NCBI GenBank assembly: GCA_963978895.1
Contig: OZ022242.1
Span: 24,469,663 to 24,533,662 of the forward strand
Reading direction: 5' to 3'
Length of the DNA stretch: 64,000 nucleotides
Source: Erpobdella octoculata
Taxonomy: Eukaryota; Annelida; Clitellata; Hirudinida; Erpobdellidae
The first letter of the stretch is position 1; the number at the start of each line of letters is the position of its first letter. Below the pieces are notes generated by a model. The model saw only the letters and a list, made by a program, of their open reading frames with translations, did not search any database and was not told the origin of the DNA. Position numbers and translations under genes: made by a program. This document shows, piece after piece, positions 1-64,000 of the stretch.

Positions 1-39
1 TCGGACAACATAAAGCGTACGTTCGAACAGAATTCAAAG

Positions 40-187
40 CAAAAATATAAGAAGAATCGTAACTCAAACAAATACGCAAAATAAACATATAGGTCATCGG
101 GTATTTAAATCGGCAAAAATATAAAAAGAATAGTAACTTAAACTAATACGCAAAATAAACATATAAGTCATCGCGTATTTAAGTCTG
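40..187. repeat. two tandem 74-bp repeats
   Basis: Positions 40-113 and 114-187 are two direct copies (each begins CAAAAATATAA) differing at only a few bases. They lie just downstream of the minus-strand LINE coding region, so they are probably repeats in its 3' untranslated end. The link to the LINE is inferred from position only. Confidence 0.75.
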
Positions 188-891
188 ACCATTAGGTGTT
201 AGAAATTTTGAAAGGTCGGTTTCATCTATCAGACATCTGAAACGGCTGTAGGATGTTGAGTTGACCACGTCGTGAGGCAGGGCATTCCAGGATTTTATTA
301 TTCGGTTGGAAAAGAAGAACTTGGCAGCATCGATCTTGTGCAGGCCAGACCTCAGCTTATAGCAATGGCCTCTTGTGGCCTGGTAACCAGACGATTCTGA
401 CGATTGAGTCAATAAGACCATTTAGAATTTTGTAGCATAGACATAGGTCAGCAATAAGTCTGCGATGTTCCAAAGATTTGAGACCGAGGATGTTGAGGCG
501 AGTTAAATAATGGAGACGACTGACAGAAGGAATTGTTCTTGTGAATCGTCTTTGGACTCTCGAGCCTGTCGATCAAATGTCTGTGGTGTGGATTCCACAC
601 CGAAGAACAATATTCGAGTAGTGGTCGTACATACACGGAAAATGCTCTCGTCAAGAGATCTGGATCTTTAGTAGTGAAACATAAATTGATCAGCCGTAAT
701 CTAACAGATGCCGCATGTACAATACTGTCGATGTGTTTTTTAAATTTGAGGTCATTTTCGATTACAACGCCAAGGTCCCTTGCGTAGCCAACAATCTCTA
801 GTTGATGAGAGTCAATATGGTAGTCGGGTACATCAAGTTCCTTACTTGCTAGACCATAGATGGAGCATACGAAGCACTTTGTTAGGGCCAA
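179..891 (-). pseudogene. LINE ORF2 C-terminal (thumb) region
   Basis: Two pieces (448-891 and 179-421) with LEIVGYARDLGVVI, LLEYCSSVWNPHH, RLESPK and FFSNRIIKSWNALP, all usual in the C-terminal part of CR1-like ORF2. A frameshift separates them. The natural stop near 179 is followed by the 74-bp repeats. Confidence 0.85.
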
Positions 892-900
892 ATTTAACTG

Positions 901-1302
901 CTATATCCCACTCCAGGACACCAATTCGTCAACCGCATCCTGCATAGCCAAATTTCCAGGTTGGAATGTTTTGTAAATTTTGATGTCATCCGCGAAGAGC
1001 TTGACTGAAACTTGTTCGAAGGCTGGGTTGTCTGTAATATTGTTAATGTATATCAAAGAAAGTATTGGTCCCAGGACGCTACCCTGTGGAACACCGCTAG
1101 TAACTTCTCTTGGGCCAGAGTGATGACCATTAACGCAAACAAACTGTGTGCGGGCACTCAGAAAATCAAAAATCCACGCCAGCAAATCACCAGATACTCC
1201 ATATCTTTTAAGTTTCGTCATCAGAAATCCATGCTGGTGATGGGAGATGAGGTTGTGCGTGGACAAGTAAGTCAAAATGTTCTTGGTGATTACTTTTTCC
1301 AT
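901..1302 (-). pseudogene. LINE reverse transcriptase core lacking motif A
   Basis: Reverse transcriptase palm of the CR1-like LINE. It shows MEKVITKNI, HQHGF, SGVPQGSVLGP (motif B) and LFADDIKIY (motif C with the catalytic Asp pair). HQHGFLM runs straight into TKLKRYGVSGDL, so the stretch that should carry motif A (D-x-S-K-A-F-D) and the first catalytic Asp is deleted. The enzyme cannot be active. Confidence 0.88.
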
Positions 1303-2051
1303 GACACGACAACAGGTACTTGTAAGTGAGATTGGCCTATAGTTAGAAGGGCAGCTTGTCGGGCCCTTTTTATGAATTGAAGAAATGCAAGCAATCTTTC
1401 AATTTGTTGGCAACCTGCGCATCTTGAGAGACACATCAAAAATATGACAAAGTGGGGCTACTAAAGCGTGGGCGCAACGTTTTAGGATGATGTTTGGTAT
1501 TTCATCAGGACTAGAGGAGCATGAACTTTTGAGACCTTTTAGGACTGAAAGGACAACATCGGGAGTAAAAGAGATCTTTTCCAGTAGTTCAGAGGTTTGG
1601 TGTTAAAAATTAGGATCTTTACCATCATCTACTGTAAACACACTAGCAAAGTAATCGTTGAAAATGTTGGCTATCTCTGATGGATTCGACGTAAGATTAT
1701 TTTTGCCGGTTGCAATGCTATTTATGGAGGAGTGCGAAGATAGTTTTTTGTTTACGTATCTGTAGAAATTTCCAAGATTTTTTGTAGAGATCAAATTTTG
1801 TTCTGTGTAAGACTGGGTCCTTTTTACAGCTGCCGCACATAATTTTGAGAATTTTTTGTATCTGTTTTTGTCTGTTCTTGGGTAAATCGATATTTCTTCC
1901 AAAAATGTAGTTTAGCCTTATACAGTTGGCGAAGAGCCTTTGATGTTCTGCCTAGTAATTTCGGAGAGTTGTGTGCCGCATAGTGGACAGGGACAAAAGT
2001 TTCTATAGCAATATTTAGATAATGATTGAAAACATTCCAGCAGCTCTCCAC
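1303..2051 (-). pseudogene. LINE ORF2 linker and RT fingers (broken)
   Basis: Continues the CR1-like ORF2. It reads ETFVPVHYA, then YRYVNKKL, then FNDYFASVF (typical of the region between endonuclease and RT), followed at about 1310-1600 by SSSPDEIPN and NYRPISLTSTCC, the first RT motifs. At least three frames are used and one in-frame stop follows RRLPTN, so it is a relic. Confidence 0.82.
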
Positions 2052-2082
2052 GTCAAAGCATTACTGAAAGAGAATATCCCAT

Positions 2083-2830
2083 TTAATATTGAGTAGAAAA
2101 GCGTTTATTGAAACAGTAGAAACTATGTTGTTTTTTCTCATCAAAAGTTAGGATTGAGTCATTTATTTCAAACGTAATCAGATTGTGGTCGCTAATAGCA
2201 ATTGGACATGAGATATCTATCCTTGCAAGAAACCCTGAGTCATTTGAGAAAATCAAATCCAGAATATTACTGCCACGGGTACGTTGCTGCACAAATTGAT
2301 GAAGCCCAAGATCGTTATAAAAGTTCATGAAGGATGTGTTGATTTCTCCATTGGGATGAGAGTGTTGTAGCCAATTTATACCGGGCAGATTAAAATCGCC
2401 CATCAAACAAAATGTGTGTTTGGTTGAACAGATATTTTTTAAGCACTCTATACTGTCAATAGCATACTTGTGAGCCTCAGTGCCAAACCCCCGCTACGAT
2501 AATAGGCTATAAATCTGCAGTGTGTAGTATGTAGACGTATGTCTACACACACAACCTCAATATGCCAAAAATGAACTGGAATTTCCACAAACTTAAAGGT
2601 TACATCTTTCTAATTATGAAAGCTAAGCCGACACCTCTAGTTTCTCTGTCGCAGCGACATGCTGAAAAACCTCTAGGAATAAATAAGCTGTTAGGATCTT
2701 CTTTTGTAAGCCACGTCTTGGTAACACAAAATAGTTCAGGCTTGTAATCTTCTAAAAACAAAGTAACTTCTTCAATTTTATTTCTGAGACTTCTTAAATT
2801 GGTTAAAGCTATGCGGCATCCCGGTTTAGT
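2083..2830 (-). pseudogene. LINE ORF2 AP-endonuclease domain (broken)
   Basis: Encodes the EEP/APE-type endonuclease that nicks target DNA for target-primed reverse transcription. The N-terminal part (about 2640-2823) reads NLRSLRNKI then LFCVTKTWL, where the catalytic Glu (T-E-T-W-L) is replaced by Lys. The C-terminal part (2083-2406) keeps GDFN, LDLIFSN and SDH. Several frameshifts separate these pieces. It directly precedes the linker and RT of the same element. Confidence 0.85.
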
Positions 2831-2885
2831 TTCGAAATGGCTGACTCATGCTTTTTTTCTAGATTTTTTTATTACTTTATACACA

Positions 2886-3075
2886 TATAAGGAAACATAG
2901 CGTTGATATGTTTTTACGAGCCACATATATCAGAAACTTGGATGGCTTACAATCCACCACGAAATAACGCAAATATAAATGTCTCAACCTCAGACTCGAA
3001 CCCACGACGGTCGGATCGGCAACACCGCCTCGCATCATGCCAACTACTTTACCATCTGCGCCACTTCCACGGCCA
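2886..3075 (-). mobile_element. tRNA-derived SINE, copy 1
   Basis: On the minus strand an A box (TGGCGCAGATGG, 3052-3063) is followed by a B box (GGGTTCGAGTC, 2993-3003) at normal tRNA-like spacing, so the head is an RNA polymerase III promoter of tRNA origin. The body continues to an ATAAGG motif near 2886. A near-identical body is repeated at 3241-3397, which supports a SINE rather than a lone tRNA gene. Confidence 0.75.
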
Positions 3076-3167
3076 AAAACAGTGGTTGTTAAGCGCTTTT
3101 GTTGGGGTATGTTGAACACAACACTCGACTATGAATGGGTACGAATCAATGCTCGATAGTATATATA

Positions 3168-3397
3168 TATAAGTTGGACGGCTTACATTCCATCACTAGC
3201 TAATTTAATAGCTATCGAAGATATATGTTTTGTAATATATATTATAAGGAAACATAGCGTTGATATGTTTTTACGAGCCACATATATCAGAAACTTGGAT
3301 GTCTTACATTCCACCACGAAATAACGCAAATATAAATGTCTCAACCTCAGACTCGAACCCACGACTGTCGGATCGGCAACACCCGCCTCGCATCATG
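3168..3397 (-). mobile_element. tRNA-derived SINE, second copy and fragment
   Basis: Positions 3241-3397 repeat the SINE body and B box (3350-3360) almost exactly. The tRNA head is cut before the A box, where (TA)n begins at 3399. A short diverged piece of the body (GGCTTACATTCC) also occurs at 3178-3200. Confidence 0.7.
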
Positions 3398-3398
3398 G

Positions 3399-3700
<302 letters not shown>

Positions 3701-3743
3701 GGCTTATAGATCTATTTCGGCAAATTTTGCCATCTTCAGAGCC
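3701..3743 (-). ncRNA. hammerhead-like ribozyme motif of PLE
   Basis: Read on the minus strand: stem I GGCT/AGCC, core CTGAAGA, one extra T, stem II GGCAA/TTGCC, GAA, then the palindrome ATAGATCTAT as stem III and A at the cleavage position. All three helices can form. Hammerheads in PLE ends are an established finding; activity is not known here because of the extra U before stem II and the loopless stem III. Confidence 0.7.
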
Positions 3744-3821
3744 GTTTAACTTTTTTTTAAAATAAAATGCAGTGACTAAATGGTAAAAGGTACAACTAAT
3801 TGAAAGGAATTAAAATACAAT

Positions 3822-3960
3822 GTGTTTGATAATAAATTATTTTTAAACCGATTTAGACTATTGGAAAAAATTAAAAATAAAATCGATTCAGCCAAATGTG
3901 CCAATTTTTTCAATCGAGTTTGCTTAAAAGAACATATAGCGCCGAAGTATTCAAAAAAAA
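3822..3960 (+). mobile_element. PLE terminal segment, inverted copy
   Basis: Plus-strand copy of the segment at 3573-3700, encoding [15 protein letters not shown] before an A-rich stretch and a short (TA)n at 3975-4000. It is inverted relative to its neighbour. Here the conserved protein start runs past the usual TA junction, showing the original continuation LKExxxPKY. Confidence 0.75.
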
Positions 3961-4002
3961 AAAATAAATAAAAAATATATATATATATATATATATATAT
4001 GC

Positions 4003-4261
4003 TTCTAGTTAATTTGTAAAATATTTTAAGTGGTGTAGTTAAACCATTTTTTTATTATAATTGTGAGTGAATCATTTTTAACTGAGCGATATTGTAGGAT
4101 AAACAAGCTGTTTCTCGTAGCGGTTTCGTTGCTAATTTTCTGTTAATAACCGGATTTTATTTGCTGGTTTCTAGAGTATTTTTACCAGACTTATATTTTG
4201 GTTTGTTTGAGAGACTTTTGTTTGTTGAGGTGGCGTTTTTGCTGGATCTTTCGGTTTTACA
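4003..4261 (+). other. leader upstream of ORF1-like gene
   Basis: No gene, LTR or promoter motif recognised. The sequence is T-rich and could be the 5' UTR of the LINE-type ORF1 that starts at 4262. Confidence 0.4.
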
Positions 4262-4969
4262 ATGGCTAAATCCATTTCTCTCGAAAACTTGGAATCAATA
4301 CTAACAAAAATTACGGATAGATTCAACGAGCATATGACAAGAGTGATGGATAATATGAATAAAAACTTTGAATTGCTCCTGAACAACGTTGTCCAGATGC
4401 TAAAAGATTCCTCAAAGGACACTTCTTCTAGAGTCGAACTACTCACCTCTAGAGTAGATATCATTGAAAAAAGACTGGAAAAGCTAACAAACCAGCTCCA
4501 ACAGGGGACTGGCCCGCAGATGAACAACTCGGCCCTACTGGAAACGGTTTCTCGAACGTTTTGGTTGCAGGAGCAAGAAAAAGAAGAAAGACAGAAAAGA
4601 GCCAGCAATGTAATTATTTCAGGATTAGAGGTTGATGCCGCAGTTCCGGACACTTCATTTGTTGCCGATTTTTTTGAAAAAAGTTTGACAGTGAAACCAA
4701 GGATCTTGAAAACCCGGCGATTGAGTAAAGACCCAAGCAGACCACTTCCACTAATCTGTGTTACTCTTTCGAGCGCGGAGGCTGTGGAGGACTTGTTACA
4801 GTCTTCGATGCTTCTTCGGTCGTCTAAAGATGAAAGAACAAAACGCGTTTTTATTAATCGCGATCTCACGAAGCAACAGGCTCATCAAAACTATCTCAGA
4901 AGATGCGAAAGACGTGAACGTATGAAAAATACCGGCCAGAGCCAGATTTCGTCACCAACAGAGAAATAA
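4262..4969 (+). CDS. LINE-type ORF1 protein
   Basis: A 235-residue protein. Residues about 20-85 are predicted coiled coil (heptad-rich, MDNMNKNFELL to RVDIIEKRLEKL), followed by a basic stretch and an RRM-like core with KRASNVIISGLE, KPRILKTRRL, RPLPLICVTL, VFINRDLT and YLRRCERRER. This order is usual for LINE ORF1 nucleic-acid chaperones that coat element RNA. The start follows a clean leader. No ORF2 follows; instead an LTR-like end appears at 5325. Whether the reading frame is used is unknown. Confidence 0.75.
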   Translation: MAKSISLENLESILTKITDRFNEHMTRVMDNMNKNFELLLNNVVQMLKDSSKDTSSRVELLTSRVDIIEKRLEKLTNQLQQGTGPQMNNSALLETVSRTFWLQEQEKEERQKRASNVIISGLEVDAAVPDTSFVADFFEKSLTVKPRILKTRRLSKDPSRPLPLICVTLSSAEAVEDLLQSSMLLRSSKDERTKRVFINRDLTKQQAHQNYLRRCERRERMKNTGQSQISSPTEK

Positions 4970-5336
4970 TCGGACGAATTATACAAAAAAGTCTGCTAAC
5001 TCAAAATTATATCAAAGCCAGAAAAGGAACACGAGTGCTACTCCAAAGCTAGGAAATAAAGTTGAGGCAAACGCTAAAGCTTTGAATCAGCCAAAAAAAG
5101 ACCAAGGCTCAGTCTCCTGCCAAAAAACAAAATGGGGAAAGCAATTAAAAAAATAGTTTGAAATCATCAATTTTCGGAGATACTCGCCCAGTTGACACAT
5201 CTCGCAGAGATCAAGAGATTGAAATGAAGCTTAAAGAAAATTCAAGCTATCAAGGAATTGCTTGTAAACCGAAATTCATGAGCAGTCTTAAAACACCAAG
5301 GGTTTTCTTCGGAAAAGGAGGGATATGTAAGATGTA
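4970..5336 (+). pseudogene. C-terminal tail shared by ORF1 and the Gypsy family
   Basis: Beyond the ORF1 stop, in shifted frames, the DNA encodes NRTNYTKKSANSKLYQ, KLGNKVEA, LNQPKKDQGS and SIFGDTRPVDTSRR, ending GKGGICKM-stop. The Gypsy copies G1 (32.5-32.8 kb) and G2 (45.8-46.1 kb) encode NYRKTSANSDLYQ, LNPPKK and IFGDARP(V/I)DTTRR. Similarity starts around the ORF1 stop (T-E-(R)-N-N-R against T-Q-R-N-D-R). A frameshift splits this copy. Confidence 0.7.
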
Positions 5337-5527
5337 GTTGTCACATCTTACGTATATCTGTATAAATAGCTTATTGTATTGTCTCTTATTATGTTAATTA
5401 GTGTATTATGTATGTGCGTCGCTTGTATATGTATTCTGATTGGTCTGTGTATATATACGTGTATCCTGATTGTTTTTTGTATATATATATATATATATAC
5501 CTTTGTTCTAATTGGACGGCGTATATC

Positions 5528-5571
<44 letters not shown>
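5325..5571 (+). other. LTR-like end with TATA motif and (TA)n
   Basis: GGAGGGATA (polypurine-like) is followed by TGTAAGATG...CATCTTACG, matching the start of the G1/G2 Gypsy LTRs (TGTAAGATG...CATCTTACG read on their minus strand). A TATAAATAG lies at about 5363. The segment ends in (TA)n at 5528-5569, into which the next LTR element has inserted. Confidence 0.6.
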
Positions 5572-5572
<1 letters not shown>

Positions 5573-5760
5573 GTAAAATCGCTGTTTTTACAATAGGTTT
5601 TCCCATTGATAGACGTTAAAGGACTTCGAATAACTATTATGGACATTATTATTAAACCAGAAGGTATAACTAGCCGTAACAAAGCTTCATTTATTATTTT
5701 CCAATAAAACATCAAAACCATTCTATTGAGCCCGGTATACGATTTGGTGATATCGTAACA
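5572..5760 (+). repeat. 5' LTR
   Basis: Begins TGTAAAATCG and ends ATATCGTAACA. It contains CAATAAAA near the 3' part, a possible polyadenylation signal. It is identical to 7357-7545 except AAACC against AATCC. Confidence 0.93.
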
Positions 5761-5779
5761 TTGGTGTCAGAAGTGGGAT
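5761..5779 (+). promoter_or_regulatory. primer-binding site
   Basis: TTGGTGTCAGAAGTGGGAT directly follows the 5' LTR. TGG at the start pairs with the CCA end of a tRNA primer, and this string is the usual style of Gypsy/BEL primer sites. The tRNA species was not determined. Confidence 0.8.
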
Positions 5780-5785
5780 ACAAGA

Positions 5786-7309
5786 ATGGTTTTGAAATCA
5801 TTGGATGAGCTTTGGGCGAGTGAAATGAAAGACGAGCTGGAGAAACGTGGCCTGAGCGATACAGGTAAAAAGGACGAACTTATGGAACGCCTCTTAGCCG
5901 CGTTAGTAAATGAGGGCTATGGGCCTGACGACGACGAATATCTATTCGACATTGACGAGGAAGCTGTGGTCAAGCGAAGGAAATTAAAAAACAAATTGCT
6001 GGAGGAAGAAAGACAACGAGCGAAAGAAAACATGGCAGCACAGAAGAAGACAGGAGAAGGAATGATTCTTGGCCACGGAAACAAAGTAGCAGCAGCCGGT
6101 ACAACTGTTGAGAGTTTGGTCGCAGGGTTGGCTGAGGCAGTGGTGGACACGGTTCTGGACCAGCGGGCTGCTGGTGATGTGGGTTGCTGCGGCGAAACCC
6201 AATTTGAACTGGAGTCCACCAGCTGTGTCTCAGAGCATGTGACGGATGACGGCCGTACAGACTGCACAAGTCAGGTGGGTCATGATGATGAGCCTGTCAA
6301 AGACGGTCATGATAAGGAACCTTGCAAAGATGCTCAAGATGAACCATGCAAAGATGGTGACAGTGATACAGTCGGTTTGGACGTCAAAAACCAAACTAAA
6401 GAAGATGAGAAGAATGTTGAAAACGAAATGCAAAACGATGAGGATGAAAGTGACGATGATGATTATAATAATGGCAATAACAACTATGGCTTTCACCCAT
6501 ACAGCGACGGTTCTGAAACGGAAGCCTCCATAACAGACGACGGCACCGAATATTCAGGGTCAGATTTTAGTGAAGAATCTGACTCGGATGAAGCAACCGA
6601 GGATTTAGAAACGGACGAAACTCCAATGGAAAAATACGTCAAAGTTAACTTGACAAAAAAAGAAGACACTGATTTGAGAGACGATGGCGATAATTTGAAG
6701 AAAGATCCGCTGGACGATACGAAAGTTGACACCGACGAAAGAGCCGAGTTGGAATGTGAAAAGAAAATGTTCGATTGTAGCTTGGAAGAAAACAAACATG
6801 ATGACGATGAACTTCTCCAAAACAACAATAGCAATGCAGCAAGCAAAAACTCTGGAAAAAATGAGACAAGAACAGAGAATGGTACCGAGGGTTTTAAATC
6901 AGATGAATCCACAGAAGATTCTAGATCAGATAGACTAAGAGTCATTGTAAAATCAAATAACAGTTTGATGAAGGGATTTATTGGATTTATGGAACGACGT
7001 GTTCTCGAAAAACCTTTTGAAGAGTTTCTTGAGAAAGATCTAAAAGATGTGAAGGAAGAAGAAAAAACTGACAATTCCGATAAACCGTGCAAAGATGTTC
7101 AGGAAGAGGCATGCAAAAAAGGCTGTGATGAACCGTGCAAAAATGGCGACGATGAGCCAAAGAAAGACTCTGTTGATGAGCCAAAGAAGGACTGGAAGAA
7201 ACTGTGTCAAACGGTCAAGAGACTTGACCATGTTGTTTGCGAATTGCGGTCAAAGCCACGAGTAAAGATCAAGGTATTTTGGTGTTCGTGGCCGAGTCGC
7301 ATTTCTTAA
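5786..7309 (+). CDS. SAP-domain acidic repeat protein of LTR element
   Basis: A 507-residue protein. Residues about 5-40 (LWASEMKDELEKRGL, then GKKDELMERLL) match the SAP helix-extension-helix fold that binds DNA or RNA and is seen at the N terminus of some retrotransposon Gag proteins. Residues 60-85 are basic and helical. The rest is very acidic and low-complexity, with repeats of the type EPCKDG/DEPCKDA in two clusters (about 172-197 and 433-460) and Asp/Glu runs. No capsid fold, CCHC knuckle or enzyme motif is visible. The end (KVFWCSWPSRIS) is near the polypurine tract. The start is the first ATG after the primer-binding site. The role may be a Gag substitute or chromatin tether; this is inference. 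Confidence 0.8.
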   Translation: MVLKSLDELWASEMKDELEKRGLSDTGKKDELMERLLAALVNEGYGPDDDEYLFDIDEEAVVKRRKLKNKLLEEERQRAKENMAAQKKTGEGMILGHGNKVAAAGTTVESLVAGLAEAVVDTVLDQRAAGDVGCCGETQFELESTSCVSEHVTDDGRTDCTSQVGHDDEPVKDGHDKEPCKDAQDEPCKDGDSDTVGLDVKNQTKEDEKNVENEMQNDEDESDDDDYNNGNNNYGFHPYSDGSETEASITDDGTEYSGSDFSEESDSDEATEDLETDETPMEKYVKVNLTKKEDTDLRDDGDNLKKDPLDDTKVDTDERAELECEKKMFDCSLEENKHDDDELLQNNNSNAASKNSGKNETRTENGTEGFKSDESTEDSRSDRLRVIVKSNNSLMKGFIGFMERRVLEKPFEEFLEKDLKDVKEEEKTDNSDKPCKDVQEEACKKGCDEPCKNGDDEPKKDSVDEPKKDWKKLCQTVKRLDHVVCELRSKPRVKIKVFWCSWPSRIS

Positions 7310-7340
7310 AAGCGATATGCTGTTCGGGACGAACAGAATT

Positions 7341-7350
7341 AAGAAGGGGG
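7341..7350 (+). promoter_or_regulatory. polypurine tract
   Basis: AAGAAGGGGG lies six bases before the 3' LTR, the expected primer for plus-strand synthesis. Confidence 0.75.
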
Positions 7351-7356
7351 TAATAA

Positions 7357-7811
<455 letters not shown>

Positions 7812-7860
7812 TAAATCGCCAACTGGCCAGTTTCGACATTTTGTCATCATCAAAATAAAA
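7812..7860 (-). ncRNA. degenerate hammerhead-like motif of PLE-A
   Basis: Minus strand: TTGATGA, T, GAC..GTC, GAA, then palindrome ACTGGCCAGT. Core position C3 is T and no stem I pairing is seen, so it is probably inactive, but the layout matches the other PLE ends. Confidence 0.5.
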
Positions 7861-8213
7861 TGAATAGTGATGTGTAAAAACAAAAAGACTCAATTTTAGT
7901 AATTTAAAAAATGAGATACAATTTATACAGGATATTGAAATGGTTGAAAAAGAGAAGTAATAAATATATAAAACTACGTACATATTAAATTAATAGGTTA
8001 ATTTATTTTAAAGGTAAAGGAGAGAGAGATAAAACTTGATAAACATATAAAAAGACAAAGTTGTACAAAAGTTAAAAAGTAAATTAGAAGTTCAAAATAA
8101 AAAGTAGAAAGTATAATGTATAAAATATTTAAACATAATTATATTAATGAAGCTTAAAAAGTAAGATATATTTTCCAAGATAAAAATAAAGTTATTATAG
8201 CTAGTATGTGGTG

Positions 8214-9254
8214 TTATCTACGTCTAACAGTAACATTTAATGCGAGGTGAGAAAATGAAATCATATCGACGGGTACGGGAACATCATCGCAATCATTCCA
8301 ACTTTCATTGTTTACGTTCGTATCATATTCTTCTCTATCCACTCCTGTACCCAAGGAGCCGGCAGCACGCATATGGTCGGGAGGGCTGCATGAAACATAC
8401 GAGTCTACCGAGTCAGACCCGCATACAGATAGGTTAGTGGTGTCTTGAACAAAACTATCGTTGAGTTGAACAAGAGGAGGTTCAAGATGTTGAACATGTG
8501 GAAGAATGTTGGGTGGATCGAGAGTCCGGTCATTAGACCGATCAAGAGTTTGATCACTTGTTTGGCAGATCCGATGGTCAACAGGTATTTCTCTCTGCGC
8601 ATCCAACGACTGACGATCGGGTTGACATGCACATACATGATCAATCGTGTGTTCGATCAGTCCACTAACAGAAATCTGGTTATCGGGCAGAAATGCACAT
8701 GATGACGGATGAACTATAGGCTCTTTAGTTCTATAGCCAGGCAAAACAAGAAGTTCACCGTCAACATTTTCGTGCACACCATTTTTAAAATTTCTGTCCT
8801 CTTTGTTCTCTCTGTTAGCCATGTCGTTAAGCATGTCATCAACACGCCTGTGTACGCCTTCAACACTTCCATCTTCTCCATTTCTGCCACTGGCAACATC
8901 CTTGAGTGTGACGTCAACGTTTGTGTGTGGAGCGTCAAATGTAATTTTATTTGAAGATACGACGTTGTCATCTGGAGCAATGGTGGCTTTAAAAATCTTG
9001 TCGTTGCCTGCTGCTTGTACACGACCATCACAAATCCCCCCAACAAGTAATTTTGACACATTGACATCTACAGCAGCCCCGTAGAGGTGAAGGGTGTGAT
9101 CGAATCTTTTATCTTGAATGTTCATTGGAGGTTTGCATTGGATGATAAGTAGTGCCTCTTTGATTTTAAGTCTTTGTGAATCAGACTCAAAACTAAGTAT
9201 TTCGGTGTTATCTTGCAACAATTGACGAGAAGGTTTAATTTTATGATGTTCCAA
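8214..9254 (-). pseudogene. PLE-A GIY-YIG C-terminal half and variable tail
   Basis: Starts with EHHKIKPSRQLLQDNTEI and LKIKEALLIIQCKPPMN, the C-terminal half of PLE GIY-YIG nuclease, then FDHTLHLYG. About 230 residues of non-conserved, Asp/Asn/Ser-rich sequence follow, with a TLDRSNDRTLDPPN near-repeat. It ends LNVTVRRR-stop, which matches tails in the other PLEs here. Its frame differs from the upstream RT frame, so the gene is broken or needs two frameshifts. Confidence 0.82.
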
Positions 9255-9343
9255 GAAATGTGAGTATATGTACCCCCTTGTGCGTGCATAGTTAATTGTC
9301 TAGCAAGTGTTGTGCGAGTATGTCCGATGTAAAACTGTGACAC
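9122..9343 (-). pseudogene. PLE-A GIY-YIG nuclease N-terminal half
   Basis: [21 protein letters not shown] carries the GIY-YIG core of Penelope-like endonucleases (YIGHT, catalytic-type Arg, then His). The preceding Cys-Pro-His-His-His coding lies in the RT frame. A frameshift on each side separates it from the RT and the C-terminal half. Confidence 0.82.
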
Positions 9344-10970
9344 CAGATGGTGATGAGGACAGGAAAACTTGTATACAACTTAGCTCTCCGTATAAGTGTT
9401 TTATCTTGGGCAAGGTTATTAGTGATGACTAAGTCCCTTGATTTTAGATCCTTGAAATAGATATGTAATTTTAGTTTTTGACCTTGATCCATCAGTCGGA
9501 CATTCTTAAAGACGATATTACGAAGTACCTTTTCATCAATACGATAGTTGTCGTGCATCTGAGAATGGTAATAGAGTTGAATCGAATTATCGGATGGATT
9601 GACATGATTTGTAGAGCGTAAAGATTTTTTACTGACAAACTTATCAATAACACTATCAACTAATGTATTGGAGAAGTTATTGTTTACTAGAAGAGACTTA
9701 ATTCTGCCAACTTCAATATGGAAATCTTTTTCATTTTCTGTGATCCGATGTGCTCTTGTTAAAAAGTTCAGAATCACACTAATTTTATATTTCTGAGGGC
9801 AAAAGCCTTGACCATTGAGCGTCTCACCGCCATTTGTTGGCATGTTGTAGACTTGAATAGAGATTTTTTTCTCGGCGTTAGAGACCAATGTGTCAAGGAA
9901 CGGTAGTTGATTTTCGTCACTTTGTAATTCGTAAGTGAACTTAAGGGGTGAAAATTTTTCAAAAGCTTCTTTCAGTTGTGATAATTCATGAGCATCCTTG
10001 CAGAGCACGAATATATCATCAACATATCTTGCATAAAGGACAGGTTTATGGATGATTTCATCGAATATATTGTTTTCGAGGTGGCCCATGTAAAAAGCAG
10101 CGAAGGTGGGACCAAGAGGAGAACCCATCGCCACACCGTCGACTTGAATATATAGTTGACCACTAGGATGTCTGAAGGGAACCTCGGTGGTGCAAAGTAG
10201 AAGAATATCCTTTAATAGATTTTTGTCAAAAACTGGAGGAGCCATAGTGGGATGGTTATAAACGTATTGTAAGATAATGTTTATGGTGTCAGACACTGGA
10301 AGACTGGTGAACAAGCTTTTGACATCAAGCGAAGCCATGATACCAGAGTGTTCAGGCACGGCACGAAGAAGGCTGATGAAGTCAACTGATGATGAAAGAG
10401 AAAATTGAGTGGGGCAATAGGGAGAAATAATCGAATTGATGGATTTTGCTAGCTGGTGAACAGGTGTAGGGCACTGCGAGATGATGGGTCGAAGAGGGTG
10501 TCCAAACTTGTGGATTTTCAAGTTACCGTAAATATATCCTGGATTATAGTCACCTACAACATTTCGAAACTTGTAACTTTTAGCATTTAACTGGTTTATG
10601 ATCGCATTAACTTTCTTTTTCAACATATCGGTTGGGTTAGACGTTAATTTTTTAAACTTTGAGATATCGGCAAGAATATTGTCAAGGTTTTTAATATAGT
10701 CTTCACGGTTTAGCAGCACATAGGTATTAGACTTATCGGCCTTCCGGATGACTATCTTCGAGTTATTCTTTAGAGACTTGGCTGCTAGACATAGATTTTT
10801 TGGTAGATATTTGGACGGAGTGTTTCGGTGAGTAAAACCTTCGGCGTTCATCAGAGCTCGTAACTTTTCGTCAAAATGTAGCCGGCCATTTTTAGCGTGA
10901 TTCATAATGTCGCAGTAGAGTATTTCAAGTTCAGTTTGTTTTATTAATGGATCATAAGTTGACTGGATGT

Positions 10971-10977
<7 letters not shown>
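9292..10977 (-). CDS. PLE-A reverse transcriptase polyprotein
   Basis: About 560 residues after the (Tyr-Ile)n run encoded by (TA)n. Order: [14 protein letters not shown]-terminal domain, [55 protein letters not shown] (motif A), [13 protein letters not shown] (motif B), [11 protein letters not shown] (motif C, both catalytic Asp present), then QLPFLDTLV and [15 protein letters not shown] motifs look intact. The ORF ends by frameshift inside the GIY-YIG region. PLE RT primes at nicks made by the linked endonuclease. Confidence 0.9.

Positions 10978-11045
<68 letters not shown>
10976..11045. repeat. (TA)n microsatellite
   Basis: 70 bp of TA at the 5' edge of PLE-A. Confidence 0.96.
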
Positions 11046-11047
<2 letters not shown>

Positions 11048-11147
11048 AGATCCATTTCCTTTTCTGTAACTTCAGTTTGTATATATGTATATATAGGAAA
11101 CCTTTTCCTATTTTGTATCCTCAGTTCACTAAAAGAGGTAGATAGTC

Positions 11148-11306
11148 TCGAACTCCGCCTCGCTAATTGCGAGCCAGTCCCAATCCTGGAGAAAGGAGGA
11201 GGGAAAAGTAAAAAGGATCAAATTCTGATCCACGACAGGAAGTACATAAGTGCTCCCTACATACAGCCATTAGTCTTAAAACACCTGGTGTAAAGGACTA
11301 TAAACT

Positions 11307-11340
<34 letters not shown>
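11148..11340 (+). mobile_element. poly-A SINE-like retroposon, copy 1
   Basis: About 190 bp starting TCGAACTCCGCCTCGC and ending in a run of about 29 A. It is flanked by an 11-bp TSD GGTAGATAGTC at 11137-11147 and 11341-11351. A second copy is at 20961-21141. The long TSD and poly-A point to LINE-driven retroposition. No clear pol III boxes are seen, so it could also be the 3' end of a LINE. Confidence 0.85.
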
Positions 11341-11342
<2 letters not shown>

Positions 11343-11351
11343 TAGATAGTC

Positions 11352-11446
11352 AAGTTGAGTTAGTGAAGTTGAGTTAGGTAAGTTGAGTTAGTGAAGTTGA
11401 GTTAGGTAAGTTGAGTTAGTGAAGTTGAGTTGGTCAAGTAAAGTTA
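11352..11446 (+). repeat. 14-bp minisatellite
   Basis: Repeats of AAGTTGAGTTAGTG alternating with AAGTTGAGTTAGGT, about seven units, just after the SINE TSD. Confidence 0.85.
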
Positions 11447-11677
11447 GTCTGTTCGTGTGATCTAGATTTAGAGTCTTAGAGAATAGACTCTGTAGTTAAA
11501 CAAGTTGAGAAAAGTTATCTAATAGAATCAAAAGAGTTGTCAGAATCAAGAGATTTCTGAAACGTGAGATATAATTAGATTGAGTCAACGCGAAAGAAGT
11601 ACTAAGCCGGAATTATAATTCGAGACATTGTGCTATAAATAATTTCAAGCTTTAACGTTACGAATTGCAACGTTTAC

Positions 11678-11840
11678 AGTCACACCCTTTATATTAACAA
11701 GAAAGTTGCTTCAGGATTGATTTGTGTGGTACATGTAGATGTGTGATATATAATGGTGGAAATTTATTCTTTCTCTCATAATTGGCCATTTTTAAAAACA
11801 ATCCTGAAACAACTTTCCTGTCAATATAAAAAGTGTGATC
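11678..11840. repeat. imperfect inverted repeat, 45-bp arms
   Basis: AGTCACACCCTTTATATT...GGATTGATTT (11678-11723) is the reverse complement, with few mismatches, of 11796-11840. The loop is about 72 bp. It may be a small foldback transposon or the stem of a MITE; no flanking TSD was found. Confidence 0.65.
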
Positions 11841-12560
11841 AGACGTTATTTTCTACTTTTTAGCAGGTTTTTGACAATGCAAAACCTCTTTCAAGAAGTT
11901 GCTTCTTTTTCTAGAAATTGTTTTCAATTACTCTAATTTTAACTTTTTAGCACTCGTTTCAAAGAAGTTATGTCGAAAACAGAATGTTAGATTAGGTGAT
12001 TGCGATTAAGATTGCGACTTTTTGTAGACCACCCTCTTCCACCCATTTTGCTGCTTTTAAGTATATATTTTTCGTATCGTATGTTCAGGGATGACTGCAC
12101 GACGACAGCAGTGGTAATTAAAGTGATAAAATGGCGGCAGATTGCCTACAACATTTCAATTGCACTAATAGGCTAAGAGCGATTCAGCTATATTATAGAG
12201 ATTAGTGATCGAAACATAGGAATTTTTAAGTCGCTGCGACCAGAGTAAACTAACTACATCATTTCAACTGTTGTGACAAACAAATCCTGTTCAAATCATT
12301 ATCCAAACCTAAGTAGATAGATACCTAATTTCAGCTCGCTAATTTCACCACAAACCAAAATTGAGTCTTGTCATACCTCGGCAAGGTGACGCATCGGTCC
12401 AGAAACCGAGAAAGTGAAAGTCGTGGTTCGACTCCTGGGGTCGGCAATTTGGGATCGAGCTCAAATTTTAATAGAAACTGTTGTTTTCCGACTTAGGACT
12501 GTCTGCAAATTTTCAGCTTGCTACGATATCAGAAAGTTGGTAAAATTAACGATAGCAGAT
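11841..12560. other. no gene recognised; tRNA-like motif inside
   Basis: No coding similarity seen, nor in 11447-11677. At about 12385-12455 there is a B-box match (GGTTCGACTCC at 12426-12436), but the T-arm does not pair and no convincing A box is present, so a tRNA gene is not called. Confidence 0.4.
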
Positions 12561-13078
12561 TTTGTGAATTATATATAAACGGAAGCAAGCTAATATAAGG
12601 AAGTTGCTTCAAAAATGATTGTCTGTATGTCTTTTATGCATTGCTACACCATTCATGCGATTGTAATGAAATTTTCACACAACCTTGAGAGTCAATGGGA
12701 GTAAATTACTGTGGAAAAAAATTTAAATCGGTCACAAAATGAACGAAGCCGGAAAGCGAGCGGAAACGGGAATTAAAAAATGAGCAAAAACGGAAACGGC
12801 AAAACAAGCGGGAACGAAAAGCAACTGAAAGCAAAAGAGCGTGCTGAAAAAGGAAAGCGACCGGAAACGGGGAAGCAAGCGAGAGCGAAAAAGTGACCGG
12901 GAGCGGGAAAGCGTCCAGTATCGAGAAAGTGACCGGGAGCGGGAAAGCGACCGGGAGCAGGAAAGCGACCGGGATCGAGAAAGCGACCGGGAATGGAGAG
13001 CAAGCGGGGAAGGAAACGGGAGCGAGAAAGATGAATATTAGAAAAACCTCTAAAAGCCCGGGTAACGCCGGGCACCCC
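12560..13078 (+). mobile_element. non-autonomous Helitron, degenerate
   Basis: Shares its interior (TTTTATGCATTGCTACACCA and TTTTCACACAA...TTGAGAGTCAA) with the Helitron at 15348-16395, followed by the same 18-bp minisatellite and a 3' hairpin CCCGGGTAACGCCGGG. The final CTAG is mutated (GATA). The 5' end near ATTATATATAAA is approximate. Confidence 0.65.
12880..13035 (+). repeat. 18-bp minisatellite (GACCGGGAGCGGGAAAGC)n
   Basis: Imperfect tandem units of GCGACCGGGAGCGGGAAA, far richer in GC than the surroundings. The stop-free Arg-Glu-Ser/Arg-Ser frames over it are a by-product of the 18-bp period. Confidence 0.85.
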
Positions 13079-13907
13079 GATATTAAATCATAAATAGAAT
13101 CGAAATCTAAAGAAACTAGTAGATGGTGAGAAAGACATCCATATTCTACAACCTCCAACCAAGCGGTTACAAACTTATGACTCGTCAGATTCGAAAGATG
13201 AAATACTTGTCAGAAAAGCCAGTTCAAATTCTCTTTTTCAACGATGCAAAACAAAACCTGAAATTGAACTAACTAAATTTACGTTTAATGGTGGCATTTG
13301 GCATTGACACGAAAAAGTACTAGGGATAGACTTGTGGGTGGGTCAGGGAATTTAACCCCCCTAGCAAAAAGGCGACCCCCTATGGAAATATAAAATGTGT
13401 GCTAGGTGTCGAGGTTGAGCCCTCTTGAACCCCCCTGTAACAAAATCTCACTTTACTGTGATATTACAGTATAGATTCATTGCTAATTGCTAAAACTATG
13501 GGATCTACTATTGTAGCAAAGTTCTGTGTTAAGTTACTTTAACTTACTTATTGTTGAAAAGTTGGTTTCTCCGTTGAAATCGCTGTTTATATCCGAGCAT
13601 ATATTCACTTCTTAAAACAAACCATACCAGGTTCCATAGAAAATTTTTATTTGAATAATCCGCCATACGTTTCCTATACTTCGTCCAATTCAAATAATGA
13701 TTAACGAATTGTACACCGGACGGCTGGCTATCATATTTTTTACAAAAACATTACCAAATATGGTCTTATCGTTTCAATGGGTTAACAAACAGTTTTACAA
13801 AAACACGCTAATTATTTCATGACCAAATATTGTCTTAAATTTGTCTTAAAACAGAAGGCTGATTTCTTTGAACTGTGTAAACGTTTTAATCAGACTTTAT
13901 ACGATAA
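13079..13907. other. no feature recognised
   Basis: AT-rich sequence without recognisable coding similarity, repeats or RNA genes on either strand. Confidence 0.4.
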
Positions 13908-14135
13908 CTAGCTGGGTTACCCGGCGTTGCCCGGGGATTTTAAAGGCTTTTTATCGTTTTCTCTCTGGCTCCCGTTTCCTTAACCGCTTGCTTTCCCGTT
14001 CCAGGTCGCTTTCTCACTCCTGGTCGCATTTCTGCTCACGGTCGCTTTTCCGGCCCCGATCTCTTTTACTTTTCCCGATCCCGGTTGCTTTTACGCTTTA
14101 CCGCTCCAGCTTGCTCTTCTTTTCGCTCTTCCGAT
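13908..14135 (-). mobile_element. Helitron 3' end (minus) with minisatellite
   Basis: Minus strand ends CCCCGGGCAACGCCGGG (hairpin) followed by TAACCCAGCTAG and T: a standard Helitron 3' terminus (CTAG at 13908-13911, A|T target). Upstream on that strand are degenerate 18-bp minisatellite units. The 5' end was not found. Confidence 0.75.
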
Positions 14136-14748
14136 CCTCCATTAAATTTTGGGCTTTCCCAATGTGGCTTAGATGGGCTGTAGCGGAATGCTGTGCACAG
14201 TCATCAAAATTGATCTGTTCTCTCGTTAACACTTTGTTGTTTGGTTTGCTCGTTTAGTTACGTCTGAACTTCCTCAATTTTAATTAGTGTTCTTTAATGT
14301 ATTGGTTCCACTCTGCAAGTGTGATCTTCTGCAAAGGCTTATTATGATTGACTGAAGCTGAAAAAAAAAGAATTTATTAGTTAACGGCTGCAATAATGTT
14401 AAAATCCGCTCATATATCTCAACAGGTTATATTTATTTTAAATACTTGTAAGATTATAAATGCTTACAATAGATTTATCACACACTGTTCAACAGCTGCT
14501 TTTCGTAAAATCGCTAGTCTTAGTTTTTTGAGTTGTTCTTAGTTTTTAAGTGTCATGTCTACAGAAAGCATATAACGCTACATGTGGCATGTTAATAAAT
14601 GTTGACCCGTGGCTTTGAAAAATGTGATATAAAACACAGATTGAAATAAAACATGAAGTAATAATAATATTAAAAACCTTCAAAGCATTAACTTAATGAA
14701 TTTTCTGAGAGTTTTCTGAGATCATCAATTTGGAACAATCGAAGAGTA
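14136..14748. other. no feature recognised
   Basis: No coding region or repeat recognised. It may contain diverged upstream parts of the hAT-like gene that follows, or the Helitron 5' end. Confidence 0.35.
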
Positions 14749-15226
14749 CCACTTTTATTTAGCAAATGATGCAATTATAAATTGAACAAAACAGTGGCCC
14801 GATAACGAAATTGATAGGATGCTTTTTGGTGACTGGGAAGTTGTGGAATTGTCAATATTATTAAATCTACCTCCAAAAGATATAGTTTCTGAATTCCGAG
14901 AATACAAATCGAACCCCAAAAGGGTTGGTAAATTACTCAAATGTCTAATGCAGAATATTAAGTTATATCGAGTTTCTTCTGCAGAATGCGATCGTTGGTT
15001 TAGCGCAATGAATTTGCAACACACCAGTACCCGCAACAGTCTTCAGGTGGCCACTGTTAGCTCACTTCTAATGGTGCAAATAAATAGGCTACCGCTGTCT
15101 GTATGGGATGTCAAACCATCTGTTATCAGCTGGTTAAAAGCAGGCACACATGCTGCTACTGACAAACCCACAGGAAAAAGGCCACTGAGAAAACCGTTTC
15201 TCATAAGTCAAAGTTATTTGGCATAA
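14749..15226 (+). pseudogene. hAT-type transposase C-terminal region
   Basis: The open part (14819-15226) reads SSAECDRWFSAMNLQHTSTRNSL, the hAT C-terminal dimerisation motif (A-E-C-E-R-x-F-S-x-M-N... R-N-x-L), then WLKAGTHAATD, as in KIAA1586-like hAT proteins. The N-terminal zinc finger and DDE residues are absent, so it is a 5'-truncated relic. Confidence 0.78.
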
Positions 15227-15628
15227 CAAACAGTGTTTGAAAAAATTAAAATTTTCTAATCTACCTAATATTCATTTAAACTTGAAGTTGCATTTAAATA
15301 TAATTATTGTAATTTATGTGTTTAAACTTGAAAATTATATTTAATTATCTATATATATAAAAATGAATGTTTGTATATATGTATATATGTTAATGGCGTT
15401 TATGCATTGCTACACCATTCATCCGATCGTAATGAAATTTTCACACAATCTTGAGAGTCAAGGGGAATCAAATATAGAAATTTTTTTTTGAAATCCGTCA
15501 CAAAATGAGCGGAGCGGAGCGGGTGAGCGAGCCGGAACTATATATATATATGTATGTGCGTATGTATGTGTGTATGTATGTATGTGTATGTGCATGTATG
15601 TGTGTCTGTGTCTGTGTTTATGTATGTA

Positions 15629-15892
15629 CTAGCGGAGTACCCGGCGTTGCCCGGGTTTTTTAGAGGTTTTTCTAATGTTTGTCTCTTTCTCTCCCATTTC
15701 CTTTCCCACCTGCTTTCCCACTCCTGTTCGCTTTCCCGTTTTCGGTCGTTTTCCCGCTGCCAGTCGCATTCCCGCTCCCGCTCGCTGTCCGTTCCGTGTC
15801 GCATTTCCGCTCCCACTCGCTGTCCGTTCCGGGTCGCTTTCCCGTTTCTATAATAGACAAACTAACCCACAAACATTCATATATATATATAG
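15629..15892 (-). mobile_element. mini-Helitron nested in a Helitron
   Basis: Minus strand: 5' end CTATATATATATATGAATG (first base imperfect), minisatellite-like GGGAAAGC units, and 3' end CCCGGGCAACGCCGGG, TACTCCG, CTAG|T at 15629-15632. Only about 264 bp, so it is a minimal mobile unit inside the plus-strand Helitron. Confidence 0.75.
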
Positions 15893-15957
15893 TCTTAGCA
15901 AATCTATTTTACGTTTTATAGGCTAACAGAAGTTATGAAAGAATGGAAAAGAGAAAA

Positions 15958-16318
15958 TGAGCGTGAACGGGGACGGGAACGGGAGAGCAACCGTGACCGG
16001 GAATGGGAGAGCAAGCATGACCGGGAACGGGAGAGCAAGCGTGAGCGGGAACGGGAAAGCGACCGGGAACGGGAAAGCGACCGGGAACGGGAAAGCGACC
16101 GGGAACGGGAAAGCGACCGGGAACGGGAAAGCGACCGGGAACGCGGAAAGCGACCGGGAACGCGGAAAGCGACTGGAATCGGGAGAGCAAGCTTGGAAGG
16201 AAACGCGAGCAAGAGAGAAAATCGATAACAAAACTTCTGAGCGGGAAAGCGACCGGTAGCTGGAAAACGACCGAGAGCGGAAAAGCGACCGGGAACGCGA
16301 CGAAAACGGGAAAGTGGA
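15958..16318 (+). repeat. 18-bp minisatellite (GCGACCGGGAACGGGAAA)n
   Basis: Near-perfect tandem units between about 16056 and 16145, degenerating on both sides. Same unit as in 12880-13035 and, reversed, in 13950-14110 and 48322-48410. Confidence 0.88.
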
Positions 16319-16599
16319 GAAGGAAACGGGAGCGAGAGGGACAAACATTAGAAAAACCTCTAAAAGCCCCGGGCAACGCCGGGTAACCCCGCTAGTAATT
16401 ATAATAAATTATAAAAAATCAAAGGTGTTTGTTGTAATAGAATTACATGATGGCATTAATGATTAATATTTAAGTGAAAAAACCATCTCATGGTGTTACG
16501 ATGCAAAATGAAAATGTAAAAACAGTACGAGCAATGCGATGTATATGAGCGGGAATTTTTCAAAGTAAAAAAGGTCTGATCCCCATGCCAAAATTTTAC

Positions 16600-16790
16600 A
16601 AATCCAGCCCTGAAAAGTACTCTCGGCTACAGCAAAGTTGGCAAATAAATACATCACCTGCCACTACTGTTCCATGCGAACGTTTGTTCAGTGTGTCCGG
16701 TAACATAGTAAACAAATAAAGAACATTACAAGACGATATAACCAATTTGAACTAATTTGTCTGTTCGAGCAAGTGGCTTAAATTAGATTT
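16600..16790 (+). pseudogene. hAT transposase C-terminal fragment
   Basis: Reads YSRLQQSWQINTSPATTVPCERLFSVSGNIV, matching the hAT dimerisation block (P-A-T-S-x-P-x-E-R-x-F-S-x-x-G). It is interrupted by a stop soon after. A different hAT family from 14749-15226. Confidence 0.78.
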
Positions 16791-16978
16791 GTAACTATAA
16801 ACTATGAAATTTGTAGCCATAAACAATGTTAAGAACTTAAAATCAATGCTATATAAAGTACTGAGTTTGTGAAATAAAAATGCTACCTAATTATATTGCG
16901 TTAAAATCACGATTAACTGTCGATTACAATTTCTAATCGTTCGATTAACTTCGATTACTTTTTTAGTAGAGCAGCTCT

Positions 16979-16992
16979 AATATATATATATG

Positions 16993-17089
<97 letters not shown>

Positions 17090-17105
17090 TAAATATATAT
17101 ATATA
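16979..17105. repeat. (TA)n microsatellite
   Basis: TA tract with a TGTA interruption near 16990 and a TATAAATATAAATA tail. Confidence 0.95.
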
Positions 17106-17140
17106 ACATATATAATCTTAATCATTATGAATGTATTCAT

Positions 17141-17579
<439 letters not shown>

Positions 17580-17639
17580 CTTTGAGACATGCTCTAAGAA
17601 ATACTCTTTTGTTAATGTGCTAATTCTTTGATAATTTCG

Positions 17640-17883
17640 GTTCTTTCTGTTCGTTTACTTTTCCCGTTTTACTTTTGACACGGATGATGGCTGACATAGC
17701 TGAAACGGTCCGTCGGTCTGACAATAAAAGTTTAATGGAAAAGTTTTTGGCTAATTGTAGTCTGGAACAGCGACGTTTATACCGAAAAGTCGAGAATTTG
17801 GCTCGAAAAGTTGTTTCTGCCAAATGGCGAGTTGTATTTCTTAGAGCATGTCTCAACGATAAATTGATTCCACAGTTTATTCG

Positions 17884-17884
<1 letters not shown>
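17640..17884 (+). mobile_element. PLE-C terminal segment with degenerate hammerhead
   Basis: Contains a hammerhead-like motif at about 17681-17714 (CGGATGA, T, GGCT..AGCT-like stem, GAA, palindrome ACGGTCCGT, then C) whose core U4 is G and whose stem I does not pair. It then encodes LARKVVSAKWRVVFLRACLND and KLIPQFIRN before (TA)n. Confidence 0.72.

Positions 17885-17965
<81 letters not shown>
17885..17965. repeat. (TA)n microsatellite
   Basis: TA tract between the PLE-C terminal segment and the start of PLE-B. Confidence 0.96.
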
Positions 17966-17969
<4 letters not shown>

Positions 17970-18880
17970 TTTTCAATTACATCTCTCGTCATTTCAAATG
18001 GACAAACGGGCTTTAAAAACTTTTTGAGAAAGATGACCAACGTTAAGTGGTCAATTGTGTTCAATAGAGCCTGTTTAAAAAATATTTTTTCAAAATATGT
18101 TAAAAATTACTAAAGCTCTAAGAAGGCACGCCTAGACCAAGCCCCTCAGTTTGCAGATCAATTTATTAGCGCCGAGCTAACAAATGCAAAAGAGAAGTTA
18201 GCTGAAATGAACCGAGAATACGACCAATATTTGCAACAGTTGTCCGAACTTAACGACGAAGAAATGCGTCATTGGCTTGAATCATTCAACACTAAATATA
18301 ACACAAAAAAGAGAAACGTTATAGTTGATAAGTTGTCTCGACTTTACGGTGGACAATATCTCATGAAAAGTGATGTCTGTCATTACGTTAATATGTCAAA
18401 ACACTTACTAACTAAAGACCAGATAGAATTCTTGCAAATGGGCTTCAATTGCCACGCCGGGGATCGATATGATCGTCCTCAAAAGGAGACAGAACTCGAA
18501 GTTCTATACGAGCAGATCACACGCTAAAGCACAGATCTACATGTATTTGTTAAAAAAAGCTCAAAGGCGTCTTTAATTGCTGAAAGTTATATTCATAGAA
18601 ATAAAAAAAAACATTTCTTCCACAACATTTAGCTGTAGCTACTAAAGTGCTAAGAACCAACAATGAAATCGTTTTGCGGAAAGCGGAAAAGTTGTCGACA
18701 TACGTTATATTAGACAAAACAAATTACTATAACAAGTTAAATACACTTCTTTCTGACGAAACCAAATTTTCAAAGATAAAAAAAATCCGACTCCTTCAAT
18801 AGAAAAGAAAGTAAATACACTCATTGCGACTCTCAACTCCGGTCTGAAGAACAATAAAATCGAGCAAATAGTAGCAGTGT
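17966..18880 (+). pseudogene. PLE-B 5' part: terminal segment and N-terminal domain
   Basis: Begins TTTTTCAATTACATCTCTCG, repeated at the far end of PLE-B (26282). It then encodes KWSIVFNRACLK, and in an open piece (18207-18527) a domain with SKHLLTKDQIEFLQMGFNC and QKETELEVLYEQI, the conserved N-terminal domain of PLE proteins. Decayed coding after it matches the PLE-A RT N terminus ([19 protein letters not shown]). Similarity stops near 18880, before RT motif A. Confidence 0.78.
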
Positions 18881-19011
18881 TGTTTCAGTTAGGGTTTTTC
18901 AGTTAGAGTATTAGTTAAAGTTAATCAATTTAATATTTTTTAGTTAGTATTACAGTTAAAGTTGATTTTATTCATATTTTCCAGTTAATATTAGAATTAA
19001 TATTTTTTCAG

Positions 19012-19310
19012 TTATTGACTATTACAGTTAGTATAACAGTTATTAATATTCAAAACAGGAAAACAAAATGGATATCGATTCAAGAATTTATTTTCATGCA
19101 GAAAACGTATAGTTATTTTAGTTAATAAAAATTTTTTTTTCATTTTAACAAATGTCCGTAGTTCTAAATTTTGTGTAAGTCTGTTTCTTTTTCCATGAAT
19201 CAAATCTCCACACACAGAAAAAACCCTCTTAACGTAAGACTGTGATATCAAAGCTTGTGCCATTTCAGCTAAAATTTGATATTTAGCTTCTACTCCAGGA
19301 GCTGTCTAAA
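19012..19310 (-). pseudogene. hAT transposase C-terminal fragment
   Basis: Minus strand reads AKYQILAEMAQALISQ, SYVKRVFSVCGDLIHGKRNRL, the hAT dimerisation motif (R-V-F-S-x-x-G-D-x-x-x-x-K-R-N-R-L). No DDE part is present. Confidence 0.82.
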
Positions 19311-20960
19311 AATCAAATCCATTACTTTTTTCATATGCTATAGAAGCTGTCCGAATGGATGAGAGCTCTGCTCAGATCTCTTCGAAAAAAGAGGGTTTTG
19401 GGACATGGCGCTGCACACAATGCTGAATCTTTAAAAAGTTTTTTATTGCGGTTTTTTGTGGAGACATACACTTAGCGTATTCGGACTCCATTTCATTCAC
19501 GAACAAATGAAAGTGCAAACTTAAAGACATGAAACTGAAAAAAATTGAAAAAAAAAAACCGCCGGAGATATTCGACGTCGACTCCGCAAGCGAAATTATC
19601 CAAAATTAAAAAAAAACGCCATCTTTGAACGCCTATAAATCAATATCCGGAATACAAACTCGAAAAAATTTTCCCCTATCAGATGGTCCCATTCAAGGGT
19701 TGTTTTCTCATGTAGAGTGCAGCTCCGTTTCGCCTAATAGGGGGGGGGGGCTGTAGCGTTGCACAAATAAAAGTGCCGAATCCGGGGTACCCATTTTCGA
19801 GCGCTCATAACTCCAGAACCGGAAATTACGTGACCCTGCGATTCAAACTTTAATTAGGGCTCATGCACCCCTATGTGGTTCCGCAGATATTCGACGTCGA
19901 ATCCGCAAGCGTTTATAGCCCAAAAGCGGAAGTGGGCGTTGTCGCACAGTTTTTCGGTCGGCAGCGGAAAAATCTCAATACCTGTAAAATCTCAAGTGGC
20001 TGACTATTACCATTTCTGAGAAATCGCGATTTCCGTGCTCGGATTCCTATCCCTCCTGGCTCACGTTCCGATTCAACTATAGCGGACTCGCCCGCACATC
20101 GCACCTGAAGTCCTTCACACTTGGCGTAATTGACTTAATTCCATTCACGAATAAACAAAAGAGCAAACATACAGACCTTTTCACTCTACTTATACAAAAT
20201 TAAAAAAACCGCAATTTTTGAACGCCCATAAATCCATATCCGAAAAACGAATTCGAATTTTTTTTTCATTAGATGATCCTATTCAGGGGTCGTCTTCTCA
20301 TGTAAAGTGCAGCTTTGTTTCGCCTGATGGGGTGGCTGTAGCGTTGGACAAAAAATATTGCCGAATCCGGGGTACCCATTTTCGAGCGCTTATAACTCCG
20401 GAACAGTAAATCACGTGACACTGCAATTTTAACTTTTGTTAGGGCTCATAAACCCCTATGTTGCTTTCAGGTTTGGTTTTCAGGGTCACGTGGTTCCGGA
20501 GATATTCGACATCGAATCCGCAAGCGTTTATAGCCCAAAAGCGAAAGTGGGCGTGGTTGCACAAACTTCCGGTCAGTACCGGAAGTAGGTCTCATTGACC
20601 CTCCTGTACCTGTAAAATCTCAGGTCGCTGGCTATCACCGTTTCTGAGAAATCGCAATTTCCGTGTTCAGATTGCTATTCCTTCCGGCTACGGTGTCGAG
20701 TTCAACTATAGCGGACTCGACCGCGCATCGCACCTGAAGTCTTTTACACTTGCGTATTCGGACTCGATTCCATTCACGAATAAATGAGATTGCAAACTTA
20801 CAGACAAGAAACTGAAAATAATTGAAAAAAACCGCCATCTTTGAACGCCCATAAATCCATATCCGGAATACAAATTCCAAAAATTCTTCTCCGGTCAGAT
20901 GGTCCCATTCATGGGTCGTACCTGAAGTCTTTTACACTCGGCGTATTCGAACTCGATTCC

Positions 20961-21141
20961 AACTCCGCCTCGCTAATTGCGAGCCAGTCCCAAGCCTGGA
21001 TGAAGGAGGAGGGACAGTTAAAAGGATCAAACTTTGATCCACGACAGGAAGTACTTATGTGCTTCCTACATACAGCCAATTCAGTCTTAAAACACTTGGT
21101 GTAAAGGACTATAAACTATCATAAAAAAAAAAAAAAAAAAA
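20961..21141 (+). mobile_element. poly-A SINE-like retroposon, copy 2
   Basis: Same element as 11148-11340 (AACTCCGCCTCGCTAATTGC ... CTATAAACTAT then poly-A). It has a perfect 12-bp TSD GAACTCGATTCC at 20949-20960 and 21142-21153, inside a satellite unit. Confidence 0.9.
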
Positions 21142-21906
21142 GAACTCGATTCCATTCACGAATAAACGAAAGAGCCAATTTACAGACCATTTCACTCTGC
21201 TTATCCAAATTTGAAAAAAATATATCTTTGAACGCCCATAAATCCATATCCAAAAAACGAATTCAAAAATTGTTTTTCTCATCAGATAGTCCCCTTCAGG
21301 GGTCGTCTTCTCATGTAGAGTGCATCTCCATTTCGTCTGATGGGTGGCTGTAGCGTGGGTGATAAAAAGTGTTCCAAATCTGAAGTACCGATTTTCGAGC
21401 GCTCATAACTCCGGGCGGAAGTCACGTGACTCTGCTATTTAAACTCGAGTTGTGGCTCATAGACCCCTATGTTCCTTTGAGTTTGTTATTTCAAGGTCAC
21501 GTGGTTCCGGAGATATTCGACGTCGAATCCGCAAGCGTTTATAGTCCAAAAGCAAAAAAAACCGCTATCTTTTAATGCCCATAAATCCATATCCGGGACC
21601 GGATAACAAATTCAAAACATTTTTCCCCGTCAGATGGTCCCGTTCAGGGGTCGTCTTTTCGTGTAAAGTGCAGCTCCGTTTCGCCTGATGCGGGGGCTGT
21701 ACCCATTTTCGAGCGCTCATAACTTTGGAACCGAAAATCACGTGACCCTACGATTCAAATTCCAGTGAGGGCTCATTGACCCCTTTGTTTTTTTAGTTTG
21801 GGTTTTCAAGGTCACTTGATTCCAGAGATATTCGACGTCGACTCCGCAAACGTTTATTGTCCAAAAGCGAAAAAAACGCCATTTTTGAACGCCTATTAAT
21901 CCATAT

Positions 21907-22080
21907 TATTATAGAGGTTTTTTATATAGCGCTTTTTTACAAAATAAAAGTCACAAAAGCGCACTGCACAATTAAGTAGAAGAGAACAAATATGTCTTGA
22001 GCCGTTCACGAAAGACACTAAAAGGCATCGTTGCCTCTCTTAGAGCGGGGGAAGGCTATTCCAGGCCACAGGACCAGCCA
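21907..22080. mobile_element. unclassified insertion in satellite unit
   Basis: About 170 bp breaking the satellite between CCATAT and ATATCCGG. It contains the hairpin GCGCTTTT...AAAAGCGC near its left end and GGAAGGCTATTCCAGGCCAC near the right. CATAT on both sides may be a TSD. The family is not recognised. Confidence 0.5.
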
Positions 22081-22600
22081 CATATCCGGAATACAAATTC
22101 GAAAAATTCCTCCCTTATCAGTTGGTCCCATTTAGGAGTCATCTTTTTGTGTAGAGTGCAGCTCTGTTTCGCCTGATGGGGTGGCTAAAGCGTTGGACAA
22201 AAAATAGTGCCGAATCTGGGGTACTCATTTTCGAGCGCTCATAACTCCGGAACCGGGAATTACGTAAATTTGCAATATAAACTTGAGTTAGGGCTCATGC
22301 ACTCCTACGTTCTTTTTTAGTTTGGTTTTTCAAGGTCACGTGGTTCCGGAGATATTCGACGTCGAATCCGCAAACGCTTATAGTCCAAAAGCGGAAGTGG
22401 GCGTAGTCGCACAGACCTTTGCTCGGAATTGAAAGTGGGTCTCATTGATTCTCCTGTACCTGTAAAATCTCAGGTCGCTGGCGATTACCGTTTCTGAGAA
22501 ATCGCAATTTCCGTGCTCGGATTCCTATCCCTCCTGGCTTCGATGTCGGGTTCAACTATAGCGGACTCGCCAGCGCATCACAACTGAAGTCCTCTACAAG

Positions 22601-22942
22601 ATCTGGTTGTAGATAAAGGAGTCGCTAATGTTGACATCGCTTTTTCAGTTATGTTATGTTTATTGATGAGACTCTGTAAAAATTTTAAAAATCTCAGTAT
22701 TAGTGGCAATGCAATATAAAAATAATTTGCAACATGGTAATTTAAAAGTAAAATAAGTACCCTTATCTACTATACGTAGGTTTTTAGAAAAAGTAATTTT
22801 TATATATAAAGGTAATTCATTATTAAAATATTTAAACATAAAAATTAAAGCCTGATAGATAAAATTTGGTCCAATTTCAACAATTGTCTTTAGTTAAAAA
22901 ATGCGGAAACAGAAGCAAAACGGGGTGCCACGAAGATGACTT
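22601..22942. other. no feature recognised
   Basis: AT-rich sequence between the satellite and the LINE fragment; possibly the LINE 3' UTR. Confidence 0.35.
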
Positions 22943-23579
22943 TTAGACACCGTTTCTGCAAAGTTGATAATTGTTTTCTTGCTTTCTTGGATGTTGGGCA
23001 CCATATGATATTACAATTTTTAAAGTATGGATAAATAAAAGTGTAGTAAAGTAAATAGTAAGTAAAGTAGAGTTGCTTAATAGATGAAAAGACTTATAGA
23101 AAACACCAATATTGCGAGAAACCTTTTTACATACACTACTTATATGATCATCCCATCTAAGAAATTCATTGATATACACTCCTAAAAACTTAGTGGAAGA
23201 TACATTAATTATCTAAGAGTTTTCAATAAAAAGTTCTATAGAGGTTGCTGGCATGGGCATAGGACGATTTTTGGAATGCTATGAAGTTTGGTTTTGCTGC
23301 ATTTAGTGATAGTTTATTACTTCTGAACCATTCCGAAACTAATTTCAGTTCGGTTTTGGTTTTACTAATTAGGTCTTTAAGATTCTTATCTGCTGCTAGT
23401 GCATCAGTGTCATCTGCAAATAAAAAGAAGTTAAAAAATTTTGTCGAATGGACAATATTATTAATATAAAGGATAAACAAAAGAGGACCTAATATTGAGC
23501 CCTGTGGTACTCCACAAGTTATTTTATTTAGGGTTGAGCACCTGCGTTTATAGTAAACATTTTGTTTTTTATTAAACAA
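22943..23579 (-). pseudogene. LINE reverse transcriptase fragment
   Basis: Minus strand shows KITCGVPQGSILGPLLF (motif B), FLFADDTDAL (motif C) and LVSEWFRSNKLSLN, then in another frame LRWDDHISSVCKKVSRNIG, the thumb. Style is Jockey/CR1-like. It is truncated on both sides by the PLE and by unannotated sequence. Confidence 0.82.
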
Positions 23580-23582
23580 ATA

Positions 23583-24230
23583 ACTCTCTTCAATCTACTA
23601 CTGATTTTGTCGGACGCATGAAAACTTATGGTAAAAATTAGACGCTGAAAGTCTATTTACGAAAGTCCCGGTCAACGACACTATCGATATCATCATCGAT
23701 TGTGTTTTCAAACATAAATCACTGAAGCCTCCTTCGATTATGTACTCTCAACACTCCACTTCTTCATATTAATGGTGACCTTTACATCCAAACAGATGGA
23801 GTCGCTATGGGTTCACCTCTCGGGCCAATGTTTGCTGAGTTTTATAAGAGTTACGTCGAAAACAAAGTTTTCACTTCAATAAAGCCACCAAAATTATATT
23901 CAAGATACGAGGACAATATTTTCGTTCTATGTCACAATATGTCAGAAGCTGAGAACATAAAATTTCAACTTCAGATAAATTCAGTTTTGAACTTCACAAT
24001 CGAGATTAGTAGCTTTGACAAGCAGCTATTCTAAACCAAATTTTGGTGCCAACTCTCTTAGTGGCGACAGTTACTGTCCCGATCAATATAAGACGAGCGT
24101 AATATTTGGCTACCTGAACAGAGCTCTTAACTACTCTTCAACTCATGTAGATTTCGATAAACAATTAACAAGAATAAAAACTTTTCTAATCAATAACAAT
24201 TATTCAAATAGAATAGTCGATAATCGATAA
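23583..24230 (+). pseudogene. PLE-B reverse transcriptase (broken)
   Basis: Resumes at RT motif A in decayed frames, then [20 protein letters not shown] (motif B) and YSRYEDNIFVL, where motif C should be YVDD: the second catalytic Asp is Asn. The linker reads GDSYCPDQYKTSVIFGYLNRA. At least three frames are used. It probably belongs to the same copy as 17966-18880. Confidence 0.82.
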
Positions 24231-24323
24231 TGCTATTTGGAAATTTATAGATAAAAACTTCTCAATTCTCGACAAAATGACGACTCGGCTAAGACATCAT
24301 TATCACTCTTTTACAAAACTCAA

Positions 24324-24854
24324 ATGCATCAAGACTATAAAAAAAATGAAAAAGCAATAAAGAAAATAATCTACAACAACGTGCATGTTGCAGACCCATC
24401 TTCACATGACTTGAAATTACATGTCCATCGCAACAGTTGTAGAACTCCTAACCTCGTGTTAAAAAATAATCCAAATAACAGTTGCAAACTTCAGAAAAAC
24501 AATGTTGTGTATATGTTCACGTGTCCTTACAAACACGACCATCCAGCGACATATATAGGACATACTGGCAGAACTCTTTCTCGATTATTAGCCATGCACA
24601 CACAGGGCGGAAGCCTCTTTGCTCACCTTACGACAGTTCACCATCAAAAACCTAATAAAAAACTGCTTGGTGATAACACTGAAGTTATTGCCTCTGATAC
24701 AGACCTTAACCGATTGAAGATCAAAGAAGATTTGTTGATCTTGAGACACCGCCCCACGATCAATGTTCAGTCTGACCGTCAGACTGATCATATTGTGTCA
24801 GATAACACAACGTTCAACTCTCTAACAAACAAATCATCTCTTCCGATAACATGA
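24324..24854 (+). pseudogene. PLE-B linker and GIY-YIG nuclease
   Basis: Continues PLE-B with MHQDYKKNEKAIKKIIYNNV, then VVYMFTCPYKHDHPATYIGHTGRTLSRLLAMH (given here in two parts: Cys-Pro-x-x-H and YIGHTGRTL), then DLNRLKIKEDLLILRHRPTIN. This is the PLE endonuclease; the Arg after RTL and the His are kept. It ends early compared with the tail seen in other PLEs. Confidence 0.85.
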
Positions 24855-25130
24855 GTGGCAACTCGACGACAAATTTACCTGCTTCTGTAACATGAAATCG
24901 GCGTACAACTGATGTACAAAACAATACTCGTGATGGATCCGTAGACTCTCATGCCTCGGATCTACTACTTACAAAATTCAGTTGTTGTATCTCTCGTGGT
25001 GACAGACCCGTCACCTTCTCTACAATAGTCTGATGTAGATGATCATGTCTTAATGATGGCTCTAGACGGCACAGAATTGTCCCTCGTTTCTTGCGTCTCT
25101 GTCGGCGGTGACAGTGTATTACCTAGATTT

Positions 25131-25383
25131 TGTAGTCACTATGGGTGACTACGTAATTTAATTTTGGAGAATAACAACCTAACGACAGTTTCAAGACGGT
25201 TTGATATATATTTATTAAACTTACAATACAGACTACAATAAACAACGACAACAGACAAGAGAGACGATTCTTCAACAATGGCGACACAATCGAGAGACAA
25301 AGGTAAAAAGGTGAAAGGTTGCCACTAACTAGCGCGAGCTAAGGAGCGCTCACTTGTAACAACCGGTGTGTGTGTACACTACA
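25131..25383. repeat. possible solo LTR
   Basis: Segment of 253 bp beginning TGTAGTCAC and ending CACTACA, with an AATAAA-like string, inside the PLE-B variable region. The terminal inverted TGTAGT/ACTACA is LTR-like, but the flanking five bases (GATTT, ATATT) do not form a clean TSD. Confidence 0.35.
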
Positions 25384-25743
25384 ATATTTTTGAGCGCTGG
25401 CGACCAAAGGTGCCTCACTTTCGTTCATGCTTTTGGATCGCGCGGTCGGCTTGATTCCGGAAGAAAATTCAATCTTCATGAAATGGCCCGCTGTGCTTCA
25501 GGTCGGGACGCTACATATGGAGATGGCGAAGCACCGTTTGGCAATGACGTAGTTTTTCCCACCAGCTTCATCTCGTCTTCGGTCGATGGTGCTGTAGGCA
25601 CCTTCGGAGAAAGCAATCTTTTATCGTTATCTCATGGCTTTCTCGGCGTTGAAAACAATACTTTGGACTGTGTAATGCTCAGTGGTGCGAATACTTACTA
25701 CTTTACTTACAGTGATAATATCAATAATCGGCGACGGCGCTAA
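25384..25743 (+). pseudogene. PLE-B C-terminal variable region and tail
   Basis: Reads Ser/Gly/Asp-rich sequence ending FTYSDNINNRRRR-stop, corresponding to the (N)ITVRR(K)R tails of the other PLE copies. Together with the GIY-YIG piece it shows the same extended C terminus. Confidence 0.65.
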
Positions 25744-26198
25744 TTGGTGTCCGGCCGTGTACAATAACTTTGTCTTACTTTATGTTACTGCCAATACTTT
25801 TGTGCCCGTCCTTGTCGTTCTTTGTGTTGTTTATAAAAGTCGTACAACGCTGCTCAGTATAGTTACGTTTTGCACCTATCGAGTGTTTAAAGTGTTTTAG
25901 CTTGCCTTTCCTGTGTTTTATTTATTTATTTGGTTCTAAAATATTGGAAACAAATTTCATTGATTTTGTCGTGTCACTTTTCGTCGGATTTTAATTTCAA
26001 AGCGAGTTTCGTTTTTTGTAGCTGATTTCTGTGGTTTCAACTTAAGTTTCAATGTGTTTCATCTATCAATAGCCGTAATAATTTATTAAGTGAAAGTCTA
26101 TTCAGCATAGCTCTTATTAAATTTCTCTGTCTAAACATAAGTATTTCTGATTTTTAACTCTTTCAACTTTTATAATATTTAATTTATTGTTTTAACAT

Positions 26199-26246
26199 AG
26201 GGTTCTGAAGATGGCTTTATATAGCTGAAACTGGCCAGTTAATCCT
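26199..26246 (+). ncRNA. hammerhead-like ribozyme motif of PLE-B
   Basis: Stem I AGGGTT/AATCCT (one G-U), core CTGAAGA, extra T, stem II GGCT/AGCT, GAA, palindrome ACTGGCCAGT as stem III, then T at the cleavage position. All helices can form. It lies about 450 bp after the PLE-B stop codon. Confidence 0.7.
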
Positions 26247-26269
26247 GATTGTTTTATTATTTATCTATT

Positions 26270-26360
26270 TTTTAACCAATAATTTTTTCAATTACATCTC
26301 TCGTCATTTCAAATGGTTGAAAAGGCTTTAGAAAAGTTTTTCTCCAGCAGCTAAAAATTA
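26270..26360 (+). mobile_element. PLE-B 3' terminal repeat fragment
   Basis: TTTTTTCAATTACATCTCTCGTC (26282 on) repeats the start of PLE-B at 17966, with ATTTCAAATGG. It marks the right-hand terminal repeat; similarity fades near 26345 before the FNRACL motif. Confidence 0.72.
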
Positions 26361-26655
26361 GAAATAGATTATGTAAATTACCTGGTCGGGCTCTAGCGGA
26401 GAATCGGAAATGCTATAATAGATCGAGACTAACGACAAATTTCGTAAATTGGCGGATAGTGATATTAACTGGATATTTAATGTTATTAGATACGTAGCTA
26501 AATATAATTTAATTAAAATTAAATAATTTTGATTTAAATTGAATATTTATTTAAATACATAAAGTAAAAAATTTGTTGTCCGTGCGGCCGCAATAAACAT
26601 GCTCCGTCGTTTCTTAAAAATTGCAATTAATTCGGAAGCGTATTAGTAATATATT

Positions 26656-26922
26656 TTGAATAAAACTAATAAAATAAAACTAAAGATCATTAATATTAAT
26701 AATATTAACAATTCTCGTTTTAGTTTCAAAGTTTATTGCGACTCTCTGAAACGATCTTGCCAGGAACCGATTGCATCGGCGAGCTTCAGCAGAAATACCT
26801 GTAAAACGACGAAACCGAAAGACACCCTCATACTACAAAAACATTCAGACATTCATCCGAATGAATTAGGCCGAAAAATCATCAACAGCATCAACGACGT
26901 CGAAGTAAAGAACAATCGCTAA
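26656..26922 (+). CDS. hypothetical ORF, 88 codons
   Basis: Very Asn/Ile/Lys-rich N terminus, then SFKVYCDSLKRSCQ and HPNELGRKIINSIND. No family recognised. It lies in AT-rich sequence after the PLE-B end (26361-26655 shows nothing recognisable). Could be chance; a second ORF follows three bases after its stop in another frame. Confidence 0.25.
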   Translation: MNKTNKIKLKIININNINNSRFSFKVYCDSLKRSCQEPIASASFSRNTCKTTKPKDTLILQKHSDIHPNELGRKIINSINDVEVKNNR

Positions 26923-26924
26923 AT

Positions 26925-27242
26925 TTGAAACGACGCCATGAATACAGGTTCTACGTCTTAAACAAATTATCTTCATTAATTAGATCCAGCATATATAACT
27001 GTTATTTAATCTCTAATAATATAATTCGATCCTGTCTCAAAAAAACAAGTTTAATAAGAATGTTTAAAAGAAATAACCTAAAGAACTATTTCTTCCCAAA
27101 CCAATCAATTCTGCTAACAAATTCACCAAAAAATTGTCAAAGTATATCGAAAAAAGTAAATATATTAAAAGAAAAGTTAATAAAACAAAATAAAAAAAGA
27201 AAATTAATATTACAACAATCTTTATTTAAAAGAAAATATTAG
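26925..27242 (+). CDS. hypothetical ORF, 105 codons
   Basis: Basic, Lys/Asn/Ile-rich, ending LILQQSLFKRKY. No domain recognised. Adjacent to the previous ORF; composition follows the local AT bias, so it may not be real. Confidence 0.25.
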   Translation: MKRRHEYRFYVLNKLSSLIRSSIYNCYLISNNIIRSCLKKTSLIRMFKRNNLKNYFFPNQSILLTNSPKNCQSISKKVNILKEKLIKQNKKRKLILQQSLFKRKY

Positions 27243-27294
27243 AAAAAATATTAGGAAAATAAATGAGTAGTTCCTGACGCTTAAAATAAATTCG

Positions 27295-27365
27295 ACCAAT
27301 CACAAAGCCCGAAACAACTGTCTCGTCCAATCAAATTCCTCCTTTCAAACAAGTCAACCAATCAG
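27295..27365 (+). promoter_or_regulatory. cluster of three CCAAT motifs
   Basis: GACCAATCAC, GTCCAATCAA and AACCAATCAG occur within about 65 bp, roughly 285 bp before the LINE ORF1 start. They could be NF-Y-type elements of the LINE internal promoter; inferred from motif and position. Confidence 0.45.
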
Positions 27366-27643
27366 AGAACTCGACGTGTAATAAGACCTTCGTCTTGCTC
27401 AACTCGCCATCTTGGTTGCCATTTTGATTAAACGTTCGCTCTGCAATTTAAATATCTCAAAATTTCTGTTTTTGTTTTTGATTTCATTTATTGTAATAAT
27501 AAATATAACATTTAAAAATAAATTAATCATTTCATTTAAATTAATAATAATTTGTCTTATTAAGTTGTTGTTGTTGCGATAGCTCAAGTGCTTTTTCTTT
27601 TGCTAATCCTATTACAATTCTTAGCTGATAAGGCGTGTGAGCG

Positions 27644-28484
27644 ATGTTTAGTCTCATTTTAACAAAGGTACTTCAAGTGCCCACTGAATATTTTAATATG
27701 ACAGTCGTAGAAGCTTATACTAAAACAATAAAAAAGATTTTAACCCTAGCGGATGATGAAGCTAATACGAAAACTGCATCTATTAATGATACAGGGAGTG
27801 AACAAAGTTCAAGAGCAGCACTTGACGATCTTTTGAAAGAGGTAGATGTTGTAGAGAAAATGGGTTCAAAAAGGTCTATATTGTCATTATTTAAATTAGT
27901 TAATATTGCGGTTGAAATTATATCAAACCAAGACGAAAAAATTCGTGTTTTACAAACAAAACTAGCCCTACAAGAAAACCAAATTGCTGTTGTACAAGAA
28001 AAGTTGGATGGTCCTAACATCTCTCACAAAACCAAATATGAGACACCATCTTACGCAGCAGTTGCTGCTAAAGGTTTATCTGTTACTGGAAGGGTGGTGC
28101 TCAAAATGTTAAAGTTAGAGAATAAAAAGAACAACATTATTATCCGAGGTGTAAAGGAATCCAAAAAACGTGACCAAAAAGAAAGAAAAAAAAGAAGATA
28201 TGGCGGCCATTTTAAAAATCTTAGAAATTAGGGACACCGGAATAAATATTGACGAAATCAAACCAATGATTGAATACTCTACAAGACTTGGGAAAAGTAA
28301 TCCCGAATTTGATCACAGACCAATTCTGGTCAAACTCAAAAACAAATCACTAAGAGAAAAACTGCTAGAAGCAAAAGGTAACACCAAGCAAGGAGAGTTT
28401 AATATTATGAATGGAACAAAGTATAGGGTAGAACCAGACTTAACGAGTGAGCAAAGACAATTTTACAAACAAATGTGGGTTGAG
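27644..28484 (+). pseudogene. LINE-B ORF1, N-terminal and middle
   Basis: Residues about 80-125 form a coiled coil (SNQDEKIRVLQTKLALQENQ), then NKKNNIIIRGVKESKK, and after a frameshift in an A-rich run near 28180, KPMIEYSTRLGKSN, RPILVKLKNKSLREKLL, and LTSEQRQFYKQMWVE. This is a LINE ORF1 RRM-containing chaperone. The frame breaks at the TSD by insertion of G1. Confidence 0.82.
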
Positions 28485-28741
28485 TGTAAACGTAGAGGAA
28501 TATGCTTTCTAGCGATTCGTAACGTTAAAGTCGAAGTTATTTATAACACAATATTTCTCAAATTTATTTTAACTTTATTATTCTTCGTTGAATATAATCT
28601 TTTACTTGACTCAAAACTGAATTATCTCACTTTGTAGAATTTCGCACGGTTCTAACAAATCTTTTGATAATTCCAATTTCTCTACAAAACCACCTTACTT
28701 TTTTAATGAAGACCCCAAAAAGGAAAAAGACCAGTAACAAT

Positions 28742-28775
<34 letters not shown>

Positions 28776-28780
28776 CACAT

Positions 28781-28889
<109 letters not shown>

Positions 28890-28967
28890 CACACATACAT
28901 ATACATATACTCGTACATTCCATACATATATATATTCAGACAAATAACAATTATACATATATACATA

Positions 28968-30647
28968 CTAGAAGTGCCCGTAGCGGCTTCGCTCGTATGA
29001 AATTAGAGAATTTGAACTGTGCATACATAGTAGAGTACTGCACGGATCAATATTTTAGGTCTCGGCTCGGTCCGTCGACAACTTGGCCCAGCCCGTTTCA
29101 AAAACCGAAATTCCTGGCCCGGCACGGCCCGTCTAATATGGGCCCGGCCCGTTTTTAAAGGCCTAGAAGTTCTATATACTTGATGAAAAACTTCGGCCCG
29201 TCCCACCATGATTTAAGGTTTGGGCAGGGCCGTATGAAGACCCTAAAATAACGGCTTGGCCCGTCCGTCCGGTGATAAACTGAACTCATCTACTTCTAAC
29301 CCGCACAAAACCTCAAAATACTAATTTTCACATCTGTAGCACTTACAGTTTTTGAGTAGCAGTTATTTTAAAATCAAATAACCCTTTTTCCACTTCACAT
29401 TTGAGGTCCTGGAAACCAAATTTTCAAAAAATGGTGAAACACGTATATCATTATTTTTAGAGTAGAAACTAAATACTAATTTTACTTTTGTAGCATTTAC
29501 GGTTTTTGAGTAGCAGTTACTTTGAAAACCAAGTAACCCTATTTTCCACCCCATATTTGAAGTCCTGGAAACCAAATTTTCAAAAAATGGTAAAACACGT
29601 ATATCATTATTTCTGGAGTAGAAACCAAATACTAATTTTTACTCGTGTAGCATCTACAGTTTTCGAGTAGTTGTTACATTAAAAACCAAATAACCTTATT
29701 TTCCACCCCACATTTGAGGTCCTGGAAACCAAATTTTAAAAAATGGTAAAACACCTATATCTTTTTTTGAGTAGATACTAAGCATTAATTTTTACATCTG
29801 TGGCAATTACAGTTGTTGAGTAGCAGTTACTTTAAAAAACAAATAACCCTATTTTCCACCCCACATTTGAAGTCTTGGAAACCAAATTTTCAAAAAATTG
29901 TGAAACCCGTATATCATTATTTTTAGAGTAGAAACTAAATACTAATTTTTACTTTTGTAGCATTAACAGTTTTTGAGTAGAAGCTACTTTAAAAACCAAA
30001 TAACCCAATTTTCCAACCGACATTTGAGGTCCGGGAAACCGAATTTGTAAAAAATGGTGAAACATGTATATCTTTATTTTTAGAAAAAAAAACTAAATAA
30101 TAATTTTTACATCTGTTGTATTTACTGTTTTTGAGTAGCAGCTACTATAAAAGACAATTAGCCCTTTTATCCACCCCACATTTGAAGTCCTGGAAACCAA
30201 ATTTTCAAAAAATGCTAAAACACATATTTCATTATTTTTGGAGTAGAAACTAAATACTAATTTTTACTCCTGTAGCATTAAAAGTTTTTGAGTAGAAGCT
30301 ACTTTAAAAACCAAATATCCCAATTTTCCAACCCACATTTGAGGTCCGGGAAACCGAATTTTCAAAAAATGGTGAAACACGTATCTTTTTATTTAAAAAA
30401 AAAAATCTATGTACCAAATTTCAAAATCTCCTAATTTTTGGTTTTCGAGATATACATTGTTTTAGAAAAAATTTTGTTTTCCAGTTTTTTCCCCTCAGGA
30501 GCAAAACTTTCAAAAATCCTTTCTTAGCGGATGTTTACGCTATAAAAGTAATATAAGTTCCAAATTTCACGTTCCTAGGATGAGGCCTTCGAGCTCGGCG
30601 TTGATTATCAGTCAGTCAGTCAGGACATGTTCTTTTATATATATAGA
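28968..30647 (-). mobile_element. non-autonomous Helitron in the G1 LTR
   Basis: Minus strand begins TCTATATATATAAAAGAACATG (ending at 30647 on the plus strand) and ends GAGCGAAGCCGCTACGGGCAC (given in part), TTCTAG at 28968: TC...CTAG termini with a small AGCG/CGCT hairpin, inserted between A and T. No gene. About seven ~157-bp tandem repeats fill 29330-30400; a Gly/Pro-codon-rich block (GGCCCGTC strings) lies at 29030-29290. Confidence 0.82.
29330..30400. repeat. ~157-bp tandem repeats, about seven units
   Basis: TTTTGAGTAGCAGTTAC (with variants GAAGCTAC) recurs at about 29350, 29505, 29660, 29815, 29970, 30130 and 30285, each followed by CACATTTGAGGTCCTGGAAACC. Related units occur reversed at 56960-57176 in another Helitron. 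Confidence 0.85.
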
Positions 30648-30666
30648 TATATATACATATATATAT

Positions 30667-32115
30667 TAGGGTTGCACCGGACTTGGGTTTTTCAAATCCG
30701 GCCAGGGCCGGTTCTGGCCGGATTCATAATTCAAAATCCGGCCGGGGCCGGAGCCGGTCTTGTCATTTTTTATTATTCATTATTCATCTTTTTGTTCAAT
30801 TGCATGTTATCTTTAAAAACCAACGTAGTAACCAACAGACAATATCAGCTTTATTTCAAATAAACACTAAACAAAAAATAGTAAACAGTATCAATTTTAT
30901 TTCAAATGATAAATTAATAAAACAGCAGTGTTCAAATTAAATTAGAGAAGCGTTGCATTTTAGAAATATTAATTTTTCAGCATTTTCCTTATATAGCTTC
31001 CGAGCGTGCTATTCTGTTGCAGTAATCGGAAGATCACACGCGCTTTAATTTAAAAAAAACTCTCCATCCTAGGGAGCTGTAAAAAGCGCATAGTAGCCCC
31101 TCGGGAAAAGATGGAAGCCTCATATTTTATAATTATTTACAACAAGAAAGGTTCAACAGTCTCCATTAGGAACATTAAATGTAACCCTTCGACATGGAAG
31201 TCTAGATATAACATGCTATATCTAAATTTCCATGCCCTTCGAGAACAATGTGAACCAGGTGTGTCCACGTCTACTAGATCAATAGCGGCTTCAAACACTC
31301 TAGGGAGACTTCTGGTCCACGAATGTGGGCGTGGATTCAAAATCCCACTTTTGACACCATTGATAATTTTCTATAGTCAAATAACTTACAGGAATTAAAG
31401 GTTATCCCGCCTTATTGGTATACATGAGATAAACAGCACATGATTGACAGTCACGTGCATCCAATGAGTCACAAGCAATAGATTAGTATTCAAGACTAGT
31501 AATCAACGTTGATAAAATTTATTTAACAAGTGCCAAGTAACGAGGCAAGAATAAACCAGCACAACCTATAACCAATCGGAAGATCACACGCGATTTAAAC
31601 AAAAGAACTCTCCATGGAAGGTTGTGTACAAAGCGACATATGCTTTAACGGGAAGATTGCTGAGTTGTAAGATAGAAAGCAAACTGAAATTATGAAGGAC
31701 GTTCAATATACTTTAAAAACATTGATAATAGAACAATTATTAAACAGACTATGATTAGTTATTCCAAAAAAACATAAGGAATGAGATTATAATATAATAA
31801 ATTCCTACATTATATATATATATAGAATAAGTATATCTGTCCTGCCCATGAATTTCCACTAGATGAAATAAGCTATAGCAGGAGCGCTCAAACCGTTCGA
31901 TTAACAAATATAAACATAGAACAATAAGCGCTAAAGCTGGCAGTTTTGAAATACTTTTGAGTTAAAAGTTTTCACTGAAATAAATAAATAAATACGTTAA
32001 ATCCGGCTCCAAATCCGGCCATCAAATCCGGCCGGAGCCGGATTTGACCGGATTCGGAAAAATGGCCGGTTTTCGGCCGGGGCCGGAGCCGGGGCCGGTT
32101 TTCGGTGCAACCCTA
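30667..32115. mobile_element. non-autonomous hAT-like element
   Basis: Terminal inverted repeats TAGGGTTGCACCG and CGGTGCAACCCTA; 8-bp flanks ATATATAT on both sides fit the hAT TSD length, although the site is low-complexity. GC-rich CCGGCC-type arrays lie inside both ends. No transposase. Contains direct repeats (AATCGGAAGATCACACGCG at about 31024 and 31575) and a tRNA-like fragment. Confidence 0.8.
31295..31361 (+). pseudogene. tRNA-Leu-like 3' half with encoded CCA
   Basis: TTCTGGTCCACGAATGTGGG, CGTGGATTCAAAATCCCAC and TTTTGACACCA resemble the variable arm, T arm and acceptor end of tRNA-Leu, including CCA. The T loop is altered (TTCAAAA) and the 5' half is unrecognisable. CCA in DNA suggests a reverse-transcribed tRNA or SINE piece. 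Confidence 0.5.
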
Positions 32116-32326
32116 ATATATATACACATACATATACGCATTAATTCATATATATATATACATTCAAACATACGCACATTCAATGTCACAAGAGCACAAA
32201 TATACATACATACATATATATACACACATACATACATACCTACATACATATACACATGCATACATACATACAATAAAATAAACAAATGTCACGAAAATAC
32301 GTAAGATGAACCATCTTCATCTTACA

Positions 32327-33484
32327 TATCCCCCGTCTTCGAAAAAAGGAACGCGTCAGCGTTTCTGATTACATCGTCACTCTCTTTACGACTAAGAAAG
32401 TCAGCACCGATGTTTTCCTTGCCTTTGATGTGGTTTACTTTAAACTTATTCTCAATCTCTGTTTCTCTGCGTGTTGTGTCAACAGGGCGGGCGTCTCCGA
32501 AGATTACCGAATTCAACTTTCCATCTTTCCCCACCCCTCCATGTTGGCCTCTAGGCAGAAGATTGAGCCTTGGTCTTTTTTTGGCGGATTCAAAGCTTGA
32601 ACTTTTGCCTCAAATTTATTTCCCAACTTTGAAGTGGCACACGTGTTTCTTATCTTGTTCTGATACAGATCCGAGTTAGCCGACGTTTTTCTATAATTTG
32701 CCCGATCGTAGTTAAAAGCGGATTTCTGTGGTTTCTGACCAAAGCGTTTTCCTGCAGCCATTGCATCCAAACCTCTTACTCCTTCAAAATTTCCCAGCAC
32801 GAGATCGCAGAGTATGTTTTTCATGCACACAATCTCTCTGGTTCCTCTGAACCAGTCTGTTTTGATATTTACCACTGCTGTTGGAGCTACCCGAACTGTG
32901 CCGTCGATCAAAACACAGGGTCTTGTTCTTCCGGTCATCTGACGCGGGTGCACTAATGATTCCTTTACCATTATGGCAGTACAGCCATTGTCCCTCAAAA
33001 CTTTTACCGGTTTTCTGTTCACAAACCCTCTGGTTAAATTAAACTTTTCTCCTGAGTGAAAACAACCATCCGCTATTACCGGTGAAAAGCAGCCACATTT
33101 TAATTGGAGCTCATTCAGTTTACCTTCCTTCACCATGACCGCGCATGCATTCACTACTCCAGAATCTTTGCATGGTGGTGTCAAGTTGGCCTCTCTACGC
33201 GCTTGGCACATGACTGGAGTTGCTTGAGTGCCTTGACTGTAGTCTCTCGCCAAATGTCCAGCTTGATGACAATCCTTTGCCATATGGCCCAGCTTATTGC
33301 AATTGTAACAGTGTGGTCCAACCATTCCCGAGTCAATGTCTGGTTGACTACGATTTCCGCTAATCCTGCTTATGTTTTCGACTTTTGCCAAGCTTTTGAC
33401 TGGGTGAGCTTGATTGTACTTGTTGACCCAGCAACTTAACTCATTGACGTCACCGCTTTCTTTCTCCAACAAATATTCAGCCAT
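32327..33484 (-). pseudogene. G1 Gag zinc knuckle, protease and chimeric tail
   Basis: From 33484: continuation of Gag (EYLLEKESGDVNEL), CCHC knuckle CYNCNKLGHMAKDC, then aspartic-protease-like VLRDNGCTAIMVKESLV with GLDAMAAG. Active site is DNG, not DTG/DSG. Next comes the segment shared with the LINE-type ORF1 region at 4.97-5.3 kb (TSANSDLYQ, LNPPKKDQGS, IFGDARPVDTTRR), and in another frame HIKGKENIGADFLSR, the end of Gypsy RNase H. Palm RT and integrase are missing. Confidence 0.82.
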
Positions 33485-33517
33485 TCCCGACGGACACTTT
33501 CCAAAGAACTGCTCTTT

Positions 33518-34312
33518 TTAAAACAAAAACAATAAGTTTTTTGTACCCGCGAGATCCACCCAGCGCCTGAGGTAACTATCTAGTCGCACTAGATACTGTT
33601 CCCAAGTCTCTTCTGGTTCAAGCTTTGACTCTCGAAACTTTATGCGGTAGGCTTCTGTCGACTTCCCAAAACGACGAAGGAATGCCACTTTTACCGACCC
33701 GTAATCCTGCATCTGACTATCGCTGAGTTGGCCAAACACTTCCAATGTCTTCGCACTCAGCAGAGAACCCAGAAGCATTCCCCAACCCTTTTTTGTGTGA
33801 TCATTTGCCGTGGCCAATGCCTCAAAACGGAGCAGAAAAGCGTCCACGTCGTCACCTTCCGAGAACTTTGGATATGGAATCTTTGTTACCTCTACCGTCG
33901 CCTTTGGCTCTTTTTTTGTTAGGGCCTCCAATTCCAGCTTCTTCAATTCTAATCCATGTTGACGTTGAGCTATTTTATCTTTCCGATCTGGTTGCGCTAT
34001 TTTATCTTCACGTTCTTGTTGCGCTATTTTATCTTCACGTTCACGTTCTTGTTGAGCTATTTTATCTTCACGTTCACGTTCTTGTTGAGCTATTTTATCT
34101 TCACGTTCATGTTCTTGTTGAGCTATTTTATCTTCACGTTCACGTTCTTGTTGAGCTATTTTATCTTCCCGCTCCTGTTGAGCCTTTTTTTCTTCCCGTT
34201 CCTCCATTCTCTTAACCCTTTTTTCATCCTTTAACTCTTTGACATAATTCCTTAAATCCACTCCGGAATAGCCTAGAGCTTGTCCCATCGCAATGAATTT
34301 CTCGTCAGACAT
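33518..34312 (-). CDS. G1 Gag (SCAN-like), N-terminal part
   Basis: Starts MSDEKFIAMGQALGYSG, then a charged repeat region with about six copies of an 11-residue REREDKIAQQE-type unit, and a capsid-like part YPKFSEGDDVDAFLLRFE, WEQYLVRLDSYLRRW. This layout is known for SCAN-like Gag of Gypsy elements; Gag packages element RNA. A premature stop after NLLFLF (LILKKQ in G2) separates it from the knuckle. Confidence 0.85.
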   Translation of the reverse strand: MSDEKFIAMGQALGYSGVDLRNYVKELKDEKRVKRMEEREEKKAQQEREDKIAQQEREREDKIAQQEHEREDKIAQQEREREDKIAQQEREREDKIAQQEREDKIAQPDRKDKIAQRQHGLELKKLELEALTKKEPKATVEVTKIPYPKFSEGDDVDAFLLRFEALATANDHTKKGWGMLLGSLLSAKTLEVFGQLSDSQMQDYGSVKVAFLRRFGKSTEAYRIKFRESKLEPEETWEQYLVRLDSYLRRWVDLAGTKNLLFLF

Positions 34313-34390
34313 CTTTCACAAAAGAAAAAAAAAATCGGTCACTTGTGACCAAACAGCTTCAGAAAATATATTTACGGATGAAAATGCGTA

Positions 34391-34409
34391 AATACGTCGA
34401 GGTCACCAA
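34391..34409 (-). promoter_or_regulatory. G1 primer-binding site
   Basis: Minus strand TTGGTGACCTCGACG directly follows the 5' LTR end and begins TGG, complementary to a tRNA CCA end. The same string follows the G2 LTR at 47627-47641. Confidence 0.7.
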
Positions 34410-34477
34410 TGTTAACGTAGAGGAATATGCTTTCTAGCAATTCGTAACGTTAAAGTCGAAGTTATTTATAACACAAT

Positions 34478-34778
34478 TGTCAGGGGTCGCTCTACCCGAC
34501 CTCCTGACAAGTGTACCTTGCACCAGTCGACCTGTCTAGACAGGAACCTAGACATTGGCAGACGTTGTTTTCTTGTTGTTTGTTTACGCGTTCCTGAGGC
34601 TATATATATAGCGTTTTGAAGCCCGCCAGTACAGCTAGCTATTTAATATCAGGCAAAGTCCTGCGTGTTTTGTATTTGATTTTTGTTATTAACCGCGCTT
34701 TAATAAAGTTTTTGTTGTCGTTCTGAGTTGTCTTTTCTTCCTGGTGTTCACGTCATTCCAGCAGGGAAGACTGTGACA
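34478..34778 (+). repeat. 5' LTR of myosin-bearing element
   Basis: TGTCAGGGGTCGC ... GACTGTGACA. Contains a TATATATATAG promoter-like motif near 34601 and AATAAAG near 34701. Confidence 0.93.
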
Positions 34779-34800
34779 TTTTGGTGGCAGCGGTGGGATC
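34779..34800 (+). promoter_or_regulatory. primer-binding site
   Basis: TTTTGGTGGCAGCGGTGGGAT directly after the 5' LTR (TGG follows two extra T). Usual Gypsy style; tRNA not identified. Confidence 0.75.
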
Positions 34801-35031
34801 AAGTAGCAGGAAGAAAGAAGTGCTCTCCAGCAAAGTTCGACAAGCAAGTTCGGGAAGAAGATCTCTCTTGCCGGTGAAGTTCTCCTTGGATCAGCTAACC
34901 AGTTGCGAGGCTTTCCGTGGCTAAAATCGGCCGACCCATCCGTGCTCAAGGTTTGAGTTTCTTTTCGAGTTTTCCCACCGGTCTGAGTTTAGCTAAGTAG
35001 GTCTTTTATATTGATACTTATCTGGTTGAAG

Positions 35032-36096
35032 ATGGATAGTAAGTCGTCCGGTGCTGAGGGTTGTGAAAACCCAGCGCAATTACCTGGAGGGAATGTGTCT
35101 CCAGAAAATTAGGAGGATGCGGGGAACGTTAGGAGGGAAGACACTAGTGGGTTTGGCAAAGATCCGACGTGGGGAGATCGACGAGGAGAACGTCATGAAA
35201 AACAAAAGCGTAGAGGTATGTGGGATGGTGAAGAAAGGAGAAAAGAGTTGGAAATAGAAAGGCAATTGGAAAATGAATCGATAGATAGAGCATTGCGAGA
35301 GAGAGAGTTGCAATTAAAAGAGATGACGTTAGAAGAAGAACGAGAAAATAGAAAGCTAAGATGGCTAGAATTGGAAGAAACAAGACGATGGAGAATAGAG
35401 GAACGCAAAAGAATGATAGCGCGAGAAAATTTTGAAGCTTCGGTTGAAAGTCGGGCTAGTCGGTGTATATCAAATATTAGACCGTTGGTAGGTGAATTTC
35501 CTTCAAATATTCAGGAAATTCCTGGTTTTTTTGAATTATTAGAAAAACAATTTATTATTAATAATGTCAATAATGACATCAAAGCCAGGATTTTACAATC
35601 ATGTTTGACTTGTAAGGCACGTAGTTTAATAACCCGTCTTTTTCCTACTCAATTAGAAAATTATGATAATGTTAAAACGACTCTTTTAGCCGAACACAGA
35701 GTCAGTCCTGCCTATTTAAAACAATATTTTCAATCTCTAACTAAAAAACCGGACCAAACGTTCTCTAGTTTGGCTTCCGAACTACATAATGCATTTTCAT
35801 ACTATGTTAAAAGTAGGGGGATTGATCGGAATTATGATCAGCTAATAAGTTTGCTGTGCGCCGACCGGCTCAAGGAGTTGTTACCGGTTGACTGTCGAAA
35901 TTTCGTTTTGACCCAAGAACAAAATAGATGGTTGTCTTATGAAGAACTATCTCAAGTGGCCGATAATTATGCGGCTGCTCATGTTCTATACCAGTCATCG
36001 TCTTTTCGCCAAGTTGTCAAATCAGATAGTTTAATTAACCGTCAGGTCGATTTAAGATCTGGCCGTTGTTTTGGCTGTAATTCGCCGGCCATGTAA
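35032..36096 (+). pseudogene. SCAN-like Gag of myosin-bearing element
   Basis: ATG at 35032 opens a frame with one in-frame TAG (35110-35112). The part from 35218 reads a charged coiled coil (ERELQLKEMTLEEE) then EFPSNIQEIPGFFELLEKQF, LFPTQLENYDNVKTTLLAEH, SAYLKQYF-like and LICADRLKEL-like segments (as LLCADRLKELLP), and ends in a CCHC knuckle CFGCNSP... A single missing base at about 36089 breaks the knuckle, moving HVRKNCPKR into the next frame. Confidence 0.88.
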
Positions 36097-36611
36097 GAAA
36101 AAACTGTCCGAAACGAGAGGTTTCGCAGGTCGCACCATCGGCTTATATCAATTGTTGTAGTATTGGTAACGAACCTTCTCATCCATCGTGTCCGGGAAAT
36201 GATGTACTTCATAATCCTATGAAATTTTATGATAGGTCATTTATGAAAATAAAAAACAGCAATCTCCCACCTGTTGCTGCCTTAATAGATAGTGGAGCGG
36301 AAATCTGTTGTATAAGGGCAGATTTGGTTAGATCCTTAAAATTGGGTTTGCCGAGAAAAATTAAGTTATGTGGGTTTAGTGGCCACCCACAGCTGGTGGA
36401 TGTTGTGCAAGCACCTGTTAATTTAGGTGCAGTAGATCCTAATACTACCAATATAGCTCCTGAATTTTTAGAATGGTTTGCAGTTGTTCCCCACTTACAC
36501 GAAGAAGCAATCATTACCCCTAGGGTAGTAGAATTAATACAGACTATTGCCTTACATAGCCTGCCTACCCCAACTTTGGCGTCGGATATAAAAAAAAAAT
36601 TCTCAACCTGA
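36097..36611 (+). pseudogene. aspartic protease of myosin-bearing element
   Basis: After the frameshift: HVRKNCPKREVS completes the knuckle, then VAALIDSGAEICCIRADLV with the catalytic DSG, LCGFSGHPQLVDV, and EEAIITPRVVELIQ. A retroviral-type protease that would cut the polyprotein. It ends at TGA (36609-36611) just after a run of ten A (36590-36599) that is also the joint to the myosin frame. Confidence 0.85.
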
Positions 36612-37276
36612 CTCGACAAGTTGATGGGCTGATCGAAGATTTGACCGAATCAAACAGAGCGAGAAGTCAACTGCAGAGAGAATTTGATGACCTGGTTTTT
36701 TCTAAAGATGACGTCGAAAAGAATGTTCATGAATTAGAAAAAGACAAGAAAGCTCTTGAAACTCAGGTGGAAGCCAAGAAGCAGATGATCGAAGAGCTCG
36801 AAAAGGAAGTTCAAGGTACCGAAGATGCCAAGTTGAGATTGGAAGTTGAAAGATCAGTTGATGAGAGAGACGCAGTCAAGAGAGGAAATGGACAAAAAAG
36901 GTAGAAAGGGTTTTCTTAAAAAGATAAGAGACGTGGAAGCTAAACTTGAAGAAGAAAGGAGACAAAAGCAGCTTGCAACGAATGCCCGGGAGAAGGTTGA
37001 AGGTAACTTCAAAGCTATGGAGGAACAACTTGCTGATACTCTGAAAGGCAAAGATGAAGCTGTGAAGCAATTCAAACGTTACCAGGTCTAGATCAAAGAA
37101 TTCATGCACGAGATCGAATTTATCAATGTAACCAAACAAGAGATGTCAAATGCCAGTAAAGAGAGTGACAAAAGATACAAGCAGCTTGAAGCTGAACTTC
37201 TCCAACTTCAGGAAGATCTGGCAGCTTCAGAGAGAGCCAGAAAAACTCTACATGAAGACTACCAACAAGATACCTA
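36587..37276 (+). pseudogene. captured non-muscle myosin II heavy-chain rod fragment
   Basis: Encodes about 225 residues of coiled-coil rod in the order found in animal non-muscle myosin II: LNLTRQV, SKDDVEKNVHELEKDKKALE, GTEDAKLRLEVE, after a frameshift at about 36850 KIRDVEAKLEEERRQKQLA, GKDEAVKQFKRYQ, a TAG stop (37088-37090), then KEFMHEIE and YKQLEAELLQLQEDLAASERA. No intron is seen, so it probably came from mRNA. Myosin rods dimerise and form filaments; this piece lacks motor and tail. The frameshifts and stop make it a pseudogene now. It sits in the position of pol. Confidence 0.9.
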
Positions 37277-37490
37277 TGAGCGTCATTATAACACCCGTAA
37301 GAAATATAATTCCTGGTTGCTTCTTTTCATGGTGACCAGTTGGTGGTCTCTCTCTCTTATCTCACGGAACCGCCGATTTTCTCTCCCGGATAGGGGAGTA
37401 GTCTCTCAACATGGAGAGCTAGACGACATTTTTTTACTTGTCGTAATTATGTTTATTATTATGTTTATTATTTACTGTTATAAATTTTGA
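37277..37490 (+). CDS. short ORF continuing past the myosin joint, with hydrophobic C terminus
   Basis: The last myosin frame (from 37104) runs on as DTYERHYNTRKKYNSW, WWSLSLISRNRRF, LPDRGVVSQHGELDD, and a hydrophobic end IFLLVVIMFIIMFIIYCYKF that could span a membrane. Similarity to myosin stops near HEDYQQ. Origin unknown: remnant of the element's own 3' gene or other captured sequence. Confidence 0.4.
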
Positions 37491-38029
37491 AATGTTGTTT
37501 TCTAGCATAAGCCCAGAGGCACATTGTACTAGTTGTATTTCTAGTTGCATAGGTTTTCTCTTTTGTTGTCTTAGTTGCAGATCGTTGTGATATTCTATAA
37601 TTAATGATATTGTTGAGGTAGTTGAACTTCTTCGAAATGACGTGATGATGATTCCTTCGTTAATACAATTCAGACCGGTATGGGATTAAACTTGGATGGG
37701 TCGTGCTTGTTATATGGGTGGTTTTACGGGTGGGAGTAAAAGTTATTTTCAGGAAGGACATCTCCAGTTTAAAGTCGACCTTGAAGCCCTGGTAGACGCG
37801 ATACATCGACGAACGAACACCCATTCTTCATCCAGATTATCTACAAAGTTCTACTCCGATTCCACCCACTCCTCATCTTCCTCGTCGTCCTCTTCGATGT
37901 CCCCGACCTGGAAGCTTTGGTAGGCGCAATACATCGACGAACGAACACCCATTCTTCATCCAGTACTGTGAAAGATAACATTTAAGATATTGAAACACTG
38001 TTCAACATCTTCGTTTTGAGTGGGAGTTA
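37491..38029 (+). other. 3' region with 60-bp direct repeat and polypurine-like end
   Basis: No protein family recognised (a 75-codon ORF at 37696-37923 is Ser-rich). ATACATCGACGAACGAACAC plus neighbouring bases occurs at about 37801 and 37930 within two ~60-bp direct repeats. GAGTGGGAGT just before 38030 may be the polypurine tract. Confidence 0.5.
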
Positions 38030-38330
38030 TGTCAGGGGTCGCTCTACCGGACCTCCTGACAAGTGTACCTTGCACCCGTCGACCTGTCTAGACAGGAACC
38101 TTGAGATTGGCAGACGTTGTTTTCTTGTTTTTTGTTTACGCGTTCCTGAGGCTATATATATAGCGTTTTGAAGCCCGCCAGTACAGCTAGCTATTTAATA
38201 TCAGGCGAAGTCCTGCGTGTTTTGTATTTGATTTTTGTTATTAACTGCGCTTTAATAAAGTTTTTGTTGTCGTTCTGAGTTGTCTTTTCTTCCTGGTGTT
38301 CACGTCATTCCAGCAGGGAAGACTGTGACA
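38030..38330 (+). repeat. 3' LTR of myosin-bearing element
   Basis: TGTCAGGGGTCGC ... GACTGTGACA, 301 bp, about seven differences from the 5' LTR, followed by TSD ACAAT. Confidence 0.93.
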
Positions 38331-38554
38331 ACAATATTTCTCGAGTTTATTTTAACTTTATTATTCTTCGTTGAATATAATCTTTTACTTGACTCAAAAC
38401 TGAATTATCTCACTTTGTAGAATTTCGCACGGTTCTAACAAATCTTTTGATAATTCCAATTTCTCTACAAAACCACCTTACTTTTTTAATAAAGACCCCA
38501 AAAAAGAAAAAGACCAATAACAATTATATATATATACATATATATATATATACA

Positions 38555-39304
<750 letters not shown>

Positions 39305-39484
39305 TATATATACATATACACGCACACATACATATAAATATACAAACACATACATATACATATACTCGTACACTCCATACATATATATATATTCAGACAA
39401 ATAACAATTATACATATATACATATATATATATATTTATACATATATATATACATATATATATACACATACATATACGCATTCA

Positions 39485-39584
<100 letters not shown>

Positions 39585-39738
39585 CATTCAAACATACGCA
39601 CACACAATGTCACAAGAGCACAAATATACATACATACATATATATACACACATACATACATATACACATGCACACATACATACAATAAAATAAACAAATA
39701 TCACGAAAATACGTAAGATGAACCATCTTCATCCTACA

Positions 39739-39857
39739 TTGAGTCCGGCTTAAAAACATCTCAGGGAAACGGGAAATGGGTTGTCTATGGCCCCATGGAC
39801 AACCAACATCTAAAAAAATGGAAAGAAGTAGAAACTATAACGTCTCAAATCAATTAA
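39739..39857 (+). pseudogene. LINE-B ORF1, C-terminal end after the Gypsy insertion
   Basis: TTGAG (39739-39743) repeats the target site. The following codons, in the frame left at 28484, read GLKTSQGNGKWVVYGPMDN then HLKKWKEVE and stop TAA at 39855-39857. The G-K-W-V-V-Y-G-P pattern is typical of the end of LINE ORF1. Confidence 0.8.
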
Positions 39858-39883
39858 CAGATTCCCAAAAAATTCTAAAATTA

Positions 39884-40560
39884 ATGAGTTTAAACATTGG
39901 AAGAGGGTTATACCAGAAAGAAAATGAACTTGTAGACATTTTTAATTGTGTTAATGCTGATATAATCTGCTTTCAAGAAACAGACATTTTACATTATGAC
40001 ATAAAAAAACTTTTTCATATTCCTGGTTATGAGACTTTTGTGAGCCCAGGTGATAAGAAAAGAATAATGACGTTTGTGAAGTTGGGTTGTTTCAAAAGCC
40101 AAGAGGTTAATGAAAAAATAAACACATCAGGCCAGCAACTTTGGATGTCTATGGAAACTGAAGGTGGCACGCGTTTAACATTTGGAAACATATGCAGAGA
40201 ATGGAGTGGTATAAATCAAGATAGCGACCTTGAAGTCATTCTAAAAGGACTAGCTATGGCAAACAATTTTAGAACATTTGCCATAGGTGATTGTAATCTT
40301 GACTTATGGAAAAAAAATAAATTATGGAGAAATTAAAAGAGCAGCCACACTGAATTCTGGTATCCTATGTTTAGGTTACGAAATATGGTCTCCTGGTACA
40401 ACATGACAAAGAATCAAAGAAGGGAAAAGAATGAAATCTTTTCTTGATTGGTTAACAACAAATAAAAAAAAAATAGCATTGTAAATATCAGTAAACTTGA
40501 AGTTGGCTGCAGCGACCACTGGGCCATTATTGTTGATATTGGAGTATCCGCTTACAAATA
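39884..40560 (+). pseudogene. LINE-B ORF2 AP-endonuclease
   Basis: Reads MSLNIGRGLYQKENE, ADIICFQETDIL (catalytic Glu), FAIGDCNLDLW (GDxN) and, after frame breaks, CSDHWAIIVDIG (SDH). This is the APE-type endonuclease of a LINE. Broken between 40336 and 40500. Confidence 0.84.
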
Positions 40561-41208
40561 CAAAGCCAAAGATAAAATATACTTTCAAAAGAGAAACTTC
40601 AACAAGTTTAAAACCTCAGAATTTCAAAATGAGCTAATTAGTAGACAGCGGTGGCTACATTTTTCGGATCTTGATCCTCATGAGATGGCAATAGTTTTGA
40701 AAAAAAATATTCTAGAAGTTTTGGACTTGTTTGCTCTAATCAAAAGTGTGCCGTGCAAATTGTTATCAAAACCAAAGCCATCACTAGAGCTTATCCATTT
40801 GAAACATGAAAGAGATAGAGCTAGAAAATGTGACAATCACGATCAATTCAAGAAGCTGAGGAACAAGTGCACAAATATAGTAAGAAGAAAAACAATTCAA
40901 AAAATTGCTAAAAAATACTTGCCAATCCAAATGAAGTATGGAAAATTATGGATGAAATGTTTGGAAAAAAAGAAAAATATGAATTAAAAATGTTACAAAA
41001 TGGTCATATTATTCAAAAAGAAAACATTCCGAATAAGTTTAACAAATTCTTTATCAACAAAGTACTTAAACTCTCAAGTCAGATTCCCACAACAAATGGG
41101 GACCCTTTTCAATTTGCAGCCACTAAAGCGAATCGACTCAAGATCGGTTAAAATGATTTTTCTTTTAAAGAAGTCTCCTATCATGCAGTTCGAAGAACCA
41201 TTTTAAAG
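40561..41208 (+). pseudogene. LINE-B ORF2 linker
   Basis: Basic helical sequence (LIHLKHERDRARKCDNHDQF, RRKTIQKIAKKYL, FGKKEKYELKMLQNG) as usual between endonuclease and RT, followed by NKFNKFFINKVLKL. Two frames. Confidence 0.75.
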
Positions 41209-41790
41209 ATGAAAAAATCATCCTCTCTGGACCTCGACGGCATATCTACAGAAATGTTGAAGTTATGCGGGGAATCAATAGTTTTACCTCTCACACAAAT
41301 AATAACTAAATCTTTCGAATCCGGTGTTTTTCCACAAGATTGGCAGCATCACAGAGTCGTACCTAATTATAAGAAAAAATCTAAATCCAGCATTGAAAAT
41401 TATCGCCCGGTTAGCCTTATCAAAGCATTATCATAAAATTGCTGAAGAAATAGCTAGATCACAACTTTCTGAATATCTGGAACATTTACAAATACTGCCA
41501 ACCGAACAACATGGTTTCAGAAAAGGTAGATCTACCTCATCAGCGCTATTGAGCGCATCTAATATTGGGACAACTTCTTTACACAATCTTAAGTTTACAG
41601 GAGCCTTATTTTTTGATGTTAGTAGGGCGTTTGACATGGTAGAAGTTTTTATTCTAGTTGGAAAGTTGAAACTTTATGGTGTATCTGAACTAGCATGTTC
41701 CTGGATAACCTCTTACATGTCTAACCGAACCCAAACTGTAAATGTCGGAGATTTCTATTCGAGCTGCACTTGGTTTGCGTTTAATAGATG
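41209..41790 (+). pseudogene. LINE-B ORF2 reverse transcriptase lacking motifs B and C
   Basis: KSSSLDLDGISTEMLKLCG, VFPQDWQHHRVVP, IENYRPVSLI, QHGFRKGRSTSSALL and GALFFDVSRAFDMVE (motif A) are followed by SWITSYMSNRTQTVN and then an abrupt jump to C-terminal sequence. The G-x-P-Q-G-S and Y/F-A-D-D segments are deleted. One frameshift near 41420. Confidence 0.86.
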
Positions 41791-42235
41791 AGACCTCCGT
41801 AGAGGAACTTATGAAAAAATGTAATCTAAAAACTATACTGCAACACAGCATAATAGCCAATGCTATTTTAGCATTTAAAACGCATAAAGATCAACAGTAC
41901 CGGGAAGATATACAGCCTAAAAGCAGATGAACCAGATCAAAGACAAGAGATGATGACACTGTATCGGATGTCCCTGGGAATTATCTTAGAAAAACAGGAA
42001 AATATGGAATGTTCTACCACAGAAAATAAAATCTGAAACGAATTTTATCAAGGCCAAAGAAATGATTAAAAATCAAGTCAATCAGTTGGAAACAGTTTTT
42101 AGTAAACATTTTAATGGACTGAATTTATAATGTTTATTTTGTTTAAAATGTATTTTTTTTTGTACTATCAAGAAGTGCATGAGCACTTAAATAAACGATT
42201 TCGAAACCAAAATAATTTTGATTAAATAATTTTTT
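41742..42235 (+). pseudogene. LINE-B ORF2 C terminus and 3' UTR
   Basis: LGLRLIDETSVEELMKKCNL and HSIIANAILAFKTHKD match the ORF2 C-terminal region. The 3' UTR ends with GTGCATGAGCACTTAAATAAACG and an AT-rich tail to about 42235. Confidence 0.7.
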
Positions 42236-42277
42236 CTTCTAAACTTATTTCAAATTAAATGCTTAATTATATTTATA

Positions 42278-42375
42278 CTAGTGGGGTACCCGGCGTCGCC
42301 CGGAGATTTTAGAGGTTTTACTATGGTTTTTTTCTCGCTCCGGTTTCCTTATCCGTCTGTTTTCCAGCTCCCTGG
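42278..42375 (-). mobile_element. Helitron 3' end split by Gypsy G2
   Basis: Minus strand ends CCGGGCGACGCCGGG, TACCCCA, CTAG (42278-42281). The minisatellite part breaks at 42375, where the G2 LTR begins; matching minisatellite resumes at about 48322-48410. So G2 inserted into this Helitron. Confidence 0.75.
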
Positions 42376-42735
42376 TGTAAACGTACAGGAATATGCTTTC
42401 TAGCGATTCGTAACGTTAAAGTCGAAGTTATTTATAACACAATATTTCTCGAATTTATTTTAACTTTATTATTCTTCGTTGAATATAATCTTTTACTTGA
42501 CTCAAAACTGAATTATCTCACTTTGTAGAATTTCGCACGGTTCTAACAATTCCTTTGATAATTAAAATTTCTCTCACCAAAAACATCTTACTTCTTTAAT
42601 GAAGACCCCTAATAGGAAAAAGACCAATAACAAATATATATATATACATATATATATACATATACGCATATATATACATATACATATACCCATACATTCA
42701 TACATATATATATTCAGACAAATAACAATTTTATA

Positions 42736-42767
<32 letters not shown>

Positions 42768-42858
42768 AATATAAATACATATATATATATAAATATATAA
42801 ACATATATATATACATATACATATACCCATACATTCATATATATATATATACATTCAA

Positions 42859-43020
<162 letters not shown>

Positions 43021-43153
43021 TAGCGGACCCGGCGAACTTCGTTTCACCTTAAAGAGTGTATTTTTTAAGCAATAAAAAACAATAATAACAAATATCCTAT
43101 ATATAAGTTTAAAAGAAAACAAAAATATAAAAAACGTTCACTTTAATAGTTTA

Positions 43154-43701
43154 TTAGAAAAACATTGGTTGAACTCGGGTCGATTCTCTTCCATCCAGCA
43201 CTTTATGATACACTATGTTTTTTGTTTTATTATCGGGCGAAAAAACAAATAAATCTGATGGTCTGCCGACACGTGAACACGCCACATACAATTGACCATG
43301 AGAAAAACATGCATTATCCAAGTTGGGCACACTATACCATTGATAGTTCGTAGTGATCCAAAAGATGTTGGGCCACAAACATTGACCAACAACAACCTCA
43401 AATAGAAGCATTCATCGTTTTTTGGGTGAACTGTATAAATACGACCAAGAGCATCAGTAGAATACACACCCGGATGTCCAGGAACCGCACTGCCTTGCTT
43501 CCGACGTTGAAATTTCTTTGATGAAGCGTCCCAAGTGTAATAATGTGGCATCTCCGAGTAAAGCAACGTTTGTGCAAATGGATCGCTTTGGCAAATCGCG
43601 AAAAAACTCGTTAATGTTGTTGCTGGAGGTGTTTCAGCACGTTGAATAATATTCAACGCGTTAAAATAAACTCGTTTACCATTTTCCAGATGCACAGCCA
43701 A
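43154..43701 (-). pseudogene. Helitron region after Rep, joined to the helicase end
   Basis: First MAVHLENGKRVYFN, LTSFFAICQSDPFAQTLLY and YYTWDASSKKFQRR (Rep-helicase linker). Then a jump to NACFSHGQLYVACSRVGRPS and TKNIVYHKVL, the last motif (VI) of the Pif1-like helicase. Helicase motifs I-V are absent: a large internal deletion. Confidence 0.84.
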
Positions 43702-44277
43702 ATGGACAACAGTGGGATGACGTTCGTGAATAGAGAATGAGAATATACAAGAACTTGCTTCATTGCTGTATATCTACCGATTTGATAGCGTCTAATCTCG
43801 GCGTTATCTGAGTTTTGAATGCCAAAAACTGCCATATCGCTGCCTTTCGTTACATATTTGCAGATGTACTTAATTGACTTTACAGAATTGCAATACTCAA
43901 AATTGCAATGTGTCTTGAATGTTTTGGAAAGAAGTGGCGAATATGGAACAATCCAACTGTTGTCAACCACGAAATCGTTTCCTTTCACTTTGTTTGTGAC
44001 AGTTCGACCGTTATCATCGGGTGATCGACGTCGATATAATGGATAGCCATCAGTGCCAGTGATGGTCTCTGTCGTAACTTTTGGTGGATAACGTTTGGAA
44101 CACTTGTCGTCGACCATGCACGGTGATTGGGGGTTGATGGCGCCACACGGTCCATGAATCATATTATAACTACAACAAAAATCATAACTACAACATCATG
44201 TAGGTCTGGATCGATTTTGGGATCAGCAATCTCGGCATTTATGATATCATCTATTTGGTCAGGTCCATTTTTTTCAA
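43653..44277 (-). pseudogene. Helitron Rep catalytic region
   Basis: In the shifted frame HILIWLVEKNGPDQIDDIIN, then MIHGPCGAINPQSPCM, CSKRYPPK, YRRRSPDDNG and IKYICKYVTKGSD with the paired Tyr of the Y2 motif used to cut and join strands in rolling-circle transposition. RRYQIGRYTAM follows; a frameshift ends it. Confidence 0.84.
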
Positions 44278-44859
44278 CTAACCAAATGAGAATGTGTGCA
44301 AGCCTCGTTTTTGCCATTCGATTGAATACATCCAGCATCGAGTATCACCAAAAACGTGTTGCTTTACAATGTAGTTCATCAGCGACCGAATTTTTTGTTT
44401 GAAGACACGTGTGGTAATATCGTGCCGAAGAAATGAATGAAGTGGCTCTGGCGGTGGTGTCAATAATGGAAATTTCACTTTACCATTAAGGCAGCACAAT
44501 CCAGGCTTTTCTCCTAAAAACTTCAATGCGGCACAATGTTCGCAAACAATGTCCATTGGACCAATGCACACAAAAGGATGTGATCCGTAATCAATTGTGC
44601 AATCGTAGAGAAATGCTGCTCGATTCAAATTTGCAATTGTGTGTCGAAAATTAACTGTTTGTTGATCATTGACATAAGCAGTTTCGGGGAGTAAATCTCT
44701 TTGCTCTTGTCTTCGAGAAGCACGAAGCCGGGCCATACTAACGCGGTGCCTTTCTCGCGCTAATTCCAGTTCTTCCGCGGTGGATTGGTTAACATTGTTC
44801 CGATGCCAAATTGCCTGACGGCTATTTTGGGAAAGATTAGATCTTCTGGGTCCCGGCAT
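44278..44859 (-). pseudogene. Helitron RepHel N-terminal region
   Basis: MPGPRRSNLSQNSRQAIWHR, then a basic helix, MDIVCEHCAALKFLGEKPGL with Cys/His zinc-binding style, and CCLNGKVKFPLL. It ends at WQKRGL, where the Rep HUH motif (P-H-x-H) should follow: a few bases are lost there, the frame shifts, and only xHILIWL remains in the next frame. The first catalytic-metal His is therefore gone. Confidence 0.85.
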
Positions 44860-45674
44860 TGTTATTAATAATGTTTTTGTTAAAAGTAATACAACTTTAA
44901 AACGCGCAAATTAATTCCAACGAACGAAAATATAATATTGACAGAACAGCATTGACACTTTGTTAATGCCAAATGGAAAACGGAAAATGCGAAACTAAAA
45001 ATCATATATCTATGCTAAAAATATCTTGTATATTTTTATGTCCCATAAACAATTATTTTATTTTATATTTTAATTGAAAAAGATATTTAATTAATTTTTT
45101 CTGTGAGATTTTCAATTGTAAACAATGAAATAGTCAGAAAATTTAATAACATGCGCTCTACCCCATTTGAGCATATATGTCATGTCGCGTTAAATTAAAC
45201 ATCTGTATATCTCGATAACCAAACTCCACTTTGAAAATTTATTTTTTCGTAAGACCAAATAGAGGGTGCTCTACAACTTTGCCATTTGAAATTTTTTTCT
45301 AGGACGCACTGTTAAGGCTGTATAGCTACCGGGGTACATACTGCGGTCCCCATGGGCCACTCCATGGTTCAATGTCAATTTTTTTAGTTATTCGGTTAAT
45401 AGGAGCTGAGAGAAATCCAATAAATCAAAAATCTCTAAAATCGGTTCAGTCGTTCTTGAGTTATAAGTGTGGTAACACAAACCCGACTTCCTTTTATATA
45501 TATAGATTAATGATAAAAAAAAATATACGCACACACAATGTCCCAAGAGCACAAATATACATATATACACATAAATGACTATTGTTTAAACAAATCCAAT
45601 CATTATAAAATGCACACATAATAAAATAAAATAAACAAATATCACGAAAATACGTAAGATGAACCATCTTCATC

Positions 45675-46709
45675 TTACATATCTTCCCTCTTCGAAAAAA
45701 AGAACGCGTCAGCGTTTCTGATTACATCGTCACTCTCTTTACGATTAAGAAAGTTAGCACCGATGTTTTCCTTGCCTTTGATGTAGTTTACTTTAAACCT
45801 ATTCTCAATTTCTATCTCTCTGCGTGTTGTGTCAATAGGGCGGGCGTCTCCGAAGATTGCCGAATTCAACTTTTCATCTTTCCCCACCCCTCCATGTTGG
45901 CCTCTAGGCAGAAGATTGAGCCTTGGTCTTTTTTTTGGCGGATTCAAAGCTTGAACTTTTGCCTCAACTTTATTTTCCAACTTTTTGGCAGACGTGTTTC
46001 TTTCCTTGCTTTGATACAGATCCGAGTTAGCCGACGTTTTTCTATAATTTACCCGATCATTTCTCTGTGTGCTGTCGTAGTTAGGAGCGGGTTTCTGTGG
46101 TTTCCGACCAAAGCGTTTTCCTGCAGCCATTGCATCCAAACCTCTTACTCCTTCAACATTTCCCAGCACAAGATCGCAAAGTAGGTTTTTCATGCACACA
46201 ACCTCTCTGGTTCCTCTGAACCAGTCTGTTTTGATATTTACCACTGCTGTTGGAGCTACCCAAACTGTTCCGTCGATCAAAACACAGGGTTTTGTTCTTC
46301 CGGTCATCTGACGCGGATGCACTAATGATTCCTTTACCATTATGGCAGTACAGCCATTGTCCCTCAAAACTGTTACCGACTTTCTGTTCACAAACCCTCT
46401 GGTTAATTTAAACTTTTCTCCTGAGTGAAAACAACCATCCGCTATTACCGGTAAAAAGCAGCCACATTTTAATTGGACCTCATTCATTTTACCTTCCATC
46501 ACCATGACCGCGCATGCATTCACTACTCCAGAACCTTTGCATGGTGGCCTCTCTACGCGCTTGGCACATGACTGGAGTTGCTTGAGTGCCTTGCCTGCAG
46601 TCCCTCGCCAAATGTCCAGCTTGATGACAATCCTTTGCCATATGGCCCAGCTTATTGCAATTGTTACACCGTGGTCCAACCATTCCAGAGTCAATGTCTG
46701 ATTGACCAC
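45675..46709 (-). pseudogene. G2 protease and chimeric tail
   Basis: Frame after the Gag break: VVNACAVMVMEGK, VLRDNGCTAIMVKESLV (DNG as in G1), CDLVLGNVEGVRGLDAMAAG, then DRVNYRKTSANSDLYQ, ALNPPKK, IFGDARPIDTTRR and YIKGKENIGANFLNR (RNase H end). It stops just before the 3' LTR. RT and integrase are absent. Confidence 0.84.
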
Positions 46710-47544
46710 GATTTCCGCTAATCCTGCTTATGTTTTCGACTTTTGCTAATTTTTTCTCTGGGTGGGATTGATTGTACTTGTTGACCCAGCGACTTAACTC
46801 ATTGACGTCACCGCTTTCTTTCTCCAACAAATATTCAGCCATTCCCGACGGACACTTTCCAAAGAACTGCTTTTTTAAAATCAAAAACAATAAGTTTTTT
46901 GTACCCGCGAGATCCACCCAGCGCCTGAGGTAACTATCTAGTCGCACTAGATACTGTTCCCAAGTCTCTTCTGGTTCAAGCTTTGACTTTCGAAACTTTA
47001 TCCGGTAGTCTTCTGCCGATTTCCCAAAACGACGAAGGAGTGCCTCTTTTACCGACCCGTAATCCTGCATCTGACTATCGTTAAGTTGGCCGAACACATC
47101 CAATGTTTTCGCACTAAGCAGAGAACCCAGAAGCATTCCACAACCTTTTTTTGGGTGATCATTTGCCGTGGCCAATGCCTCAAAACGGAGCAGAAAAGCG
47201 TCCACGTCGTCACCTTCCGAGAACTTTGGATATGGATTCTTTGTTACCTCTACCGTCGGCTTTGGCTCTTTTTTTGTTAGGGCTTCCAATTCCAGCTTCT
47301 TCAATTCTAATTCATGTTGACGTTGAGCTATTTTATCTTCACATTCTTGTTGCGCCATTTTATCTTCATGTTCACGTTCTTGTTGAGCTATTGTATCTTC
47401 CCGCTTCTGTTGAGCCTTTTTTTGTTCCCGTTCCTCCATTCTCTTAACCCTTTCTTCATCCTTTAACTCTTTGACGTAATTCCTTAAATCCACTCCGGAA
47501 TAGCCTAGAGCCTGTCCCATCGCAATGAATTTCTCGTCAGACAT
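46489..47544 (-). CDS. G2 Gag (SCAN-like) with zinc knuckle
   Basis: About 335 residues: MSDEKFIAMGQALGYSG, two to three REDxIAQQE-type repeats (six in G1), YPKFSEGDDVDAFLLRFE, WEQYLVRLDSYLRRW, EYLLEKESGDVNEL, and knuckle CNNCNKLGHMAKDC. Unlike G1 it has no stop before the knuckle. It runs out of frame near 46545, where 11 bases present in G1 are missing between two TGG. Confidence 0.86.
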   Translation of the reverse strand: MSDEKFIAMGQALGYSGVDLRNYVKELKDEERVKRMEEREQKKAQQKREDTIAQQEREHEDKMAQQECEDKIAQRQHELELKKLELEALTKKEPKPTVEVTKNPYPKFSEGDDVDAFLLRFEALATANDHPKKGCGMLLGSLLSAKTLDVFGQLNDSQMQDYGSVKEALLRRFGKSAEDYRIKFRKSKLEPEETWEQYLVRLDSYLRRWVDLAGTKNLLFLILKKQFFGKCPSGMAEYLLEKESGDVNELSRWVNKYNQSHPEKKLAKVENISRISGNRGQSDIDSGMVGPRCNNCNKLGHMAKDCHQAGHLARDCRQGTQATPVMCQARREATMQRFWSSECMRGHGDGR

Positions 47545-47641
47545 CTTTCACAAAAGAAAAAAAAATTCGGTCACTTGTGATCAAACAACTTCAGAAAATA
47601 AATTTACGGATGAAAATGCGTAAATACGTCGAGGTCACCAA

Positions 47642-47901
47642 TGTAAACGTAGTGGAATATGCTTTCTAGCGATTCGTAAAGTCGAAGTTATTTATAACAC
47701 AATATTTCTCGAGTTTATTTTAACTTTATTATTCTTCGTTGAATATAATCTTTTACTTGACTCAAAACTGAATTATCTCACTTTGTAGAATTTCGCACGG
47801 TTCTAACAAATCTTTTGATAATTAAAATTTCTCTCACCAAAAAACATCTTACTTTTTAAATGAAGACCCGTAATAGGAAAAAGACTAATAACAATTATAT
47901 A

Positions 47902-47932
<31 letters not shown>

Positions 47933-48058
47933 GTATAAAAAAAAACGTTAAAAAAATTATAAACAAAAAATGGGCAGTTATTTTTAACGGAGCATGCACG
48001 AAAGAATATATACATATACATATATATATATACATATACATATACATATACCCATACA

Positions 48059-48145
<87 letters not shown>

Positions 48146-48321
48146 TCAAACATACATATATATATATATATATTAATGATAAAAAAATATACGCACACAC
48201 AATGTCACAAGAGCTCAAATATACATATATATACATAAATGACTATTGTTTAAACATATCCAATCATTATAAAATGCACACATAATAAAATAAAATAAAC
48301 AAATATCACGAAAATACGTAA
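47642..48321 (-). repeat. G2 right LTR with a PLE scrap and (TA)n
   Basis: TGTAAACGTAGTGG to AAAATACGTA; the last ~25 bp expected from G1 are missing. At 47940-48005 a PLE terminal fragment ([15 protein letters not shown]) is followed by TA-rich repeats (48062-48142). Confidence 0.8.
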
Positions 48322-48410
48322 TCTCCCTGTCGCTTTCCCGCTTTCGGTCGTTTTCCAGCTCCCTGTCACTTTCCCGCTCTCGGTCGCTTTTACGCTCCCG
48401 GTCGCTTTAT

Positions 48411-48625
48411 GAACCCGCCATACACAATTTGGCTTAAATAAAGCCACTGGCTCAACTGTAACGCAAAATGACTTATTTTGGATCAAAGTAGCCAATAAAT
48501 ATCAAAAATTGGCTCAAATGAGACGATAAAATACAGAATTATTTATTGGCTCATTTCAGCCAACGCATGACCTACTCTGGCTCATTCTGGATTTTTTTTG
48601 GATTAATATAAGCCAAAATGTTGGC
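48411..48625. repeat. cluster of TGGCTCA motifs
   Basis: TGGCTCA occurs five times (CTGGCTCAAC, TTGGCTCAAA, TTGGCTCATT, CTGGCTCATT, TTGGCTCAAA) with several AGCCAA/AGCCAC strings in opposite orientation within about 210 bp. No coding role seen; possibly a foldback element. Confidence 0.55.
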
Positions 48626-48629
48626 TCAA

Positions 48630-48785
48630 ACTGGCTACTTTTTTCTAGTGTTGGAAACTCTCTCTCACAAGCAGATTTCTGACAACGGAACTCCACAAGG
48701 CAGCGTGCTGAGCCCACTGCTCTTTATACTACTGCTCGATGTAATTCCCAAACCACAAAAAGGGATCGAGCTATCTTTGTACACA
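48630..48785 (+). pseudogene. LINE reverse transcriptase scrap
   Basis: SDNGTPQGSVLSPLLFILLL and ELSLY, covering RT motif B up to the point where Y-A-D-D should begin. Cut off at 48785 by CAGGGCCCGTATTCATGA, the look of another element end. Confidence 0.72.
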
Positions 48786-50184
48786 GGGCCCGTATTCATG
48801 ACGCGCGCTTACGTTACGCGCGACTAAAGCCCTACGCTCTTCGTTACTAGTTTCAGACAAGCAGCCCTACGAAAACGGTGTTCATGACGACAGCGTAGGG
48901 TCCGGACGAGCTGAGCTGCTCGCCGATTTCTTTTCACTTGTCCCCGTCGCATTTTATTTTTTGCTTTGTGCGCATGTGCTAACAAGCAGGTGGCATATTT
49001 GCTAATTCCCCTCGATGTTGTTGTTGTTCATTTAAGTCCTTGTCACTTTTTCAGCGTTTAGGACCACAAAAAATATATATTAAAATTGAAATAATAAAAA
49101 CAAATAAGTTAAAGTAAAATATAAAAAAATAAACAGGAAATAGAGAAAACAATGACAAAATATGAAAGAAAAGAAAAAAACAGGAAAAAGGGGAGAAACA
49201 AAGTAAGTAAATAAAATAAAATTAAATTTAAAAAAAAACTATAAAATAATAATGTTAGACATAAAGTGTTATTCACAGTTAGATGAGATAGTAGAGAATA
49301 GGTAATGATAGTTGCAGAAGTGTGGAGTAAGAAGTTAAAGTAAAAGATAAGTATATAGGTTGGTTGCTAGGCGCCTAACGTGTGGCTGCCTTTAAGTTCG
49401 TCCCGTTTTTCTGCCGTTAAACTATTTAATTTAATTCTCAATTCTAAAGTTCATTTTCAATATTATTTACGAAATTTGCGTTTTGTTCTGTTTTCGGACT
49501 AAAACGATTAAATGCGATATTATATTGTCGGACTAATTGTTTCCATAGCTGCCGGTTATGCGCTCACCTGTTACATGGTTTAAAGCCGTGTTAACTGTTA
49601 TAATATAAAACTAAATTGCGATATTTATTAGAAAAGCCAAACTTAAATCGAATATTAAGTTTCGTACACTAGTAACTGCACAGACAATGGCGTTAAACAA
49701 CAATGGCGTCGTACGTCGTACATCAATCAACGGAAGAAGAACCAAAGAACTAAATAAACAATCTACAAAAATAAATCGTTGAAATAAATGCATTCCAACA
49801 GCAGCATCAGCATTTGTAAACCCACTCTACATACTTATTCTCGAAGTGAACTTCTTTCGGTCAATTTTCAGAACAACTGTTACCCAATTAGAGTTTTTCT
49901 CCTCACTCTTAAGAAAATGCCATTGCTGCGCTCAAATGTACGACAATACCACTAAAGGGGGCGTCGGGCTGGCCATCGTTTTCGAACCTCCTTCAGAAAG
50001 AGACTTCTGACTCCTTTCACTGGTGACGCCCGTGTAGTACCAACCTCCTCTTCATCTACTCCTGATCTTTGTTCAGCACCTGGGTGCTGTATTGGGTGGT
50101 CACCTCGCCGCAGTAATCACAACTGGGAAACTAGTAAAACCAGCCAAGAAACCAAGGATCTACAACGAACGAATTTATCGATAA
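48786..50184. other. no gene recognised
   Basis: Starts GGGCCCGTATTCATGACGCGC, resembling the end of a MITE, but no matching inverted end was found. Then A-rich sequence (49070-49260) and unassigned DNA. From about 49960 it may be the 5' UTR of the RTE-like LINE. Confidence 0.35.
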
Positions 50185-51358
50185 ATGCTACCTCAACTGG
50201 GGCAGCCGATGTGTCAGCATTGGGGATCCATGGTGCGGACAAAAAGTGGACTACTGGCCGAACGACTAAATTTATCAAACCAAAGAATGAAATACGAATT
50301 GCCGCGTGGAACGTACGAACGGGTCATCACGTCGCCAAAAAGAGATTATTGCCACCGAAATTACCAATTGCAAAATATCGATCGCCGCCATGTCGGAACT
50401 ACGACTCATGGGATCCGGGACGATGACGAGACTACTACGCTCTTCTACTCCGGTGGTGACCAGCGAGAGGCGGGTGTAAGATTTATGGTTGGCCAGCGAG
50501 CTGCCCACAGCGTCGTCGCCTTCCAACCAATTTCTGAACGTCTGGCAGTCCTTTCCATCGATGGCACAATCAAACGCTTTCTACGCCGATCTACAAGCTG
50601 CGACTGATTCTATACCGCAAACCGAAGTTACCATATTGGCAGGCGACTTTAACGCTCAAGTCGGCGACAACCGTAGTGGCTGGCAAGAAACGCTTGGACG
50701 ATTCGGCCACGGAAAAATCAACGACAATGGGCAGCTACTGTTGTCGTTTGCGTCAGTAAACAACCTCGTCATTGGCAACAGCCTCTTCCAACACCCGAAG
50801 AAACATGGGCTCGCGTGGAGAAACCCGTCGGGGAAAGATTCGGCCATGCTCGACAACTTTCTGATCAACAAGCGTTTTCGATCGACGCTCAACAACGTTC
50901 GAACAATGCGTAGCCCTGATTGCGGATCTGATTACTACTTCGTGCGGGCCAAAATACAACTTCGACTCCAAAAAGCAAAGAAGAAGACGCCGGCGGCTGT
51001 AAAGAGGAACTGGACGTGGCTACGCAATCCGGCAGTTCGACACAAATTCCAGCTTGCTTTATCGAACAAGTTTGCGATCCTTAATACAATGGACGATGTC
51101 AACGATGAAGAAAAACAAATAACCAAATCCGTCATCGAATGTGCGGCGCCGTTATGTCCGCCGATTCGTCGACGAACGCAGCCATGGATTTCGGATGAGT
51201 GTCTGGATTTGGTAGCTGAGCGGAAAAAAATCAAGCACGTCGATTTCGAACAATACCGGCGACTTAATCAAGAGGTAAGGTGGAAAATGAAGATCGAGCG
51301 AGAGGCGTATTGGAACGATGTTGCAGCCGAAAATGGAAGAAGCCGCGTCTCGACATAA
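50185..51358 (+). pseudogene. RTE-like LINE AP-endonuclease and linker
   Basis: IRIAAWNVRTGHHV (start of the endonuclease), GGDQREAGVRFMVG, AVLSIDGTI in other frames, then an open stretch from 50489 with TILAGDFNAQVGDN, GNSLFQHPKKHGLAWRNPSG, MLDNFLINKRF, MRSPDCGSDYYFVRA (SDH-equivalent) and a basic linker with WISDECLDLVAERKK. The catalytic-Glu region falls in a frame-broken part. Confidence 0.85.
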
Positions 51359-51547
51359 ATATCGAACATTGTATCAGACACTACAACGTTTAGGCTGAAA
51401 AACAAAATCGATCAACGATAACATAAAAAAAAACGGATGAAAAGTTTGTTAGTTCGTCTTCCGATCGATTACCGAGGTGGCGGGAATTCTTTCACGAACT
51501 ATACAACCACGATCCGCCTGCCGGACCAGCGCCGACCCGCTACAAAT

Positions 51548-52037
51548 TGTCAACTTGGGCAACCCGCTCAACAACAAAACTCCAACTTCAACTTAATTAT
51601 TAACTTCTTTATTATTAAATAAAAAATAAACTAAACGGAAAATGTAACTTCAATCCGAAAGTTCGCTTCAATACGAGATTTCACTTCAATTCGCCAATTC
51701 AACACAATTCACTAATTCACACCAATTCGACAATTCACTGCAATTCACTAATTCACAACAATTCGACAATTCACTGCAATTCACTTATTCACACCAATTC
51801 GACAATTCACTCCAAACTGCGCGACAACGACTCTCGAGCTCCACTCTCACTAAACTCTAAAAACTCTGCGCCTAGTTTTCTTTAAACAGCACGCTAGCCA
51901 CTAACACACCACAACTCCCACAACTACAGGTGAACATTCATACCACAGGTGAACATTCACACTACAACAAACAGCGAACGCACACACAACACATCCCATC
52001 CACCAACAATCACATACACAACATGTCTATCTTGACA
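51548..52037 (+). repeat. solo LTR with 5-bp TSD
   Basis: TGTCAACTTGGG ... CTATCTTGACA, 490 bp, with terminal TGTCAA/TTGACA. Perfect 5-bp TSD CAAAT at 51543-51547 and 52038-52042. Contains AATAAAAAATAAAC near 51620 and a ~37-bp minisatellite (AATTCACTAATTCACA-type) at 51700-51815. Removing it rejoins the LINE. Confidence 0.88.
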
Positions 52038-52042
52038 CAAAT

Positions 52043-53567
52043 TGATCAACCGCAGATCCAATTTCCCGTCGACGTACGAACAATCGCCGAAGTGAAAGCG
52101 GCCGTCAAATCGCTGAAGAACGGAAAAGCGCCGGGCATCGATCAAATTACAGCCGAGATGATCAAAGCTGGTGGTGACATTCTATTGCAACGTCTACACG
52201 TCCTATTGACATGCATTTGGGACACGGAGTAAGTACCATCAGCGTGGAAGAAAGCGAGACAGTCGAGAATGCAAAAACTACCGCGGCATTAGTCTCCTTT
52301 CAATCGTTGGGAAAGTATTTACAAAGATCTTTCAGTCACGACTACAAAAACATTGTGAACATTCGTGCCGTGAGGAACAGGCCGGATTTCGACCGAATCG
52401 TGGATGCATCGATCAAATCTTCGCTCTACGCCAACTCGTAGAACAGAAGGTTCGATGTGGCCGGCGCACAGTTGTTGTCTTCATCGACTTCAAATCGGCT
52501 TTCGACTGCATCCATTGGCCATCAATGTGGACGGCATTGGAAAGAGAAAACATACCACCGAAAGTCATCCGTTTGTTACAAGCGTCGTATAGTGGTTCGA
52601 CCAGCTGCATCCGAATTCGAAACGACCTATCCGACGAATTTACCATTCAAACCGGTGTCCGCAAGGAGACGTCGGTTCTCCGCTTTTATTTAACGTCGTG
52701 ATCGATGCGATCATAAGGAAATCGTTCGAAGGAAGCGTGGTGTTCAATACGACAAAAACAACTTTATCACTGATCTGATATACGCGGACGATAGCGCCGT
52801 ATTCGCCGACACCGACGTGGAAGCTATTTGTCTATACGACATCACCGATATTGCCAAGTCATACAGCCTAAAGATCAACGCCGAGGAGACCAAAGTATTA
52901 ACAACGGACGGGTCGCCAGCTCATGTCCACCTTGGATCGATCGTGCAGGAAAGAAGACGTCGTCGTCGGCGACGTCCACAGCCGCGTTGGCCAGGCGACT
53001 GCGGCATTTGCAGCGCTCAGATGGTGCGTCTGAAAGAAAACGAACATTACAATCAAGACAAAATTCGTCTTTACCGAACATTGATTCTTCCGATCCTCCT
53101 ATATGGCTCGGAGACATGGACATTGTTTAAATCCGATGTGAATAGATTTGAAGTATTCTTGCGGCGAATACTGGGAGTAACCATCCGCGACCGCATTCGA
53201 AACGAGACGATCCGTGAACGGTGTGATCGACAACCATTGATCGACGAACACATCCAAAAACGGCGACTACGGTGGTTCGGGCACGTCTGCCGAATGGATG
53301 GCAAACGACTTCCCAATAGTTTACTTTGGCGGGAGCGACCGCCTGGCTGGCGCATCCAACGTTCGGCGCCAAAGAAAACATGGTTGAACATTATTGATGT
53401 GGACCTCAAGAGAAAGTGACTGACCGCCGATGGGGCGAAAGTGGGTTGCAGCCGACCGAGGAAAGTGGAAGATTATCGTGGAAGACGTTCGTTGTCCCGT
53501 GGCACCCACAGCAGCGTATTGGCTTTGAAGACATCCTCCTCCCCAAGCGCCGGCTTCGGACTAAATA
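52043..53567 (+). pseudogene. RTE-like LINE reverse transcriptase and C terminus
   Basis: TIAEVKAAVKSLKNGKAPGI and AEMIKAGGD (RT fingers), then decayed palm with CPQGDVGSPLLFNVVIDA, IYADDSAVFADTD in the third frame, SLKINAEETKVLT, and an open C-terminal part with IRLYRTLILPILLYGSETWT, RNETIRERCDRQPLI and RRLRWFGHVCRMD. The coding trace ends near 53567. Multiple frameshifts; dead. Confidence 0.86.
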
Positions 53568-53699
53568 AAAATAATAATATTTACATTTTACATAAACATT
53601 CCAATTTATCAAGTCAGAATTATTTACACACAAGTTTATATGGAATAATAATATCAAAAAAGTTTTTTCCAGAGTTCTTTTAAATTAGATCTGGTTTAT

Positions 53700-54752
53700 T
53701 TAGTGTAATCCAATTAAAGATGAGGTCTTGGCATTTTGTGTGGAACATTGATTTCGTTTCCACGGATGCCAATGTGGCTGGGTATCCATATTATTGTGCA
53801 TGGACTCCTGTATGATTGGTTTGATGCTGGAACTGTGGTAATTAGATATAGCCTGGACGGAGCTGAGTGAGTGCGTAAAAATGGCTATGTTGACACCTGG
53901 TTCTTGCTGTACGGACCATTGCAGGGCCATTTGAATGGCTGTGAGTTCAGCAGTAAAAATGGAGATGTCGTTGTACTTTGACTCAGCTCTTAGTTTTGAC
54001 TAGGGATGAAAATTCCAATTCCTGTTTTTTCTTTCATTTTTGAGGCATCGGTGTAGATTTTTATGTTGTTATCATAGTTATGTATTTTTTTAAAGACGTC
54101 TGAAGAGCGCTTTTTGGATTCCGAGTAGATTGATGTCAAGGTTTGATAAAAATAGTTTCCACGGTTGGGTGTCAAAGTTAGGCGAAGGGAGTTCTTAGAG
54201 ATTTTGGATTCTTTGGTCGTTAAGGTAGTTTTTCATTAAAAAGGGTGCTGTGTGTGGCTTTCTTTTACTCAGATTTGATTTGATCCATGTGCTCCTTTTA
54301 TTTGGGTATGGAAAGTATATGATTCTGCCGGGATGGTTTGGGGTGATTTTGGTTTTTGCGGCTGTACGTTGTCTAAGACGTAATGAGATGGGATTTTCTC
54401 CAAATTCTACGAGGAGTGCATTATAGTTAGTTTTCCCACCTATTCAACATGAAATTCTCAAAGCACTGTTCTGTATTGGCCTGAGTTTTTTTTTTGAAAG
54501 ATTCATTGGCTTGGTTGAAAGCTTCGCCACCATATTCTAGTATGGAGCAAATGGCTGCCTTGTAAAAAGTGAGAAGAGTGTTTTTATGGGCACCCCACGA
54601 AAGTCCTGTAATTGCTCTCATGAGGTTTAGTCTTTTTTTGTCCTGGCTATGGCATATGCAATGTCTGGTCCCCATGTGGCTGCTGCATCAAAGATAACGC
54701 CTAGGAACTTGTATTCGTGGACTTTGGTTACGTTTTCTTCAAAGATTTTTTA
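53700..54752 (-). pseudogene. I-clade-like LINE: RT end and RNase H
   Basis: Minus strand: HEYKFLGVIFDAAATWG, LTFYKAAICSILEYGGEAF (RT C-terminal), then RNase H with IKIYTDASKMKEKTGIGIF (first Asp), MALQWSVQQEPGV and IAIFTHSLSSVQAI, where T-D-S is T-H-S so a catalytic Asp is lost. RNase H after RT is typical of I/R1/Jockey-group LINEs. Truncated and frame-broken. Confidence 0.8.
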
Positions 54753-55376
54753 AGTGGTGTCTCGATTATTTGCTGATTTCCGATTTTGGTTTCGATCCGA
54801 TTAATTGGAAATTTCTATTATTATTTCAAAAAATTTCCAAGTTTTGTTTCTTTGCGCTATTATTAACTAATTTGAATCAATTTAATGATATTTAAAATAA
54901 TTATAGTAATTGTACGTAGACGAGAAGACAAAATTTATATAACAGAATTGGATACACAAATGTTCGATTTACTTATTTTATAGCAATTGAAGTAACAGCA
55001 GGGGCCGTATTTACCAACCGTTTTTTAATTAACGAGACATTAAGCCCTTTACGCATAAAAACCATTTCCTGGTTCAATAACCCACACTTCCTACTACTTA
55101 TCAACTTCAAAAACTTCAAAAACAAAATGTATGCATAATGGATCATCCTGTGCATGTAGTTCTAGTATTTTCGACGTTTGACTCTGCGACGTTTCAATAT
55201 CATCAATAGAATATTCAAATTTAAAAAGCACAAGGTAAAAGATAAAAGTCAGTATAATACAAATATGAAAAGTCGAAATTGGTTAACCTAATATTGCCGA
55301 CTCCTATTAATCGGATTTTGCACTAATCGGCAATATCCGATTTCTGGAACAAAAGTTGGTTACTCCTTAATATATA
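54753..55376. other. no gene; possible MITE ends
   Basis: AT-rich. GCAGGGGCCGTATTTACCAA near 54999 resembles an element terminus, and ATTGCCGA ... TCGGCAAT near 55294-55336 is a short inverted repeat. No confident element. Confidence 0.35.
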
Positions 55377-57176
55377 CTAGCAGTGCCCGTCGCAGCTTTG
55401 CTCGCTTGAAATTAGAGAATTTGAACCATTGTTCCACAATAGAGTACTACACAGGCCAAAATGACCCGTTTTAAAAGCAAAAAAATCTAGGCCTGGTTCA
55501 GTCTCTGATGAACTGAATTCAGCCAGTTAGGTAATCGCTAACTAATCTAACTCACAGACCCAGACCGTATACATTTACACCATCGTACTCGTTGTACTCA
55601 CATTCCTCACCTAGACATAATCCATTAAAATTATCTTACTACAAATAAACGAAGACACTGGCGACGAGGATAAAAACAAAACTTATGCAGCTAAAATAGA
55701 CGTAAATAACCAACTTATCGCACTTTTTTAACAACAGTTATCACAACAAAATCAACAACATCAGCAACAACAAAATAAATAACAAAAACATGTGAAGGAG
55801 CTCGCAAACCAGATTCAAAAGAGGCCCTCTTTGACCGTTTGTGTCAGAAAATAGAAAATTGTTTATACGATCCGGAAGAGGGACGTGTTTTCGACTCACG
55901 ACTGAAACGCTTTGAAAACACCATCCATGGCCAAAACGATGATCTCCGAGGAAATCATAGTACTGAACTCCTCCAAACTCAGCTATATACTCCTCCGTAT
56001 TCAATTTTCATCACCCGAATAGCTCTTTCTCTGCCCAACAAACTTGGCTAGGAAGACACAATTAAAACTTTGAATAAATTTTTTGAACCTAAGGAAATCC
56101 TCTTCAGACTTAGATTTGAGTTAATTTGGATAGTTTGTGCTCCAGGAAGAGATTTCAGCTCCTATGGAAACAAAATCATTGCATCAGCAGAAGAGGTAAA
56201 AGTGAAAGAGATGAACAAGGAAACAATTAATTATCTCCAATACGTCTCCAGGCTTCGGAATGCATTGAAGTCCGCTCCAGACTATTACAAAGACTGGACA
56301 AACACAAACCAGTAGCCTTGGTTGATCTAATTCCCAGTCGGAGGCAATCAAGACAACTCTCGAAGACGCCAGATCAATTGAGGAGACTAATGTAAAGATT
56401 CAAGCAGTACGCAAGCCAGGAATCTTATACACAAGACCCATGTCACCAAATCAACCGAGAGACCCACCTACTCCATGCCCCATCTGTCGTGGCCTCTCAT
56501 TCAAACCACAAAAATACTCGAAACCTCGAAAAATGAGAGAACGACAATACTCAGCTGGATGACAAACAAGTGAAAATAGAAAAAAAATTAAAAAAAATGG
56601 TTTTAATTGCCTCTTTATCTGAGTCAACAAACTAAAATTTTTGAATCTAAAACAACCGTTCATTATTTTGGACTTCTGGCGACTTATAAATAAATAACCG
56701 TACTGTTTAATTATTTTGGACCTCTGGCGACTTATACATAAACAACTTGAATAATTTCATTTAATTAATTTCAATTTATTTGAGGCCTAATTCTTGTCGG
56801 AAACATTAAATTCATGTATTGTCATCCAGAATAAAGTTTTCCTGAAAGTTTTAGAGCTTTAGGTGGTCGATAAGTGGGTGAATTTTTGTTTCTAAGATTT
56901 GATCACCACGGACAAACAAACAAACAAAAAGAAAAACGAGTGAAGTTAAATAAAAGCATTTAAAAATATGTGTTTCACCATTTTTTGAAAATGTGGTTTC
57001 CCGGACCTCAAATGTGGGGTGGAAAATAGGGTTACTTGTTTTTAAAGTAACGGTTACTCAAAATCTGTAAATGCTACAGATGTACAAATTAGTATTTAGT
57101 ATCTACTCAAAAACAGTGATATACGTGTTACACCATTTTTTGAAAAATTGGTTTCTAGGACCTCTAATGTGGGGTG
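55377..57176 (-). mobile_element. Helitron, interrupted
   Basis: Minus-strand end GCGAGCAAAGCTGCGACGGG then CACTG, CTAG at 55377-55380, same family as 28968-30647 (shared AAATTAGAGAATTTGAAC and TAGAGTACT). The family's ~157-bp repeat recurs at 56960-57176. Gypsy gag debris sits between. No 5' terminus was found, so the right edge is approximate. Confidence 0.65.
55600..56580 (+). pseudogene. Gypsy Gag relic with primer-binding site
   Basis: CTGGCGACGAGGATA at about 55659 is a common Gypsy primer-binding site. Broken Gag follows: KIENCLYDPEEGRVFDSRLK, FENTIHGQND, SIFITRIALSLPNKL, then NKFFEPKEILFRLRFELI and CAPGRDFSSYGNKI, VKEMNKETINYLQ. Three frames. No LTR pair identified. Confidence 0.75.
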
Positions 57177-57179
57177 GAA

Positions 57180-57317
57180 AAGAATTTGTTTTGTCAATCT
57201 TCTTGAAAGACTTGCCCTAGTTGAGCTTATATACGTCACAGCCGTTTCGTGATGATGGGGACACTTAAACTCATAAACAATATTTTTATCGTGCACGTAT
57301 TTTACCTTCCGAGACAA
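57180..57317 (-). pseudogene. PLE GIY-YIG start fragment
   Basis: NIVYEFKCPHHHETAVTYI then SSTRASLSRRL: the beginning of a PLE GIY-YIG domain with the G of YIG changed to S. It is cut by Helitron-type sequence. Confidence 0.78.
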
Positions 57318-57376
57318 GTTGTTGTATATAATTAAACTACGAGCATTTTGAGGTCTATAAAAGATATTGTATCAAA

Positions 57377-57658
<282 letters not shown>

Positions 57659-57701
57659 GGCTAACGCGTTTTGACAGCCATTAACTGTCATCTTCAGAGC
57701 C
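57659..57701 (-). ncRNA. hammerhead-like motif of PLE-D (core mutated)
   Basis: Minus strand: stem I GGCT/AGCC, CTGAAGA, extra T, stem II GACAG/CTGTC, then AAA where GAA is needed, palindrome ACGCGT and T. Loss of the G suggests no activity. Confidence 0.62.
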
Positions 57702-58028
57702 AATATAATTTAACCGGACAACGTACACAAGTTTATAAACAGAGTAAAAGTAAACCCCAAATAAAACCGAAGAAGAAAAGGGGGCAGTAACACTAAATAA
57801 TATAAACTAAAACGAAATTGGATTTAAAATAAATTAAATTAAATAATGGTTCAAATAATGAATAAATTATAAACAGAAAAAATCAAATTAAACTAATACA
57901 GACAAACTACAATACATTCAAAACTTTCGCCACCGCTCACGTCCGACTGTGGTATTATTAAGAACAGTTGAACAGATAAAATCAAATTAAACTAATACAG
58001 ATAAACTACATTACATTCGAAACTTTTG

Positions 58029-58661
58029 CTACCGCTTACGTCTGACAGTGATATTATCACTGTTAAGCACTGTTGTTAATCGAGTCAGAATGAGATCATC
58101 ATCCTTCATATCATCACTCAAAGCATCTTGACCAGTCGCACAACTAAAATTGTCAAGGACGCTATACCCTTCATGATCAAGGGGGTCACAAACATCATTG
58201 ACACTCAGCAAATCAACTTGACAATCAACACATTCAACAAATGCATCATCTCCTTCATCATCAACTTCTTTCGAAGCAACACCCGACGAAGCTAATACAA
58301 TGCAACTATTCTCACTGTAATCTGTGTCAACAATATCATGACAGGAGTCATCATCCACATCCTCAACACTCCGTAATACAACTTCACTTTCAACACGCCC
58401 AACCAATTTATTACCAACATCAACGTCATTAGAGGTGTTACATGACAAAGCCATTTCATCATGACTAATGTCACAGCCATTTGTCTCAACAACATCATCA
58501 TTGAACAAGCATGAAATACTACAATCCCTCCGTGCACCACCAACAGCAATTGACGACCCAAAGAGATTCAAAATATTATTAAAGGATTGGAATTGTTTAT
58601 TGATAGATGGTTTATAAATAGTAATAGCCAATGCCTCTTTTACATAAAGTCTGAATGACAT
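58029..58661 (-). pseudogene. PLE-D GIY-YIG end, acidic region and conserved tail
   Basis: MSFRLYVKEALAITIYKPSI and NKQFQSFNNILNLFG end the nuclease. About 150 residues follow that are strongly Asp/Val/Ser-rich (DDDSCHDIVDTDYSE), ending LNSDNITVRRKR-stop. Upstream RT and nuclease core are missing from this copy. Confidence 0.82.
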
Positions 58662-58716
58662 AGTTTCCCTAAGAAGTATAGACGTGTTTTTAACAAGAAA
58701 TTTATGTATATATATA

Positions 58717-59250
58717 TAATTTTCGTGTCCGTTTCCACATGGTCAGGTGGAAAATTACATTGGTCATACTAGAACTACTCTGTCTCGTAGATTGACTATG
58801 CATTGTCAAAGTGGTGCCATATACCAACATATGTCAACACAACATTCAATCAAACCATCACATAAATTTCTAATTGATAACACCAGTATACTAATGAAAG
58901 AAAATCAACCCATTAAGTTAAAATTAAAAAAAGCTTTAGCTATTAATAAATGTAAGCCTTTAATTAATAAACAATGGTATTCTTTTGATTTAACTCTTAA
59001 ACTTTTTGGTTCTCTAAATAGTAATAAAACTAATAATAATAATAATAATAAATGTTTTAACTCATTTACAACTTCTGTTAAAAATATGCATGTTAATAGT
59101 GCCAATGTTTCTTCAGGTATTTCTTCGTTGAATGAATGTTTTGTACCAGACGTTTGTGTTTCAAAGGTTATAGATAATGTATGTGATTCTTCTTCCAGTC
59201 ACGTCCTTGAAGTTGACTGTAATTCCGTTGTTAAAGGCTTTACTAACTGA
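58717..59250 (+). pseudogene. PLE-E GIY-YIG nuclease and variable region
   Basis: [20 protein letters not shown] (Cys-Pro-x-Pro-His and YIGHT), LSRRLTMHCQSGAIYQHM, IKLKLKKALAINKCKPLIN and FDLTLKLFGS, then an Asn run and a Ser/Val-rich region ending GFTN-stop. The usual NITVRR tail is not seen. RT part absent; opposite strand to PLE-D. Confidence 0.82.
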
Positions 59251-59425
59251 TCTTAATTATTTAGTTATTACTGTTATTATTATAATTATTTTAATTTAAA
59301 TATTTTTTATGTTGTTACATTTGTATATAATGAATTTAAATTTTATTTAAATTGTATTTTAATTCCTTTCAATTAGTTGTATCTTTTACCATTTAGTCAC
59401 TGCATTTTATTTTAAAAAGTTAAAC

Positions 59426-59469
59426 GGCTCTGATGATGGCAAAAAATTGCCGAAATAGATCTATTAGCC
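59426..59469 (+). ncRNA. hammerhead-like ribozyme motif of PLE-E
   Basis: Stem I GGCT/AGCC, core CTGATGA (canonical), extra T, stem II GGCAA/TTGCC, GAA, palindrome ATAGATCTAT as stem III, then T. All conserved core bases are present. It is the best candidate for activity with 62184-62226. Confidence 0.72.
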
Positions 59470-61066
<1,597 letters not shown>

Positions 61067-61754
61067 AAATAAAAAAAACTCTTTATATTCAGAAACTCTG
61101 CCCTTCAATTAATAAACAATTTGAAAAGTTTTCTACAACTCTTAGATTATTTAGATGCACTGAGGACATTGCTTCACGACCGATTTTTGAAAAGAGTAAC
61201 CATGTTTTGACTGCCTCTGACAATGTTGACACTTCGATTAACAGAAATAGCATGGGTCCTGTTGATCTTTCAAATGGTCATCTTCTCGATACCTTTTCTA
61301 ACGCGACTCTTGATGTTTCCAATGTTAATCACTTCATAATTCTCTTGAGACTGATTCACCTGATGAGTTTCAGCTTAATCATACGTGTGATATGTATAAA
61401 ACAAACAGTCCTGACGTTTTGGACGCATGCTCTTTTTCGCAATATTTCGATACAACGTAAGATCCGTCATCTAAAGATACTTTAGAAAATATCCTCACAG
61501 AAAGTCAATGTTCTTTCACGACCGTTGTTGATGACTTGGATCAACCTGTTAGTCCTGATGATACCGCGCGCACCTGTGTCGAAGAAGAATGTCCCATTGA
61601 TGACAATTGTTCGTATTCATCCAGTCCCTTCCTCCATTTACTTTCAAACGAGAACATCACTGTTCGACGAAAGCGGAGATATTCTTGATTTTATTTATTT
61701 AAATATCTTATGTAATTTCGACTTAATTTAATCATTTATTATCATAATACTTGC

Positions 61755-61958
<204 letters not shown>

Positions 61959-62183
61959 TGTTACTATTATTTTATCCTTTAATTAAACGTTTTTAATTAT
62001 ACTTATTTTATCCTCTTAACTCCAGTTTATTTTATGTATGTTAATTTAATTACAGTTTCTAAATTTGGTTATTTTTATTAATATCCTTCTATTAAGATAA
62101 TTCCATGAGAATATTAGTTTATTTGTATGTTTAGTTATTACATGTTTTCTTATCTTTTGTCTCCTTTTATGCGATTGTATTTA

Positions 62184-62226
62184 CAGACTCTGAAGATGGC
62201 GAAAGCCGAAACGGCCCGTAAGTCTG
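62184..62226 (+). ncRNA. hammerhead-like ribozyme motif of PLE-F
   Basis: Stem I CAGACT/AGTCTG (6 bp), core CTGAAGA, extra T, stem II GGC-GAAA-GCC with a GNRA loop, GAA, near-palindrome ACGGCCCGT as stem III, then A at the cleavage position. All core bases are kept. Confidence 0.75.
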
Positions 62227-62663
<437 letters not shown>

Positions 62664-62710
62664 GGAACCAACTTGCAAGTTTCAGCCATTGCGGCCATCA
62701 GAGTTTTTTT
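62664..62710 (-). ncRNA. degenerate hammerhead-like motif of PLE-G
   Basis: Minus strand: AACT, CTGATG (A9 missing), GCC..GGC stem, T, GAA, palindrome ACTTGCAAGT, T, GGTT pairing with AACT. Core is damaged. Confidence 0.5.
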
Positions 62711-63023
62711 GATTATCTCAATGTAGCTAAAAGTTAATACATACAGTAAATAATAATAATAATTAAAATCGGGACGATGAACGTCAAAATAAGCAGAACA
62801 TAAATAAAAAATAATCAAATCAGAATAAAAATACTTTGAAAAATATATTAATTTAAATCGAGAGATAATAATTTAAATTTAAATTCATAAAATTCATTAA
62901 GAGTTTCATGAAATGTGAAACAGACAAAGAAGCTTTTTTATCATATCAAATTATTTTCCCTCAAGATCACACACACCATCACAAACTTAACCAGGCTGGT
63001 AATTAGAGGTCCAGAAATCAATG

Positions 63024-63480
63024 TCATCTCCTTCGTCTAATTGTATTATTAATGTTATCAGTTAAGTGAGCAAAGCTCAACGGACCAGATATCTCCCCTG
63101 AAACACATGCACCCTCAACTGACACTCCCGAAAACCCGTCATCTACCTGAGAAATCTCCCCACCACCCTTTATCCTGTGCATTCGGACGGAATCATGGCA
63201 ACCGGATAAACAACCATCATCATACACAAACTCTGTTCGATCAACGAGACTTCCACCAGGCAATCCCGACAAGCAACATGTATCTACAGTTTTTAATCCC
63301 TGCTACAAGTCATCTGTAGATGAGGCGCCTTTTTTATCACCATCACTGTTACATATTTCAGAGGCTTGGGAAGAAGAAAAACATACATTTTCACAAATTT
63401 TGGCTTGCTTATCAAACTGATACTGAAGTGCAAACTTGTAGAAGGATGAATATCTTTGCATTTTAAACCTAGCAGCATGC
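63024..63480 (-). pseudogene. PLE-G variable region and tail
   Basis: In two frames: FALQYQFDKQAKICEN (end of the nuclease region), Ser/Asp/Gly-rich sequence, then HLTDNINNTIRRRR-stop. Same tail type as PLE-A, B, D and F. The nuclease core and RT lie outside or are lost; 62711-63023 is its 3' UTR. Confidence 0.7.
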
Positions 63481-64000
63481 TATCTGTATGTGATTATATA
63501 TTTTATATATTACCTCTATATATTTCCAAATAAACTTGGTGAATTAAAAAACAGTTTGGTTGGTGAGTGTGGTTGATAAACCTGGTGAATAAAAAAAACA
63601 CGCCCTTAATTTTGTAAAGTTTTCAATTTATAGGTTTCATAATTTTCTAATTTTCATTTATCTCTTTATTAATTACTTTTAAACTTGATCAATTTTTTAT
63701 GAATATTTTGAAACATCCCGCTAAAGTTATAACCAGGACTTTCTTCGTTTAGTTTGTATAAAATTTTAACTATTTTTGAATTAATTTTTTATGTTTATAA
63801 TCTGTTTAATAATTCATTATTAACAACTTTGGTTTAAAAAGATGTAATTAATTATTAATTTTATTTTTCATGCTGCTGGTAGTTTATAATTTATAATTTT
63901 TAAATTGATTTGAAAGTCATTCTAAACATAAGCTAGTACTTTCTTTTTTTCTCCGCGTTTTTTCACACTTTAATGCTAATTTTGCTTTGTTTTGATTGGT
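63481..64000. other. no feature recognised
   Basis: Strongly AT-rich. No coding similarity or structured repeat seen apart from a short duplicated GTTGGTGA/CTTGGTGAAT-like phrase near 63535-63585. Confidence 0.4.

Follow-up and report, generated by a model that had tools for sequence, protein, structure and literature searches.

A myosin rod taken from spliced host mRNA and spread by a Gmr1-like LTR retrotransposon family in Erpobdella octoculata

Acutely transforming retroviruses carry a piece of host mRNA in place of viral genes, often fused to Gag, and are moved by helpers. The LTR retrotransposon family described here appears to be built alike, but its passenger is a structural coiled coil rather than a signalling gene, and the family is known from genome copies alone. 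In metazoan LTR-mediated retroposition (Tan et al. 2016, as summarised in PMC5408686 and PMC8232201), spliced host mRNA is joined to LTR cDNA by template switching at short similarities, usually with only part of the mRNA copied; a partial, spliced copy is found here too. In contrast to the process as these summaries describe it, the chimera here is a mobile family, found at more than 100 places and re-joined to other backbones. The maize element Bs1 is likewise an LTR element, and its hybrid reading frame takes in captured host segments; according to the accounts in PMC13317346 and PMC5408686 it carries pieces of three unrelated plant genes, whereas the animal elements studied here carry one rod region each, and the rods come from paralogs captured by what appear to be two element superfamilies. 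Also present in multiple copies are the W-linked PxyMasc retrocopies of Plutella, in which partial spliced cDNA lies beside an LTR gag; the 11 copies described in PMC9674220 are clustered, antisense and act via small RNAs, while ours are dispersed, in sense orientation and in frame. TART-A of Drosophila is also a retroelement family with a captured piece of a host gene (nxf2), but it is telomeric, and the action proposed in PMC7785250 is through piRNAs rather than protein. Finally, LTR elements of bdelloid rotifers have gained extra open reading frames, as here; the summary record (PMC5408684) does not mention myosin.

We analysed a window of 64,000 nucleotides from E. octoculata contig OZ022242.1, and searched the 386 Mb genome (94 contigs) for relatives of a 3.85 kb LTR element that it contains. 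The reading we favour, and regard as very probable, is that a Gmr1-like family took a myosin rod from the mRNA of a gene on C1, spread in trans, and re-joined the rod to other backbones. As the first-pass annotation had described, the element is bounded by 301-bp LTRs and a perfect ACAAT target-site duplication (TSD) (Table 1); the two LTRs show 7 differences in 301 bp (K2P 0.024). The stretch from the 5′ LTR to the protease is 93% identical in DNA to L046, a myosin-free relative at C3:11.46 Mb with LTRs 98% alike and a GATTT TSD, and window positions 37366-37835 are 97% identical to it. The protease-like frame reads on into the myosin piece, and its Pfam matches (PF13650 and PF13975) are weak, both falling below the curated cut-offs. 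Read in the myosin frame, positions 37366-37490 would encode a strongly hydrophobic C-terminal tail, which may only mirror T-rich sequence. A long simple repeat array (38525-39300) adjoins the element, and just upstream on the minus strand (32513-34315) lies a second gag-like region, in which a zinc knuckle is accompanied by a coiled-coil-like stretch that is repeated. Other frames of the window hold a SAP domain (5759-7309, plus strand), a reverse transcriptase (9292-11217, minus strand) and a zinc knuckle (46489-47547, minus strand). A tRNA search of the window found none, and the open reading frames scanned against Pfam gave no envelope match, a result that does not in itself exclude an envelope.

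Table 1. Features of the window element, forms of the family and the second captured rod. Unprefixed coordinates in the position column are window positions; host exon coordinates are those of reversed L042.
Feature	Position or composition	Strand	Basis or remark
5′ target-site duplication ACAAT	34473..34477	.	sequence read
5′ LTR, 301 bp, TGTC...GACA	34478..34778	+	LTR comparison
gag-like open frame	35113..36096	+	no Pfam match
protease-like open frame, DSGA motif	36081..36611	+	motif by eye
A-rich joint of protease end and myosin; short match between both sources	36587..36600	+	sequence comparison
captured rod, part of host exon D (5752-5882)	36596..36726	+	89% DNA identity
captured rod, host exon E (6511-6723)	36725..36923	+	deletion in window copy
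captured rod, host exon F (7080-7246)	36921..37087	+	90% DNA identity
captured rod, part of host exon G (7366-7540)	37084..37258	+	87% DNA identity
~40 bases, neither host exon G nor L046 by comparison	37259..37299	+	overlaps 123-place tag
pol end (final part of RNase H) plus adjoining stretch	37300..37835	+	
3′ LTR, 301 bp	38030..38330	+	LTR comparison
3′ target-site duplication ACAAT	38331..38335	.	sequence read
long form	LTR, leader, Gag N-terminus, host 4849-7540 (reversed L042), ~40 bases, end of pol, LTR		
window form	gag-pro region reaching L046 position 2253, joined to host 5747-7540		
L047 form (gag-pro-linker::myosin)	to L046 position 2462, then myosin from preceding exon		
second captured rod, L119 and L118	C1:37046000-37047700		inside apparently copia-type element
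copies with open captured stretch	L002, L003, L005, L006, L048, L050, L061, L078, L086, L093		

Three frame-broken pieces within 36560-37487 match the Pfam family Myosin_tail_1 above its cut-off and in colinear order (profile positions 636-721, 725-804 and 807-863; E 4.7e-24, 3.9e-16 and 2.6e-12). The best PDB chains for 36587-36904 are Myosin-11, Myosin-10 and Myosin-9, at about residues 1476-1576, so that the best matches do lie within the myosins. The rod had been placed directly after the protease at 36587-37276 (about 225 codons); the DNA match to the host gene spans 36596-37258, about 221 codons, with ends that agree to within about 20 bases. Because the PDB list includes Myosin-11, a smooth-muscle gene, the label ‘non-muscle’ is carried instead by the donor gene. 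Myosin heads occur at many host loci, three of which (C1:7.32, C6:7.02 and C5:16.31 Mb) were judged by eye to be non-muscle myosin II. Over four exons, the C1 gene matches the captured piece at 82.6–90.4% DNA and 78–91% amino acid identity, and by this comparison the donor is the single host gene at C1:7.31-7.33 Mb. As donors of the window family, the C5 gene (51–59% amino acid identity) and, judged from a flanking exon, the C6 gene (54% to C1 in the exon just downstream of the captured part) were rejected. The 3′ end of the captured piece falls inside a C1 exon, and the rod has drifted by about 11% from the host gene. A protein search for fused relatives gave at least 12 matches at E≤1e-5, all of them carrying PF01576 (scored among the 7,990 candidates sharing most words), an outcome that still allows for a Gag-fused relative elsewhere, and a plasmid search with the myosin piece gave nothing, as expected. 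The open-licence literature, searched by myosin, yielded no report of LTR-element myosin capture, which does not show that none has been published.

Six host introns (GT...AG, 104-630 bases) are missing from the element copies. Across 68 copies, 300 of 305 exon junctions lack a nearby indel (28 copies gave 134 of 135, and a further 40 copies gave 166 of 170). With a single donor gene, absent introns and clean junctions, the host mRNA origin proposed in the first-pass annotation is upheld, and at the level of sequence this establishes that the captured rod derives from spliced host mRNA. Loss of introns alone would fit a processed myosin pseudogene that was made by a LINE and later landed in the element. 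We regard this as highly improbable, as the captured piece is internal to the mRNA, pol sequence is missing between the joints, the 3′ joint has no poly(A) tail, and one 3′-joint tag recurs at 123 places; the last three features also rule out late insertion of a ready-made pseudogene. The rod had further been described as replacing reverse transcriptase (RT), RNase H and integrase. This holds for the integrase, the RT and most of the RNase H, but the end of pol persists downstream of the rod.

The captured rod has spread through the genome. A 690-base query from the window gave at least 42 matches (40 of 152 candidates scored), and a query from upstream exons that have no counterpart in the window copy gave at least 59 (40 of 138 scored). 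The 39-base tag of the 3′ joint, with up to three mismatches allowed, was found in 58 forward and 65 reverse places, against none for the reversed-tag control; with the exon identities given above, this puts the myosin match well outside what chance would produce. As further controls, tropomyosin returned 22 matches, with all 74 candidates scored and no large dispersed family, and the myosin head at least 104 (65 of 207 scored), in exon-sized blocks that are mostly clustered. Movement after capture is borne out by the recurrence of the tag and by separate TSDs at several copies: nine myosin copies were read at both ends, and of these five have a perfect 5-bp TSD (window, L002, L003, L045 and L053), two have one mismatch (L044 and L059) and two have none (L006 and L051). 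Two copies hold further elements. In L044, a Ty1/copia element with a 1294-codon frame (2283-6164, plus strand) is nested in the protease region, and in L045 a LINE-like insert with endonuclease and RT frames (1735-4783, minus strand) lies within the myosin.

The 3′ joint is identical across the three forms in which the rod occurs, here called long, window and L047 (Table 1). In the long form, the commonest, the Gag N-terminus is joined to about 350 myosin codons. By start position alone, which is how the 63 usable copies were assigned to forms, 35 begin within the first 110 bases of the captured coding sequence (21 within the first ten bases and 14 later, several of the latter carrying an internal tandem duplication), 15 belong to the L047 type, 10 to the window type, and 3 to other kinds. 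Internal tandem duplications within the captured myosin are seen in L054, L058, L064 and further places. Over the stretch that both forms share, fixed changes private to the window form number 5 nonsynonymous (N) and 2 synonymous (S), and the long form has none, so that the window form appears to be nested in the long form. The first-pass annotation had the rod captured within the element as it stands in the window; this part of its account does not hold, since that form appears to be nested in a Gag::myosin form that is larger and probably older and shares its 3′ joint. The window form joins this older myosin segment to a Gmr1-like backbone, and in the window copy itself the myosin frame is broken. 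On their joints, the window and L047 forms look like later recombinants rather than the original capture, and L007 seems to have arisen by recombination between two forms. K2P distances between paired LTRs are 0.007–0.027 in six window-form copies and 0.055 and 0.067 in two long-form copies, the last value from 188 bases. By eye, short A-rich or purine-rich matches lie at the joints of the window and L047 forms and 2–3 bases of match at the original 5′ joint; these carry no estimate of chance.

The myosin-free relative L046 shows what the backbone may have looked like. Its open reading frames are ordered gag, protease, integrase (H2C2 and rve), RT and RNase H, with the H2C2 and rve frame lying 5′ of the RT-RNase H frame. 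An integrase upstream of RT is given in PMC8220671 as the defining mark of the Gmr1 group, and by integrase position we call this backbone a Gmr1-like Ty3 element. The L046 pol frame has 212 protein relatives at E≤1e-20, and the best 120 of these 212 are mostly unnamed. The coding region of L046 is split over several open reading frames; we take L046 to represent the likely helper type and make no claim that it is itself active.

In the proposed sequence of events, a non-autonomous Gmr1-like Ty3 family would have gained about 350 rod codons from the spliced mRNA of the C1 gene. Most likely, RT moved from element RNA onto myosin mRNA packaged alongside it and then returned, and these template switches would have left the Gag N-terminus, the myosin and the end of pol between two LTRs. 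As the myosin copies share their LTRs, leader and 3′ end with L046, they were probably mobilised in trans by pol-keeping relatives of this kind. At least two later recombinations would then have placed the rod on other backbones, yielding gag-pro::myosin, as in the window form, and gag-pro-linker::myosin, in an order that we infer.

Joints between element and rod keep the reading frame. All 15 copies that could be scored keep the gag|myosin joint in frame (two of 17 were too weak to score), although they go back to a single joint and do not count as independent cases. The protease|myosin joint is in frame in L005 (501 codons), the linker|myosin joint in L086 (an open frame of 924 codons), and the pol frame is preserved across the 3′ joint; in L061, Gag::myosin is open for 557 codons from stop to stop. 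Counting both the window family and the second family described below, element/myosin joints are in frame in six of six cases, an outcome with a probability of about 1 in 729 for joints that form freely and independently. The frame-keeping joints, together with open fusion frames in some copies, make a Gag-type protein with a dimerising coiled-coil rod the likely predicted product. A simple count did not support Gag and myosin in one clear heptad register. The captured piece has no motor and presumably lacks the C-terminal assembly domain, so that dimerisation of a Gag-like protein would be its simplest action; the rod might aid assembly, help in packaging together with helper Gag, or tether the protein to cortical actomyosin. 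Another possible role is conflict through small RNAs, in which captured exons make small RNAs against host myosin or shield the element, as has been proposed for TART-A/nxf2 in Drosophila (PMC7785250) and as in a moth whose PxyMasc is silenced by W-linked retrocopies derived from LTR elements (PMC9674220). Here, however, the rod lies in the same sense orientation as the element, frames are preserved, and the rod has diverged from the host gene as noted above, and we think such a role quite improbable.

Selection on the rod during its spread was assessed from changes scored against the host coding sequence in 63 copies, with a neutral opportunity of 2.68 N per S. Changes found in at least five copies number 93N, 40S and 2 stops, those in two to four copies 161N, 67S and 12 stops, and single-copy changes 419N, 122S and 42 stops. 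Stops are depleted in the class of at least five copies (2 of 135, versus 42 of 583 single-copy changes; p=0.009) and not significantly in the class of two to four (p=0.28). The N/S of shared changes falls below that of single-copy changes, not significantly so in the 63 copies (p=0.07 and 0.054), and a signal seen in the first 28 copies (w 0.69 and 0.73 versus 1.26) weakened as copies were added. We take these patterns as weak evidence of constraint on the rod during spread. They also accommodate a neutral passenger, captured by accident and spread inside a mobilisable RNA, whose open frames would be those of young copies from recently intact sources. The shared-change N/S is near neutral (w 0.87 and 0.90), 53 of the 63 usable copies are broken by stops or frameshifts, leaving 10 with a captured stretch free of stops and frame-changing indels (Table 1), and functionless passengers of plant LTR elements are well known (PMC13317346). 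The in-frame joints, the depletion of stops, the repeated re-use of the rod by new backbones and the presence of a sister rod in a second element type all speak against it, and we regard this account as evenly balanced between right and wrong. That the rod has a function in the element, rather than being a passenger, we put at somewhat below an even chance.

Changes fixed in at least 90% of copies number 10N and 52S. At fourfold sites the fixed divergence is 0.245 (JC) and the copies' own divergence averages 0.073. Equal clocks would put the stem between capture and the copies' common ancestor at about 0.084, for which about 60 neutral changes would be expected over some 730 nonsynonymous sites. 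Ten fixed changes against this expectation point either to a rod that was constrained in the element before it spread, or to a diverged donor, that is, another species or a lost paralog or haplotype, such that the mainly synonymous fixed differences arose in a real myosin gene and predate the capture. The synonymous excess and nonsynonymous deficit relative to a neutral stem fit such a donor. Yet C1 is clearly the nearest gene in the host genome, and at least five fixed amino-acid differences sit, by eye, where other aligned myosins agree with C1, which fits change inside the element; a diverged donor seems to us unlikely, if still worth considering.

A second capture involves the sister myosin gene on C6. 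A search with the exons that flank the captured part gave six further dispersed places, and a search with L118 (C1:37.047 Mb) gave seven loci of a second family. L118 is an intronless Myosin_tail_1 match (profile 773-987, E 1.3e-46), and upstream of it, in L119, lie matches to the integrase-end family SH3_retrovirus (PF25597) in two frames (E 7.1e-8 and 7.6e-8) and, by eye, an apparent copia-type RT start. Downstream is an RNase H-like end, recognised by eye and weakly matched to the copia frame of L044 (BLAST E 1.2), which we take to resemble copia RNase H; the rod sits where RT and RNase H would be expected. Four exons of the C6 paralog match L118 at 79–91% amino acid identity, which identifies C6 as the donor. 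Both joints are in frame, though in the one copy read a stop codon separates myosin from the RNase H end. Four loci have the joint of myosin and pol, and a fifth place, on C5, matches it in part; this shared joint suggests that the family has been mobile. Captures were looked for with myosin and tropomyosin only; the genome may hold captures of other genes, and the finding of a parallel capture is subject to this bias. Tentatively, and as a minority view among our own readings, we suggest that two unrelated LTR superfamilies independently fused paralogous rods in frame in place of the polymerase, the first re-passing its rod at least twice, as a selectable module for assembly, packaging or actomyosin attachment; a benefit of the rod to the elements is here inferred.

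Host-gene capture by LTR elements is a known kind of event, and known cases are mostly single retrocopies or retroviral oncogenes; the scale, the re-use of the rod by other backbones and the parallel capture are unusual here. In this genome, one capture can be traced from its donor through the original fusion to more than 100 places and on to other backbones, and the joints and copies together document, as a natural record, how reverse transcription was accompanied by recombination. The rod of a sister myosin in a second element type makes it testable whether captured sequence is useful to the parasite.
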